In this document: positions 1 to 64,000 of the stretch, piece after piece
How the letters are laid out: each line of letters starts with the position of its first letter
Numbering within the stretch: position 1 is the first letter of the stretch
Assembly: GCA_025331435.1 (NCBI GenBank)
Contig: JAIWNI010000023.1
Location: 1-64,000, forward strand
Direction: 5' to 3'
Source of the DNA: Choanephora cucurbitarum
Lineage: Eukaryota; Mucoromycota; Mucoromycetes; Mucorales; Choanephoraceae
Length of the DNA: 64,000 bases
Notes under the pieces: model-generated
What the model was told of the DNA's origin: nothing
Database searches by the model: none
What the model saw: the letters and a program-made list of their open reading frames with translations, nothing else
Position numbers and translations under genes: made by a program

Positions 1-147
1 AATAAAGTAGAAACTGACAACAGCAGCAATAAGTGCTACAGGGTGTTGTCTCTCTCCTCTTGACTGGACAGGCTGAGGCAAGAAAGGTTCTTCACTTTCA
101 TCCATACCTTTTCTATTCATTTGGATATCATTGTTAGAGGAACTCAT
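1..147 (-). CDS. N-terminus of a membrane protein, possibly a SLC35-type nucleotide-sugar transporter (partial)
   Basis: Reading leftwards from an ATG at 147, 49 codons stay open to the window edge. The first 35 residues are polar and acidic, ending in a QSRGERQHP segment, and are followed by a hydrophobic stretch (VALIAAVVSFYFI) that looks like the start of a first transmembrane helix. A short polar cytosolic tail followed by a V-S-F-Y helix start is the pattern of triose-phosphate/nucleotide-sugar transporters (SLC35 group), but too little is present to be certain. It is transcribed divergently from TOP3, with 167 bp between the two start codons. What is seen is an open frame with a membrane-like beginning; the transporter family is an inference. 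Confidence 0.4.
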   Translation of the reverse strand, partial: MSSSNNDIQMNRKGMDESEEPFLPQPVQSRGERQHPVALIAAVVSFYFI

Positions 148-314
148 CTTTGGGTTTATAAAAAAGAGAAAAAAGTAATTTGGGCTTGTTTTATTTTTTT
201 TTCAAGTTATTTTTAAATCTATTTAAAACTCAGTCCGAAAGCTTTTTTAAAAAAGTAATGTTGTTGTGCTTCTCTTTTTTTTTTTTGCTACGACATTCTT
301 TTATCTTTAACCAA
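148..314. promoter_or_regulatory. Shared divergent promoter region
   Basis: Only 167 bp separate the minus-strand start codon at 147 from the TOP3 start at 315. The segment is rich in T/A runs and must hold both 5' leaders and promoters. No clear TATA box or known factor site was recognised. Confidence 0.35.
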
Positions 315-2801
315 ATGCGTGTTCTATGTGTGGCTGAAAAACCAAGTGCCGCTAAAAAGATTACAGAGATCTTGTCTCAAAGAAACTTTGATACAGTAAG
401 TCTCTTCTTTCTTTCACTTAGGATCACTCATGATCGTTCTAGAGAAACACTCAAGATACCTATGTCAAGAACTATTCATTTACCTACAACCTCGATAATC
501 GACCCACTCAATTTACAGTGACCGCTCTAAAGGGACATTTAATGGAACTCAGGTTTGAAGGAGCTATCGATCGCGATTGGAACAGTTTTGCACTTGAAGA
601 TCTCTTTCATGCTCCTGTCACCAAGATCGTGCCCGAAAACTCAAAACAATTAGCCGAGAACATCAAACAACAGGTCCTTCGAGCAGACGTCTTGTTTATC
701 TGGACAGATTGTGATCGAGAAGGTGAAGCGATTGGTGGTGATCTAGCTGATTTCTGTCGAGCCATCAAATCGTCTATTCCTGTTTGGCGTGCTCGTTTTT
801 CAGCCATGCAACCTGCGTAACGTAACATCTTTTTTTTTTTTAAAATTATCTCAGCCAATAACCGATACTCTTTTTTTTTAGTGAAATCCATTATGCTGCA
901 CAACATCATACAGAATTAGATAGAAAACAAGTAGAGGCAGTACGTGCTCGATCTGAATTGGATTTACGTATTGGTGCTGCCTTTACTCGACTACAGACGA
1001 TCTGTCTACGTCCTTATTTTAATGCAGTCCCAGATGGTAAGAAGGTCGTGAGTTATGGTAGTTGTCAGTTTCCTACCTTGGGATTCGTGGTCGATCGATA
1101 CCTCCAGGTAGAACAGTTTATACCAGAGCCCTTTTGGAAGATATCTATGAGTTACGTTCAGGATGAACTCAAGACATCGTTCAATTGGCGACGAGAACAC
1201 CTGTTTGACAGATGGGCCTGCTTTGTCTTGTATGAAAAGTGTTATGAGGCAAAGGTGGCTACAGTCACTAAAGTGAACTCAAAGCAGACATCCAAATGGA
1301 AACCACTTCCCTTGACTACAGTAGAGATGCAAAAGGTAGCCTGTCGTGCTCTTAACATGTCGGGTAATCATATCATGTCCTTGGCTGAAGGTCTCTATAC
1401 GCAAGGGTTGATCAGTTATCCAAGAACAGAGACAGATCAATTTGAGCCCAACTTTGATTTCATGTCACTCATCAACATGCAGACTCAAGATCCCAATTGG
1501 GGTGAACATGCTCGCTTGTAAGTTGGAGATGGAGAGTATGAATGACCAATATTGAACTCCTTGATAGGTTACGTGATGGTGAATTTGAAAGACCCAGAAA
1601 TGGCAAGAACAACGATAAGGCACATCCACCGATCCATCCTACAGGGTATGATGTACGCTTATCGGGTGATCCAAAGCGTCTCTATGAATTCATTGTGCGT
1701 CGATTCTTGGCCAGTTGTTGGAAAAATGCCATTGGCTTTGAGACGACGGTAGAAGTCAAGATGGACACAGAATTCTTTGATACTAAGGGCCTTGTGATTC
1801 TTGAAAAGAATTACCTGGAAGTTTACCCTTATGATAAATGGACAGGCAATCAAATTCCCGAGTTCCAACAGGGCCACGAATTCATCCCGGATACATTGGA
1901 GATGGTGCCCGGAAAGACATCACCACCTCGTCTGTTGACCGAGACAGACTTGATTGGCATGATGGAAAAGAACGAGATTGGGACAGATGCGACGATTGCA
2001 GAACATATTCAAAAGATTCTGGATCGAGAATATGTCTATAAGGAAAACCAATACTTTAAGCCCTTGACATTGGGTATTGCCTTGATTAAAGGGTATGATC
2101 AAATTGGCTTTGAAGCAAGTTTAAGTAAACCATTTCTTAGACGACAGGTAAAAAAAAATTAAAAAAGTGAATGTCATCTTTTTTTCTTTCTAAACATGCT
2201 TTAGATGGAAGCTGATTTAAAACAGATATGTCAAGGCGCTATTCATCCAGATGAAGTATTACGACGTAGTGTGTTTCGATATAAAGAAATGTTCTTACAG
2301 CTTCAAATGGATTTCTCTCAAATCAAACGGTCCATGGATCAACATTATCGAGAAACAGAAGATAGAATGCATCGTTCCAGTCGAGTTCGAAGTGGATTTG
2401 TGGCTCAAGAACCCCCAAGTACCAATCGAGGTCGAGGTCGTACACGCGGTAGAGGTGCTAGTCATCGAGGCAGAGGTGGTAGAGGAGGAGGAGGTGGTAG
2501 AGGAGGAGGCACACAGGCACCTCCCTTATGTGGTCATGGCAAACCAAAAGTACGTCGGACCGTCAATCGAGAGGGACCCAACAAAGGTAGAGAATTCTTT
2601 GTCTGTGGTGAATCAGAACAATGTGAGAATTCATTTGAATTCATGGATCAACCCACCAATCAACAGACACCCTTCTGTCAATGTAACAAGGCCACTGTGC
2701 AACGTAAAGTGACCAGTCAATCAGAAAATCATGGTCGTCCATTCTATACTTGTGCTGCTGGCAGAGATCAAGGGTGTGGATTTTTTGAATGGGCAGATTA
2801 G
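315..2801 (+). CDS. TOP3: DNA topoisomerase III (type IA), TOP3
   Basis: Five exons, join(315..395,443..816,882..1517,1568..2147,2205..2801), give 755 aa. Type IA topoisomerases relax negatively supercoiled DNA and, with RecQ helicases and RMI1, dissolve recombination intermediates. The protein opens with the Toprim signature (VLCVAEKPSAAKKI, residues 3-16). The metal-binding DCDREGEAIG motif is at about 116-125. The active-site tyrosine lies in GLISYPRTETD (Tyr331). Near 640-675 is an Arg/Gly-rich stretch, followed by two GRF-type zinc fingers (starting PLCGHGKP and PFCQCNKA), each with four cysteines/histidines, as in metazoan TOP3A. Length and domain order match eukaryotic topoisomerase III-alpha; yeast Top3 lacks the zinc-finger tail. 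The ATG at 315 is chosen because Toprim begins immediately after it. It converges on ERV1, with 38 bp between stops. Confidence 0.96.
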
Positions 2802-2839
2802 CTTATTTTGTAAATAATTAGATTTGTGTATATAAACTT

Positions 2840-3289
2840 TTATTGTTCGCATGCTTTATTCATTCCTTGTAACCATCGATCAAACACAAGTGAACAATCA
2901 AATGTAGGTTTATCGAGTTTTTCATTGACCTTGTTATGTTGTCTACATAACCAAGCACTCAATTTCTTTCGATTGCCTACTCGAACAGGTTCTTGTTCTA
3001 AATACATCTTGAATTCTTCCTAAAAAAAAAATGAGTGAGTGACTGTTGAATGAAGTTGTATGGAACTACTTACGCCAAAACAAGGATAGTGTTCCATGAT
3101 GGATGTCATGAAAGCACGCATGGATTCCATTTGTGAAGGTGCTGGTCTATCAGGATAATAGGCTGCTGCTGTATGTAACAATGTCCAGGTGGCTCGACCT
3201 AGTTGTTCTGAATCCACTGGACAATTCTCTTTTTGCCAAGTTGTCTCTAAAGCTCTCAAAGGGTTTGATTTAATATGACTCTCGTTCAT
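2840..3289 (-). CDS. ERV1: ERV1/ALR-type FAD-dependent sulfhydryl oxidase
   Basis: Two exons, complement(join(2840..3019,3074..3289)), give 131 aa. ERV1/ALR oxidises MIA40 in the mitochondrial intermembrane space, passing electrons from cysteine pairs to FAD and cytochrome c. Family landmarks are clear: CPVDSEQLGRATWTLLHTAAAYYPDRP, then MEHYPC, WLCRQHNKVNEKLDKPTFDC (the FAD-binding H-N-x-V-N region) and a final DRW. The protein is short because the N-terminal shuttle-cysteine extension seen in yeast Erv1 is absent or encoded in an unrecognised upstream exon. Oddly, the proximal redox motif, expected as YPCxxC, reads YPCFG-EEF. The two residues after FG, including the second catalytic cysteine, are missing exactly at the splice junction (donor after 3074, acceptor before 3019). 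No alternative donor or acceptor in the 54-bp intron restores a cysteine. Confidence 0.85.
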
Positions 3290-3570
3290 GACCTTTGAAG
3301 GCAATCCTTACTCTCTTGTGTTGTCATGGCTGAAAAAAAAAATCTCAGCCAAGAGGACTTATGTTAAGTCCGTTGTCGGGCGTTTTCTTTCTAATGTGAC
3401 TTTTTGTTGGTTTCTTTCCCCTTTTTCACCTTTTCAAGCTTTGAGACACCTATTAGTATCATTTTCTACTACTTAATTCAAAATGAAGGTGCCAGAAATA
3501 CGTAGAAAATAAACAAGGACCAATGGTAGCATTTACTTATTAAAATCTTCTCTTCTTAAAAAAATATGCT

Positions 3571-3971
3571 TTGACCCAAAAATTTGACGAGTTGAACATG
3601 GATGATGCAGCCCATAAGATGTCAATTTCAGCCTTTGTTCTAAACGATTTACTAATACTGTGCATTTACCGCTCGCCTAGATTACGCTAAATAAAAGCAT
3701 TAGATGAAATTGAAAAGCTTCTAAACATTGGCTTAAACCGCAAGATTATTGCTGGAGATTTTGACTCTCATTTTGATGAACAAAATCCTCACATCCATTT
3801 TATTAAGTCGTTGTGGGCTAATACATGGTTTGAAAATTTTTGAATAGCAGGACAGAAAATTAGTCATTTGCTTGCAACATATTCATTGATATATCTAGTA
3901 ATGCTAATGGTAGATATATCTCATTTAATAGCTATCATGATCCTTTGTTCATGCAGTTTGATATTTTATGA
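3571..3971 (+). pseudogene. Decayed endonuclease/exonuclease/phosphatase (LINE-type) fragment
   Basis: Frame 3571-3843 reads through ILCIYRSPRLR, one in-frame TAA at 3688, then ALDEIEKLLNIGLNRKIIAGDFDSHFDEQNPH up to a TGA at 3841. After a frame change, about 3855-3971 reads ACNIFIDISSNANGRYISFNSYHDPLFMQFD with one further stop. A hydrophobic strand followed by GDF(N/D)SH, and a later S-x-H-x-P, are hallmarks of the EEP nuclease domain of non-LTR retrotransposons. No start, reverse transcriptase or poly(A) tail is visible, so this is a relic rather than an element. It sits between ERV1 and the Crypton, at the edge of the island of mobile DNA. Confidence 0.6.
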
Positions 3972-4088
3972 TTATCTATGTCGGCTATAGCTGAGTCGCC
4001 GACTTGGGTCGCCAGCCTTAAGCGGACTTAAAACAAATAATCCATTAAGCGGAGTTACTACACTATTGATTAATTGCTCAATAAAATA

Positions 4089-4303
4089 ACATCAATGCAC
4101 CTGAAATGAAAGGGTGACATTAATGCAGAGAGGTAGTACATAGTCCATTGTTCAATGGATCAACATCAATGTATTTGAAATGGCGAGATGACATTAATGC
4201 AATAAAAGATACACGGGTCGCTTTTTAATAAAACATCATTAGTTTATTTGAAATGATGAGGTGACATTAATGCATTAGAAATAATGAGATGACATTAATA
4301 CAA
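4089..4303 (+). repeat. Degenerate tandem repeat upstream of the Crypton gene
   Basis: Four related copies lie at 4089-4127, 4163-4201, 4233-4274 and 4275-4303. Each has the form ACATCAAT...TGAAATG...GTGACATTAATGCA; the last is truncated at its left end. Between them a second short motif (AGTACA..GATCCATTG) also recurs, so the full unit is about 70-75 bp. The array ends about 115 bp before the recombinase start codon. Confidence 0.7.
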
Positions 4304-4417
4304 ACGAGAAGTACACGATCCATTGAGCGGTTCAAAAAGTATATAAAGTCTTAAGGTTTTGATCAGGAGCTGTCAAATATCATACTTTAACAGCACTTCT
4401 TATTACCAATTGACAAA

Positions 4418-7157
4418 ATGACCAGACCTAGCAGTACTGTATTCTCTTTCTATTCTTTGATCGAATCATTTAAGGGCTGACATGTAAACTATTTAACGAA
4501 ACTTAGACAACAGAAACCAAATCAGACAACCCTATGCCTCTAGCAGTACTTTTCGTGACGATCAACAGCACTTTGCTCCTTTGCCAACTGTCCAAACTGA
4601 TTATGCTCAAGCTATGAATCAGCATTATGCATATGCTCAAGGTGTTGAAGCTGCTGCACAAGACACTGCCGAAAAAGCCAGAAACAACAGACCCAAGAAT
4701 ACCATCAAGTCTTATGAGTCAAAGAAAAAGAAATTTTTGAGATGGTGTCATACCCACTGTCCCCCTGGTCCCTTGAATGAAATCGTCGATGACCGAAAGT
4801 TGCATTTCTTTTTGTTGACTCAGGTACTTCATATATACAATAAGCTTCACTCAATTAGTTTCTCGCTCGGCTTAAATATAGGTTGTCAATCGAGAATACA
4901 AAAAGTAAGTAAGATTACAGCTTATACTCACCAAACATCCTAATGTGTCTCTCTAAAATAGGAAGGGAACAAAGAGAAGTAGATCTTTGGAAAGCTCTGA
5001 AGAAGCTCCTGCTGTTTCTCAAGATACAACCACCTTGTTACCCTCTGACTCTGATCTTGTTCATTCGGAAGAGATTGCAACTACAGCCTTTGAAAACGAT
5101 GAATTAGCTCTTGAAATGCAAAGCCGTGTAGTCATAGGTGCCCCTAATAGACGTGTCGGTCTTGCTACAGTCAAGATGTACATTGCTGCCGTAGTTGGCT
5201 TGTACAACGAACAAGCACTTGCCGACCCACATAGTCATCGCCCTCATCCTCGTGGTAAGCTTGTAGAAGCGCTTTTGCGTCTTCTTGAATGCGAACAGCA
5301 AAAGCATCGTCGGGAAAACTATGTCGACCGTGGTGTTGGTACCGTTGCTGATGGTTATTCTACCACTGCTGAAATGGAAAAGCTCGTGCAATACTATTTT
5401 GAGAAGAACACTCAAGAGGATCTTCGTAACGGCGTTACTTTTCTTTTGCAGCATTATGGCTTGCTTCGTGGCGAAAGTCTTCGTATGATGGAGTTTCCTG
5501 ATCTTCAATCCATGTTACTTGAAAATGAAGGCATCACACCTTGTTATGCTTTGGTTATGGTCTTAAAGCAAGGAAAAACCAACCAAGAAGGCCGTTTGGA
5601 ACTCGCTGCTTGTCTTCGCAACAAGAATGTTCGCATCTGTGCCCAAATGATGCTTTCATTCTACCTTTTCTCCAGATGGCATGTTCATGCTGAACCCTTT
5701 CCAGAGTTCAATGAAAACAGAGACTGGTTTGACATCAAGTTGACAAGATCAAGACATAGTTCTAAAAAAGCCATTTCTTACGATCACCACTTGCGCTCTA
5801 TCAAGGATGCTTTCAAGGCTGTGGGTCTCCATAGTAAAGCAAAGACTCATGCAATGAGAGGGTCTGGCTCACGAATGGCGGAAATGCTTGGAACCAGTGA
5901 AGCGGCTATCCGTTGTTTAGGTCGTTGGAACAACTCTGCTTTGACAAACAATTATCTGACCCACTTGCCAAGAGAGGCTCTCAGAACTCTGGCTGGCTTC
6001 ACCTCTGAGGCAGGACAATTCTATTTGGTTCGTGCTACCATCGCTCCCTCTGAAGACTTGTGCAAGAAGGTGTACCCGTATGTCGATGGCTGGCTTGATA
6101 GATTAGCAAAGGGTGAGGTGGCCGAATCATCAAATGCTGCTGATGGCTTCCTGCAGCTTCTCATGCAATTGCGCATAGTCTTTCTTCTAGACTCTGTAGT
6201 GATGAAAAAGGTGTTTCCTAATCACTTTCTTTGGAATGATCCTCTTTTTCAAGACGAATTGTATTTACAGTTTGAAAGGTAAATAATTTCACCTTAGTTT
6301 CTTTGCTTGATATATTAATCTTTTCTTACTTTAGTCAATTGAACGCTGCATTGGAAACGACCGAAGAGCCTGCAGATCTTTTATTAAGACGAGCAATGCC
6401 TCAGGTGGAAACTCATCTTCAAGATTTGAAAAACCAAACCTCTGTCTTGGCATTACAAGTACAATCACTCACAACATTAGTACAAGGCTTCCAAGCATTT
6501 CCCGCAGCAGTATTCCAACAGCTTGAGCTCTTCCTGCAAGTAAACACTCAAGCTCATTCAATGATGCAACAGTGGAACAGAATTGTCAGTGAAGGTGTCA
6601 CCCTCAATGTTCGCTTAAATATGCAAGAGCCTTCTCAAGAAGCAGAACTGTCCGCCACATCACTTTCTTCAAACATCACAATACCATCTGTTACCTCCGA
6701 TCCCCCCGTCCTTCAAACCGAGTCCTCCCCCTCAACTCCTATATCAAGCTCTGTACCCATTACGGCTCCTCAACCAACACAAACTGCTCCAGCCTCTCAT
6801 TCAGTACAAACTGCTCCTGTCCCCTCCAGCTCTTTAGAGCTCAACATCAAAACATTTAGAAATGTCAAAACTTTGTCTGCTCTTTGGCGTCTCTGGTTTG
6901 ACGGCCTTCCAGGTCATCACCCTATCTGCAAGCTTGACGAAGTATATGGCGTAAAAAGTTGGAGAGGAACAGCCAGCGATTCAAAGTTCTACCAACGTAG
7001 ACATAACATCATTACAAGAATTGAACGCTTTATGCAATCAACCAATTATACTAAAGACCAAGCCTTACAGATTTTAGATCAAAAGAGAACTCGCAGCAAT
7101 GGTACCTCCTTGTCCCTCCACTATATATCTGAACATCTTGATGAATTCTCCGCCTAG
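4418..7157 (+). CDS. Crypton tyrosine recombinase with GCR1_C-like C-terminal domain
   Basis: Five exons, join(4418..4433,4507..4823,4882..4904,4962..6278,6335..7157), give 831 aa without any stop. The N-terminal third has a basic helix segment (NTIKSYESKKKKFLRWCH) like the core-binding domain of phage-integrase-type recombinases. The catalytic set is complete: Arg288 in LLRGESL, Lys321/Lys324 in LKQGKTN, His415-x-x-Arg418 in HAMRGSG, Trp441 in LGRWNN and the nucleophile Tyr450 in TNNYL. Residues about 560-620 form a heptad-rich segment (likely coiled coil), 650-720 is a Ser/Pro/Thr-rich linker, and 725-810 matches the GCR1_C type of DNA-binding domain (LSALWRLWFDGLPGHHPICKLDE), commonly fused to fungal Cryptons. 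Exon 1 is only 16 nt; the reading frame supports it, but its start is the least secure part of the model. Confidence 0.88.
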
Positions 7158-9391
7158 CAGAACTGGTCTTAAACGTGGCTATCTAGGCAAAAAACCATAA
7201 ACTTATGTTTATCAAAAAAGCTCAACGACATTTATCTTTTATTACTAAAAGCACTTGAATAAAGTTTTATACTTCCAACGTATTCCAAATTTGATATGAT
7301 TGCATATATGATATCTTCTTACTTATTTCTTAAACTGAGAAAAGGATCAATATACTGCAAGATTACTTTCAAATCAGTTAGACAAAGGCCAACTGTGTCA
7401 TTCTAGTTAAAGCTGTATCCCCAAAAACAGTAAGTAATATCGAAATAGTAAAGCGAGGTACCAATCCGGGCATTATGTGTCAAATATACATCTTTGATCT
7501 GCATTAATAACACCGGTGATACAGAGAGTTATTTATTCATATGTAGACGACTTGAATAGCAAATAACTGAATTTATTTGGTAAAGTGGTCACAAATAACT
7601 GCAGTTATAAGTCGAGTCTGAAATAAGTAGATTCTGAAATAGGTAGATTCGCACAAAAGGTCGATTTAAGCCAAATGTATCTCGATTTCGTTTAGAGAAT
7701 AAAATGATTGTTTGTCGTAGGCCTGTAATCTGCAGAAAAAAAGTATAGATTAAATATAGAATACAGACTGTAATCTGCATTTAAAGACTACAGATTTAAT
7801 GCATAGAGATACATGTCGAAAATTATGTCTTAAATCTAAATTTTTTTATGCAGAGGAAAATCTGTGGATTTTATAAGGAATTCAGGCATTAATCTATATT
7901 GCAGATTTAATCTAAAATTATGTCAGAAATCCAAAGTTTGGATTTAATACGGATTTAGGCTAAAATCCATATAAAATCTATACTTTTTTTTTTGCAGTGT
8001 CACTTTTTGACGATATTTTGATGCGTTTTAATTAATAGTTTTGATTATAGAACAAACATATATCCTGTTGTCATACTAAAAACAAAGTTTGATAACAATA
8101 AATAAGCTTAAATAAGCTTTCATTGTTAACATTACTGAATGGCCTTTTTCACATGCAAAAGGAACATAAAATTGTCTTTTAGCTCAAACTTTATTTGTAT
8201 CATGACAATCAGATTATTTTCCTGAATCCAGGATTTACTTGTCTCGCTTATCTTCATCATATACCTTGTTGATGAAGATGATAGAGTTTTAGACTGAATC
8301 AAAGTTCGTCTTTTGCTGATTCATGAAACTCTATTTCAAGCCAGATGGATAGTATTTGAATGGTAGCACAAGTTTATGCGTTTCATCCAACAATAATTTT
8401 TTCATTCACCAGTTGATTTAGAGCTGATCATCAAAAATAAAGCAATGCATGTGCTTGTCATTGTTCTCTCATAATTGGGCAGCTCTATACTAATTAGAAT
8501 CGCATTTGAGACAGTTATACTTTTCATGTTAATCATCAGTATAGGTAGTCTTTTCTCAAAAATTAAATATAGCAAGAAATATAAGGGCTTTGTCAAACTA
8601 AGCTTGATGGAATTGTTAAGTATCAGCAAATGAGATGGGAAAAAATGGCTGATAGACTATACGATCTGCATGTGTAACACACATCTAACATAAGAGTTTT
8701 TTCAATACATGGCCTAATTTAGATGGCTTTTTTGATTAAACCAAGGTGGAATATTGCATTACTTTTCTTGTAGTCTCTTCTATAGCAATCAGTCATCTCA
8801 CAGATAGCCAAGAAATAAAAAGGGAGTAAAGGATAGTGTCGTATAACTACACATTCCCCATTATGAAAATGTCAACAAAAGATATGGGTCTAAAAGTACT
8901 CTATGCATTACATTATTCGCTACCCCTTTTTGTTTCCTGGCTAGATGCAAAATGACTGGTAACTGCGAAAGAGCCTAAACAAAAAGAGAGATGCAATACT
9001 CTACTTTGCTTCAACCAGGAAGCCATCCTGCTTCAATCGAGACAGATGTCTTGCTTGTGATAAATCGGAAAGAGAATATTTAAGGAACTGCTTCGCGTTC
9101 TCTGTCTACATTACTTACAACACACAGAGTGTTTGAAACATCAACAAAAAACAAAGTTGGCAGGTCATAACAGCTATATGTGTAGCACAAACATCAGACT
9201 TGACAAGGCCTCTAGATATTTATGTGGAAGTCTATACTTTCCTTCACATTGCCCAAAGTGAACATCATTCTTTTGTGCTCTCGGAGCTCTTTCCGTGTCT
9301 TTTGTTCATGTAATATGAATTTGCCTTGCTGCTGTGTAACAATAGTCGTTTCTGAGTATGGTTTAACATACAATTGATTGGGTTTCTTTAC
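7158..9391. other. Intergenic, A+T-rich, no gene seen apart from a foldback element
   Basis: No open frame of convincing length or composition is present. The only structure recognised is the foldback element at 7731-7996, plus a short hairpin (ATCTTCATCA with its complement) near 8250-8280. Confidence 0.6.
7731..7996. mobile_element. Small inverted-repeat (MITE-like) element
   Basis: The left edge TGCAGAAAAAAAGTATAGAT (from 7731) is answered by an inverted copy, ATCTATACTTTTTTTTTTGCA, ending near 7996. The interior is a mosaic of repeats of the type CAGATTTAAT/ATTAATCTG, in both orientations, with no coding capacity. This is typical of a short non-autonomous foldback element. No clear target-site duplication was found, so the class is not assigned. 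Confidence 0.5.
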
Positions 9392-9455
9392 CTTTACTTC
9401 GCTTTTACTTTACTTCGCTTTTACTTTACTTCGCTTTTACTTTACTTCGCTTTAC
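9392..9455 (+). repeat. 16-bp tandem repeat in the leader of the next gene
   Basis: Four head-to-tail copies of CTTTACTTCGCTTTTA run from 9392 to 9455 (the last one degenerate) and stop 12 bp before the ATG at 9468. They probably lie in the promoter or 5' leader and give the coding strand an almost purine-free stretch. Confidence 0.85.
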
Positions 9456-9467
9456 TCTGCCTCTATT

Positions 9468-11310
9468 ATGAATTCCAACGAAAAAATTAACTCGCTTTTA
9501 AAAGCTTACTTTACTTCTTGCATATCCAATGATATTGAACCTATCTTTGAAAACTTTATCAAAACTCATTCTGCATCGCTCAGAGATGCAATTGATTTGC
9601 AAGACCCCAAGGCCTTTGAAAACTGCTTCATTGCCTTCAAGAGACAAGCAGTAAAACAAGGGCTAAAAAATGTAACTAAAGCTGATGTTAAGTTGATTGT
9701 TCATATACTCACTCAATGTTATATGTAGGTCAAGAAGGGGCATGCAGCAAAAGCTTGGGGTGTTTTTGTAAGCTTCTAACGTTCTAGTGCGTATTCCTGC
9801 CCTAACCTTCATTCATATAGGTTGTCCTGAAGCAGTGCAACAGCGTAAAAAGAAAGCACGTAGATACGAATCTGATTGAAGAGTAAGTTCAAACCGTATA
9901 CTTGTATTGAAAAAGAAGCAAGTAACCAAGCTTTGGCATGTAGGCTAGATAACTTTGCCCTCCCTCAACAACACGGTGAAGATTTTATCTTCAAGCAATA
10001 CAATATCAGCAAGGCTATCGCCAGATACGCCAATGATTCTTTGAATGATTTGAAATCCACCACCAATGAAGTCAAAAAGTTTCGCGAAGACATGAACCGA
10101 TGGCTGTAAGTCACAACTGATAGCCTCTTTTATTAGTTTTACTTATGTATATCTTTTCTAGCGCCATTCACAACATTGTGAAACTGAACAGACAATTGGA
10201 CACTGAATTGGCCACAGTGTTCAATGCAGGCATCATGCAAGATCTTTGCCGTCACTTTAGGGTAGAAGTATTTGGTAAACCTGCCCGCCTCACCACCAGC
10301 CTCAAAGTTGAAGTTTTGGATCTCCTTGCTGTATGACATTGTATAACCATTTTAAACCTCTAAGCAGTCTCTAACTGATGTTTGAATAGGACTTTGACGA
10401 GACAAGAGACACAAAGGCTCTGAAGAGAGAGCTTAACCGCCTGTCTGAGAAAGAAAATGGTGCTGTGTTTCGCACACTTGAAAGTTTGGTAAATTTGTAA
10501 GTATATTTTTTACATTGCAGCATCAAAAAGCAAAGTTCCAATTTCTTTGAAATAGACTAAACAAAATGACCAAGCTGATGCCCGAAATGGGTGAAAAAAA
10601 GGTTGAAAGTATCCTTGAGGCTGTTTGGAGATCACTGTTCAAAGTAACAGACGATCATGACCCATATGGGTAAGACGCTGAAGTTTGAAAAAAGATACGC
10701 TCACTCATCACCTTTTTTTTTTAAGTTATGACAATGTGCTTTTTCCTGCCCCTCATCCTCTCAGCAAATGCCGGCCAGATTTTGTTGTTGAAGTTCGCCT
10801 TGATGGATCTTTCATCAATTTGACTGGCGAAATCAAGCCATACCCTTGCTCCTCTTCCAAACTTGCACTCGATGCATATCGTCTCGGTGTCTTCTCTCTT
10901 TCCTTGCTGGAAAAATACGGCCTGAGTAATGTCATGGCTTTCCAAGCCAAAGGTAAATACAAGAGCCAATTTAACTTTTCAACTATACTGACCAACAGGA
11001 AAAAAAAGGTTTAGAAGTAACCTTCTACCTTTTCTTCAACTACCATGGTCATTATTTCATGACAGAAATAGAGACAATCTGCTTTCCTGCCACTTATGAT
11101 GAATTTTGTAAGTTTGGCTCTTGTTTGGACGAGTTGCTGAACGTTGCAACTGTGTATGACAAGTATTGTCATCAACAACAACAGCAACAACAACAGCAAC
11201 AAGTTGCCGTATTTTCGTATGAAGTCATGAACAAGATGTACGAGCTTTCAACAAGCAAGCGTACAAACACAATTGCTGAAGAGCCGTCTTCAACAGACGC
11301 TCTAAATTAA
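9468..11310 (+). CDS. Uncharacterised protein with PD-(D/E)XK nuclease-like motif
   Basis: Nine exons, join(9468..9671,9729..9767,9821..9882,9944..10105,10162..10330,10390..10496,10556..10669,10726..10952,11015..11310), give 459 aa. All eight introns are GT-AG and 46-60 bp, and all joins stay in frame, so the gene appears intact. Residues 1-255 are mostly helical, charged and unrecognised. The region encoded by exon 8 contains RPDFVVEVRLDGSFINLTGEIKP: an Asp after Pro, a spacer of about 16 residues and then E-I-K. This is the sequence pattern of the PD-(D/E)XK nuclease core, followed by a helix (SSSKLALDAYRLGVFSLSLLEKYG) like the helix that follows the core in that fold. Near the end is a run of ten glutamines. 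No signal peptide or membrane segment is seen. It sits in the transposon-rich island downstream of the Crypton; it could be a lineage-specific host gene, a domesticated element gene or part of a mobile element. The nuclease assignment is inference from motif only. Confidence 0.75.
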
Positions 11311-12470
11311 ATGAAATGAAAGCAAAGCTGGTCTTTGCTCTTTTTTCTTGCTTCTCTTAACTATTAAAACTGTCTTTTGTACTTTGAGCATTAAAAACAT
11401 TTACATACGCTATTAGCACTGAGCAACAGCTTTTTCACTCTTAGTAAAGTCAATGATTATTGGCTAGCGAAGTTTGAAAATATATTATACAATGGTTGAA
11501 TTTTTATTGTTAGGATACCCCTCAATCAATTCTTCCCTCTCCATAAGGCCTACCAGCTTAACTTTTGAAAAAAAGACCAACTTTGAAAGCCTTTACACAA
11601 AAAAAGTTTTTACGATAAAAATGATCTTTCACGATAACATTGTTTAGAAAGGTTACAAAGACATTTTCATTGTGATAGATTCTTTATCTCATAAGTGTAT
11701 GAAGGATTTCAAAAAAGGGCTATATTTTTGGCGTTTTAAGCTCAGAGGCACTTTATGAGATTTTGTTTATCAAAAGCAGAAGAATGAGTCAATGATCTTG
11801 GAGATAAGATGTCTGTTTAATTGCAAGGAAGTTTCTTTGGCAGAACTTTTTTCTTTTTTTTTTATTGGTGCTTGAGGATTTGAATTCTGTTAGATAAAAA
11901 AAGTAGAAAAAAAATAACAACAAAGTCAGAATAATAAAACCTTAGCAAGTATGTGTAATATCTATTTGCCTACACTTCTGCAAAGTTTGCAATTATCATA
12001 GAATGACGTCTATTTATCTTCTTGATCTGAGAAAGTCCGATGTTAGACCTTTGCCTTTAACACTTTGAATGATTAAGTGCCTTCTTATACGAGCATGCTC
12101 AACACAAACCAAATGATGTTTTACTTTTGAAGAAAGATTCAAGGAGACTCATTTTGCTTGACAGTCTATCACAATTCACTGTTCAATTCTTCATCATAGT
12201 AACTTATTTGAAGTCCTTAAAAAAGATGTGCCTTTTATTTATACAAAATCAATCATAGTAATTTACTTAATGGTTTTATAACAAAATGAGAAACTTTGGT
12301 TTGCATTACCACATATATCCATTAGCTTAATTTAAAAATGAAAAGATGATCTGTGAAGCTTTGTCATAGTGTCTTTTGAGGGCTTCAGCTGCATTGACGA
12401 ATCGTATTCATAATTCAACCACAAATGTACGTGGAAAAAAACACTAGATAAAACAAATGAAGCAAGGGGC
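11311..12470. other. Intergenic, A+T-rich, nothing recognised
   Basis: No convincing open frame, RNA gene or repeat was seen between the PD-(D/E)XK-like gene and the cassette array. Confidence 0.6.
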
Positions 12471-12776
12471 TGTACATAACAGAGCATGCCGTTACAAACT
12501 CGAAGTCCTGGCGGGTGATAATTATGTACAGAGAAACATAATATATGTACATAACAGAGCATGCCGTTACAGGCTCGAAGTCCTGGCGGGTGATAATTAT
12601 GTACATATGAGAAATAAGTGATGGACGCAAGAAAGAGAGAATGTACATAACAGAGCATGCCGTTACAAGCTCGAAGTCCTGGCGGGTGATAATTATGTAC
12701 AGGAAAACATAATATGTGTACATAACAGAGCATGCCGTTACAGGCTCTAAGTCCTGGCGGGTGATAATTATGTAGA
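12471..12776. repeat. Array of four 60-bp cassettes with inverted termini
   Basis: Four near-identical 60-bp units occupy 12471-12530, 12546-12605, 12642-12701 and 12717-12776. Each begins TGTACATAACAGAGCATGCC and ends GGTGATAATTATGTACA, so every unit has its own 9-bp inverted ends (TGTACATAA/TTATGTACA; the last copy ends TGTAGA). The spacers are 15, 36 and 15 bp; the first and third are related (AACATAATAT core), the middle one is not. A fifth, decayed start (GCAGGCCATGCC) follows at about 12790. The core is richer in G+C than its surroundings. The layout resembles repeat-spacer arrays but in a nuclear fungal setting; it is not a CRISPR. Confidence 0.9.
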
Positions 12777-13602
12777 GAGAAACAAGAGATGCACACAGCA
12801 GGCCATGCCACTACAAGTCGTTACATCTTTTTGCGCACTTGTGCATGCCTTAGAAAGAAAGACCTTTTTTTTATTTGATTTTTTTTGCTTGTTGTGAGCT
12901 GAGTGTTCTACGTCAGCTGCGGTAATTGAACTTCTCTTTTGACAAGAGCATATTTCCTTTTTGGTTTGCTCTGCCATTATTTCCTTTCTTGATCTATTCA
13001 CCTTTCTCTCTATTCAATCTTTCCTATTATATATTATCATCCGTATTTTACCAGTATAAATAGCCCTCATAATTATTTTAATAAGCATTATCTTTATCTT
13101 GCTCAATTAATTCTGTCTCTACTTGAGTTTAATTGAAGTAATCTCTTCTATTCTTTTTTATTTCATAATAAATCTAAAGTCCATCAATCCAGCTTATTTT
13201 AAGATATCTGTGATGACTGTTTAGTTGAAAACCTGATGGGATCAAAGAAAGACCACCTCACTGAAAAGTAGCAAGACTGGGCAAGCTGGCGAGCGTACTG
13301 GCGTTTACACTTTGATTACATCCAGGTTATCCCTGAACACATCGTTATTTAGGCTATCGGTCTTATTACAAGAGCTTACATTACCACCTCCTCCATCGAA
13401 ACCATTTTACCTTTACTTCACCGTGCCATGATGAAACCCCCCTCCTTACTTTTAGTTATCTGTCATAATCTCCTTGTTTTCAGTTTTTGTTTTTATTTTT
13501 CCACTTAATCATGCTCTACCTCTCAGCAATGTATGGCTATTTTGTTAATTAAAAAAAAATAAGTTTGACAGTATGTAAATAGTGCAATAAAGCGAAATCG
13601 TC
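12777..13602. other. Intergenic with a possible decayed coding fragment
   Basis: From 13272 the frame reads QDWASWRAYWRLHFDYIQVIPEHIVI, hits a TAG at 13350, then continues AIGLITRAYITTSSIETILPLLHRAMMKP. The amino-acid composition looks protein-like on both sides of the stop, suggesting a relic of a gene or retroelement that I cannot name. A TATAAATA box lies near 13054, and 13000-13200 is pyrimidine-rich. Confidence 0.3.
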
Positions 13603-15860
13603 TTAGTGTAATACAGCAAGTTTGGCTTGATTCTCTCGTCGTAAAGTAGCAGCATCCATCTTCTTTTGTTCCGCTGCTTGCCTCTTATCAGATTGTTTGA
13701 TCTCCTTCTTCCATACGCTCAGCTGTCCATACTTCAACTTGGTCAACAGATCCATGGCTTGGCCCTTTGTAAGGTTAGGTGAAACCTCAATCTTGTAACG
13801 AGAAAGAGCATCCTGTTGAGGAGTGGTCATCTTGTGTTTTCTGAAAGGTGCTGAGCGCAACATGAAACTGCGATTCACCTTAAGATTGCTTTGTATCCAC
13901 GTCTCTGAAGCACGAATAGCTGAAGGAAGATCTTCTGTCTCCAAAGGGATTTCTACAGGTCTAGGGAAAAAGTTTTTCTTAACATCTTCACGTCTAAAAG
14001 TGCCCTTCCATCTACTGTTGGTCCTTTCTAATACTATATAGCCTGTATTAAATATATTGAGAACGCATTTGTCGTTTCCAACGTTAATCCAATTGAAGCT
14101 GGATGTACTTCTGATTTCATTTGTTGTACTTATGTCTATCATGAGCTCTTTTAGATCGTTGTATTCAGTAACTTTGATTGAAACAAGCTCTGGATCAATT
14201 TCTCGAGCGTCCTCTGTTGGTAAAAAGAGATATGAATTTCATGATAACCCTAAAAAAAAGGTGAGAAATACCTGTCTTTTCCTTTTTCTCTCTTTCAGCC
14301 AACTCTTCTAACTCAAGAACGTCTGCATCTAGAAACAAAACATGATTCAGATCTTTTGTCTCTTTCAGAACAAAATTGATTTGTGACGCTTACCTTCAGT
14401 GACAGAAGAAGAATCCAATCCTAATAAGGTAGGAACAGTAACCAAACCTTCAGGGCCACTTCTTGTAAAGTTGTCAACGAAATCGACTACCAAGCAATTT
14501 TCTTTGCCTGGATATAATCTAAGGCCACGACCAAACATCTGTTGAAACAAGGTAGCTGAACGAGTAGGTCTTGTCATTAAAATACAATCAACGCAAGGGA
14601 TATCAGTTCCTTCAGTCAAGATAGCTGACAATAACAACTCTATTCAGAACATGCTGGAAGCCTTTTTCATAGAATTGAGCTTACCACAATTAACAAGTAC
14701 CGGGATTTTTCCTGACTTGAATTCTTCAAGAATCTGAAGTCGTTCGATTGTGTTTGTCTTGCTTGTAATACACTTTGCATTGACGCCAGCATCCAGAAAC
14801 TTGTTACAGAGTTCGATGGTGTGTTCAATATTGAGGGCGAATACCAACGTCGATTTGCGATCCTGTTCATGTGCATATTTCTTCCAACTGGAGACAATGA
14901 TCTCGTTTCGGGTGTCGGTATTGATAACAGGAGCAAGCTCCTTTTCAACAAAGTCTACTTTGGTGTACCGAACTTGATCCAGATCGATATCTGTCTTGAC
15001 AGTAGTAACACGCATTGAGCTCAAGAATCCTTGTTCAATCATTTCAAGGAACCCAACATGATAAGTGATTTTATCGAATACTGTATTAAGTGCTTTCCCG
15101 TCATGCCGCTTAACAGTAGCAGAACAGCCCCATAAGAGCTTCTTGCTGGCATCATCCAGAATGCCAAAATAATCCAAAATATTGATATAGGTCTCAGCAA
15201 CAGCATGGTGGGCTTCATCAATCAAGATAGCCTTGAATTCATGAGGATCAAACTTCTCAATTCTTGGGGACCCTTTTCTTCCCAAAGTTGGTACTGAGGC
15301 AATGACAACATCGGCTTTATCCAGGTCTACTGTACGTTTGCCTTGTTCAATTTGGACATTCTAGATTAAGAAATGAGACAAAATATCTTTTGTTTTGTTT
15401 TCTTTCATTTTACTAAACTGGGATTGTATTTTGTAATTTGATTATGAGCTTGATCAAGAAGTTCAGTTCGATGTGCTAACAACAATACTTTGGTTGCTTT
15501 TGGCGTAGGTGAGGGGATCAATGGGATCAAGTTGGACATAATGACCTAGCACAACAAATTAATTTATTCCTTCTTGCACTTCTTTTATCAATTTAACTTT
15601 ACAGTTTTGCCACTACCTAAAACACATTAGTAAAAATTAAAGTTTTTCAATTGGTAGCAGTAAGAAAAAAAAAAAGAGAGATCTGTACCAACAGGTAAAG
15701 ACACGATCTGTCGATGACAACCGTTTTCGAGTTCAGTTAAAGTAGTGTTTATGCAGTCTTTTTGGTAGGGTCGCAACATGTTAAATGTGATGGCTGTAGA
15801 ATAGAGTCGTTGTGAAAGAATAAAAGACACATTCTTCTTGACAAGAAGAACCCGAAACAT
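13603..15860 (-). CDS. IRC3: IRC3-like mitochondrial DEAH/DExH helicase
   Basis: Seven exons, complement(join(13603..14213,14272..14328,14394..14624,14685..15360,15414..15545,15603..15616,15689..15860)), give 630 aa. IRC3 is a double-stranded-DNA-dependent superfamily 2 helicase that maintains mitochondrial DNA. The N-terminus is basic with Ser/Thr and few acids (MFRVLLVKKNVSFILSQRLYST), as in mitochondrial presequences. Helicase motifs follow in order: Q-like LRPYQ, Walker A LPVGSGKT (residues 55-62), motif Ia LLLAHRTELLDQA, DEAH (LIDEAHHA), SAT (WGCSATVKR), a C-terminal domain with LTEGTDIP and motif VI QMFGRGLRLYPGK. The remaining 200 residues match the IRC3 C-terminal extension in position only. 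Walker A is split by two introns, with the middle part on a 14-nt microexon (15603-15616). Confidence 0.93.
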
Positions 15861-16804
15861 AGCTTTTTAAGAACTGAAAAAAAAATTAAGCGCGAAGAAC
15901 AAAGGTTACACATTTGATTTTTGTCGCTCATCGTTTATCATGTTTCAGAATAGACTGATCGGAACTGCTTTTACTATTTGATCAAAGACATACTTTAATC
16001 CTGATTTCAATCCAGGTGGACTAAGAAGCTTAATCAACGTATTTATGAGAACAAAGCGTACACGAATGCCATGAAGTTAACTGTTGTCAAGCTTCAAATA
16101 TAAGAAGTCATGAGGAGTATTGTTGATAATGGATCAAAGAAAAAACTTTAGTTTTCAGACAACAAAAGAAAGGAAGTAACTAGTGATTTGAGTATGTTAG
16201 TGTGAACAATGAAGAATGAATAAGCTCCTTTATTGCCAAGCACAACTATCAAAATTAGATGATATTCAAGGCAATGCCGTCAAGGCTGTTTGAATCACAT
16301 CGCGATCAGCTTGAACAAGTTGATCCTCAGCATAAAATATCACTTTTGTCAATGCTGTTAAACCAACTTGCACATATTCGGTGCTCATTGATACTTTAAA
16401 CACAAACTGTACTCTTGTTAAGCATTTGATTCTTACTCATTTTCTGAACCCGTATATCTACTCAAATGCAATCTTTTGTGTTTTCTTTCGGTATCTTTGT
16501 GGTTGTATCTTTTTTTTTACCTCATTCAAACGTAATGCTACCTTCCTTTAGTTGCACAAGATAAGAACACTTGTAACTCTTTTCTCAGGTAATTGATACC
16601 TCATCCAACCAGTTTTCCCCTTGTGTAGCTTTTGCTGCTCATCATGGCTAACCCTTTCAGTGAGTTATGGTGTTACTTAAACCAGTGTTGTAAACTGAAT
16701 CCATTTTCGCTACAATGGTTGCTTCTTTCTCTTGCTGTTTCCTTCGTCTTCATTTAAAAAAGAAATTCATACAGACTTTCTAACAACATCGTCTTGTTTT
16801 CGGT
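15861..16804. other. Intergenic, nothing recognised
   Basis: The spacer between the divergently positioned 5' end of the helicase gene and the 3' end of the BAG gene is A+T-rich without a convincing ORF or repeat. Confidence 0.6.
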
Positions 16805-17648
16805 TTATTTTTTGCAAATTTCCTTAGCCGATGCTCTAGCTTTGTCTACACGCTCTAATAATGTTTGCGCCAAACGAACACCTTCTCTTCTGCGTTGTCT
16901 TGCAGTATCAAATCCCATAGGACACTCCACACTGTCCAAACTAATCAACGCTTGCATGATCTTTTCTGACAAGAAGATGCCCTGATCTTGAAGCTTCTTT
17001 TTCTCGGTATCGTTCAGCTTGTGTTTTACCTGCTCTAATGACCTCTCAAACTCTTCTAATTTGACAGTGATCGACTTTTCAATTGTATCAACCACACCAG
17101 CAATACGAAGCATCAGTGCATATTCTTCTGGGTTACCTGAGGCAGTTTGTTTAACAACCGATTCCTGGTAGAGGGTGGTCAAAATAGCATTCTATGTGTT
17201 GGGCTTTCTCTATCTTTCTCTCTCTCCTTTACTTACATCTACTTTGTTTCCATTTAAGGTGATAACAGAGCCCTTATGAACACCGAGGCTACCCAAAGTT
17301 GCTGTATCATCCTTCATGTTGGCTTCGTTGTAATTGGTTAGAACCATATGTAAACATTATCAGTCAATACATTTGCTTTTTTTTCTTACCTCCAGATACT
17401 TGAAGCTTCATAGAAGCAATAGGTACATCTGTCATTAGCTTGATCTTCTGTTTCAGATCTCGCACTGTTGCTTCATCGAACCCTTTTGAGAACTCTTTAA
17501 AGTTGAGCTGTAGCTTTTTGTCATTCCAAACTAGTGTGATGGTTGTTCTTCTTTCTCTTTTAGATACTTTATGGTAGTTAAAGAAGGATTTGACGGAGAC
17601 CAAGGATACCTTCCAGACTAGGAAGACAAGGTAGAATAAACTGTACAT
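16805..17648 (-). CDS. Membrane-anchored ubiquitin-like/BAG-domain co-chaperone
   Basis: Three exons, complement(join(16805..17191,17237..17322,17390..17648)), give 243 aa. BAG proteins bind the ATPase domain of Hsp70 and act as nucleotide-exchange factors. Residues 1-20 are hydrophobic (MYSLFYLVFLVWKVSLVSVK), a likely N-terminal membrane anchor as in yeast Snl1 and fission yeast Bag101/102. Residues about 35-115 form a ubiquitin-like fold (TITLVWNDKKLQLNF, TVRDLKQKIKLMTDVP, MKLQVSGANMKDDTATL, GSVITLNG). Residues 130-235 are helical with the BAG pattern (VVDTIEKSITVKLEEFERSLEQV, then LSEKIMQALISLDSVEC and RREGVRLAQTLLERVDKARA). The second intron has an unusual pyrimidine-poor acceptor (ACGAAG) that is fixed by the conserved SGANMKD junction. 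Confidence 0.88.
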
Positions 17649-17772
17649 AGAATAAGGTACAAGAAAAAAAAAAGACTACCACTCCTCAATTGCTGATTTG
17701 TCAACACAAAAAATCAAACCCAGTTGGAAATATGCTTTATAAAAAAAAGGGTTTTAATGATAGCGCAAGATA

Positions 17773-18514
17773 CTAGGGCTGAAGTCCCCATTTCGTAAAA
17801 CGAATTCGGCTTATGACACCGAAAGCAACAAGTGCAACAGCTACCCAATGAAGCCAGATAAGTTGGACACTATAGAGATTATTGTACATATAATCAGCTC
17901 TAACACCAAGCTGGGCAGTAAGCCAGACTAAGCTTAGTAAGATGTATCCAGAAATACGATGGTATTTCCAAAGGTTCTTTCCATTGCTAACAGAGCCAAA
18001 GACTTGCTCAGGGAAATAAGCCATGGTAATACCAAAGACGAGCTGTACAGCTAAAAAGATAAACACAAATAAACCTAATTTACCATGGAAACTGATTCAA
18101 ATAAAAGGTCAGAGATAAGGAATTCAACAACAGAAGCTTGCCTACAACTTACGATTCAAAATGATACTTTCCTGCAACTACTTTGTTGTAAAAAATAAAT
18201 GAGAAACCGCCAATTGCGGAGAGATAAGTCGCCGATTGGACGATGGCGTGCTTTCTTAGCCCTTCCTTTTTCTCTAATGGCGTGCTAGTTGGCTGCAGCA
18301 ACGCAATTCCTTCTGTAACAAAGATAATCAGAAGGACCATGAATATAGGGTGGCCAGTGAATATGTTCACTGGTAAGCGAACCAATACAGACAAAACTAG
18401 GGCCACAAACAAGCCAACTCCAGCCATAATACTCCACTTCCCGTAGGTATCTTGCTTTTTTACAACCGGTGGGTTGTTGAGCAATGGTTGATTTTCTAGC
18501 TCTGAATTTTGCAT
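17773..18514 (-). CDS. Cytochrome b561-type six-helix membrane protein
   Basis: Two exons, complement(join(17773..18091,18153..18514)), give 226 aa. Six hydrophobic helices are visible, at about 28-46, 55-73, 95-112, 125-146, 165-183 and 196-215. Histidines in positions expected for two b-type haems are His55 (TGHP), His89 (RKHA), His123 (FHGK) and His165 (YHRISGYIL). Cytochrome b561 proteins carry electrons across membranes, usually from ascorbate to a ferric or monodehydroascorbate acceptor. There is no DOMON or ferric-reductase domain attached, so it is the simple form. The soluble N-terminus (25 aa, polar) suggests no cleaved signal. Substrate and membrane location cannot be deduced. Confidence 0.8.
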
Positions 18515-21500
18515 AATGAGTTTGATAAATCGAAAAGAATCAAAAAAGAAAAAACTGATTAACTCGATTTTATGAATTGTTTGTATGGCAAGTCACAATG
18601 ATGAATTTAGTTTTTCGTAGTCTCTCAATGTTTTTAAGAATGATTGCATGAATGCATATGTAAACAGTACCTTAAAAAGCAAAAAAGAAAAATCAGTCAG
18701 TCATGCTTTTTGGCAACGAATCGGTTGATTTATTGAAGGGTACTCTGAAAAAGCCTTTTAGACGCTTTCTGTCTTCTTTTCAACTGTCTGCTCTGACTGG
18801 ATCAGAAAAAATGAAAAATTACCATTTTGTTGTTTTCATTGCAGAAAAAGAGCTATATATTGAAGGGACAAACCTCTGTTCCTCTTACTTATTAGCTACT
18901 TCTCATTCGTATGGTCATTTTTCTTTTATATGTAGATAGCCTAGATGTTTGTTTTTTATGTGTATCTACTTATATGGCCTTCACATTCTCACTCCTAACA
19001 TGAAAAGCTCCATTGTTATGTTTTGACGGTTTGTCTTCTCTTTTGCCAATTTAGGTTTATCAAGAAAAAGAAGAAAAAAAAACTAATTATTATCTGAAGA
19101 TCAATTCAGCAAGAATAGTTGTTTCCTATCCAGGACCAAGATAAACGTTCATGGCAATCACTTGCGACAAAGCCAGTGGAGAGTAGTGTTTTTGTACGTG
19201 GCATTAACATGTATTATAGCCAAGTGGTTTATAAAAAAGAAAGGCATCAACTTATCATGTTGTCATTTGCAAATGAATTTGTCAGCATCAAGGTGTAACC
19301 TTATCAGTATCCTATAGCATCGTAAAATTCTCGATCAGTTTCTCCAGATTTAAGTCACCAAGAACGCATATTTGTTTGCTTTCATTGTATTACCTTTTCT
19401 TAGAAAGAAAATCATTTTTTGACTAAGAGGCGACTTCTCTCGTTTAGAAATACAAGAGACAGCAAAAGTGTTCTTTGCTTTGTCTCTTTTCTAATTGGCC
19501 TTCTTTCTTTTACATTTTCCGAGCAATAAGAGATAAATCAAATAGGGAGCATAAGAGAATATCGATAGCTATTCACTAAAAACTTACACAGGTTTATTCC
19601 AAAATAAAACGACTACTTTTTTCTTTTAGACAACTACCCATATTTTAAGAGGAGTTCGACTGTCAAAATAAAAATTCATTGTCGGCATAAAATATATATA
19701 AGCTTTAGAGAAAGTAAAAAGAAAGATCATGAAGATGTAAACTATGTTTGATTTTTATTGTGGGAGTCTGCATTTTGATTTGATTAGCTTGTTAGTCTTC
19801 TCTCCTTCTCTTTTTTTATCAGACACACTTTCATTAAACTTGATTTTTTTTTAAATACGCGTATTTCTCCCACCATTCTTTTTTTTTTCTCCTGTTTTCT
19901 TTATCTTTCTTTCTGTTTATACGTGGGCTGTTAACGATCAAAAGCCTACTGATAGCTTACTCTTCACTAATGTTACGCGTCATATCAAGAACTTAAGTCA
20001 AGTTGCTCAACACAGTAAAACACGCTCTAAGGGACCTGAGCAGAAGACAAAAGCATTTGTAACTACTACAATAAAGGCAGGTATCTATAGCAACAGTCAC
20101 TGGCTATTTCATCTTACTGACTCTATCTTTCTACTAGACACAAGATCAAACAACAACTACAACGCAGCCTTATATAAGCATACATTAGCCATTCAAAAAG
20201 TCACAAAAGTCTATTAGCAACAAGCTGTCCCCTGCCTCTCTTACTCTCTCAAAGGCGTCAAACTACTCATGTGCTCAACTGGTTCTCCTTCTCAGTCAAA
20301 GCCACAGACTCTACTCCTGATACTTGACATCTCTTGAACTAGATAAACTCAAGACCTTCTTTGGAGCACCCCTTCTCTGCTTCCCATGATGCTATAGGCT
20401 ATTTTATCTTGTCTAAGCAAATCAACTTGCATGTACTGTAGTTGCCTGACAGGTGTTTTACGAACTATGCTAGCCTTTGATAATACTCAAGAACACTAAA
20501 AAGAAGACAAGACAACTACTTTATGCTAAAAGTGCTCTCCTGGTGTTTCTTTTCGTGTCTGTTGTCTATGGTGTTTGATATAGAACATTATCTGACTTTT
20601 AAATGAACAACTGATGCAATATGTCTCTACTGCCTGGTAACAAGATACAAAATCAGTTGACAATATCAATTCTCGTTTTCTTGACTTGTCTATGTCAAAG
20701 TAAGTACGGATAAATATTTTTTTGTTCGTGTAATTAACTCATTTCTTGTTTGTTTGTATAGATGTGAACCAATAAGAGTCAAGGCTTATTTGGCGCAAGA
20801 TTGCCTTATCTTGTCAGGGAAAGTTTCTGACTCTGATTGACCAGCAAAAGTAATCAAGCATCTACACTATCTTGGTTTGCTAGCCTTGTTGAAAGCAAAC
20901 GCGTCTGGTTATCGCCTAGAATCATCAAGTCTGGCCTACCTATGGTAGCAAATACAAGCAAAGCATTTAAACAACTAAAGCAAAAATGTTTGTCACAAAA
21001 AAAATTCCTCTGGCCCTGGCAAGTGGGCAACTCGTTAACAAAGCATCAAAACCAAAGCCCACTTGCCTCCCACGCGCCTTCCCCTCAAGAAGCAAAAAAA
21101 AGAAAAGGAAGGTTGCGACCTCAAGGTGGTGGGATCCTGGTGACCCTGGTCGTCCCTATCTTGGCAGGCTTGAACCAATCGGCGATTGCCTCTACCAAGG
21201 GGGATGTCTCTGGCGGCGCCTACGAACGCGGGTCTCTCTCATATCAAGTTGGATGCCTCTGGTTGATCTCCAAAGTACTCACTTTCTTGTTAGACACTTT
21301 GTGGTGTAAGTCGAAAGCTCCCCTTCTCACATATACTATTCATATAGTATATGCACATACTATTTTTTTTATATAGTATCCACCTACTGTTATTTCTCAC
21401 TGGTTTGGCCAGTCTACTCGTTTGGTACCACTATATATTGTTTCTCTGTTGTCTTGGTTTACCAGGACTGACACAATGGTCTTCTTCTGAAGCCTACTTT

Positions 21501-23177
21501 TTATGATTTTTCCGTGCTTATGCTTCTGGAGATACTGCGGGACTGGGGGGAAACAGAATCGCCATGCGGAAGGCTTGGTATGTGGGGGGATTCGGTAGTA
21601 GTAGGTTGTTCGTCAGAGCATTCTCTGCGGTGGGGGGTGATTGCTGTGCGGTTCTTGTCCTGTTCAAGGTAGGTGGTCGGGGTTCTAAGGGGTCCCTTTG
21701 GTCTTATTTGAAGTGGGGGATATCTTTCAAACGGATTTCTCCTTTTTCTTTTGACAGCAACAAAGCAATACTATACCTTCTTCAATGTACATGTTTTGTG
21801 CTTAATAAAACAAAACCTGTTCCTTCAAGACATAAATAAAAAAAAATAGCTGTTATCACTATTTGGCCCATGCATTTTATCTATTAAAGAACAGGCTTTT
21901 ATGATTTTATCTTATTGATGCCTTGTTAGTTTTATTTTGTTCGCGCTTGTCCTGTACTTGGAACAGGAGCTATGTTGGCTAAACATTTTAACAAGACAAT
22001 GTGATTTAGTAATACAAGTCTATGATTTTTTGCTGTAACGATGTTATATGCTCATGTAGCAATTCGCTTTCTTCTTTCTTGAATAAAAAGCAAATATAGC
22101 ATAATGCCTCAAGTGTCTGTTGTTTCTTTGTTATTAGAGATTATTGGTGAAAGGTATCCCTTTTTCTGTTCAAGTCATCAAGCATGATATGTGCACTAAG
22201 TTGAACAGTTACATCCATTCTAGCATGTCGAAAACTAGCATCAAACACCTAAAGAATATTCTTGTCACCACACAGAAATTATCTTGAATAACATATGTTC
22301 TTTGTCAATAAAAGGCTATTTGAGATAATAGGATACAGTTCCTAACTTGGCTTGAATAGTTTTGTATTCTGCCCAGGCTACTTTCGTAGCTGGTTTGGCC
22401 AATTCCAACAAGTTTAAGTGTATGTATGCTTGCTTTTCTTATTTACGTGTTTTACATGATACAATTTAGCATGATCAGTATGCATAATTCTTTTTTGTTC
22501 TCTCTGGCATCTGTAATTTAGTAACTTTTTAGGCACTTCTCTGAAAATGCAACAATAGATTGAAGTTAAACCCAATGCCATAAAAAAGTACATAAAAATA
22601 GATGCATCGACCCTCTACAACCGAGTATAATAACCATCTAAACGATAGGCACATGAAATTTTACAGCTTTGCATTCTTATATTGAACACACTCTCTGATC
22701 AAATTTAGAAAAGCTTTGAAAGTACAAGTAGTTAGAGAAATAGTATGCGTCTAGGTTGATTGCTCTTTGATGGTTTTCTTTTTCTCTCAATGCGATCCAG
22801 TGTTGCAGTTGCTGAAGGGGCTTGGTTGACTATAAGTTATATTATCATAAATCCTTATCATTCCTGTTTTGACAATCATTTCAGTCGTAGAAAGTTTTAT
22901 GATCCTATCCCTTATTTTTTTTTTTTTTTGCTATCATTACACTGAAATAGATTCTGTAAGGAATTAATTTACTTTTCCCAACCCCTTCCTCCCTTTGCTT
23001 CCGGTCAATTTCATGCAAATACAGAAAAAAAAAGAATCATAATTACACAAAAAGGCATTTTCTCTCTTTCTCATCTGCCTGTATAGAATCGTGTTGATGT
23101 ATGTATAGAAAGATATATGTATATGATCGTATGTGTGTACAGTGATAGTTGTGCATAAAACAAAAAAAAAGATTTAC
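18515..23177. other. Long gene-poor region
   Basis: No gene could be supported in this 4.7-kb stretch. Most is A+T-rich. Two patches stand out by higher G+C: about 20980-21260, in an open frame from about 20837 to 21376 whose translation resembles nothing I know, and about 21540-21730, rich in G runs on the plus strand. Near 21340-21370 a short palindrome (ATACTATTCATATAGTAT) is seen. The patches could be unrecognised transposon remnants or a non-coding RNA locus; there is no direct support for either. Confidence 0.5.
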
Positions 23178-23977
23178 TTAATGGAAATCAGCAGCTTTAC
23201 CAGTCTATAACAAAAGAAAAAGGTGTAAGTGTCTACAGTATTATCATACTCTTTATACTTACAGTCAACAAGCCAACAATAAGACCAAAGAGACCTAAAA
23301 CAGAACCGAAAATTTCAACTACAAGCACCTTGACAAACAACTCGGGGTTCTGAGCATCGGCCAAAGCAGCACTTGAACCTGTTACACCAACAGACATACC
23401 ACAAAGCAAGTTACAGATACCTACAGTCAAACCACCCCAAAAGATAGCATGACCTATAATGTAAATCAAGTTCGCTTAATTTTTTTTTGTCTTGGGGGTT
23501 ACTTTTCTCTTCTTCTAAACATTACCAGTAAAGTAATTTGAGGTGGTATAAAGCCCTTCAGGAGGGACATCGCTCAACTTGGCAGAATAGACGATGGCCA
23601 TGATGACACCATAGATGGCAACAACTTCACAGAAAATAATGGAGATCAAATTTCTAGACTGAATACGAGGTGTCTTAACAGCAGCACCTAACAAAGCAGA
23701 ACCTGTAATAAAGATACCCCTTTTTTTTGTACTTTAATAAACGCGCTACGCGTATCTAACTATCATGCACTTACCATGCAGCACCTGTAACTGAAAGGCC
23801 AATACATAAACCCATACCAGTCAAGGCCCAAGCATAAGGTGAAGTTTCTTGTAAGAGTCGGCCGACATTGAACTCTTCACCTGATCCTGTGAAGAGCATG
23901 TAAAGTCCAACGATGGTCAACAAACTGATAGAAAGACCTGCCCAATAGGTCAAAGGTCCATATGAACTGCCTGACAT
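23178..23977 (-). CDS. VMA16: V-type ATPase proteolipid subunit c'' (VMA16)
   Basis: Four exons, complement(join(23178..23204,23263..23453,23526..23719,23775..23977)), give 204 aa, near the 213 aa of yeast Vma16. Subunit c'' is part of the rotating proteolipid ring in the V0 sector that moves protons across vacuolar and Golgi membranes. After a short N-terminus the protein is a series of hydrophobic helices: [45 protein letters not shown], and [20 protein letters not shown] carrying the proton-binding glutamate. These are followed by the loop [20 protein letters not shown] and a last hairpin. The final exon codes only nine codons including stop (TGKAADFH). The long 5' neighbour contains no gene, so it likely has its own promoter. 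Confidence 0.95.
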
Positions 23978-24476
23978 GATAATGCTTGTTATGTTTTAAT
24001 GGACTATATGTATAAAAAAAAAAGAGAAATTTAAAAAAAGAGAGCTGAAACGCTTAGGAGAAACTTTGCAACAAATTATTGTGTGTGTGTAGACAGAGAC
24101 TGGCCTTTAAAAATAAAATAAAAAGCGACAAAGTGTTTTGCTTTTGATAAATGACGTTTGTCCTGGATATCGTAAGTCCCTTATTAAGATGTATATTACA
24201 GTCAAGTCTGTAGAGTTCTGGTGTCTTTTTATCCACTTTGAACAAACGCAATAGTATAAAATAGTGAACTGAAATTATTTAAAGTGTTACGCATGGTTGT
24301 CGCATAACTTTCTCGCTTCCTATTAAAAACATAACATATCAGTTACCTTTTTTTTTTTTTTTTGTTAATAAGGAACAATCTATAGATGAAATTCGAGCAA
24401 CTTATGGAATAAAAAAGACTCTGGATTTTATAGAAGAAAAAAAAAAGGGGGAATAAATAAACAGTCAATGATCATA
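23978..24476. other. Intergenic, nothing recognised
   Basis: This 0.5-kb stretch between VMA16 and the TVP38-like gene holds homopolymer runs and a short TG repeat but no gene or motif that I can support. Confidence 0.6.
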
Positions 24477-25341
24477 TTAGACAATGGCTTGGTATTTGTT
24501 GACAGAAGAGACCCGACGATGTTCATTTAGTTTCTGCGTAGTGGCACGGTATAACCAAAAGAAAACGCCAGCCAAGACAGTCAAGCCAATGGCCATCGTA
24601 ATCAAAGTAATACGATGTGTTGTTGGAGGCAAATCAGGGTTCGACAAATCAGCCAGTTGAGAACCCACCCAGACTTCCCAATTAAACTTAAAGCTGGCAA
24701 TGAATGCTGCAAGTGTATACTGCTGCCATGAAACTGTATCTTGACAGAGCGAAAGGAATAGGTTCGACAGTTGCCAAGGAATAGGACAGACACGTACTAA
24801 TAACAACATCTTAAATCCAGCCTGTCCAATAGCTGCCTCTATCGCTTCGAATTTCTCTTGTCTACTCTCGGATAACTTTAACCAAGACAATAAGCGAGAT
24901 TGACGAACGAGTCTAAAAAACAACAGAAATGTTATTAGCTTTTGACTAGTCAACCAAATCAGAAAAAAAAAGATGTTACATCAATGTAAGTACTGAACCC
25001 ACAAAACTACCTATAGTAGCAGGAATACAGCCTAGAGGAAACCCATAGATAAACCCATTTAGGGTAACAGAAAGTGTAAAGCCAAAAATAGGAGGTATAG
25101 AGGTAATTGCTGGTAAAACGCCCATCAAAACAATACCATAACGCATTGACTTGATGCGTAAAGCTGCATGCTGTGCGCCTAATAACATAAAAAAGATTAA
25201 AATTTTCTCTATTAAACAAAATCACTTTCTTCATGTACTTTGTAATAAGGCTTCTCTATATTTGATAAATAGATAGGTTGTCAGACCAGTGAAAGCGACA
25301 AAATAGAGAATAAATCTAACTTTTTTACTTGGTAACTTCAT
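24477..25341 (-). CDS. TVP38/TMEM64 (DedA/VTT-domain) membrane protein
   Basis: Three exons, complement(join(24477..24912,24980..25178,25239..25341)), give 245 aa. VTT/DedA proteins are Golgi or ER membrane proteins; several scramble phospholipids or support vesicle traffic. Residues 5-25 form a first helix. The central VTT signature is present as the re-entrant region (ITSIPPIFGFTLSVTLNGFIYGFPLGCIPATIGSFVGSVL) and the helix after KMLLLVRVCPIPWQLSNLFLSL, where an R-x-C/x-P-x-P-W motif matches the family's RFxPxPP-like segment. A last helix at about 200-222 ends in a 20-residue cytosolic tail. The 5' exon start at 25341 is the only in-frame ATG there. Confidence 0.82.
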
Positions 25342-26616
25342 AAAAGAAAATAGTACAAGAGAAGAAGAATAAAAATAACAAAAACTCCAATGCTACACAC
25401 TTTATTGAAAGTCAATTTTTAGTTTATTGGCTGGTTTTTTCTGTATCACTCATACGCATACTTGCATCATTGAAGACGATCATAAAATATTCTCGGATAT
25501 GCCGATATTTATAGTTGTTTTCTTTTCTCTTAACAGCAGTTGTATTTTATGAGATACTGTTGACTGCGTTCTTTCTTTATGGCTTATGGTGACAGAACAT
25601 GCATAACTTTCAGTGGCTTCGGTTGATAAATATAGCTGAATGGTCAATCTTTTCAGTCTATCTTTTATTTTTCTAGTCTTCATGGATGTGTCGCATTGAT
25701 CATAGGCGTTCCGTAATTAAATGTTCTGATGGTATTGTTAGCATGGCAAGCCTTATTGTTGTGTATTACTTGAAATCTTTATCAAGTTGACCTATTTGTT
25801 TAACTTGAATATGCTACTTTATCTTGATTGGATCATATTACTGTTCAACAAGCTAGTCAATAATGAATTTATCAGATGCTCGCCATGATGCAACTACAGT
25901 AAGAAAAGAGTTTACTTGGCAAACCTATTTAATCAAGAAAGGTTGGACGATTGTTTGACTGATAAGCTCTATCACCTACATTGAGTTGTTTTTGAAAATG
26001 GCCAAGTTGGAGAAACGAAGATAGAGGATGTGGTTAAGGCCCTATAGCCACGCTCTTATTCTCAGATAACTAATATATATCTTTCTAAGCCAAGTCAATC
26101 CCTTTTAGGACGGAAGAACCAATGCCATAGTATTGTCCAAGGGCTGGTAACCCACCACATCCTCTGTCTTCGTTTCGCCAACTTGGCCATTGTTCTGATC
26201 ATTTCAAATTGAACTTAGTTCACTTTTCTTTTCATCAACTTTTTTTCCCTTTCTCAACTCAAAAATTCGACATGAAAAAAAGTTGAACAAGCTGATCATC
26301 TCAAACTTCTTAGGTAGACTCTCTTAACTGCACAGATATACACAAACCAAAATCAAAACATTCTACATCATTTAATCAGTAACAAGCTCATTCTATATTA
26401 TTTGGATGTGTATCAGACATGGAATCTGTGTATTATGCACATCTCTATTCAGTCTCAGATTTCAAATGTGCCGTGGACTTGCGGGTATAGCCCCCCCCCC
26501 CAGTTCCATCCCATTATCAGCAAGCAACTTCAGAGTATCCTGGTACCTGGGAAGATAGCTAACCAGGGAGGACATAAGGTTCTCTAGAGATAAAAGATTA
26601 GATTATTTCATTATTA
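25342..26616. other. Intergenic with one small inverted-repeat element
   Basis: Apart from the element at 25997-26191 and an 11-C run at 26491-26501, no gene or repeat was recognised. Confidence 0.55.
25997..26191. mobile_element. 195-bp MITE-like element with 38-bp terminal inverted repeats
   Basis: The left end, 25997-26034, and the right end, 26154-26191, are inverted copies that differ at only 2 of 38 positions (outer sequence AATGGCCAAGTTGGAGAAAC). Partial pairing continues inwards. The 119-bp interior has no ORF. This is the structure of a miniature inverted-repeat transposable element. A target-site duplication is not obvious, so the superfamily is unknown. Confidence 0.8.
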
Positions 26617-26856
26617 TCACTTTGTTTTATTTTTTTTACCATAGTAGTGTTCACCCAAGACAAACACACCTCTCGTTATCTTCTTTCCCTTCTTTTCTTT
26701 TGCACCCAAAAAGCCTACTTTCTTGTTTCTGCACCAAGTGGCAAACGATTGGGTCGTTCTGGAACCAAAAAAAAACACTGTCTGCTGCTTGACAATCTCA
26801 TGGATGTCTGCAATTGATAGAGTTTGTTTGGAAAACAACCCTTTGTTTTCATGTTG

Positions 26857-27224
26857 TTAAGGTCTAAACACTTCATTTACAATTTGTTTGATCTGGCCTT
26901 CTGTAACAAGTTCAACCAATTGTCTTTTCTCTTGAGCTGGTTCTTCTTTTTTGGGAATGACATCTTTGTAATTTTTGTACTTCAGTGGGTTGCTTCGAAT
27001 TCTAAAAAGAGAGACCAAAACTGGCTTGTTGTGTTCATCTTGAATGTGTAATCTAAACTGTAAAGTTAACGAAAAAAAAATAACTAAGTGAAGAGAAAAA
27101 GTGTTAAATACGATAAAAAAAAACTCTTTATGATATGGCCTGACTTCTAGGTGCAAATAGAATTGGATGTGGTAAATACCACATGGCTCACTATCGACCT
27201 CTGTCCAGCAAATTTCAAAGGAAT
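26857..27224 (-). CDS. Unrecognised protein-coding fragment (5' end unresolved)
   Basis: Two exons join cleanly, complement(join(26857..27057,27112..27224)). They read SFEICWTEVDSEPCGIYHIQFYLHLEVRPYHKE, then FRLHIQDEHNKPVLVSLFRIRSNPLKYKNYKDV, and end KRQLVELVTEGQIKQIVNEVFRP before a TAA at 26857. Alternating hydrophobic residues suggest a beta-sandwich followed by a charged helix. I do not recognise the family. The upstream exon could not be fixed: ATG candidates near 27280 need an implausibly short intron. Another open frame follows immediately downstream (to 26617) but has no supporting feature. This may be a real small gene or a degraded copy. Confidence 0.35.
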
Positions 27225-27888
27225 CTAATTTTAAAAAAATGACCAGCCAATACACACGAGATCAAGCAATTTGCATGGCATTTTATGTTGATTACACTAA
27301 TGAAAATGTCAAATTTACAAAAATATGAATTGGTATAGACACAAAATGGATGAAAATATTATAGACAACCCACTCTCAGCCAATACCCTCAGCATAAAGT
27401 CATATTCAAACAACAGCACGCATATTTAATTTATAAAATTTATGTTGGCAAATAAAAAATTCATTGCTTTAAAAGCACTGTATATATTCTCTCAACTTTT
27501 CATTGATGAAGATGCAAACCAAACTCAGCTTGATCTGATACCCGTTCATCGTTTTGGCAAAGTCAGTCAGCATTGCTTTCGGATTGTTGCCTGTTTTAGC
27601 ATCATTTATTAAACAAGATCAATTTCTTTGATTGTCTATACTAGCTGAGTTTTTCGAAAAAAAAAAGTTCGATGATAAAGCGCGTGCATTTGAAAAAAAA
27701 AGAGTTTTTTTTTGTTATTCCTTTTTCTTTAAACTTATAGACATCTTTTCTTTTTTTTTCACCCAAAAAAAGAAAGAAGAAGAAAAAAAAAGAATAGCAA
27801 AATAGACAGCCTTTCATATATTTAAAAGGATAGAGCGTGTGTTCGAGAGAGAAAGAGTCGGTGTAAGAAACAGAGACGAAGAAGTAAC
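27225..27888. other. Intergenic region upstream of MED14
   Basis: The segment is A+T-rich with long A/T runs at 27655-27800. No gene is seen. It must hold the MED14 promoter. Confidence 0.5.
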
Positions 27889-30800
27889 ATGCATCCAACC
27901 ATGACAACATCCAACGGAACCTCACATCTAGATGAACCATCAAAAGACAAAGAGAAGATTGTGTTGCCTGTCGAAATGGCCAGCATGGTGCCACTCCGTA
28001 CTTTGATCGCCAAACTTGTACATAAATCATATGCTGATCTATTGACGTTGACAGACACGTAAGTTGACAAATAATCTTATAGATACTATCAAACTAACAT
28101 GAGCTATAGGCTTCCTTCCATGTCAGATGTAGAAAAGAAACGACGTATATTGACCTATAGTATCAGTGTTCGAAAGCAATTCCTCAAGTTGCTTGTTCTG
28201 ATCAAATGGGCAGAAAATGCAGAAGATATTCAGATGTGTCAAGTAACGTATTTTACCTTTTATGTTAGAATGATTCAACTAAAACTTCCCAAGAACATTA
28301 TGGCCTTTTTAGCGAATCAAAACAAGATATTTCAAGATACAGTGGACTATTTGCACAATATTCATTCTAAATTACCAGCTGCTCGATTAAGAAATTTCGA
28401 TATTCCAACTGCAGTCGATGTCTTGACTACAGGTACCTATCAACGTATGCCTACCAAGATAAAGGTAAAGAAGAAATACATCAGTAGTATAGCTATGTGT
28501 GTTAAATGGACAACAGGATATGATGGCACCTGTACCTTTGTCAGATCAAGAAGTATTGGAGACATTCCAAAATATGAATGATGTCATTCGTATGCGTATG
28601 ATTACAACAGAAGTACTGCCTTCTCCAATGCAGACCTATCGAATTGGTAATATACAGTGGATCATGTAGATAGAAATAAGGGCTGATGAAGTACAATTTA
28701 GAGAACGGACGTATCTATTTTACTATTCAGAATGAGTTTGAAGTGGCATTGACTTTGATGGGACACAGCCATGATAGACGATGGTGGATTGTATCATTAG
28801 ACATGCTTGTTCAAGCCACAGCTACAGGTGGTGCAGCAGGTAAACACAGGCAACAGGCTACAGTGGAAGTTACTGACATAACCTAATAGAGGATGTGGAT
28901 ATCACTTTGAACGAAACCCAAAAACAACATCTTCGTGTCAATGCACAAAAGCAACTCGTACCACCACCTTCTATGGAATCCAACAGTCTATTTTTCCCAC
29001 TTGTCAATATGTATGATTATCTTCACCTCTGTTGTCTCAATATGCAATTGGAGGTACTGTATATACAGGCTGCCATGTTGGCCAAAACACGCTGGATCAA
29101 TCAGCTCAAGGTTCAGATGAACCCAGATAGAACTAAGCTGACCTTGGTCTATTGGCGCGGCGGTTCTCTTGCCTCTCGTTGGGCCAGTCGTTCCAATTCA
29201 GACAAGAGCACGACTATCGAGATTTCAGTAAACGATCAAGAAGATCCAGAAGAGGACTATCAGATGGCTGTGCGTGATGATTGGTATGGTGTGATTCAAA
29301 AAGCAGGTATTGGTGCCTCTATTCATCTGTCTGAATTACCTGTTCAGGATCGATTCAGAGTGCTTTCTTTACTCAAGTACCCTAAAACAAGCCTATCGAT
29401 CGTTTGGGATGGCCATGAGCTTAAAGACCATGGTTTGGATCCTTCAGATCTGAACCTGGAACGACTGGTGCTTCAGACAACGCATGACCATGGTGCCTGT
29501 ATGATTGATAAGTTCAGATCACTCTTGTTATCCCAACGTACCTTTTTAGAAGAGAATGGGTTGTTCTTGGATACCACCAGTACCAGTCAGTTAGTGGTGC
29601 GTTATCGCCATGCAAAATACATCAGTATTGATACAGACACCCGTACAGGTCGAATTAAGGCGTTTGAAGCAGATGATGGATGTCATGAAGGCGATTTCAA
29701 ATTGCGCGGTCTTGAAGATCGATTGAACAACGACCCTGAGAACATTGCGCGTCATTTGTTGTGGCTTCGATCCGAAGTGGTTGTACGTGAAGTAATTGCC
29801 TTGGCCAAACAACTCAATTTACAGCCATATCATCCCTCTCAGATGAACTTGAGGCCCGAAGATATTCAAAAGCTATTTGGTGATCTTGTGCCAGATGGTG
29901 TTAAAGAAGTCAGCTATCCTTCCCATTGCGTCTTTTTACAGTTCTCTCAATTTGAAGATTGGTATTTCTGTATGGCCACTGTCAAAAATCAATTCAAATC
30001 CTGGCTTTGTTGTATCAAGTAAAAGCAGATCATATTGTTATGTATTGACTGGCAATGTAAAGCCTAACCTCTCTCTTTTTTTTTTATTAGTAAAACATAT
30101 GATGCTACAGGTCTTTATCAAGCCATTGTTGATTTAGCTCGTTTGAGTAGTGATCAACTATGGAGCGATCAATTCAAACAAACTTCACCAACTATGGAAA
30201 GAGAAACTCTGAAAAGAGAGATCAAAGAAGAGGACGAAAAGGAAGAAGGCTTAAAGAAACGTCGGACATCTCGGTTTTTACTGCCTACCAAAGAAAGAGA
30301 TGATGAAGAAGAAAATGAAGAACTCATCAAACAAGAGGAAGATGAGAAAGTGGATCGTTTATCAATTGATTTACGTTACCTTGCCAAGCTAGATTCACTC
30401 TGTCAAGCCTATATCATCAATCGTAAAATAGAATCACAACTTCAATCATATAAGGGATCTCTTAAATACCATACACGCCCTTTACTCAAGACAATCAACC
30501 GCATGGAAACACAGGTCAGAAACCATCCAGCAGCAGAAAAGATGGAAGTTATCTGTGTTTCTCAATCAGACGTCTTGAAGACCTGCACTTATCATGCCTT
30601 TGATGATCAGGCAGCCAACTTAAAGAAAGAACGAACAATAGAGCCCAATCGTTGGGTTGAACAACTGGTGCCGCATATGAAAAACGATATCCTGATACGT
30701 TCATTTGGCTGGTGGGATTGTGGTCAGGGTGACTGTTATGTAGTCATTCAGGATCGACTTGATCACCAAGCAATCAAGCTCAAGAGTCACGAACTCAGTG

Positions 30801-31823
30801 ATCATATTGCACTGGATAAAGCAACAGGTGCTCTCTCTTTCACTTATGCTCAAATTGATCATTGTATAGAGCAGTTCTTGATTGACTGGGAAAGGGTCTT
30901 GATGATGGCTAATTTGGCTAGACAGACATCTTCTGTCTGGTTCAAGAAATACCAAGACCAACTTGAATTTGAACCCACAGATCTTCAGACACTGACATTC
31001 ACTTATGCTAAGGTAACTATCAAAAAGTTAAAGGAGAGTTATCGCTTATCTTTTTGTTTATACATCCTATAGCATTATGTATGTACAGTGCGATGGGATT
31101 CAGGTGGCAAAGGACAACCAAGAAGATATCAACTGGACTTAAAGACTGATCAAGCCAAATCATCTTCAATAGTGTCTTTACCTAGCAAAACACAACCACG
31201 CAATCCCCATTGGCGCATTGCTAACTTTTTACGTGATATATTGAACGAAAAGCGTGATTTGATTTGGTTTATCCAGGTAAAGTGTATATTTTTAGCCTTT
31301 AAGCTTTTAGACTGAACCATCACAATAGATTTTATTTCAAACGCTTGATTTAATGCAATGTCTAGAACAGTTGGAGGCAAACTGTATTGAACAAGGTGAT
31401 CTTGGCAAGGTTTCGATTATACCACGCGCTTACGATACAGTGCGCGTCATCTTCTCTTCCATGCATGCTCTTGATATTCGATTTACAGACAAATCCACCC
31501 TTTGTATCTCTGATGCTGCTTATTATCATCTGTTCTATACATCGCATTCCAATTCATCTCTATTACCATTGCCTCCTCCACCTGTACCTTATCACCTACC
31601 ACCTTTACCAACCCATTCTCATCCTATTCCAGTAGCTCAACAACTCAAATTTGTACCATTTGACCAATTCGCTCAATTATTAGAGACTATCGAAAGTTGG
31701 ATTTTTCAAGGTATACAACAACAACATGGACAAGAGCTGGATGTAGTTCCTTTTCAACATGGTGTTTTATGTTCATCTCAATTGTGTCATCGTGTACTTG
31801 AACAGATCCTTACTTGTAAGTAA
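27889..31823 (+). CDS. MED14: Mediator complex subunit 14 (MED14/RGR1)
   Basis: Nine exons, join(27889..28058,28110..28242,28294..28464,28517..28646,28681..28839,28890..30018,30091..31012,31073..31276,31329..31823), give 1170 aa, close to yeast Rgr1 (1082) and shorter than human MED14. MED14 is the backbone that links the head, middle and tail modules of Mediator and so couples activators to RNA polymerase II. The N-terminal region is the conserved family part: VPLRTLIAKLVHKSYADL, EKKRRILTYSISVRKQFLKLLVLIKWA, NIMAFLANQNKIFQDTVDYLHNIHSKLPAARLRNFDIPTAVDVL, then GRIYFTIQNEFEVALTLMG. The middle carries a charged, Glu/Lys-rich insertion near residues 640-700. Exon 8 begins at 31073 (CATTATG), chosen because the later AG at 31088 breaks the frame. 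It converges on the VPS9 gene, with only 23 bp between stops. Confidence 0.95.
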
Positions 31824-31846
31824 AAAAAAATAAAGGAGCATTTATT

Positions 31847-33802
31847 TTATGCTTGTTCACTTGACATGTCCAATAAACTATACATGCAAAAAAAAAAGGA
31901 AATCAGTTTAGTTTGAATGAGCTTTTTTTTTCTTTGTATTATCTTACCTTTCAATTGTCTCTGGTAATCGACCTTGATTGGCTTGTAAGATCATAAAACA
32001 AACACCTGGTTCAATGTTGGGGAACATAGAAACGATAGTACTCAAGTGTTCATCAAACTGTTTACCAGCATCAGGCTGATCAGGTTGAAAGGCAGAGGGC
32101 AATGGAGGCAGCTCTTTGGGTACAGCGGGTAACTCTGTTGGCAGCTGCAATGATGTGTGATGACTGTGGTTGTGGTGTTTCTTGATGGGCTTTGAGCCAG
32201 AAGAGAATTCACTTTCACTCGCACTGCTGTCTGAGAACAACTTTTCTACAAAGCTCATGGATTTTTGTGCAAAATCAGTTCCAATGTCATACAAATCCTT
32301 TGATTTTTTAGCATGATGAGGGTGGATGGCATTTTCATAGCTGACTTTTTGTTTATCTTCAGACAAAGGTTCTGGCTTCTCATCCTCCATTTCAACCAAC
32401 GTTTTTTCAATTTGTCTGTTAATCAAGAGCATTAGGTTCCATAGCATGCTTCATTTCTTCCTCTTTACCTATCAAAATCTTCCTTGGATATAGTCAATGA
32501 ATGGAAATCCATAGTCTCGATAAATTCAATGGCACCCATCTAACGTTTAAAGTTAGGCATTTCTTTTTCTAAATGAGTTCTTGGAGCTTTTACTAGATTT
32601 GTTAGGTAATAACCTGCTTCAGATCGAAGATGTTCAGGGCTTCTGAAGCGAGAGATGTATTGTACATTGGATATCAGTCTAGGTGGATTAGCACGAATGA
32701 CAACATAGATCAAGAGAGGCAAAAAGACATCGGCACTTTCATCTTGATTCATATGTTTCATTAAGCCAAAAATGACCTTGCAACAGTTTAGAATACATAT
32801 CAGTTTATCTCTTGGTGTCTTGTAATTGTTCATCTTCAACAACTCTATCATGTTGTAAGCAAGAATGAAAGCACTTGTGTATCTCTTACCTGATTCAGCA
32901 AAGGTGAAAAAAGAATCATTGTCTTCTGTCACTGGAATATCCAAATGCTCTTCACGAATCCATCTAAAAATCTTCATTTTGTGGTATATAATATCATCCT
33001 TCTCTTTGTCATCTGTTGTACTAGGCGAAAATGTACTTGAACAGGGCATCACATCAGTTTACATAGAATTGAAATCTTGTGTATTGCTTACACACTATAA
33101 AGCCGATTCATCACCAACTTCTCCATGCCTTCTTTTGCATTTTCAAATTCTTTTTCTGAAATATCTCGCCATACATCGCATTCTCTCATACGTACATAAG
33201 TAAACTAGAAATTCAAAGGTGAATAATGATAAGATAGCCATAGGGTCGTCTTACATTCAAAAAGTCTTGAATAAATCGAATCTGTTCATTCACAGCCCAT
33301 ACTTCTCGTCGATAAAAGGCTGCAATAAACCTATTTTAGACAAGATTTAATTCCATTGACTAGTTCGTTAAAGAATACAACTTTACCCTTTTGTATAGCG
33401 AGCAATAGGACCTGCGCTTGGTTCTTTCATTTGATCTAAAAAGCGATGAAAATCAAATGCGGGCGTATCTGATTCTAAAGTGTGTGCTATCAAGCATGTG
33501 AGCCTAAAAACGAAAGTTTCTCTCTCCTCATCTCTTTTATTGCTTACTTTGCTGTTGTTGTTGTTGTTGCTGTTGTTGCTGTTGTTGTTGTTGTTGTTGT
33601 TGTTGCTGTTGCTGTTGCTGTTCTTTTGTCTCCACACTTTACATTATAAACAGCTTTCAGTTTTAGATGCTTGTTTGTTTATCAGAAAAATAAAGGCTTA
33701 CTCTTGACTTTCAGTGGATTCACCAAGATCGATCAGATTAGCTTCTCGATCCAAATGTGTCTTTTCCAAGGAATCAGAGAGAGAGTTAATGTTTTGCGAC
33801 AT
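31847..33802 (-). CDS. VPS9: VPS9-domain Rab5-type guanine nucleotide exchange factor with polyQ and CUE domain
   Basis: Ten exons, complement(join(31847..31877,31948..32415,32469..32539,32594..32844,32890..33035,33092..33204,33255..33330,33387..33486,33548..33636,33702..33802)), give 481 aa. VPS9 activates Rab5/Vps21 GTPases on early endosomes. The N-terminus (MSQNINSLSDSLEKTHLDREANLIDLGE) is followed by a run of 24 glutamines. A helical bundle with FDFHRFLDQMKEPSAGPIARY and the VPS9 core (HLDIPV, LLKMNNYKTPRDKLICILNCCKVIFGLM, DVFLPLLIYVVIRANPPRLISNVQYISRF, SEAGYYLTNLMGAIEFIE) follow. A C-terminal CUE domain (LSTIVSMFPNIEPGVCFMILQANQGRLPETIESLLDM) would bind ubiquitin. The last 31-nt exon restores the canonical CUE end; without it the domain is truncated. 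The intron 33487-33547 is set by frame, and an earlier AG inside it would cause a shift. Confidence 0.93.
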
Positions 33803-34845
33803 GATGAAAGATCAGCCAAGCAATTCAAAAAAGAAAAAGCAAAAGCAGAAAACCTATAAATTCATTTTTGGGGTCGGAGACCAAAGTTAGGCCAATGTTT
33901 GCTTTTCTCATGTTGCATTGACATTTGTACATTTACAATAATTAGCTCTTCAAGAAGAACAGCAAAAAACTAATATCAAAACAGAGAAGCGTTTTAAGAG
34001 CCATGTTGAATTTTGATGATGCAACTAAAAGCTGGTTTGCATAGCCAGTCATCTCTTCAAATAGTATGTATCTGATTTAAATGAAAGTATGATCTACATC
34101 TGACAGATTAAGCTCCTTAAAATATCGGCATAATCAAAACAGAGGATAATAAGTTACAGTTTCTTTCTCGATTCCAAAAAATAGCATGTATCTAGATAAG
34201 AGCAAATAATCTACTAGCTAGGATAATCATAATATGTATTTAAACTCTTGACATTTTTTTTGTAATGTGTCTAATTGTGATAGAAACAAGACCAATTCAC
34301 TCCTGTCCAGAAGTCAGACTATGTCAGAACAATAAAAATGTTTCGCTTCAAAGTTGCATTTAGAGTTCATATATAAAAAACTGGTCATTGAAGCAAATCC
34401 AAGCTTAGGCTATTTTCATCTTTCAAACTGTATCAATTATGTCAATTAGCTCAGCTGCTTATACACTCAACCATGGCAAATACTTTTGATTTCTCAAGTC
34501 TTAATAAGTGACAAGTATAGTTAAATATTGATTTTGTATCTGAACAGTTCAGTTTAAGACCTACTCACTAAAGAACTAATCAATGTTATCTACAGGCTTC
34601 TGAATTTCATGGAGCATAGATTGCAATTACACATAAAGTCAGTAACTTTGATACTCTTTCTCATATTGTTATTATTTTTCTTGAACATAGATTCCTTTCA
34701 TTGAGGATTGTTGAACAAGGGATTCAATTTCTTCCTTTACGAAAACTTATCGGAGGTGCATAATTTCTGGACATAAAAACCAAAAAAGGCCAGTTCAGTC
34801 ACACTCCAGGTTTTTTTCTGTTCTTTTTAAGAAACTCAACATCTT
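33803..34845. other. Divergent intergenic region
   Basis: About 1 kb separates the divergent starts of the VPS9 and CWF18 genes. It is A+T-rich with no ORF or repeat that can be supported; it must contain both promoters. Confidence 0.6.
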
Positions 34846-35442
34846 ATGGACCAAGAAGCACAAAAGAGAAAGGAGCGTCTTGCAGCCCTTAGAAAGAGAA
34901 AGTTAGGGGATGAAGCCTCCTCAGATCGCGCTTCAGTAGAAGCTGAAAAGTGAGTGGCCTCTATTAGAGAGAGAAAAAAGGAAAGAGCAAGTGTTAATCT
35001 GTATATAGAACATTGAAGTTTAGAAGTTATACACCTAATGACGAACATCTTCAACAATATGTAGAGACAGCCACACCCACCGATATTAAGAACACAGTGG
35101 AAACCGAAACAAAAGACATGACAAAAGAGACGTTGGCAGAAGCAGCTGAAAAGCAAAAAGAAGAAGTGGTAAGATATTGAAGAAAGAGATGCTTTTAAAC
35201 AGCTTTGATATCAACAGCCTTTGTAGGATCTGTTCAACTTGGCACCTAAAAAGCCCAACTGGGATTTGAAGAGAGATGTAGAAAAGAAGTTGGAAAAGTT
35301 AGAGCGTAGAACACAACGCGCCATTTATGAGATCATTCGACAGAGATTAGAAAATGACAAAGATGCCAACTTGGTAGACATCTTGGCTAATGCAGAAGCA
35401 CAACAAAAGCTTGAAACACAAATCTCACAAGAAGCATTGTAA
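34846..35442 (+). CDS. cwf18: Spliceosome-associated protein CWF18 (CCDC12)
   Basis: Three exons, join(34846..34949,35009..35168,35227..35442), give 159 aa, the usual size for CCDC12/Cwf18. This small coiled-coil protein associates with the CDC5/Prp19 complex and the activated spliceosome. Family landmarks are the basic start (QEAQKRKERLAALRKRK), FRSYTPNDEHLQ, and the conserved C-terminal part DLFNLAPKKPNWDLKRDVEKKLEKLERRTQRAIYEIIRQRL. It is a typical soluble nuclear protein without membrane segments. Both introns are 58-59 bp and phase-consistent. Confidence 0.95.
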
Positions 35443-36956
35443 ATAAACCAAAAAAGAATGGAAAAGCACATTGCTAGAAAGACACTTGACGCAGAAATTG
35501 AGGGAAGAGCTGTTTAGTTTGCTTTTGAGAGAAAGAACGGTAAACAGTCATCCTGCTTCTGACTACATTCTGTTTGACTCTTTTTATGATTTGGTTCTTT
35601 GATCAACTTTCATCAAGATGCAACACCGTTAGTATGCGTATATTCCTTTCACCAGTTAGGATTTGTTTGGAATGGAACAATTGGAGCAACAACAATACTT
35701 GAGTGTATTTTGCAAAAAAAAAAAATATTGAGCAAAGAGAAATGACTGTCCAACTGGCATTCAAGATGTCAAAACAATTAAATCGAATTGTGTCATTTAT
35801 TAGTGCGACAATCAGCTTAGTGAAGGAAAAGGGAAAAAGGGTGAGGGGAGGGGGAAGCAGGCGAACCAGATCACACTCAGGTATTACATGCAGTTATACT
35901 TGGATCTTATTTAAGAGCGGAATCATCACTTGGCAAATAAATAAGAGGGCAAAGAACGAGCAGACAAAGGAACTACTTGGACCAAAAACGACATTGACTT
36001 TACAGAAGGTTCGTTTCATACATTGAATAAGCATCGAATGTCATAATTAGGAATAAGAAAGAACAGGACCTATAAGAAAACTTGTTTCTGCATCGAGTTT
36101 AGAATAGACTCAATATGTCCGCAATCATTCTAGCTATATATATGCGTGTATATAGAGCCGGAAAATGGAAGACAAAAGAACAAGAAAAATATTTAAATTA
36201 TAGTCAAAGTAGATGTAAAAGAAAAAAAAAAGTCCAGTGCTCAAAGGCTTATTATTATTGATTGTGTGCGTCTTCCTTTAAGAATTTGAGCCTTGTAATT
36301 GAAAACAAAGCGTAAGATTGTGTTTGCCACTGTTAGAAAATAGCTCTTTTCCTAGAATAAAAGAGGAGCAAAGCATTTGGGATATACCTCTACAAAGCAA
36401 TCTTATCATCAGCAGCTTGCATTTTTTTTGGAAAAGTATGTTCAAAATTGGTCCCAAATGACGGTGAAAGTGTTAACGGCAAAGTATTCGATTAGTCTTT
36501 ATTTTTTAAACATATAACAAAAGATTACATTTAAATCAATAGGAGAAGAAAAAGACAAATTGTTCTAAGGTGCGTTTGGATTCAACTATATTAGTAGAGT
36601 ATGGAATCGAGTCTCATTAGACTATATATCAAAAAAAGAAAAATAGGTCATTTTAAAGCTTAGCAGAAAGTCTGTTTTCTGTCAACTAGCATCTTCTGCT
36701 GTTTTTTTATTCTTCCAGTATCATATTTTCTTTCCAGTATGCTGCTTCAAGATATTGGTAAAAGCAATCTTAAAACTTGATAGATTTAACAAGGCCAAAG
36801 AATTCAATTTCTTGCTTTTTTATTTATAGACTTAAAATATCAAATATACATATATGAAAGTAACGAACAGAAAGTTGTGTTTATAATGGCTACAGATGGG
36901 TTTATTGGATAAAAATTTATGTACAAAAACATTGGCGTCAGGCGGGTAGATTAAGG
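35443..36956. other. Intergenic, nothing recognised
   Basis: A+T-rich with purine runs (for example a GGGAAAAAGGG-like patch near 35830-35860), but without a convincing gene. Confidence 0.55.
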
Positions 36957-38560
36957 AACCAAGATAGCAAAACGATAAAAAAGAACCAAAGAAAGTCGAA
37001 AGAACCAAAGAAAGTCAAAAAAGTCAAAGAAAGTCGAGGAAGCCAAAGAGAACCAAAGAGAACCAAAAGAGTTGAAGAGAGTCGAAAGAACTAGGAAAAC
37101 CAGAAGAACCAAAAGAGCTAAAGAGAGCCAAAGAAAGTCAAAAGAGTCAAAAGAACCAAAAAAAGTCAAAAGAGCCAGAGAAAGTCAAAAGAGCCAAAAG
37201 AGCCAAAAGAGCCAAAAGAGCCAAAAGAGCCAAAAGAGCCAAAGAAAGTCAAAAGAACCAAAGAGAGTCGAAAGAGTTAAAGTGAAAAGAGCCAAAAGAA
37301 CCAAAGAGAGTCAAAAAAGCCAAAGAGAACCAAGGAAAGTCAAAAGAGCCAAAGAGAACCAAAAGAACCAAAGAAAATCAAAAGAGTCAAAGAAAGTCGA
37401 AAGAGCCAAAGAAAGTCGAAAAAGTCAAGAGAGTCAAAGAAAGTTGAGGGAGCCAAAAAAAAATCAAGAGTCAAAGGAAGTCGAAAGAACCAAAGAGAAC
37501 CAGAAGAGCCAAAGAAAGTCAAAAGAGTCAAAAGAGCCAAAAAAAGTCAAAAGAACCAAAGAGAGTCGAAAGAGTTAAAGTGAAAAGAGCCAAAAGAACC
37601 AAAGAAAGTCGAAAGAGCCAAAAGAACCAAAGAGAACCAAAGAGAACCAAAGAGAACCAAAGAGAACCAAAGAGAACCAAAAGAGTTGGAGAGAGTCAAA
37701 AGAACTAGGAAAACCAGAAGAACCAAAAGAGCTAAAGAGAGCCAAAGAGAACCAAAGAGAACCAAGAGAACCAAGAGAACCAAGAGAATCAAAGAGAATC
37801 AAAGAGAACCAAGAGAACCAAGAGAACCAAGAGAGCCAGCGACACACAACACAACCCAACCCAACACAACCTAACCCAACCCAACCCAACCCAACCCAAC
37901 CCAACCCAACCCAACTCAAACAAGAATCAAGAACCAGAATGAAAGCAAACAGAAAGCAAGAACCAGAACGAAAGCAAAACAAAAGCAAAACAAAAGCAAA
38001 ACAAAGCAGAAAGAGAAAACCTACAAACCTGCAAACCAGGCGGACCAAGAGAACCAAGAGAACCAAGAGAACCAAGAGAACCAAGAGAGCCAAAGAGAGC
38101 CAAAGAGAACCAAAGAGAACCGAGAACCAAGAGAACCAAGAGAACCAAGAGAGCCAAAGAGAACCAAGAGAACCAAGAGAACCAGAAGACCAAGAGAACC
38201 AGAAGACCAAGAGAACCAGAAGACCAGAAGACCAGAAGACCAGAGTAACAGAGGAACAGAAGAGCTAGGGGACCATAGAACCATAGAACCAGAGGAACGG
38301 AGAAACTAGGAGCAGAGAACAAAAAAACCAAAAGAACTAGAGGGCCAGAGGAGCGAAACAACTAGGAGCAGAGAGCTAGACGAACATGAGGAACTGGGAG
38401 CAGAAAAATAAAGGAACAGAAGAACCAAAGAACCAGAGAACCAAAGAATCAAAAAATCAAAGAACTAGAGGACCAGAGGAACAGAAGAATTAGAGAACCA
38501 CAGAACCAGAGAATCAGAGAATCAGAAAACCAGAGAACCAGAGGAGTAGAGAGCCGAAGA
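36957..38560 (+). repeat. 1.6-kb thymine-poor tandem repeat tract
   Basis: The plus strand is built from interleaved 6- to 10-bp units such as AGAACCAA, AGAGCCAA, AAAGTCAA and AAAGTCGA. It is almost free of T for about 1.6 kb. The composition shifts left to right: AAAGTC-rich at 36990-37600, AGAACCAA-rich at 37600-37840 and 38040-38200, then AGACCAGA/AGAACCAG to 38560. All frames are long and open simply because of the composition, reading Lys/Arg/Glu/Ser-rich on plus and Leu/Val/Phe-rich on minus, so these are not genes. The minus strand is correspondingly T/G-rich and adenine-poor. Confidence 0.92.
37850..37914 (+). repeat. (CCCAA)n pentanucleotide block
   Basis: Inside the large tract, about 65 bp consist of CAACC/CCCAA units (about twelve, with two or three interruptions such as ACACAACCTAACCC). 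It lies between two blocks of the purine-rich repeat. It is not the canonical fungal telomere repeat, which would be CCCTAA. Confidence 0.9.
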
Positions 38561-41022
38561 ATATTCAAAGTCAAAATAAAAGAGAGAAAGAGAGAGAGAG
38601 GCATATGTGTATGTAATAGAAGAAAGGAAGTGGTGAATGTATAAAAAAAAAGGAAAAGTAAGAAATTGAACATCTTTTTTTTATATGCTTTTGAATTTTA
38701 TCAAACTGGTTCAAGTCTATGATAGACATTCCTTGATTTAGTTATTGTTTTTCTCACATATCACTTGTTCTGCTACCTAAGAACCAATCGCTTTTATTCC
38801 TCTACCCTTCTTTTACCTATCTATCTCTCAAACGTTTCATATTCCTGTTACACTTGAGTTATCAAGAGTCCAGGCCTTTGTCATAATTTCCTTTTCTTTC
38901 TTATTTTTTTAGATTGTTGGGTCGACCTTCATGCAGACATGATTGTGTAATTCTGTGACACCTCAATAGTACACTTTTCTTCATGATTTGGTTTCAGTTC
39001 TCCTTAAAAATAAAAAAAGGGAAATAACGCGCTTACTGAGAAGTATAGACAAGGACAGAATACAAAAATGCAGTGCTGATAGAGCGTTTTTCCTTTCATT
39101 TATACTACAAGCGAAAAGAGAGACGACAGATTAAAAAAGAAAAAGCAAGAAGAAAGAACAATACAAAACAAGATGTGCAGAATAATCATGTGAAAGTACA
39201 CTAAACTTTACTTTTATTTTTACTTGTCGTCTTATCATGCAAAATCCGCGTTTTTTTCAGACTTGCGTTTTGTCACCCTATGCTAATAGCACAATTCAAA
39301 CAAATACTGTTTATCTAGTATGCTCTTAACCAATAGATATCTATTCATTAAGAGGATAGTGAAACTTTGTTTGTTTTTGACTGTCTGATTAGTTGGATTT
39401 CCTTTTTGAGTAGTATCCTGTAGACAAGTCGTCTGATATCCCTCTGTTTTTCTCTTTAAGTGCAACTAATGTATATAGCCTTGTAAATACACTTTCTACC
39501 AAAAGCGTTCTATGGTATATAATCACACTTCAGTTAGACATGCAATAGCCTACGATTACAAAGGTATACTTCCTTTTCCTTTTTTGGAAGTGCACCCGTG
39601 AAAGAGCTGTCAAATTTACTAATTCAGAAAGCAAGTTTTTTTTTCTTGGTTCATTGTTTGTTTTCTGAGTAAAGAGGTGTCACAACTAATGCATCTAATT
39701 TTTTTTCTGTAGTATGTTGTATACAGTCTATAAACAATAGATGATGTAGTCATTACTATCTTGTTCGGGCAATCCCTATGAAAGGTAAAAAGTATACCAA
39801 TCAAAGAAAAAAATTATCAACTTTGATAATCCAAAATGGGTAAGTTGTTACATTTGATACTTTTTGTCCACAAGATGGCGTTAAAATTACAAGACCGCAG
39901 CCAAACAAGAAAAAATAAAGTTGACTCTACAAGTATCGATGTCAAGAAGAATGAATACAGGAAAGCAATTAGATCATGTTAACAGACTAAAAGAGCACTG
40001 ACTGTGCGATCGATCTTTAAAGCATTTCTCCTAATTGGGAAGATATATCAAAATAGTAAAATCAAAATTGCATCATTTACATGCTGATAAAGCATGACCT
40101 GTGTCAATGCGATAACCAATTTAGTAAGTGAAAAGAGAGAGAGACAAATTAGGCTACCTTTGGTACCACACATTTGTGCATATTTGTTTATATTGCTGCT
40201 AACTAGACAAAAGAAAAAACTATCAAGTATATGAAATAGTCAGGTTGAAAGCGACATTATTATCTTTGTATAAAGTTGGATTCAATAGGTAAGATGTTGG
40301 CTCATTTTACAAAACAAGGGCAATCACTCTTCTTTTTTTGTTGAAAGTGAACTAGTGTTCATCTATACAAGCCAGTAATATCTTTGTGCAATCTGTGAAC
40401 TTCATAAGGCCATTTCAACAAACATCAGTTGTACAAGCTATCTTGCTAGCCTCAAAACGTTTAAAGTCCTACAAGCATGAGATTGCAAATGGTCGTTATA
40501 GGCAAGAGCAAAATGAACATATTAAACATATTCTTGATGCTGAAGTTTATTTGTAAGTACTACTCTTTAGAAGAATAGAGAGCAGAGACTTAAAGTGATG
40601 ACACAAAAGTGCTAAAAGATACTCCAAAAAAAAAGCATGAGAAAGGAATCTTTCTAAATCCTACATTAGCATAGATTCATTGTTTACCAATTTTGTTCTT
40701 AATTGATTCTAATGGCTCCACTAATCTCCAAACATTATTTATCTTATGTTTACAATATATCTGAACAAAGGCTCATTAAGGCTTACATATGCCGATAGTT
40801 GTACTAATTCACAAGTACTCCATATTCTGATCAATTGAAATGTTGATCAAACTCTTGCTTCTGTACGAGTCTTTTGCTGGTGAGGTTTATTTGGGAAGCA
40901 AAAAAATCCATTGTCCGAGTTCAAAGGTTTGACTCTGTGATCGTATTATAAGTACAAAGCCAACAACAAGCAGAATGCTTTAAAAACAGTGCATATTTTC
41001 ATTTATTCTAAGGTATTTTTTT
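38561..41022. other. Gene-free region downstream of KRI1
   Basis: About 2.5 kb of A+T-rich sequence follows the repeat tract, with a short GA-rich microsatellite at 38581-38600. No gene, RNA or element was recognised. Confidence 0.55.
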
Positions 41023-42975
41023 TTATGACTTTTCTTCAGCAAATCGTACTTTCTTATCTTTACGTTTGCTTTTTGAGGATTCATCATCATTTCGTTTACG
41101 CTTATTGCTGCTAGATGATTTTTGCTTTGACTTCACTTTCTTGTGATCTACCAATTGATGCTTTAATTCTTTTTCTACCTTCTTCTTTTCCTTTTTGATA
41201 TGCTTTTCAAGTTCCTTCATCTTCTTCTTTTTGGACTTTTCAAATCGGTGCATATCTACTTCTTGTATCTCAGGGGGACGATAACTATTGAAGCAAGTTA
41301 ATTACCATTGCAGTGTATCTTATTGTTCAGTACTTACGGTGCTAATGCCTTCATGGTCATGTATTTGTTAAGTGCAGCATCGTCAGCCAATAGGATTTCT
41401 TCATTGGAAAGACCAAAGTTTTCAGGTTCAGTACGAACATATTTGAAACGGGTAAAGACATCACCACCAACAACATCTTCATAATTGAGTTTGTAGTATT
41501 CATCCACCAATTGCTTAAGTTCCTTCTTCTTATCCTTGGCCAATTGATCTTCTTCTTCTTCTTGATTGTCTTCGTATTGAGTGGTATCAATGTCATCTTC
41601 CCAAACAGGCTTTTGAATTCCTCCTCCTTCTTCTTCTTCTTGAGCATAGAATTCATCACCATACATGTCTTCCATATCAGCATCATGTTGAGAAGGATTG
41701 AAATCATCATCTAGACCGAATTCCTCCAAATCCAACTTCTGAACACCTGTGATATCATTGATTTCCTTGAGTTTTTCACGAATCTCTTGCATCTTGAGGT
41801 TCTTTTGATGTTTGATCTCTGCTTCCTTCTGCTGCTTCAATTCTTGCTTCTTGGCCTTCTGTCTCTCTCTCTGTTTAGCACGCTTACTCTGCTTTCGACG
41901 GACTGAACCTTCTACATCACGAGCATAGGTAATAATCTGGCCTGATCCCTCTTCTTCAAAGCGATAATTGTATTTACTCTCAAATCGATCCACATCATCC
42001 AAAAACTCTTCTTCTGTTTCTTTATCCAACACTTCAGTCTTTGTGCTATCTTCTCCTTTATCGACCCAACCACGATTGAGGACATAGTCCATCAAGAAGG
42101 CATCTTCCTCATTCACTTGAGGGTTGTTCTTATAATTGGACCATTCTTCAAATGTTTCCTTTGTGTGTTCGTCTTTCTTCATCTGTTGTAATAAGAAATT
42201 GCGATAATCATTCTCTTCAGCTTCCAATTCTTGCTTGGATTTACTCTTTTTGGTCAAGAAGCCATCTTCTTCTTCGCTGTCATCGTCATTTAAGGCTGCC
42301 TTGAAAGCATTCTTGAGTTGATCTTGTTCTTGACGATGGGTCAAGATAGGCTTATCTTCCTGTTCAACAAAGCCACCGTGTTCTAATAAGATGTCACGTT
42401 CATAGTCCTTTAAGGTGATCTTCTTTTCCTTAGGTTCTTTCTTTTGTTTGGTAGGTTGTTGATCAGCACTGAAGAACTGGTGAGACTGTTCGTAGACACG
42501 AGGGTCTTTTGCACGAATGGCAGCAATTGTACGAAAGATGTCTGAATCCATAGCAGGTGTTAATAAACGCGCTTCATCGTCCTCGTCAGAATCACTTGAA
42601 CTTTCATATTCTGAAACTTCCTCGCCTTCTGCTTGTTTAGCAGCAACTTCAGCTTCTACCTCTATTAAAAAAAATAAGTCAGCTGTGTGTTGTATACACA
42701 AAAAAAAAGACAAGTACAAATGTACCTTGGATAGCCTTTTCCACTACATAGTCGAATGTGAATAACAAGTTACGCATGACAACATACTATGCATACTTAC
42801 ATAATTCGGGACGCTTATATTCTTGAGAAGGATCTTCTCTTTCAACAATCTTGACTTGGAGATCATCTTCAGAATCACTGCTGCTGCTGTAATCGGATGA
42901 AGAAGAAGAATCGCTTTGTTGCTTGCTGCGTTTTTCGCTTTTAGCAGCTTGTTGTTTCTTAAGTTTCATAGCCAT
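41023..42975 (-). CDS. KRI1: KRI1 ribosome biogenesis protein
   Basis: Four exons, complement(join(41023..41284,41338..42661,42726..42743,42801..42975)), give 592 aa, close to yeast Kri1 (591). KRI1 is an essential nucleolar partner of KRR1 needed for 40S subunit assembly. The N-terminus is Ser/Asp-rich. The core holds the family signature SDEDDEARLLTPAMDSDIFRTIAAIRAKDPRVY, then long acidic and basic coiled segments (KITLKDYERDILLEHGGF, and RKQSKRAKQRERQKAKK). It ends in the conserved region DEYYKLNYEDVVGGDVFTRFKYV...LLADDAALNKYMTMKALAPYRPPE and a Lys-rich tail with nuclear-localisation-like runs. Exon 2 is an 18-nt microexon encoding LEKAIQ with its flanks. It follows APC2 on the same strand, 201 bp downstream. 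Confidence 0.94.
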
Positions 42976-43176
42976 ACTAAGTTTTTTTTTTAAGAAAAAA
43001 AAATTAAAGGACCAAAAAAGTGAGAGAAAGAAAGGGAAAGAAACTTAAATACAAGCCACTGAGGAGTTTAAAAACGAATGATAGAAGACATCTTGAGGGC
43101 ATAGAAAGAGGTGACTCAATGCTTAGGATGCAAGGACATAGCTCATCAACAGATTGAATTCTGCACAATTCTTTTT

Positions 43177-45972
43177 TTATTCTTCAACAAGTGAATAAAA
43201 GCCATGGCCTGATAATGACAAGACTTGTTCTTTCACCCAAAACTCAAGTGCCTTCACTGCTCTCGTCTTGCTCATACCTGATTGTTGTGCCACATCTGCT
43301 GCTTTCAGTTGGTTGGCTACCATGCATGTCAATTCATCTATCATTCCCAAGAACTTATCTGAGCTTACCTTTTGTCTCAAACAAACGAATCACAAGTGCT
43401 GCATCAGGACTAACATCAACACATAATGTTCTTGACTCAAATGCCAGTTCAATAGTGACAGAACCCTTTTGAGCCATAAACTTCAATTTTCTCGATGCTT
43501 TTGCCTTTTGATAGGCTTGATCATATTGATCCATATAACTTTTTTTTTTTAAATCAGTCATTTCTCAGTTGACTTTCTTCCGTCTTCTTACCTGGCATGA
43601 TCTGGCCAAAGGATAGTTGTCTCTTCTTCCTCTTCATCTTCATCTTCATCGTCGTGACCTCCTCCAGGCCAATATTTGCGTGACATGATGATAGCATGAA
43701 AGGAAGGATCCAAGGTTGAATTCTGATGAATTGCTTTATCCAAACGACGACTTTCACTCATGTCTCTCAACATGACATCGCACCGATGAAAAGCGTCCAC
43801 AGGGAAATTCTGTTTCAATATTTCCAACCGACGTACTTCTTCATCAATAGCATACCCTTTTGTCTCCAGCAGTACTTGACCTAGTTGATCACTATAACCC
43901 TTAATGAAGTCCTTTAGAGATCGACAGAGACTGATCAACATGGCAATTGGGTCTTTTGATTTTCTTTGTAGTCGTCTTAACATGGCTTATTCTAGTGATC
44001 AATAAGTCTGTATAACTTTTTCGTTGTTTTTCCCTTTTTACCTGGTGTATCTTCTTGAATGATCACTGTATCTTTAGGTATTTCTTGTTGATAAAGTTCA
44101 GATGATTCAAATCGATAGATAGCTTCATCTTCTCTCTCTAACAATTCATGTTCTTCAGCATCTCGAATCAATTCCACCACACCTTGAACAATATCATTTC
44201 GATAAGTACTATCAGTTTGTCACTAATCTCTCTCTCTCTCTTTAAAACCCACTTGACTTACTTACTTGACATAATCACTGATCACATCAATCACAGGTCC
44301 CATAATACTACAAGATGGATCAATAATAGCCAAACATCGAATACATGCAATATATTGCTGCAATATATCCATGGCAGATGCACCTTGATGTAAAAGACGC
44401 GCCTGTAATCTAGACATAGATTGAGCATAAGCTATCTATTGAACACATCTGAACTTACGCTTCTATCAATCGATCTTTTAGATCATTTAACAATCCTCGT
44501 TTGGTAGCTATCATCTAACAAGCACCTCAAAGTTTTTAAAAAGGGACATTGACTTGAATAAGGCGTACTTACATGAAAATCTTCAATTGCTTTATGTGTC
44601 TCAGGGTATTCCCGTATGATATCAAATAGAGCAGGAATTCTATCTTCATAAATCATATGATACGTTACATGTTCAGCCTTGATTTTCATACGCAAGAATC
44701 GATACCAATTATCATCTAAATACCAGTCAATCACCTGCACCCTCTGATTTCCATCTACTTACCAATATCTTGAGCATGAGGCATGACATACGATAACCAT
44801 GGTAAAACAAAGGCATGTAACCATGTCAACTGAATGTCTACCATAGAGATATCCCAAGCATTTCTCCATTTCGAATGAGCTAAACGATGCTTAATCTTGG
44901 GCTTCAACAGATCCATCCAATTGGGTATCAATCCAAGTTCATCTAAACAGCCACAGACAAAGGCAAAATCTTGAATCTTCTGATCTAATTGAGTTACATC
45001 CAGCGACAGGTTCTCAATCACTTCTATCTCGTCTTGAGTCTTTGTTGTTAATGGTTGTTGGCATGCTTTGTCTAGGACATCTGTTGGTAGATTGAATACA
45101 TCATAGAGCCTGGAGGTGTTTTGATCCAGAATCAATTGAGCATCATGTTCTAACTGGCTTGGTTCATACTTTGCTACATGATGAGAAAAACAAGGGCGAG
45201 AAGGAGAGGCTTCCAGATACTCTAGGGCAATAGAGTAAAATAGGTTTCGAATGTCGATAAATGAAGGTGTGATCTTCTCATGAATCAACGCAACATTCGC
45301 TTGTATCACTCTCTTCTTTAGCTCTTCATTGCCTAATGCACTTCCCCTTTTTTATTGTTGTTAGTGTCCTATCTTTGTTCTATCTGACTTACTTACTCGG
45401 GAAAGGGTAGGCTGAGAGCAAGTAAGGTATCTGTATGACAACGATGCATACTATTGACCAACATGGAAAATAATGAGGCTAACAATCGAGTATCCTCTCT
45501 ATTTCTCTACCATAAGAAAGTCAGTCAACATCAGACTTCTTTCCCTCCTTTTGCTGATAGCATACTCGATAATCTATTTCCCAATGCTCCCAAAGGATAG
45601 ACAGAGAATCGTTTAGGTATTTAAATGCAATTTCCACATAATAGTTGTGAATAAGGTGATGAGGAATAGTGGGGTTATGAAAATTCTTCAAGACTGAATC
45701 TCTAACTTTCCTCATGTGAGTCCAGCTGTCTTTCAGTTGTTTCTTTTTTCCATTTACCTCTCAAAAGACGTGGATGTCTTTCACAATAGTTCACGATCTG
45801 TTTCATGGTAGGTAGAGACTAGAGGGAATTGAGTTCATCAAGAAAAGAGAAAAGTAGATCTTGCACTTACATCTTTCTCTAGTGCAATACCTTGGTTTCT
45901 CAAGTAATCCTCAAACACTTTTGCTGAATCAAGTACTCTCTTTTGTGTATGTAAATGATAATAACTGGTCAT
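43177..45972 (-). CDS. APC2: Anaphase-promoting complex subunit 2 (APC2, cullin-like)
   Basis: Twelve exons, complement(join(43177..43316,43369..43538,43592..43985,44042..44208,44266..44409,44459..44514,44573..44741,44792..45340,45397..45498,45537..45705,45758..45818,45871..45972)), give 740 aa. APC2 is the cullin of the APC/C ubiquitin ligase and pairs with the RING subunit APC11 to drive mitotic exit. The N-terminal two thirds are helical cullin-like repeats without close motifs. The C-terminal part has the family landmarks HRCDVMLRDMSESRRLDKAI, FHAIIMSRKYWPG, the beta-strand segment RKLKFMAQKGSVTIELAFESRTLCVDVSPDAA and the winged-helix end ADVAQQSGMSKTRAVKALEFWVKEQVL. An Asp/Glu-rich insertion follows YWPGG. 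The 5' start lies only 51 bp after the chitin synthase stop, on the same strand. Some 5' introns (38-55 bp) were set by frame alone. Confidence 0.88.
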
Positions 45973-46023
45973 TGCACACGATCGTCCAAAAAAAAAAAAA
46001 AAAGTACAATTTCTTTGTTTCTT

Positions 46024-49000
46024 TTATTTTATAGATGTATGATGGACCCAATCCCCATTGTGTCTATCATGAGAGGGAAATCGTACAGTTGGTATCAAAT
46101 GAGGGTTGGTGAGAGGTATATCTTGCTTCAATTCAGTGTTTCGGTGGATAGGTTCAGGCTGTTGAACATAATCAGGCTTTGCTCGTTCCATGGCTGCTTC
46201 TCGCATCCTTCGATCCCTTTCAAATTCAGACCATTTCTTCATGGTGATCTGAGTCGAATCAAACTCGCCTTCTTTATCGCCATGATTGTCCTTTCCTCCA
46301 CCTTCTACCCTTCTGGTCTCTCCCCAGGTAAAATCATCAAAATGCCAATAGGCATAAGAAGGTAACACGAAATTCCAAATGGGTAAGCTAAAGAGATAGA
46401 TAAACATCCAGCCTACATAAATCAGTTTTCGACTGGTCATGACAATCAAAATGGCAGGCAATCCCAAGATCAGGGCCAGCAAGATCAGTGAAATGATGGC
46501 AGGTTGACCCAACATGGCCAAGACAATCAAGTAGAGAGTAAATGAGATGGCAGCCGGAAGAGCCAAAGTACCGACCAGTTCCATAAAGACCACAAACTGC
46601 ATAGAAAAACAAAAGGTACCACAGAGGTCTCGGACAAACAGTAGCTCAATCAAGTTATGAATGGTTGAGTTGATCCAACGTCTTCTTTGAGATAACAGGA
46701 CAGAGAAGGTATCAGGCACCACTGTCTTACACACTGCTTGAGGTACAAACAACATCTTTCGTCTAGGAAATGTCTTGAGCATGAGAGTAGAAAGATAACG
46801 ATCTTCGCCTAACAACAACAAGTTCTTTTTGTGCAATGTGTCCACGACATTTTCAGAGTAATGCTCAATGATATCTGGATTGGCTAAAATAGGCACCCAA
46901 TGTCCATTCAATCCCTTGGGTGCCTTGATACGATACATACAAAAGCAACCAGGTAAACATGTAACATTACCAAAGATGGATTCAAATGCCTTGGATTGAT
47001 GATGTGAGATATAATATTCAAACACTACCCAAAAAAAAGTGAATCCTTTTTTTTTTTTTACTATCAAAGTGTTATCTACCTTGAATCATAGAGACCCAAC
47101 TATCTGTCTTGTTTCCGATCTTTGTTTCACCACATAATCCCATCACCTCAGGATCCTTGACCATACAACTGACCAATCGAGACATGGCATCCGGATAGAC
47201 CTTTGTGTCCGCATCCACCATCAACACAATCTCAAAACAATCAGGACTGACACCCGTGATGCGCCAAAGGTGACTGAAGATGGCATATTCCAGTTCCGTC
47301 ATGCGTTCATCAAACATGACCTTTTGAAGAAAGGACATCAAGATCACTTGAGAGTCTCGCTTACCTCGGTTGCCTGGCTTGGTGTCTTCTTCCGGTGTGC
47401 CACACTTGGCAATCGTGATCATCGGGACCTTGTGTTGCAAATGGCGATCGACCGTCTTGTCATCGTACCGATAGAACCCCGCATAGACCTTGGCTCGGTT
47501 ATGTCGTTTGGTACCGTCAGCAATGGCCACATACGAATGCGCCTCGACTTGATCGGGCGGAACCAAGAAGTGATGCATCATCGAGAGACAGATGTCGGGT
47601 GTGGACATGGGATTGCCATGGCCTGTGATCATGCCATCGGCTACTACCAAAATCAACTTGTGCGAATTAGGATAGTCTGTGGTGGCAATGGAATCCAAGG
47701 TGGTACGAAGACCCTCTTCTCCTTCAGAATAACATGTGACGAGACAGATCGTATGCGCCAGCGTAAATCCAAAGGGTGCGTAATCTGGCTTGGGCTGTCT
47801 GACAACATGAGGTGAGAGTTCATATGGACAGCGCAAGGTCTGGACGGTCTCGAACGATTGAATGGAAAGTGTTCTGCTTCGGTTCTCAAGGGTGGTTCGA
47901 GGCGATAGAAATCCATTTGAAACTAAAGGCTTGGGTGAACCAAAGGGTCTACTTGTTCCGCATGAGTTTATATATATACACATGAAGATGACTTACCCTG
48001 CTTGTTTCCAAATCATGCTATTTTCATACGAATTGAAATGGGATAAGCCTGTTTCTGGTTGAGTGAATCTTGATTTGGTAGGTATCAAACTCCTTTTTTT
48101 GTTGAGTGGACTAGCATAAGGGGATTGAATGCGATTGTAACTGGTGGGTCGAATGGCTTCTGCCGGGACATGAATGCCAGTTGTCCAATCTTCAATTTCT
48201 AAATCGCGTCGCATGCGTTCTCGGTAGGTTGCCTTTCGTTCTGTACTGAAACTGCCTAGCTTAAAAGACAAGAACCATCCGAAAATGACAGCCAGGAAGA
48301 ACTTGACAAAGATGACGCCCAAGATGACAATGAGAGAGGCATAGAGGACAATATCAGATGCAATACAGCCCAGACTCTTGGTGTCCACTTCTCCTACTTT
48401 GATTGTCTCTAGCAAGCAATTGGCTTCTGTCTTCCATGATAGGCTGGATCCATCTTCTGGATGTGAAGCCACTATATGCGTCAGATCTTTGCCACTGTAA
48501 TAGGATATATTGCTGGTTATCTGATCAATCAAGCCATTAGGAGGCACATTGAAACTGGCTTTTGGAAGTAAGCTGAGTAATTTCAAATTCAAGACTTCAC
48601 TATAGATTGGATTAAAAACGTGATGTTGCTTTATGATATAGATATACCTATTATAGACAGCAAGTGATGAAGTAGCATTGATATCGATCCAATCGTAATA
48701 CACTCTTCCTGCTCTATCGTACTTTCCCTCTGGATTAAGAATCCCTTGTGTTCTCATTGACTCTAGAACACGAAAGGATTGTGCTGAATGACATGCAGTA
48801 GTAGAGTCGTGATGATAAACATTTGAACCATCCAATAGTTGGCAAGGAAAATAAGCTGGCAATTCATCCTGACCCACAGTCACTCCTGATTTCTTGGGCA
48901 AGAAAACAGAACGACAGTGTTGATTGATTGTCTGAAACAAAAAAGAAGCATCTTTCCCTCCTGCATTTATGGGTTCGTAAATGACATTGTGTGTGGTAGG

Positions 49001-49625
49001 ATGGCCATTCCATGAGGCAAGCAGATAAGCCCAGCCGTGAATGATCACATAGCCCTGTCCAATAGAATCGATTCGGAAACTCAGTGGTGGTTGTGGACAG
49101 ACTGTCTGTGTAAATCCAAATGTTAAGAAACCAACACTGGCCATGATAGCCAAAATGATGGTCACTAGACCTATTTTCTCTCTAAATGCCATTTGTGCAT
49201 TTCTATCTTTTTTACCTAAAAATGATATAGTCAATACAAAGCTTAATGAACATGGATTTAAAAATACCTAGGGTCTGTAAAAGAGTACTGGGACAACAAC
49301 AGGTCACTAAGAAACAGAATCCTTTCCAGAGATCCAATGATTTTTTAGGGCTTAATAGATCTTCTGCTTTTGGTTCATCTGAATTCTCTCGCGTCATGAT
49401 GCCTCTTCGAATGACTGAACGCCTTGTTGGATTTATGATGGTCAATAAAGCAGCCTTTTGTCTGTCATTCTCTTTTTCTGATATCTTTCTTCTTGTATGG
49501 TATTGAGGATGATCTGGATTGATTCTACTTCTTTCTGGTCTGACCATTGAAGTAGAGCGTTTGAGTGTCATACTCTTCTGTCTAGTGTCATGGTTTAGAG
49601 GGAATGATACATGATGGCTATCCAT
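46024..49625 (-). CDS. Class IV chitin synthase with cytochrome b5-like domain
   Basis: Four exons, complement(join(46024..47024,47080..47951,47997..49215,49268..49625)), give 1149 aa. Chitin synthases polymerise UDP-GlcNAc into chitin at the plasma membrane. The cytosolic N-terminus (about 90 aa, basic) ends in [25 protein letters not shown], typical of the Chs3/class IV group. Two helices frame a luminal part with a cytochrome b5-like region ([17 protein letters not shown], later VYNRYIYII). The glycosyltransferase domain begins near [26 protein letters not shown], with VVADG, then [22 protein letters not shown] (Glu890-Asp891) and [13 protein letters not shown] (residues 929-933), where QxxRW is catalytic. 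C-terminal helices follow, then a hydrophilic tail. In Mucorales the chitin is largely deacetylated to chitosan. The next gene downstream, APC2, begins only 51 bp after this stop. Confidence 0.94.
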
Positions 49626-50564
49626 GATATAAGAAAAGAAAGAAGAACTTCACAAAGCCAAATTGACCTCTTTTTTATTTAAAAGGGAGGACAAGGAAGC
49701 TTCACTTTCAATGTAGAAGATTAGAATAAGATTGACTTTCTTTTTTAAAACTGCACCATGTAGCCCAATTATGAAATCAAGAAGTTAAGGGGGGGGATGA
49801 TTTTACTATTAAAATTAACCATCATCATTAAATACTATGTAATCTACATTGAATCTATATGGAATTCTTCATTGAATGATTTCTAACTTATAACACAATT
49901 GAAATACTTGTCATTCAACAGTTCCAGAGCCATAGTCTATAAACATTCAATCTTCTCAGATACAGTTTATGAAAACAAAAAAACAGAGCCATGCATAACA
50001 AACGAACAATAAACTTCTGGCCCAGTCAAAACAGCTAGAAATGACTGTAATTTGTCGACAATTAAAAAACAATCACTACTAAGGAGCATTACGATACTTG
50101 CATCTATTGCTCCTTTTTTGATATGCTTGACAGATCAATTCTGAATGTGGATTGATTGTTCATCTTTTCTAAGATTCATCTGTTTTTTTTTAGGTGGGGG
50201 ATTATAGTAGTGTTTGATTTGTTTTTATATAAACGCCTTAAAAAAGACAAACAATTCTTTTTTGACACTCAATGGTGTTCTCAGTCAAATTGAACTAGAG
50301 TTTGTATATGTTGATTTTGAATGATAATTTCAGCAGGAAAATTGTTGTCACTTTGAAAACACCCTCTATTTTTTTTTTAATTAATGTACCTTGTATGTAA
50401 CAAAAAAAAAATCAGAAAAGGAATAGATGTAACTATATCAAGCTACTAAGAATTCCTCACTATTATGGACTGAATCTCCTTTTTTTTTTTATAAAACTTA
50501 TCATGCACATAACCCTCTTCTAATCTAAGCTTATTTTAAAAATGATTAACTTTTTTATACTTAT
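49626..50564. other. Intergenic, nothing recognised
   Basis: This 0.9-kb A+T-rich spacer lies upstream of the chitin synthase and downstream of THR1. It has a G-run at 49790-49797 but no gene. Confidence 0.6.
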
Positions 50565-51666
50565 TTACAAATCAATACAGGTAGATCCATCTGTGACAAC
50601 ATCCAGAACCTTATAGAAACAATCAAAATCACCATGTTTCTTAAACAAAGCAATGGCAGCTTCAGCAATCTCATCAAAGTTCTTGGTAGCCAAGGCCAAG
50701 ATGGTAGGCCCAGCTCCCGAGAGACAGATACCCAAGAGACCATCGTACTTTTGATAGGTGATGGTAGACAAGATCTCTGGAAGACCAGGGATCAATGTCT
50801 TACGATAAGGTTGGTGTACTTTATCCTGCATGGCATGATAGATCAATTCAGGATGAGGTGGTGATTGTCCAAGGGCTGTTGTCAACACAGCCAATCTTTG
50901 AAAGTTAAATACCTATCATTAAAAAAAAAAAAAAAGTAAGCTTTTCTTAATTCAAGCTAACCTCAACTATGTCATTTACCATAGCCTGTCGTTCATAGTG
51001 TGTTGGAAGGACCGCTCTGGCCTTTGCTGTAGCGACTTGGAATTGAGGCACAATGGCAATACACTTGATTTCCTTTGCCCAACCCAAACGGATATAATGA
51101 CCAATACCACATGGGGGTTGAGGCACTTGTTGAGAGAGTGCGATATCCAAAAGAGATTCAGATGCAGGCACACCTTCCATGTCCTTGGGATCTAACTCAC
51201 GCAAATAAGAAGCAACAAACCCACCCATCAAGGCAGCAGCCACATTATCTGGGTGACGTTCGATCATCAGACAGTAATCCAACAGGCGATCTCTTGAGAG
51301 GTTCAATTGACCAAGTGCATTTCCCAACAAGACACCACCGACAACAGCAGCACCAGATGAACCCAGACCGCGTCCGAGAGGGATAGGATTGTCGACATGG
51401 ATCTTGAGAGGCTTGGGAAGTGCTGAGATGCCGTTGGCCGATAGAACGTAGAGAGCAGTCTTGGTGATCAAGTTATGTTCTGGTGTGAGTGGGACATCGT
51501 CAGCACCTTCTCCAGAATAAGTCATTTCGAAATCATGGCCTTTCTCTAGAATCTCTACATCCATTGTCAAGTACAGTGATAAAGAGATGCCCAACACATC
51601 AAATCCAGGGCCAATATTGGCTGTTGAACATGGTGATTTGATACGGAACTTTCTAGGTGTGTTCAT
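50565..51666 (-). CDS. THR1: Homoserine kinase (GHMP family)
   Basis: Two exons, complement(join(50565..50912,50962..51666)), give 350 aa, like yeast Thr1 (357). It phosphorylates L-homoserine to O-phosphohomoserine, the step before threonine synthase. GHMP-kinase features are present: an N-terminal strand with STANIGPGFDVLGISLSL (residues 14-31), the ATP-binding loop IPLGRGLGSSGAAVVGG (95-111) and the third motif LLGICLSGAGPTILAL in exon 2. The intron has an unusual donor, GTTAGC, but the join after GTTGAG keeps the frame and the family's helix. Soluble cytosolic enzyme. Confidence 0.96.
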
Positions 51667-53342
51667 GGTGTTCTATTAAAGAAAGAAAATCGATGAAAAA
51701 AAAATATATATATTTTATAGAGAGAGCTGAGATCATGTTCAGGTTACCCAATCAAGGGCAGTTCTGCATGAGCCATTCTTTGTCACTTAATTTTGAGTTT
51801 AAAACTGACTTCACAAGCCACGCTAAAAAAGAATAGAGTAGTACACTGGATATAAAAACTGTTGGCAGACAGAGAGAGAACATCCTTGACCCAGCAAGAT
51901 CATAGTATGCTCAAGACAGAAATGGCTAGTGTAAGCAACTCCCTTATGTCAGAAAATAAGCTGTAGTACAGAATTTCATGCCGTCTCTAGTTTTTTGATG
52001 ATCCTTGTTAGGAGAACAATAGTCTATTCTGAAGGAGGATTTACCTTGAGTGTTTTCTAACCTGTAGAATCTCAATAAGATAGTGTCTACTCTAAAAGTT
52101 GGGCTTACAACAAGCATCTGTTGAGCTGCATGAATCAAACAAATGAATAAAATCAAAGGAAGCCATTGAGGATGACGTTTTTCGATAGTCAAAGAAGTAG
52201 GCTTTGATGTAATTCAGTGGTGGCTAAAGGATTATGTAACTTCTTCTTACTTTATATGTTCTTTATGTTTCTAGATTCTTTTTACATGTCACATCAGTAA
52301 ACAAAGCTTGGGTTGGATATCATGATAAACAACAAGAGATTGGCATTTAAAGGATTTTCAAAGATCCTTATAAAATGGACAAACAAAAAGCCGGGACTCA
52401 ATCCTATTGGATAAGATGATTCGCTTTCATTTGACCATCGTCAATGTGTTTCATCATTTTTTTTTTTAAGCAAATGTCTAGACCATCTTATCGTACCTGA
52501 ACATACTTTTTTGTTTTGGAACATTTAGTGAAGACTATTTTAGAGATCAAACCAATCAGTGCTATCCCTTACGCATGAATGAAAGAGTGGCAAATTCCCA
52601 AAAACCAGGATAAATAGAATGTTTTTTTGTTTGCGTCATTGCCCATCTGATGCTTTTGGGTAACTCAGCCCTAAATAAAGTGGGTCGGATAAATGAAGCT
52701 CCCTTATAGAATTCTTACTCTCCTTTATGTATATGTTATGAATCTATCTAATGAAACAAAGATGATTTTAGGCAATTTAAAAAAACCGATAGTCCAATGA
52801 TAAATACGGCGAATTAAAAAAGAGAATGTGCATACAAGATTCTTATTTGTTATGTTGATCGCTGATTTCCATGTATTGGACTAAAATCCATTCTCTATCA
52901 AGGAGGGTATAAGTTTCTTACTTGAGTAAGTGGAACAATAAAAAAAGGTTATCTTAATCTGGCTGGTAAGAACGTTTGTGAAATTCTAATTTTCGGTGTT
53001 TAAAGTCACACCACTTTACACTCTCTTCTTTCTTTCTCTCTCTTTTTCTTCTTCTTCTTTCTTAGATCTACCAACCTATGTTGTTTATCATCAGTAAGGG
53101 AATACAAAAAAAAAAAAAGAAAGAAAGTACTCCGCCTTAGAAAACAAAGTCTGTGTGTTTGTAAAGAAAAGGTCGGTGTTATTGGACAAAATAGTAAATA
53201 AAACGATCCAATAAGCTGCATTACAAAATTAATTTATTTTGCGCTCTAAAAAAAGCACAATAGGTTTATTTAAACTTCCCTTCTTTCATTTCTCTCTCTT
53301 TCTCTTTCTTTTCTCTCACTCTCACTCTATAACATATTTATT
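51667..53342. other. Intergenic with a possible decayed membrane-protein start
   Basis: On the minus strand an open frame starting at 52192 begins MTIEKRHPQWLPLILFICLIHAAQQMLV, which looks like the first helix of a transporter, but no continuation could be joined. It may be a truncated gene relic. Otherwise nothing was recognised in this 1.7-kb region, apart from CT-rich microsatellite stretches near 53020-53060 and 53280-53330, just before the next gene. Confidence 0.35.
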
Positions 53343-53868
53343 ATGAGCCCCACAAATCACTTTGGTAACACTGTCTATTATAATCAACAGTATTATCCAA
53401 ACAACTATACATATCAACCACAGAGTAAGTAAAATACAAAAAAGCATAAAAAAGAGATAAGCTTCTCTAAAAACTTAAAGTATAGATACATCACCTACAT
53501 TATCTGCTTCTTCTATCAATAGCCAGAGTAGTCGACTGGGGCAAATAGAGGCTCAACATGAGTTAGCCAGAAACTTTTATGACGATTTTGAATTCTGCCC
53601 CGTCCAGTGCTCGTATGAGGTATTGGAACACCGCGACCGCATTCATCAACGTTTATCCCCTCAATCCTCACCTGTTACCTCTCCTTCAATGTCCTCTATT
53701 TCTTCTTTGGGCAGTACAACACCACCACCAAAAAGAAACACAAGAAAGGCCATTCCTATCATCAATCCTTCTAATATGGCTCCTGTCTCTGTTCCTCAAC
53801 ATAAGTCGGTAAACTATCGACAACCAAGACCATACCAATATCATTCTTATGATGTTCTTGTTCAATAG
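53343..53868 (+). CDS. Small Tyr/Asn- and Ser/Pro-rich hypothetical protein
   Basis: Two exons, join(53343..53424,53486..53868), give 154 aa. I do not recognise it. The first 27 residues are Tyr/Asn/Gln-rich (VYYNQQYYPNNYTYQPQ). The centre holds a compact segment with conserved-looking character (QHELARNFYDDFEFCPVQCSYEVLEHRDRIHQRL). The last 70 residues are Ser/Pro-rich with a basic patch (PPPKRNTRK) that could be a nuclear signal or phosphorylation region. No membrane segment or signal peptide. A CT-rich promoter stretch precedes it. The clean splice and in-frame composition support a real gene. Confidence 0.7.
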
Positions 53869-54666
53869 TTTTTTTTGCATTTATTTTCATTTTGTTACAT
53901 ATTATTTATACCTTATCTTTCTCTTTTTCTTAAGCATGTTTCCATCTCTTTTTGTTTATATATCATGTTGTCTTTTAATAAAAAAAAATACTCTTATTCA
54001 ATGTTATTTAGTTCAATAGGTCATGTTGCCCTCGTTTGATTCTCCGATAATTAAAGATCCGCTTGTTTCGCTTATCTTGTTCAGGAGAAGAAAGAGAGAG
54101 AAAAAGCCAAGTTCATTTGTTGTTTATCGATTCTCCTTTATTGCCGCCTTTTTTCTCTATAAAAAAAAAAGAAACTCTCCCTGTTAATTCCTCAAGAGAA
54201 ATTCTCCTTATTTTATTTTTGAAACAATTGTATACATGTTTCGTCTCCTTCTCTTCTTTGATCGAACACAATGAATAATTGTGGTGTAACATAAACAAGG
54301 AAAAGAAATTCAAGCAATTGATTGGCTGATCTTTCTTAAGGCAAGTTAAACTGTTTCTCATTGACAACATAGATTCAAGTCACTATCATTGTAGCTTAAA
54401 ATAAACTCAATATAGATAAAAAAGCTTTCTCTCTCCTTGATTAAAGAAAAAAGGGAATCAGCTTTTAAGGATGAGGAGAGGAATGAGAAAAGACCATTGA
54501 CTGTGACTTTAAGCATAAATTCACACACTCCTCTTTTAAGGTCAATACATACTAAAGGCCTGAAAGGGTTTATTTAAAGGAATTTCATTATCTCCTTTTC
54601 ATCTGAATAGCATATTTAGTCATTCACTCAAGGCATAAAGAGAGAATCCTTTTCTTTCTCTTTACA
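53869..54666. other. Intergenic, nothing recognised
   Basis: An A+T-rich spacer with poly-A/T runs lies between the small protein and the chitosanase gene. It likely holds the terminator of one and the promoter of the other. Confidence 0.6.
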
Positions 54667-56108
54667 ATGCTCTATTTGGTTGTATTGATCGTGTGTGCCT
54701 TGATCACTACACAGGCAATGGATTACTGCTCAGGTCAATTTGAAAACAGTGAGAGTATCTGTCGTGTATTTCAATTCAATCATCTTGAGAACACAGGTCA
54801 ATGCACAGACAGTAAAAAGAAGACAAGTGGTGTCTTTGATGGGATCCAGTTAGAGAACTGTACCACGTAAGACTCAAACCATGCTTTATTTAACAAATAA
54901 GTTTAAATTTTTTTTTGGTATATAGATTCTATGATATCAGTCAATTACCAGATCAGACCATGAGTTCACAAGCAATGAAGATGGCTCAATTGATCACCAA
55001 TGTGTAAAGTAGAGTCTCTTCTATTTTTATTTGCTCATCACTCTCTTTTTTTATGGATTAGATTTGAAAATGGTGGTAAATCCATGGGATATGCAGTAAA
55101 GTCTCTCATTCTTTTTTTTTAGGTGAAGTTATACAATCAACTTACCTTTTTTTTTTTTAGGCTGTTCAACAATTAGGTGACTGTAGAGGCTATACAGCGT
55201 AAGTGGAAAGGATAGATTGAATACAATAGATATTAAATCCAAAAAAAAAGTGGTTATATTGGATTCACAACAGGCACAAACGATGCATATTATGTAGTCA
55301 AGGAATATGTCAACAGAAGACCCAATGCTACTCTTAAGACCTATTTACCAGAACTCCATCGTCTCAGTCAATTCCTGTTTGGTGATCCAGCCAGAGATGA
55401 CATTAGCCAACTGATTGGATTTCCTCAAGCCTGGAAAGAAGCCTCATGTCATGATCCTGTATTTGATCAAACTCAATTGGATGTAGGTGAATCCATGTAC
55501 ATGAGACCAGCTATCCAATATGCTGCCAGTGTAGGCATTCATTCTCACCTTGGCATGGCTATCTTTTATGGTAAAGTGTATAGTGTATGTTGATGTGTTC
55601 GTTGACTGAATCTATGGATAGATACTATCATTCAACATGGATGGCAGGTAAAAATAAGTATGATCTTATAAGTAGACATTAGCTTAATTTAGATTATAAA
55701 TTGAAGTATGTAGAGCCCTTGATCAATTTACCAAGAATCATTCAACTCACAGGTCCCAAAGGAGAGAAGGAAACAGAACAAGCGTATCTGACACGCTTCC
55801 TTACTACACGTCGTCAACTTGTCTGTTGTTATCCTAGTGGTGTATGGTAAGGATGTGTTAGATATCAACAGCAAATCTAACAAAGTTTAAGGAATGAATC
55901 TGCAGATCGTATGCAGGACCTTCAGTCGATTGTTGATGATTGGCATCAACACCAAGATCTCAATCACCCTGTTCTTCTCAAGATCTTTAATGTAGAAATC
56001 ACCGGTAAAGAAGATATCACGATGGATACTGAGCATTGTCTCATCAGAAGCATCAAGACAAAACCAGCATCGATTCGTTTACCACTTCCTAATACATGTA
56101 ACCTCTAA
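54667..56108 (+). CDS. Secreted chitosanase, glycoside hydrolase family 46
   Basis: Eight exons, join(54667..54866,54926..55003,55062..55095,55161..55198,55251..55570,55622..55647,55707..55846,55892..56108), give 350 aa. GH46 enzymes hydrolyse chitosan (beta-1,4-glucosamine) by an inverting mechanism. Residues 1-17 (MLYLVVLIVCALITTQA) form a signal peptide. The GH46 core shows ITNVFENGGKSMGYA with candidate acid Glu96, and LGDCRGYTAGYIGFTTGTND with candidate base Asp111, followed by YLPELHRLSQFLFGD, ASCHDPVFDQTQLDVGESMY, HSHLGMAIFYDTIIQHG and ETEQAYLTRFLTTRRQL. A cysteine-containing extension of about 75 residues precedes the core. In Mucorales, whose walls are chitosan-rich, it may serve wall remodelling. 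The join into exon 7 (55707) is chosen by frame and is the weakest one. Confidence 0.88.
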
Positions 56109-56218
56109 ATGTCAGCTTTACTTGAATAAAATGCCCTTTATTTTAAAGCTCAGAAAGTCCATTGATAGCATCCTATATTTTTTTATTTTTCTTTTTTTCT
56201 CTCTCTTTTAAGATACAT

Positions 56219-57662
56219 ATGGCATTGATGGAGTATCGCTATTTAGGGAACTCTGGTCTAAAAGTAAGCGTTTTATCTCTTGGGTCTTGGATCACTTTTG
56301 GTAATCAGTCTCTTTTTTCTTTATTATCGTCATTCACTCATCTCTTTTTTTTTTTATTTTAAAGGCGGCCAAATATCTCCGGGTAAAAAAAAAAAAAGAG
56401 AGAGAGATGGGTTGATGTATTCATCATGACATAGAACAAACTTCGGATATTGTCAAGACTGCTTTAGAATTAGGTATCAATCATTTCGATGTAGCCGAGA
56501 GTCATGCAGGTAAAAAAAAAAAATTAAAAAAAAAGAAAAGAAAAGATTGACTAAATCAAAAGGAAAGGTGGTCAAGCCGAAATTGATTTAGGTTTAGCAT
56601 TACGAAATCAAAAGGGATTAAGACGGTCTGATTTTGTCATTTCAACCAAAGTCTTTTGGGGTGGCAAAGGTCCAAATGATCGAGGATTATCGAGAAAACA
56701 TGTGTTTGAGGGTACAGTGGCCTGTTTACAACGATTGCAATTGGATTATGTGGATATTCTGTATGCACAAAGACCTGGTAAGATCATGTTTAAAAAAAAA
56801 AAAAGGTGGATAATAACATAAAAAAAAAAAAGATCCAGATACACCTATGGAAGAGATTGTGAGAGCATTTAATTGGTGTATTGATAAAGGCATGGCATTG
56901 TATTGGGGTACAAGTGAATGGCCAGCCTATTTGATTACAGAGGCTGTGAATGTTGCTGATCGATTAAAATTGATAGCACCTATTACTGAAGTAAGTTTTC
57001 ATTAAAAGAAATCAATAATGACTGATGTTGTTTAGTCACCACAATACAACATGTTGAATCGAGAAAGAGTGGAAAAAGAATATTTACCCATGTATCAGAA
57101 ATACAAATTGGGTACCTGTACATGGTCCCCTTTAGCCTCAGGTAAGACAATAAGGAAATCAGAGCGGAGTCTGACAGAAACACATAGGCTTATTGAGTGG
57201 TAAATACAATGAGGGCAATATACCTCCCTATACAAGATTGGCTATTCAAGATCATCCAGTCATCAACCGATTAAGAGCAGGATTCTTTAGTGAAGAAGGC
57301 AGAAGGAAATTAGAAAAGATCAAGATGATGTGTGTAAAGTATGCATGTAGAATCAAATCAACTTGGGAGCTTATATGTATATAGAATATTGCAAAACGTA
57401 TTGGATGTACACCTGCTCAATTGAGTATTGCTTGGTGTCTTAGGAATCCTCATGTGACATCTGTCATCATTGGTGCTTCTACTTCAGCACAAGCCAAAGA
57501 GAACATTCAGGCACTTACAATACGACACTTATTGACAGATGAAATTATGCTTGATTTAGATAGAGTAAGTGATCTAGAGAACGATAAGGCTTATTGACTC
57601 ATGCTGTCTATTAGTTATTGGCCAATAAGCCAGAATCTGTCTTTGATTTTAGAAAATCATAG
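56219..57662 (+). CDS. Aldo-keto reductase of the Kv-beta (AKR6-like) type
   Basis: Nine exons, join(56219..56300,56365..56382,56435..56509,56568..56777,56833..56990,57036..57141,57188..57333,57385..57564,57615..57662), give 340 aa. The sequence follows the voltage-gated K+ channel beta-subunit type of aldo-keto reductase closely: [101 protein letters not shown] and SVIIGAS. These enzymes reduce carbonyls with NADPH in a TIM barrel. Asp52 and Lys86 of the catalytic set are present, but the tyrosine position (five residues after the Asp) is His57, and Kv-beta Asn is Gln126. Exon 2 is an 18-nt microexon. It lies 110 bp after the chitosanase stop on the same strand and converges on the APSES gene. 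Confidence 0.92.
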
Positions 57663-57685
57663 AAAGAGAGTTTAAAATAAAATGT

Positions 57686-58587
57686 TTAATGAGGATGTAA
57701 ATGACTGTAACCATAAAGAGGTATCATGGATGGTACACAAGGAGCGGGTAATTCAGGTGTATAGTTCACTAATTCAGCATTGTACAAAGAAGAAGGACGA
57801 GCGTTGTATTGGCCTGTTGGCTTGGCTGATTGGAGATAGACAGGGTGATTGGGAATCAGATAATTGTGTTGATTGGAATAGAAATAGAGAGCAGGATCAT
57901 CCACAAATAGAGGATGAAGGTGATCGACAATATTGAACTGAACAGCCAATGCCTTAGCCCGTGCAAAAGTGACCCAGACACCTTTGAGATGCATAGCACC
58001 CACCTTGACGACCACACGACCCTTTTCGTTCTTGAGGATACCATCACGCTTACCACGAGACATGCCAGTCACATTCAGAAGTTTAGTGCCATTGATCATG
58101 TCATTATCTAATAAAAGTAATGAGCCAAATGTCTAAGAAAAAGGATTGGATATGCTTTACCTTGTCTACGAGCCACACAGATACCTCGGACATCTACTTG
58201 ATAACAGACAGTACCTTCATCATCCCATAAAGAAGTTGTGATTCGAGGTCGTTGATTTTGTGTTAAGGATTGAGTTGTATTTGAAGCATAAACAGAGGGT
58301 GCATTAGAAGATGGTATCATTGGACCATGAAGAGAAGGACAGTGATTAGTGGTATTATTAGTAGTAGTATAATGAGGAGAAGAGTAATATTGACCATAAG
58401 GCATTTGATCTAGTGTATCTTGTTGTAGCATATCGGAAGGGAAAGTAGGCTCATGCCATTGTTGCATATTCATGGGTTGTGGTGGGTATTCTGGATGATA
58501 GGCATCTTGGCTTGAATAAGATGATTCTGCATTTTTTGTATGACATCCACTGTTTGTTTGGTAAACAGAATCGGTATATGAAAACAT
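57686..58587 (-). CDS. APSES-domain transcription factor (StuA/Efg1/Phd1 type)
   Basis: Two exons, complement(join(57686..58107,58161..58587)), give 282 aa. APSES proteins are fungal DNA-binding regulators of morphogenesis and development. Residues 1-120 are low-complexity (Gln, Ser, Thr, Tyr, Pro). The KilA-N/APSES fold runs from about 122 to 220: [53 protein letters not shown], then [22 protein letters not shown] and [13 protein letters not shown]. The C-terminal 60 residues are Asn/Tyr/Pro-rich. No ankyrin repeats, so it is of the StuA/Efg1 rather than the MBF/SBF type. A 16-C tract lies about 150 bp upstream. The stop is 23 bp from the converging aldo-keto reductase stop. Confidence 0.94.
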
Positions 58588-61500
58588 TAAATATATATAA
58601 GAAATTCACTTTACAAAAAAAAAAAAAAAGAGGGGGATGATTAAGGGGGTGAAAAAAGAAAACTATAAAGAGAAAGAAGAAAAAAAAAAAAGGAGAGAAT
58701 ATATATATATAGATACAATAAACAGAGTCACTTTACCCCCCCCCCCCCCCCTAGGTTAATGTTTGAACTTTAAAAAGGGTTCAAGTAGTTTTGATCTCCT
58801 CTTATAAAAAGAAATGCTACACAGTAAATAGATGATGTGAAGTACATTTTATTTTATGTCTTTTCTAGACTTTTATAAGATTGATGTATTATTTGAAATT
58901 AGAAAAATGAAAAATATAGCTTTTTTTTTCTGTCTATTCTATCATTGTCTTTAAGGAAAAAAGAAAAAGTTAATTGAATGTGTAACTTGGATACAATCAA
59001 TGCCTTTTACTTTTTCATCCAACAATGTCGTACTAACAACAATTTCTTATAAATTTTAAACAAAAGATTGATTCTGATTAAGTCTATTTAAAGAAGCCTA
59101 TCTAGGATATTCATGCCGCCAACTGATAACATGTTTAGTTTGAAAATGTGTCATTCTATCCATCAATGCTATCTTTGGATAGAGTAACACTGGCAATCAT
59201 TCGAAATCAGTCTTCTGTAGCACTCTCTATATCCAAACCACCTTCATGTTTATCCTCACGGTCTCAGATTTTAACTCAGAGCATGAACACAAAGTCATTT
59301 TCCCTTCCCCCCCCCCCTTTATTTTTTTATTTTATTCCAGAAAAAATACACTACTTATTTAACTCGTCAAAAAAAAAAAAAGTTCTTGTATAAGGATAGA
59401 TGACTATCGAATGAATCAAAAGTACTGACAACAAAAGAAAATAATTGAGCATAAAATAATTTGAATTTAAGGTTATAGTTTTATTGTTTCACTTTCTTCT
59501 TTTACTAGAGAGAGATGGATTTATTCTGAAGGTTTCAAAAGTGAGCCTTACCTCGTTTTGGTGAGAGAAAGAACTGCCAAAACGAGCAAATCAACACAAT
59601 GAACAATGGTTCTCGATCTTAATGAATGGACATTGAACACAGGAAAAGCAACGGATCTATTTCAACAATTCACCTTCAATCTATCATTCGTGACATTTAT
59701 CGTAAGAGAATGAATATCCAATCCATTTTCTTGAATTTTTTATTTTTTAAAAATTAGACTGCATATGATCTTCTTACTGCCTTAAGAGAGAGAGAAAAAG
59801 GGGAAATTAGTGAGGATAGTATATGAAGTAGAATTTATCTAATTTTGGTAATTTAATCTATACAAAAGGTTAAATGTATAGCTTCTATCAATGGGGAAAT
59901 TAAAAAAAAAATAGCTATTTTTTTTTTTGGATCATTGTAAAAATCAAGTGTGCACATCAGTCAGAAATGTCTCAAGCACGCACCAACAGAAATATAGCAT
60001 TGAAATTCGTTGTCAGCCAATCGAAATAAGGTCTATAAATACCATACTAAGTTATATATTCACATACACTACACTACTAGCGAAGTTTTTCGAATTCAGC
60101 TGTGTAACGTCGGGACTTTCTTAGATTTCTTTTTTGGAATAAGCCAAATATGGGTTAGATTTGCTGGGGGTGGTGGGGGGATTAGATGCCTCATTTAGAA
60201 TTGGATGGTTACATAGAAATATGACTTTTTATTGGCTTAAAATTCAAAGTAAATTCAGCTGCCACCAGGCATTGGATGGCTACCACAGAAAAATAAAAAC
60301 CAGGGTGAGATGAATTGACCCTAGATACTACGCAGGCAGGCAGCAGGCTTTTGTAGCCATAACCCGCCTACTTGGTATCTTAGGACAACCTATTCCGCCC
60401 TGGTATCTACTTTCCAGTAGTATCCATCTGATGCTAGGCGACGAGCTGCTATCTATAGGTAGCTAATTGACTTTTACAGTGGCAGAGATATTACAGAGTT
60501 CAGAATAATCTACTTAAAAGAAAGTGTAAATAATGGAACTTTTCTAATCAGAGTACTACTTACATTAAGACCATAGGCGAGATAGCACACATATCAGTCT
60601 ATGTAATAAAGTTGCGTTAGTGATCGATATACTTTTGAAGTAAAAATCAAACTTACCAACACATCTTGACATTGACATTACTAGAGCAAGCTTGAACGAG
60701 CAAAGTTAGAGATCTGTTCCTTATTGCAGCAAAGCGACATGAAGCTTATATTTATTATACAGAGGAGCTTAACCTGCTATGAGTGTGTCAAGTTGAAAGA
60801 TTATAGTGTCAAAGATATTGTAACAAAAAAAATTAAGAAAAGAAGAGGTAAAAAATTTATTGTCTTAAGATTTTAATTGTCTTAGGATTTTTTATTGTCC
60901 GAATTGGATTACACCCATTTTTTCTCTCAATTAGATACTTTCAGCCCTGCCCTGGTCAAGCAGTTGTATGCGATATAGATCATACCATACATGTACTCGA
61001 TACTAGCTCCTTTATTGACAACACTAGAGTTGTTAATAGCTCCATTTTTGCTTCTCTTTGGCTGATAATTTTGTAATATCAGCATAACTTTTTTTAATCC
61101 TTCTCAATTTTTATGTTAAGTCATTTGAAACCCAAATTACCCATTACAACCAATAAAAACCATTATTTTGGTATTTTGAAGCTCCTTTTGTCTCAAATCG
61201 CCGTCTAAACGTGAATTACACAAAGTTTTTTTTTTACATCCAATTGCTATTCATTATTCAGATTTTTGTACACTTTATTACCATATTTAGATGAAATCTC
61301 TCTAGGAGTGTACAGTCAAGCCTATTGAAATTGGCGTTTTGGAAAAAATAAATGGCGAAAGCTGAAAATGATGTGTCTTTTAGGCTGTAGACAAATGTCT
61401 ACAAGTGCTAAATTGACTTGTCGTATAACAATACAAGTTCGTTGAAAGAATTTGACAAAGCCTAAAAGGGTGGCTTTTTAAATCAACTCATGATCTGGCG

Positions 61501-62001
61501 CTCGGAATGACCACAGAAATCATAAAGATCGCTAATAAGTTGCCTTTTAGACAAAATAAGACTGTTTGCCAGATCTTCAACTGTGATAACAGTGCTGACT
61601 GCATCTAATACCGCATCATCAATAGTCTGTTTATGCTATTTTAAACAGGCTTAGTCCAAATGTTGATATCATGACAAGTTTGTTCTACCTACTGTTTCCT
61701 CTTCCATGCTAAAGATGGTTATAATTCAAAATCATTTTGAATGCAGCTAGGAGCGCTAAGAAGTATCTATTATATTAAAAAGATAACGGTCGAAAAAATC
61801 GTAAATCCCCAAATAGGAAGGTGTGACTTTTTTTTATTTTTTTTATTTGGCCCTAAGTTACTGAGAGGATATTTTGATTACAGGAACAAATTTTTTCACT
61901 GCTTTCTCTCTCCTGATTTTACACTCTTGACTAGAAAATGTAACTTATGAATAAAACAAAAGATAACGCGCCTTGATTTCTTACGGTTTTGTATTTAGAA
62001 C
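58588..62001. other. Long intergenic region before the Helitron ORF
   Basis: The 3.4-kb stretch has no supported gene. Near the APSES start it contains long homopolymers, including 16 consecutive C at 58736-58751 and another C run near 59307-59317. Farther right, 60250-60460 is locally richer in G+C without coding potential, and 60800-62000 is A+T-rich. The 5' end of the Helitron should lie in the right half, but I could not place it. Confidence 0.5.
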
Positions 62002-64000
62002 ATGTTCATTAATTACACACCTGAAACTGAGCAGGCTAGAAAAAGAGCCAGAATTACACGCAATCAACGTACAAGCACTCCAGTTGTTTGTAGCTTTTGC
62101 AATGAAGAAGGTCACAGTCGAAGCACAAGTAGACTCTGTAGATTCTATTCTGGAAGTAGCTCAACTGCTGAATCAACTGATGACATTACACCTGTCAATC
62201 AAGTCGAAAGCAATATATTAGCTGATCAAGTCAATGACAGCTCCTCTATGGATGAAACTGAGAATGTCAATCCTATCGGTAACTGCAATGAATGCCTATC
62301 TGAAGATCATTGTACTACCGATTGTCCCATTCTCTTCTACAAGAACAACCCTGAGATGAACACTTATAAAGTTGCTCATGATCAAAGCAAACTTTCTCAA
62401 CTCAAAAGACATGATTTTGGTAGAATGAAAGTTGAATGCAGCTTCTGCCATGCTATGTTGTGGTTAGATGAGAGAGCAACTGCCTCCAAATCGGAGCCAT
62501 TGTTTCAATTGTGTTGTGGCAAGGGAAGATACATTATGAAAGACTTTGAGCCTTTGCCTCCTTTGTTGACTGGACTTCTCACTAACACCGATCCAGTCTC
62601 CAAGGAATTTCAAAGTAGCATCAGAGCTTACAACAACGTTCTGTCTTTCACTTCCCTTGGTGTTAAGCTAGATCATGCTGTTAATAATGATAGAATGGGT
62701 GCTTACGCTTTCCGCATTCATGGTAATGTCTATCATAGAATCGGAACATCATTGCATCCAGAAGATGGAGATGCACCTAGCTTCGCCCAAATATATGTTT
62801 ATGATGCAGCCAATGAGCTTCAAAACAGGTTGCACAGAATGCCTTTTCTTGCTTCTGAAACTTTGCATCAACTTCAAAGTCTGATGCATTCTGTCAATCC
62901 ATATGCAAGAGATTTTAAGACTATGGCAGACTTAGAGAATGAATTACCAGGTGGTTTAGCTGAGGTCAGCATGATCTTTAGATCTGAAGGGACTCCTGAT
63001 CCCCGTCGCTACAACTCGCCAACCCACAACACTGAGATTGGTGTTCTCATCATTAATGGTGAAGACCATAGAAATGTGAACAAGCCAACTCACAGAGACG
63101 TAGTCATCCGTTTGAAGAACAATGGCTCAACTGAAAACGGGTTGCAATCAATCAATGAGATCAACCAGCATTACGATCCAATGCACTATGTTCTTATGTT
63201 TCCAAGAGGGCAACCAGGCTGGAACATAAACATGCGTACAGCCAATGGTCTGAAAAAGGTTACCATCATGCAATTTTACAGATATCATCTCATGATCAGA
63301 CAAGTCTCTCCAAGTCAGCTTCATCTGTTTAAGCATCTGTTTCATCAGTATGTTGTGGATATGTACGCAAAGATGGAACAAGAGCGATTGAACTATCTGA
63401 GACACAACCAAAAATCCTTGAGATGTGAGCTCTACAACAATTTGAGAGATGCCGCTGAAGTTGATGATGGAGACATGGAATCTGTAGGCAAGAAAGTCAT
63501 TTTGCCATCCTCATTCATTGGCAGTCCACGACACATGATACAGCTCTATCAAGACTCTATGAGTATAGTTCGTAGATTTGGTAAACCTGATCTGTTTGTT
63601 ACATTTACCTGTAACCCCAGCTGGCCTGAAATCACAAACGAGTTGCAATACAACCAAACCAGTAACGATAGACCTGATTTGTGTAGCAGGGTTTTCCATC
63701 TCAAATTGAAATCACTCATGCATGATTTAACAGTCAAAGGTGTTTTGGGAAAAGTCATTGCTCATATGCATGTAATTGAATTCCAGAAAAGAGGCCTCCC
63801 TCATGCCCACATCTTACTGATTCTTGATGCAACTGACAAACTGAGAGAAGAGGATATCGACAATGTTATATCTGCAGAAATTCCTGATAAGCAAGCTTAT
63901 CCTTCTTTGTACGAAACAGTCACCAAGAACTTGATGCATGGACCTTGCGGCCTTCTTGATCCCAATGCACCTTGCATGAAAAACGGCAAGTGTTCAAAAA
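62002..64000 (+). CDS. Helitron Rep/helicase, N-terminal part (runs off window)
   Basis: From an ATG at 62002, at least 666 codons are open to the window edge without a stop. Helitrons are rolling-circle transposons encoding a Rep nuclease fused to a PIF1-type helicase. Zinc-knuckle-like motifs come first ([17 protein letters not shown] and [15 protein letters not shown]), then a third Cys set (CSFCHAMLW). The Helitron_like_N domain follows ([17 protein letters not shown]...HRDVVIRL, then [18 protein letters not shown] and [40 protein letters not shown]). The HUH motif lies in [15 protein letters not shown] (His601-Ala-His603). The catalytic tyrosines and the helicase lie beyond the window. 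The undamaged frame suggests a recent insertion. Terminal sequences of the element were not identified. Confidence 0.93.

What the first reader, a model, noticed from the sequence alone, without database searches (positions are those of the whole stretch)
9468..11310. Intact nine-exon gene with a PD-(D/E)XK-like nuclease motif and no recognisable family
The sequence shows a 459-aa protein in nine perfectly phased exons. Exon 8 carries R-P-D-F, a spacer and G-E-I-K-P, the arrangement of the PD-(D/E)XK nuclease core, followed by a helix. It sits in an island of mobile elements, has a repeated leader and ends with a polyQ run. A preserved reading frame through nine exons implies selection or recent activity. 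It could be a lineage-specific nuclease, a defence or anti-transposon factor, or a domesticated element protein.
Basis: partly seen in the sequence, partly recalled or inferred. Interest (0 to 1): 0.75.

Follow-up and report, generated by a model that had tools for sequence, protein, structure and literature searches.

The report
Multicopy fungal nuclease-like gene family
An intact nine-exon gene in the squash-rot fungus Choanephora belongs to a large, unnamed family in which most copies examined keep the active-site residues of DNA- or RNA-cutting enzymes, so it is probably a real nuclease, although what it cuts is not known.

The parts
9468..9671 (+). exon 1: start codon and N-terminal helical module
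   Evidence: module recurs at other places; pLDDT 72-91 for residues 1-80 in blocks of ten
9729..9767 (+). exon 2
9821..9882 (+). exon 3
9944..10105 (+). exon 4
10162..10330 (+). exon 5
10390..10496 (+). exon 6
10556..10669 (+). exon 7, ends with the helix before the nuclease core
   Evidence: helix 261-275 in the model
10726..10952 (+). exon 8, carries the catalytic motif
11009..11310 (+). exon 9 to the stop codon, last core strands, polyQ run at about 11173-11202
   Evidence: 461-aa model identical to P0001; for the repeat
10772..10783 (+). R302-P-D304-F: first catalytic motif
   Evidence: D conserved in 47 of 48 rows
10826..10840 (+). G320-E321-I-K323-P: second catalytic motif
   Evidence: E in 46 and K in 47 of 48 rows
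10856..10921 (+). helix after the motif (residues about 330-351) with conserved D335
   Evidence: helix 329-349 in the model; D conserved at 0.94
10953..11008 (+). intron 8; read through in frame it gives a 20-residue tail identical in the Blakeslea model P0002
9387..9453 (+). 16-nt leader repeat, 4.1 copies, 14 bases before the start codon
   Evidence: one unit fewer in the C295 copy
8001..12081 (+). segment present a second time at C295:225691-229754
   Evidence: two substitutions, one missing 16-nt unit and one missing base
8048..9195 (+). upstream block: dispersed repeat (tested for 8048-8847), whole block also before the C290 paralogue

Best explanation
The gene encodes an intracellular, metal-dependent nuclease of the PD-(D/E)XK superfamily. 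An N-terminal helical module and a helical middle part precede a C-terminal catalytic domain in which D304 and E321 would hold the metal and K323 would act on the attacking water. It belongs to a family, so far seen in Choanephora and Blakeslea, that multiplies by segmental, tandem and inverted duplication and shows patchy divergence between copies. The family keeps the active site while the rest diverges, as expected of a gene in genetic conflict; its most likely task is cutting foreign or mobile-element nucleic acid. Shown: gene structure, copy number, conservation of the motif. Supported by low-confidence models: the fold. Inferred: catalysis, location, substrate, conflict role.
Confidence: 0.55

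Rival explanations
1. A repurposed, non-catalytic nuclease fold that binds RNA or protein, as mL37/mL65 do in the animal mitoribosome.
Against: D, E and K are kept in 35 of 38 non-redundant copies; a binding protein would not need the active site. About 60 places in one genome is unlike a ribosomal protein.
Confidence: 0.15
2. A protein carried by a transposon, or a domesticated transposon protein.
For: Dozens of places, a recent 4-kb copy at another place, a dispersed repeat just upstream, Crypton-type and LINE-type ORFs near members.
Against: No terminal inverted repeat found at the ends of the duplicated segment; flanks differ. The right breakpoint is not an element end, since homology to C347 runs past it. 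The upstream repeat also occurs at places without a family match nearby.
Confidence: 0.12
3. A selfish homing or drive nuclease.
For: Near-identical copies at different places, identical inverted arms, patchy divergence.
Against: The flanks of the two complete copies are unrelated, whereas homing copies into a matching target; no homing family was listed by Pfam.
Confidence: 0.08
4. A secreted effector of the Crinkler type that acts in the host plant.
For: Choanephora is a plant pathogen (PMC5238444, abstract in listing); Crinklers can carry nuclease domains (recalled).
Against: The N-terminus MNSNEKINSLLKAYF does not look like a signal peptide by eye; no Crinkler model was listed by Pfam. Neither point is a proper test.
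Confidence: 0.05

Closest known systems
PD-(D/E)XK nuclease superfamily (e.g. TnsA N-terminal domain, BsaXI, Cas4-like ACE1, cap-snatching endonucleases)
   Same: R-P-D ... E-x-K motif with a helix after it; strand-strand-helix-strand order; weak structural matches
   Different: No significant sequence match to any Pfam or PDB member; extra N-terminal and middle helical parts; fold models of low confidence
Animal mitoribosomal proteins mL37/mL65 (chain identity recalled)
   Same: Best structural match, aligned residues 59-390 of the 393-residue relative P0008, rmsd 5.4 over 219 residues
   Different: Only 7-11% identity in the first ten rows; those proteins are described as repurposed, this family keeps the motif and is multicopy
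Type B relatives in the same genome (K-P-D-F ... E-V-K-K-P; L041, L095, L098, L099, L096)
   Same: Related N-terminal module at L041, C302 and others and a P-[DN]-F ... VK core followed by helix and strands
   Different: Acidic insert; K-P-D or N-P-D instead of R-P-D; core profile match marginal (E 0.006 for L041); L095 has K at the E position and L096 has N at the D position

Membership tests
PD-(D/E)XK superfamily | conserved P-D ... (D/E)-x-K residues | tested here: met
   35 of 38 non-redundant rows keep D, E and K; one further row has D at the E position, which the superfamily allows
PD-(D/E)XK superfamily | alpha-beta-beta-beta-alpha-beta core | tested here: inconclusive
   Helix, strand after RPD, strand with GEIK, helix, strand in the better model; first core strand not modelled, low pLDDT
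PD-(D/E)XK superfamily | sequence-profile match to a known member family | tested here: inconclusive
   Best is TnsA-like E 0.22, below cut-off; PDB profile searches found none
PD-(D/E)XK superfamily | metal-dependent nuclease activity | not testable with these tools
   needs a biochemical assay
mL37/mL65 (PDCD9-type) proteins | same overall fold | tested here: inconclusive
mL37/mL65 (PDCD9-type) proteins | sequence homology | tested here: inconclusive
   No PDB sequence match to these chains by single sequence or two profiles
DNA transposon | terminal inverted repeats and constant ends | tested here: not met
   None found at the ends of the one complete duplicate pair; right breakpoint not shared with C347. 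Other copies were not tested
Crinkler-type effectors | Crinkler N-terminal header | not tested
   Pfam listed no such model for P0001, but whether the header has a model in that copy was not checked

The most novel reading that the evidence does not exclude
The family consists of catalytically intact relatives of the nuclease from which the animal mitoribosomal pair mL37/mL65 was repurposed, kept in an early-diverging fungus as a multicopy conflict nuclease that diversifies its exons by patchwise exchange among copies.
Probability: 0.1. Interest if true: 0.75.

Novelty: new member of a known kind. Interest (0 to 1): 0.5.

Why it matters
Large unnamed gene families are common in early-diverging fungi (recalled). 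Here one is tied to a likely catalytic mechanism with residues that can be mutated, so function, substrate and a possible conflict role become directly testable. The structural resemblance to repurposed mitoribosomal endonucleases, if it holds in better models, is a lead on where that pair came from.

Tried and rejected
Transposon with the gene inside: the right breakpoint first looked like a shared terminus, because the C347 match ended at the end of the query. A longer query showed the homology running on to 12197, so this was dropped.

Modular shuffling (one N-terminal header on unrelated C-termini): the N-terminal module recurs beside other C-terminal sequences, but type B has its own P-D ... 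E-x-K core with a similar order of helix and strands (read by eye), so divergence within one large family explains it as well. The C-terminus of L100 was not resolved.

Positive selection on exons: exons differ more than introns in the C295 234-kb fragment (31 of 363 against 2 of 171 sites, p 0.0004) but not significantly in the C295 240-kb fragment (21 of 512 against 4 of 173 sites of intron 8 and 3' flank, p 0.35). These counts leave out gap columns, and the second leaves out intron 7 (5 of 41 differ). A pooled test (p 0.0065, and 0.012 with intron 7 and 3' flank added) left out exon 2 (0 of 39) by mistake. Synonymous sites also differ more than introns, so exchange between copies or constraint on introns is more likely than protein selection. 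Two DNA searches for a donor of the patches found none closer.

Viral relatives: one scan with P0001 gave no relative. Weak PHROG matches (best phrog_20504, unknown function, E 1.7e-5, helical part of P0001) were not pursued. No scan of bacterial genomes, plasmids or phage records was made. Families not listed by VIA-align are not excluded.

Papers: seven searches were answered. In the listings I saw no description of this family, but the lists are partial and the library holds open-licence papers only. PMC8998825, PMC7326499 and PMC5238444 were read as passages. The superfamily review doi 10.1093/nar/gks382 is not held.

Full report
Identity and gene structure. The window is the start of contig C146 of a 33.4-Mb assembly in 357 contigs. 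The product matches the public protein P0001, EDC96DRAFT_607312 of Choanephora cucurbitarum. P0003 also has the extra GL.

Relatives. Three searches of 5.8 billion proteins returned ten proteins in all, P0001-P0010; the eight named ones are from Choanephora or Blakeslea and two are unnamed. That search needs shared 5-residue words, and two of the three scored only part of the candidates, so absence elsewhere is not shown. In the own genome the protein has 116 exon-level matches at E up to 10. Three divergent members used as queries added more; two of the three found the window gene again (L056, E 4.8e-4; L060, E 1.7e-4). Grouped by start within 2.2 kb, these are 47 places and 60. The counts are lower bounds, and broken copies are included.

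Active site. A profile of the core found 64 domain hits in the fetched DNA. Of the 55 aligned rows one, a second row for the same place, was dropped; L039 and L087 each give two rows. Of 54 rows, 48 cover all three columns and 45 of these keep D, E and K. The exceptions are L065 (E to K), L049 (E to D, allowed by the superfamily) and L051 (D to N and K to N). After removing rows 90% or more alike, 35 of 38 keep all three at 33% mean pairwise identity, and P, K, D, E, R and a helix D are the six most conserved of 67 columns, median 0.39. The profile itself contains these columns, which biases the count upward.

Selection and spread. Of 17 dN/dS comparisons, 11 gave a ratio, from 0.07 to 0.60; two had only non-synonymous changes (8 and 3), two no change and two were saturated. 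Exchange between copies makes such ratios rough. The 4.08-kb segment 8001-12081 is also on C295, with two substitutions (one coding), one 16-nt unit and one single base missing. Inverted pairs lie on C313 (arms of 625 bases, identical), C46 (at least 1687 bases, identical) and C135 (at least 2093 bases, 99.7%). Copies on C39 are spaced by 17.4 kb, and two fetched 6-kb pieces of them are 99.5-99.8% alike. Two C290 copies differ at 45 of 143 sites around the start of exon 1 and at 11 of 1258 elsewhere. Searches with this patch and with a stretch across exon 3 found no closer donor.

Surroundings. To the left lie ORFs with topoisomerase and GRF zinc-ribbon domains, then ORFs with NDC10_II (E 4.5e-60) and GCR1_C, which I recall as the signature of Crypton elements. 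The stretch 8048-8847 has, besides the C295 copy and the C290 paralogue, matches at about 19 further places, grouped by eye; no family match lies within about 3 kb of those. The block from 8100 to 9199 is 74-89% identical, per 100 bases, to the stretch before the C290 paralogue, while the blocks over the gene are 43-73% identical. This is unexplained.

Reading. The best-supported account is a probably active PD-(D/E)XK-type nuclease in a lineage-specific multicopy family. Catalysis, location, substrate and conflict role are inferred. Verdict: moderate interest, a new family of a known kind, with the mL37/mL65 resemblance as the boldest lead.

Noticed in passing
window 4497-7157: ORFs with NDC10_II and GCR1_C domains, a Crypton-type element (label recalled); window 3958-5879 is 98.2% identical to sequence beside the C41 paralogue (L043:3579-5501).
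   Followed up: partly
window 10953-11008; protein P0002: Intron 8 read through in frame gives the 20-residue tail GKYKSQFNFSTILTNRKKKV, identical in the Blakeslea gene model P0002, although the proteins are 83% identical; retained intron, constraint or recent exchange.
   Followed up: partly
L046:1653-1785 against L047:1911-2042: Two C290 copies differ at 45 of 143 sites around the start of exon 1 and at 11 of 1258 sites elsewhere; no donor found.
   Followed up: partly
window 8048-9195: Dispersed repeat upstream of the gene, more alike before the C290 paralogue (74-89% per 100 bases) than the genes are (43-73%).
   Followed up: partly
L041:1748-2107 and L041:546-1655; L042 inverted copy: A LINE-type reverse transcriptase stretch (by eye) next to the N-terminal module of this family and a type B KPDF...EVKKP core; 99.7% inverted copy 13 kb away.
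   Followed up: partly
L092 (C313), L093/L094 (C46), C201, C135: Several family members occur as inverted pairs on one contig; real palindromes or assembly effects were not told apart.
   Followed up: partly
L100 (C279:20800-23600): The N-terminal module before a third, unresolved C-terminal sequence with IPDMSF...CVEIG.
   Followed up: no
window 36979-38545: Long degenerate purine-rich repeat with units of 8-10 bases such as CCAAAAGAG; AT skew 0.84 at 37-38 kb.
   Followed up: no
window 12471-12849: Direct repeats of 133 and 75 nt just downstream of the gene.
   Followed up: no
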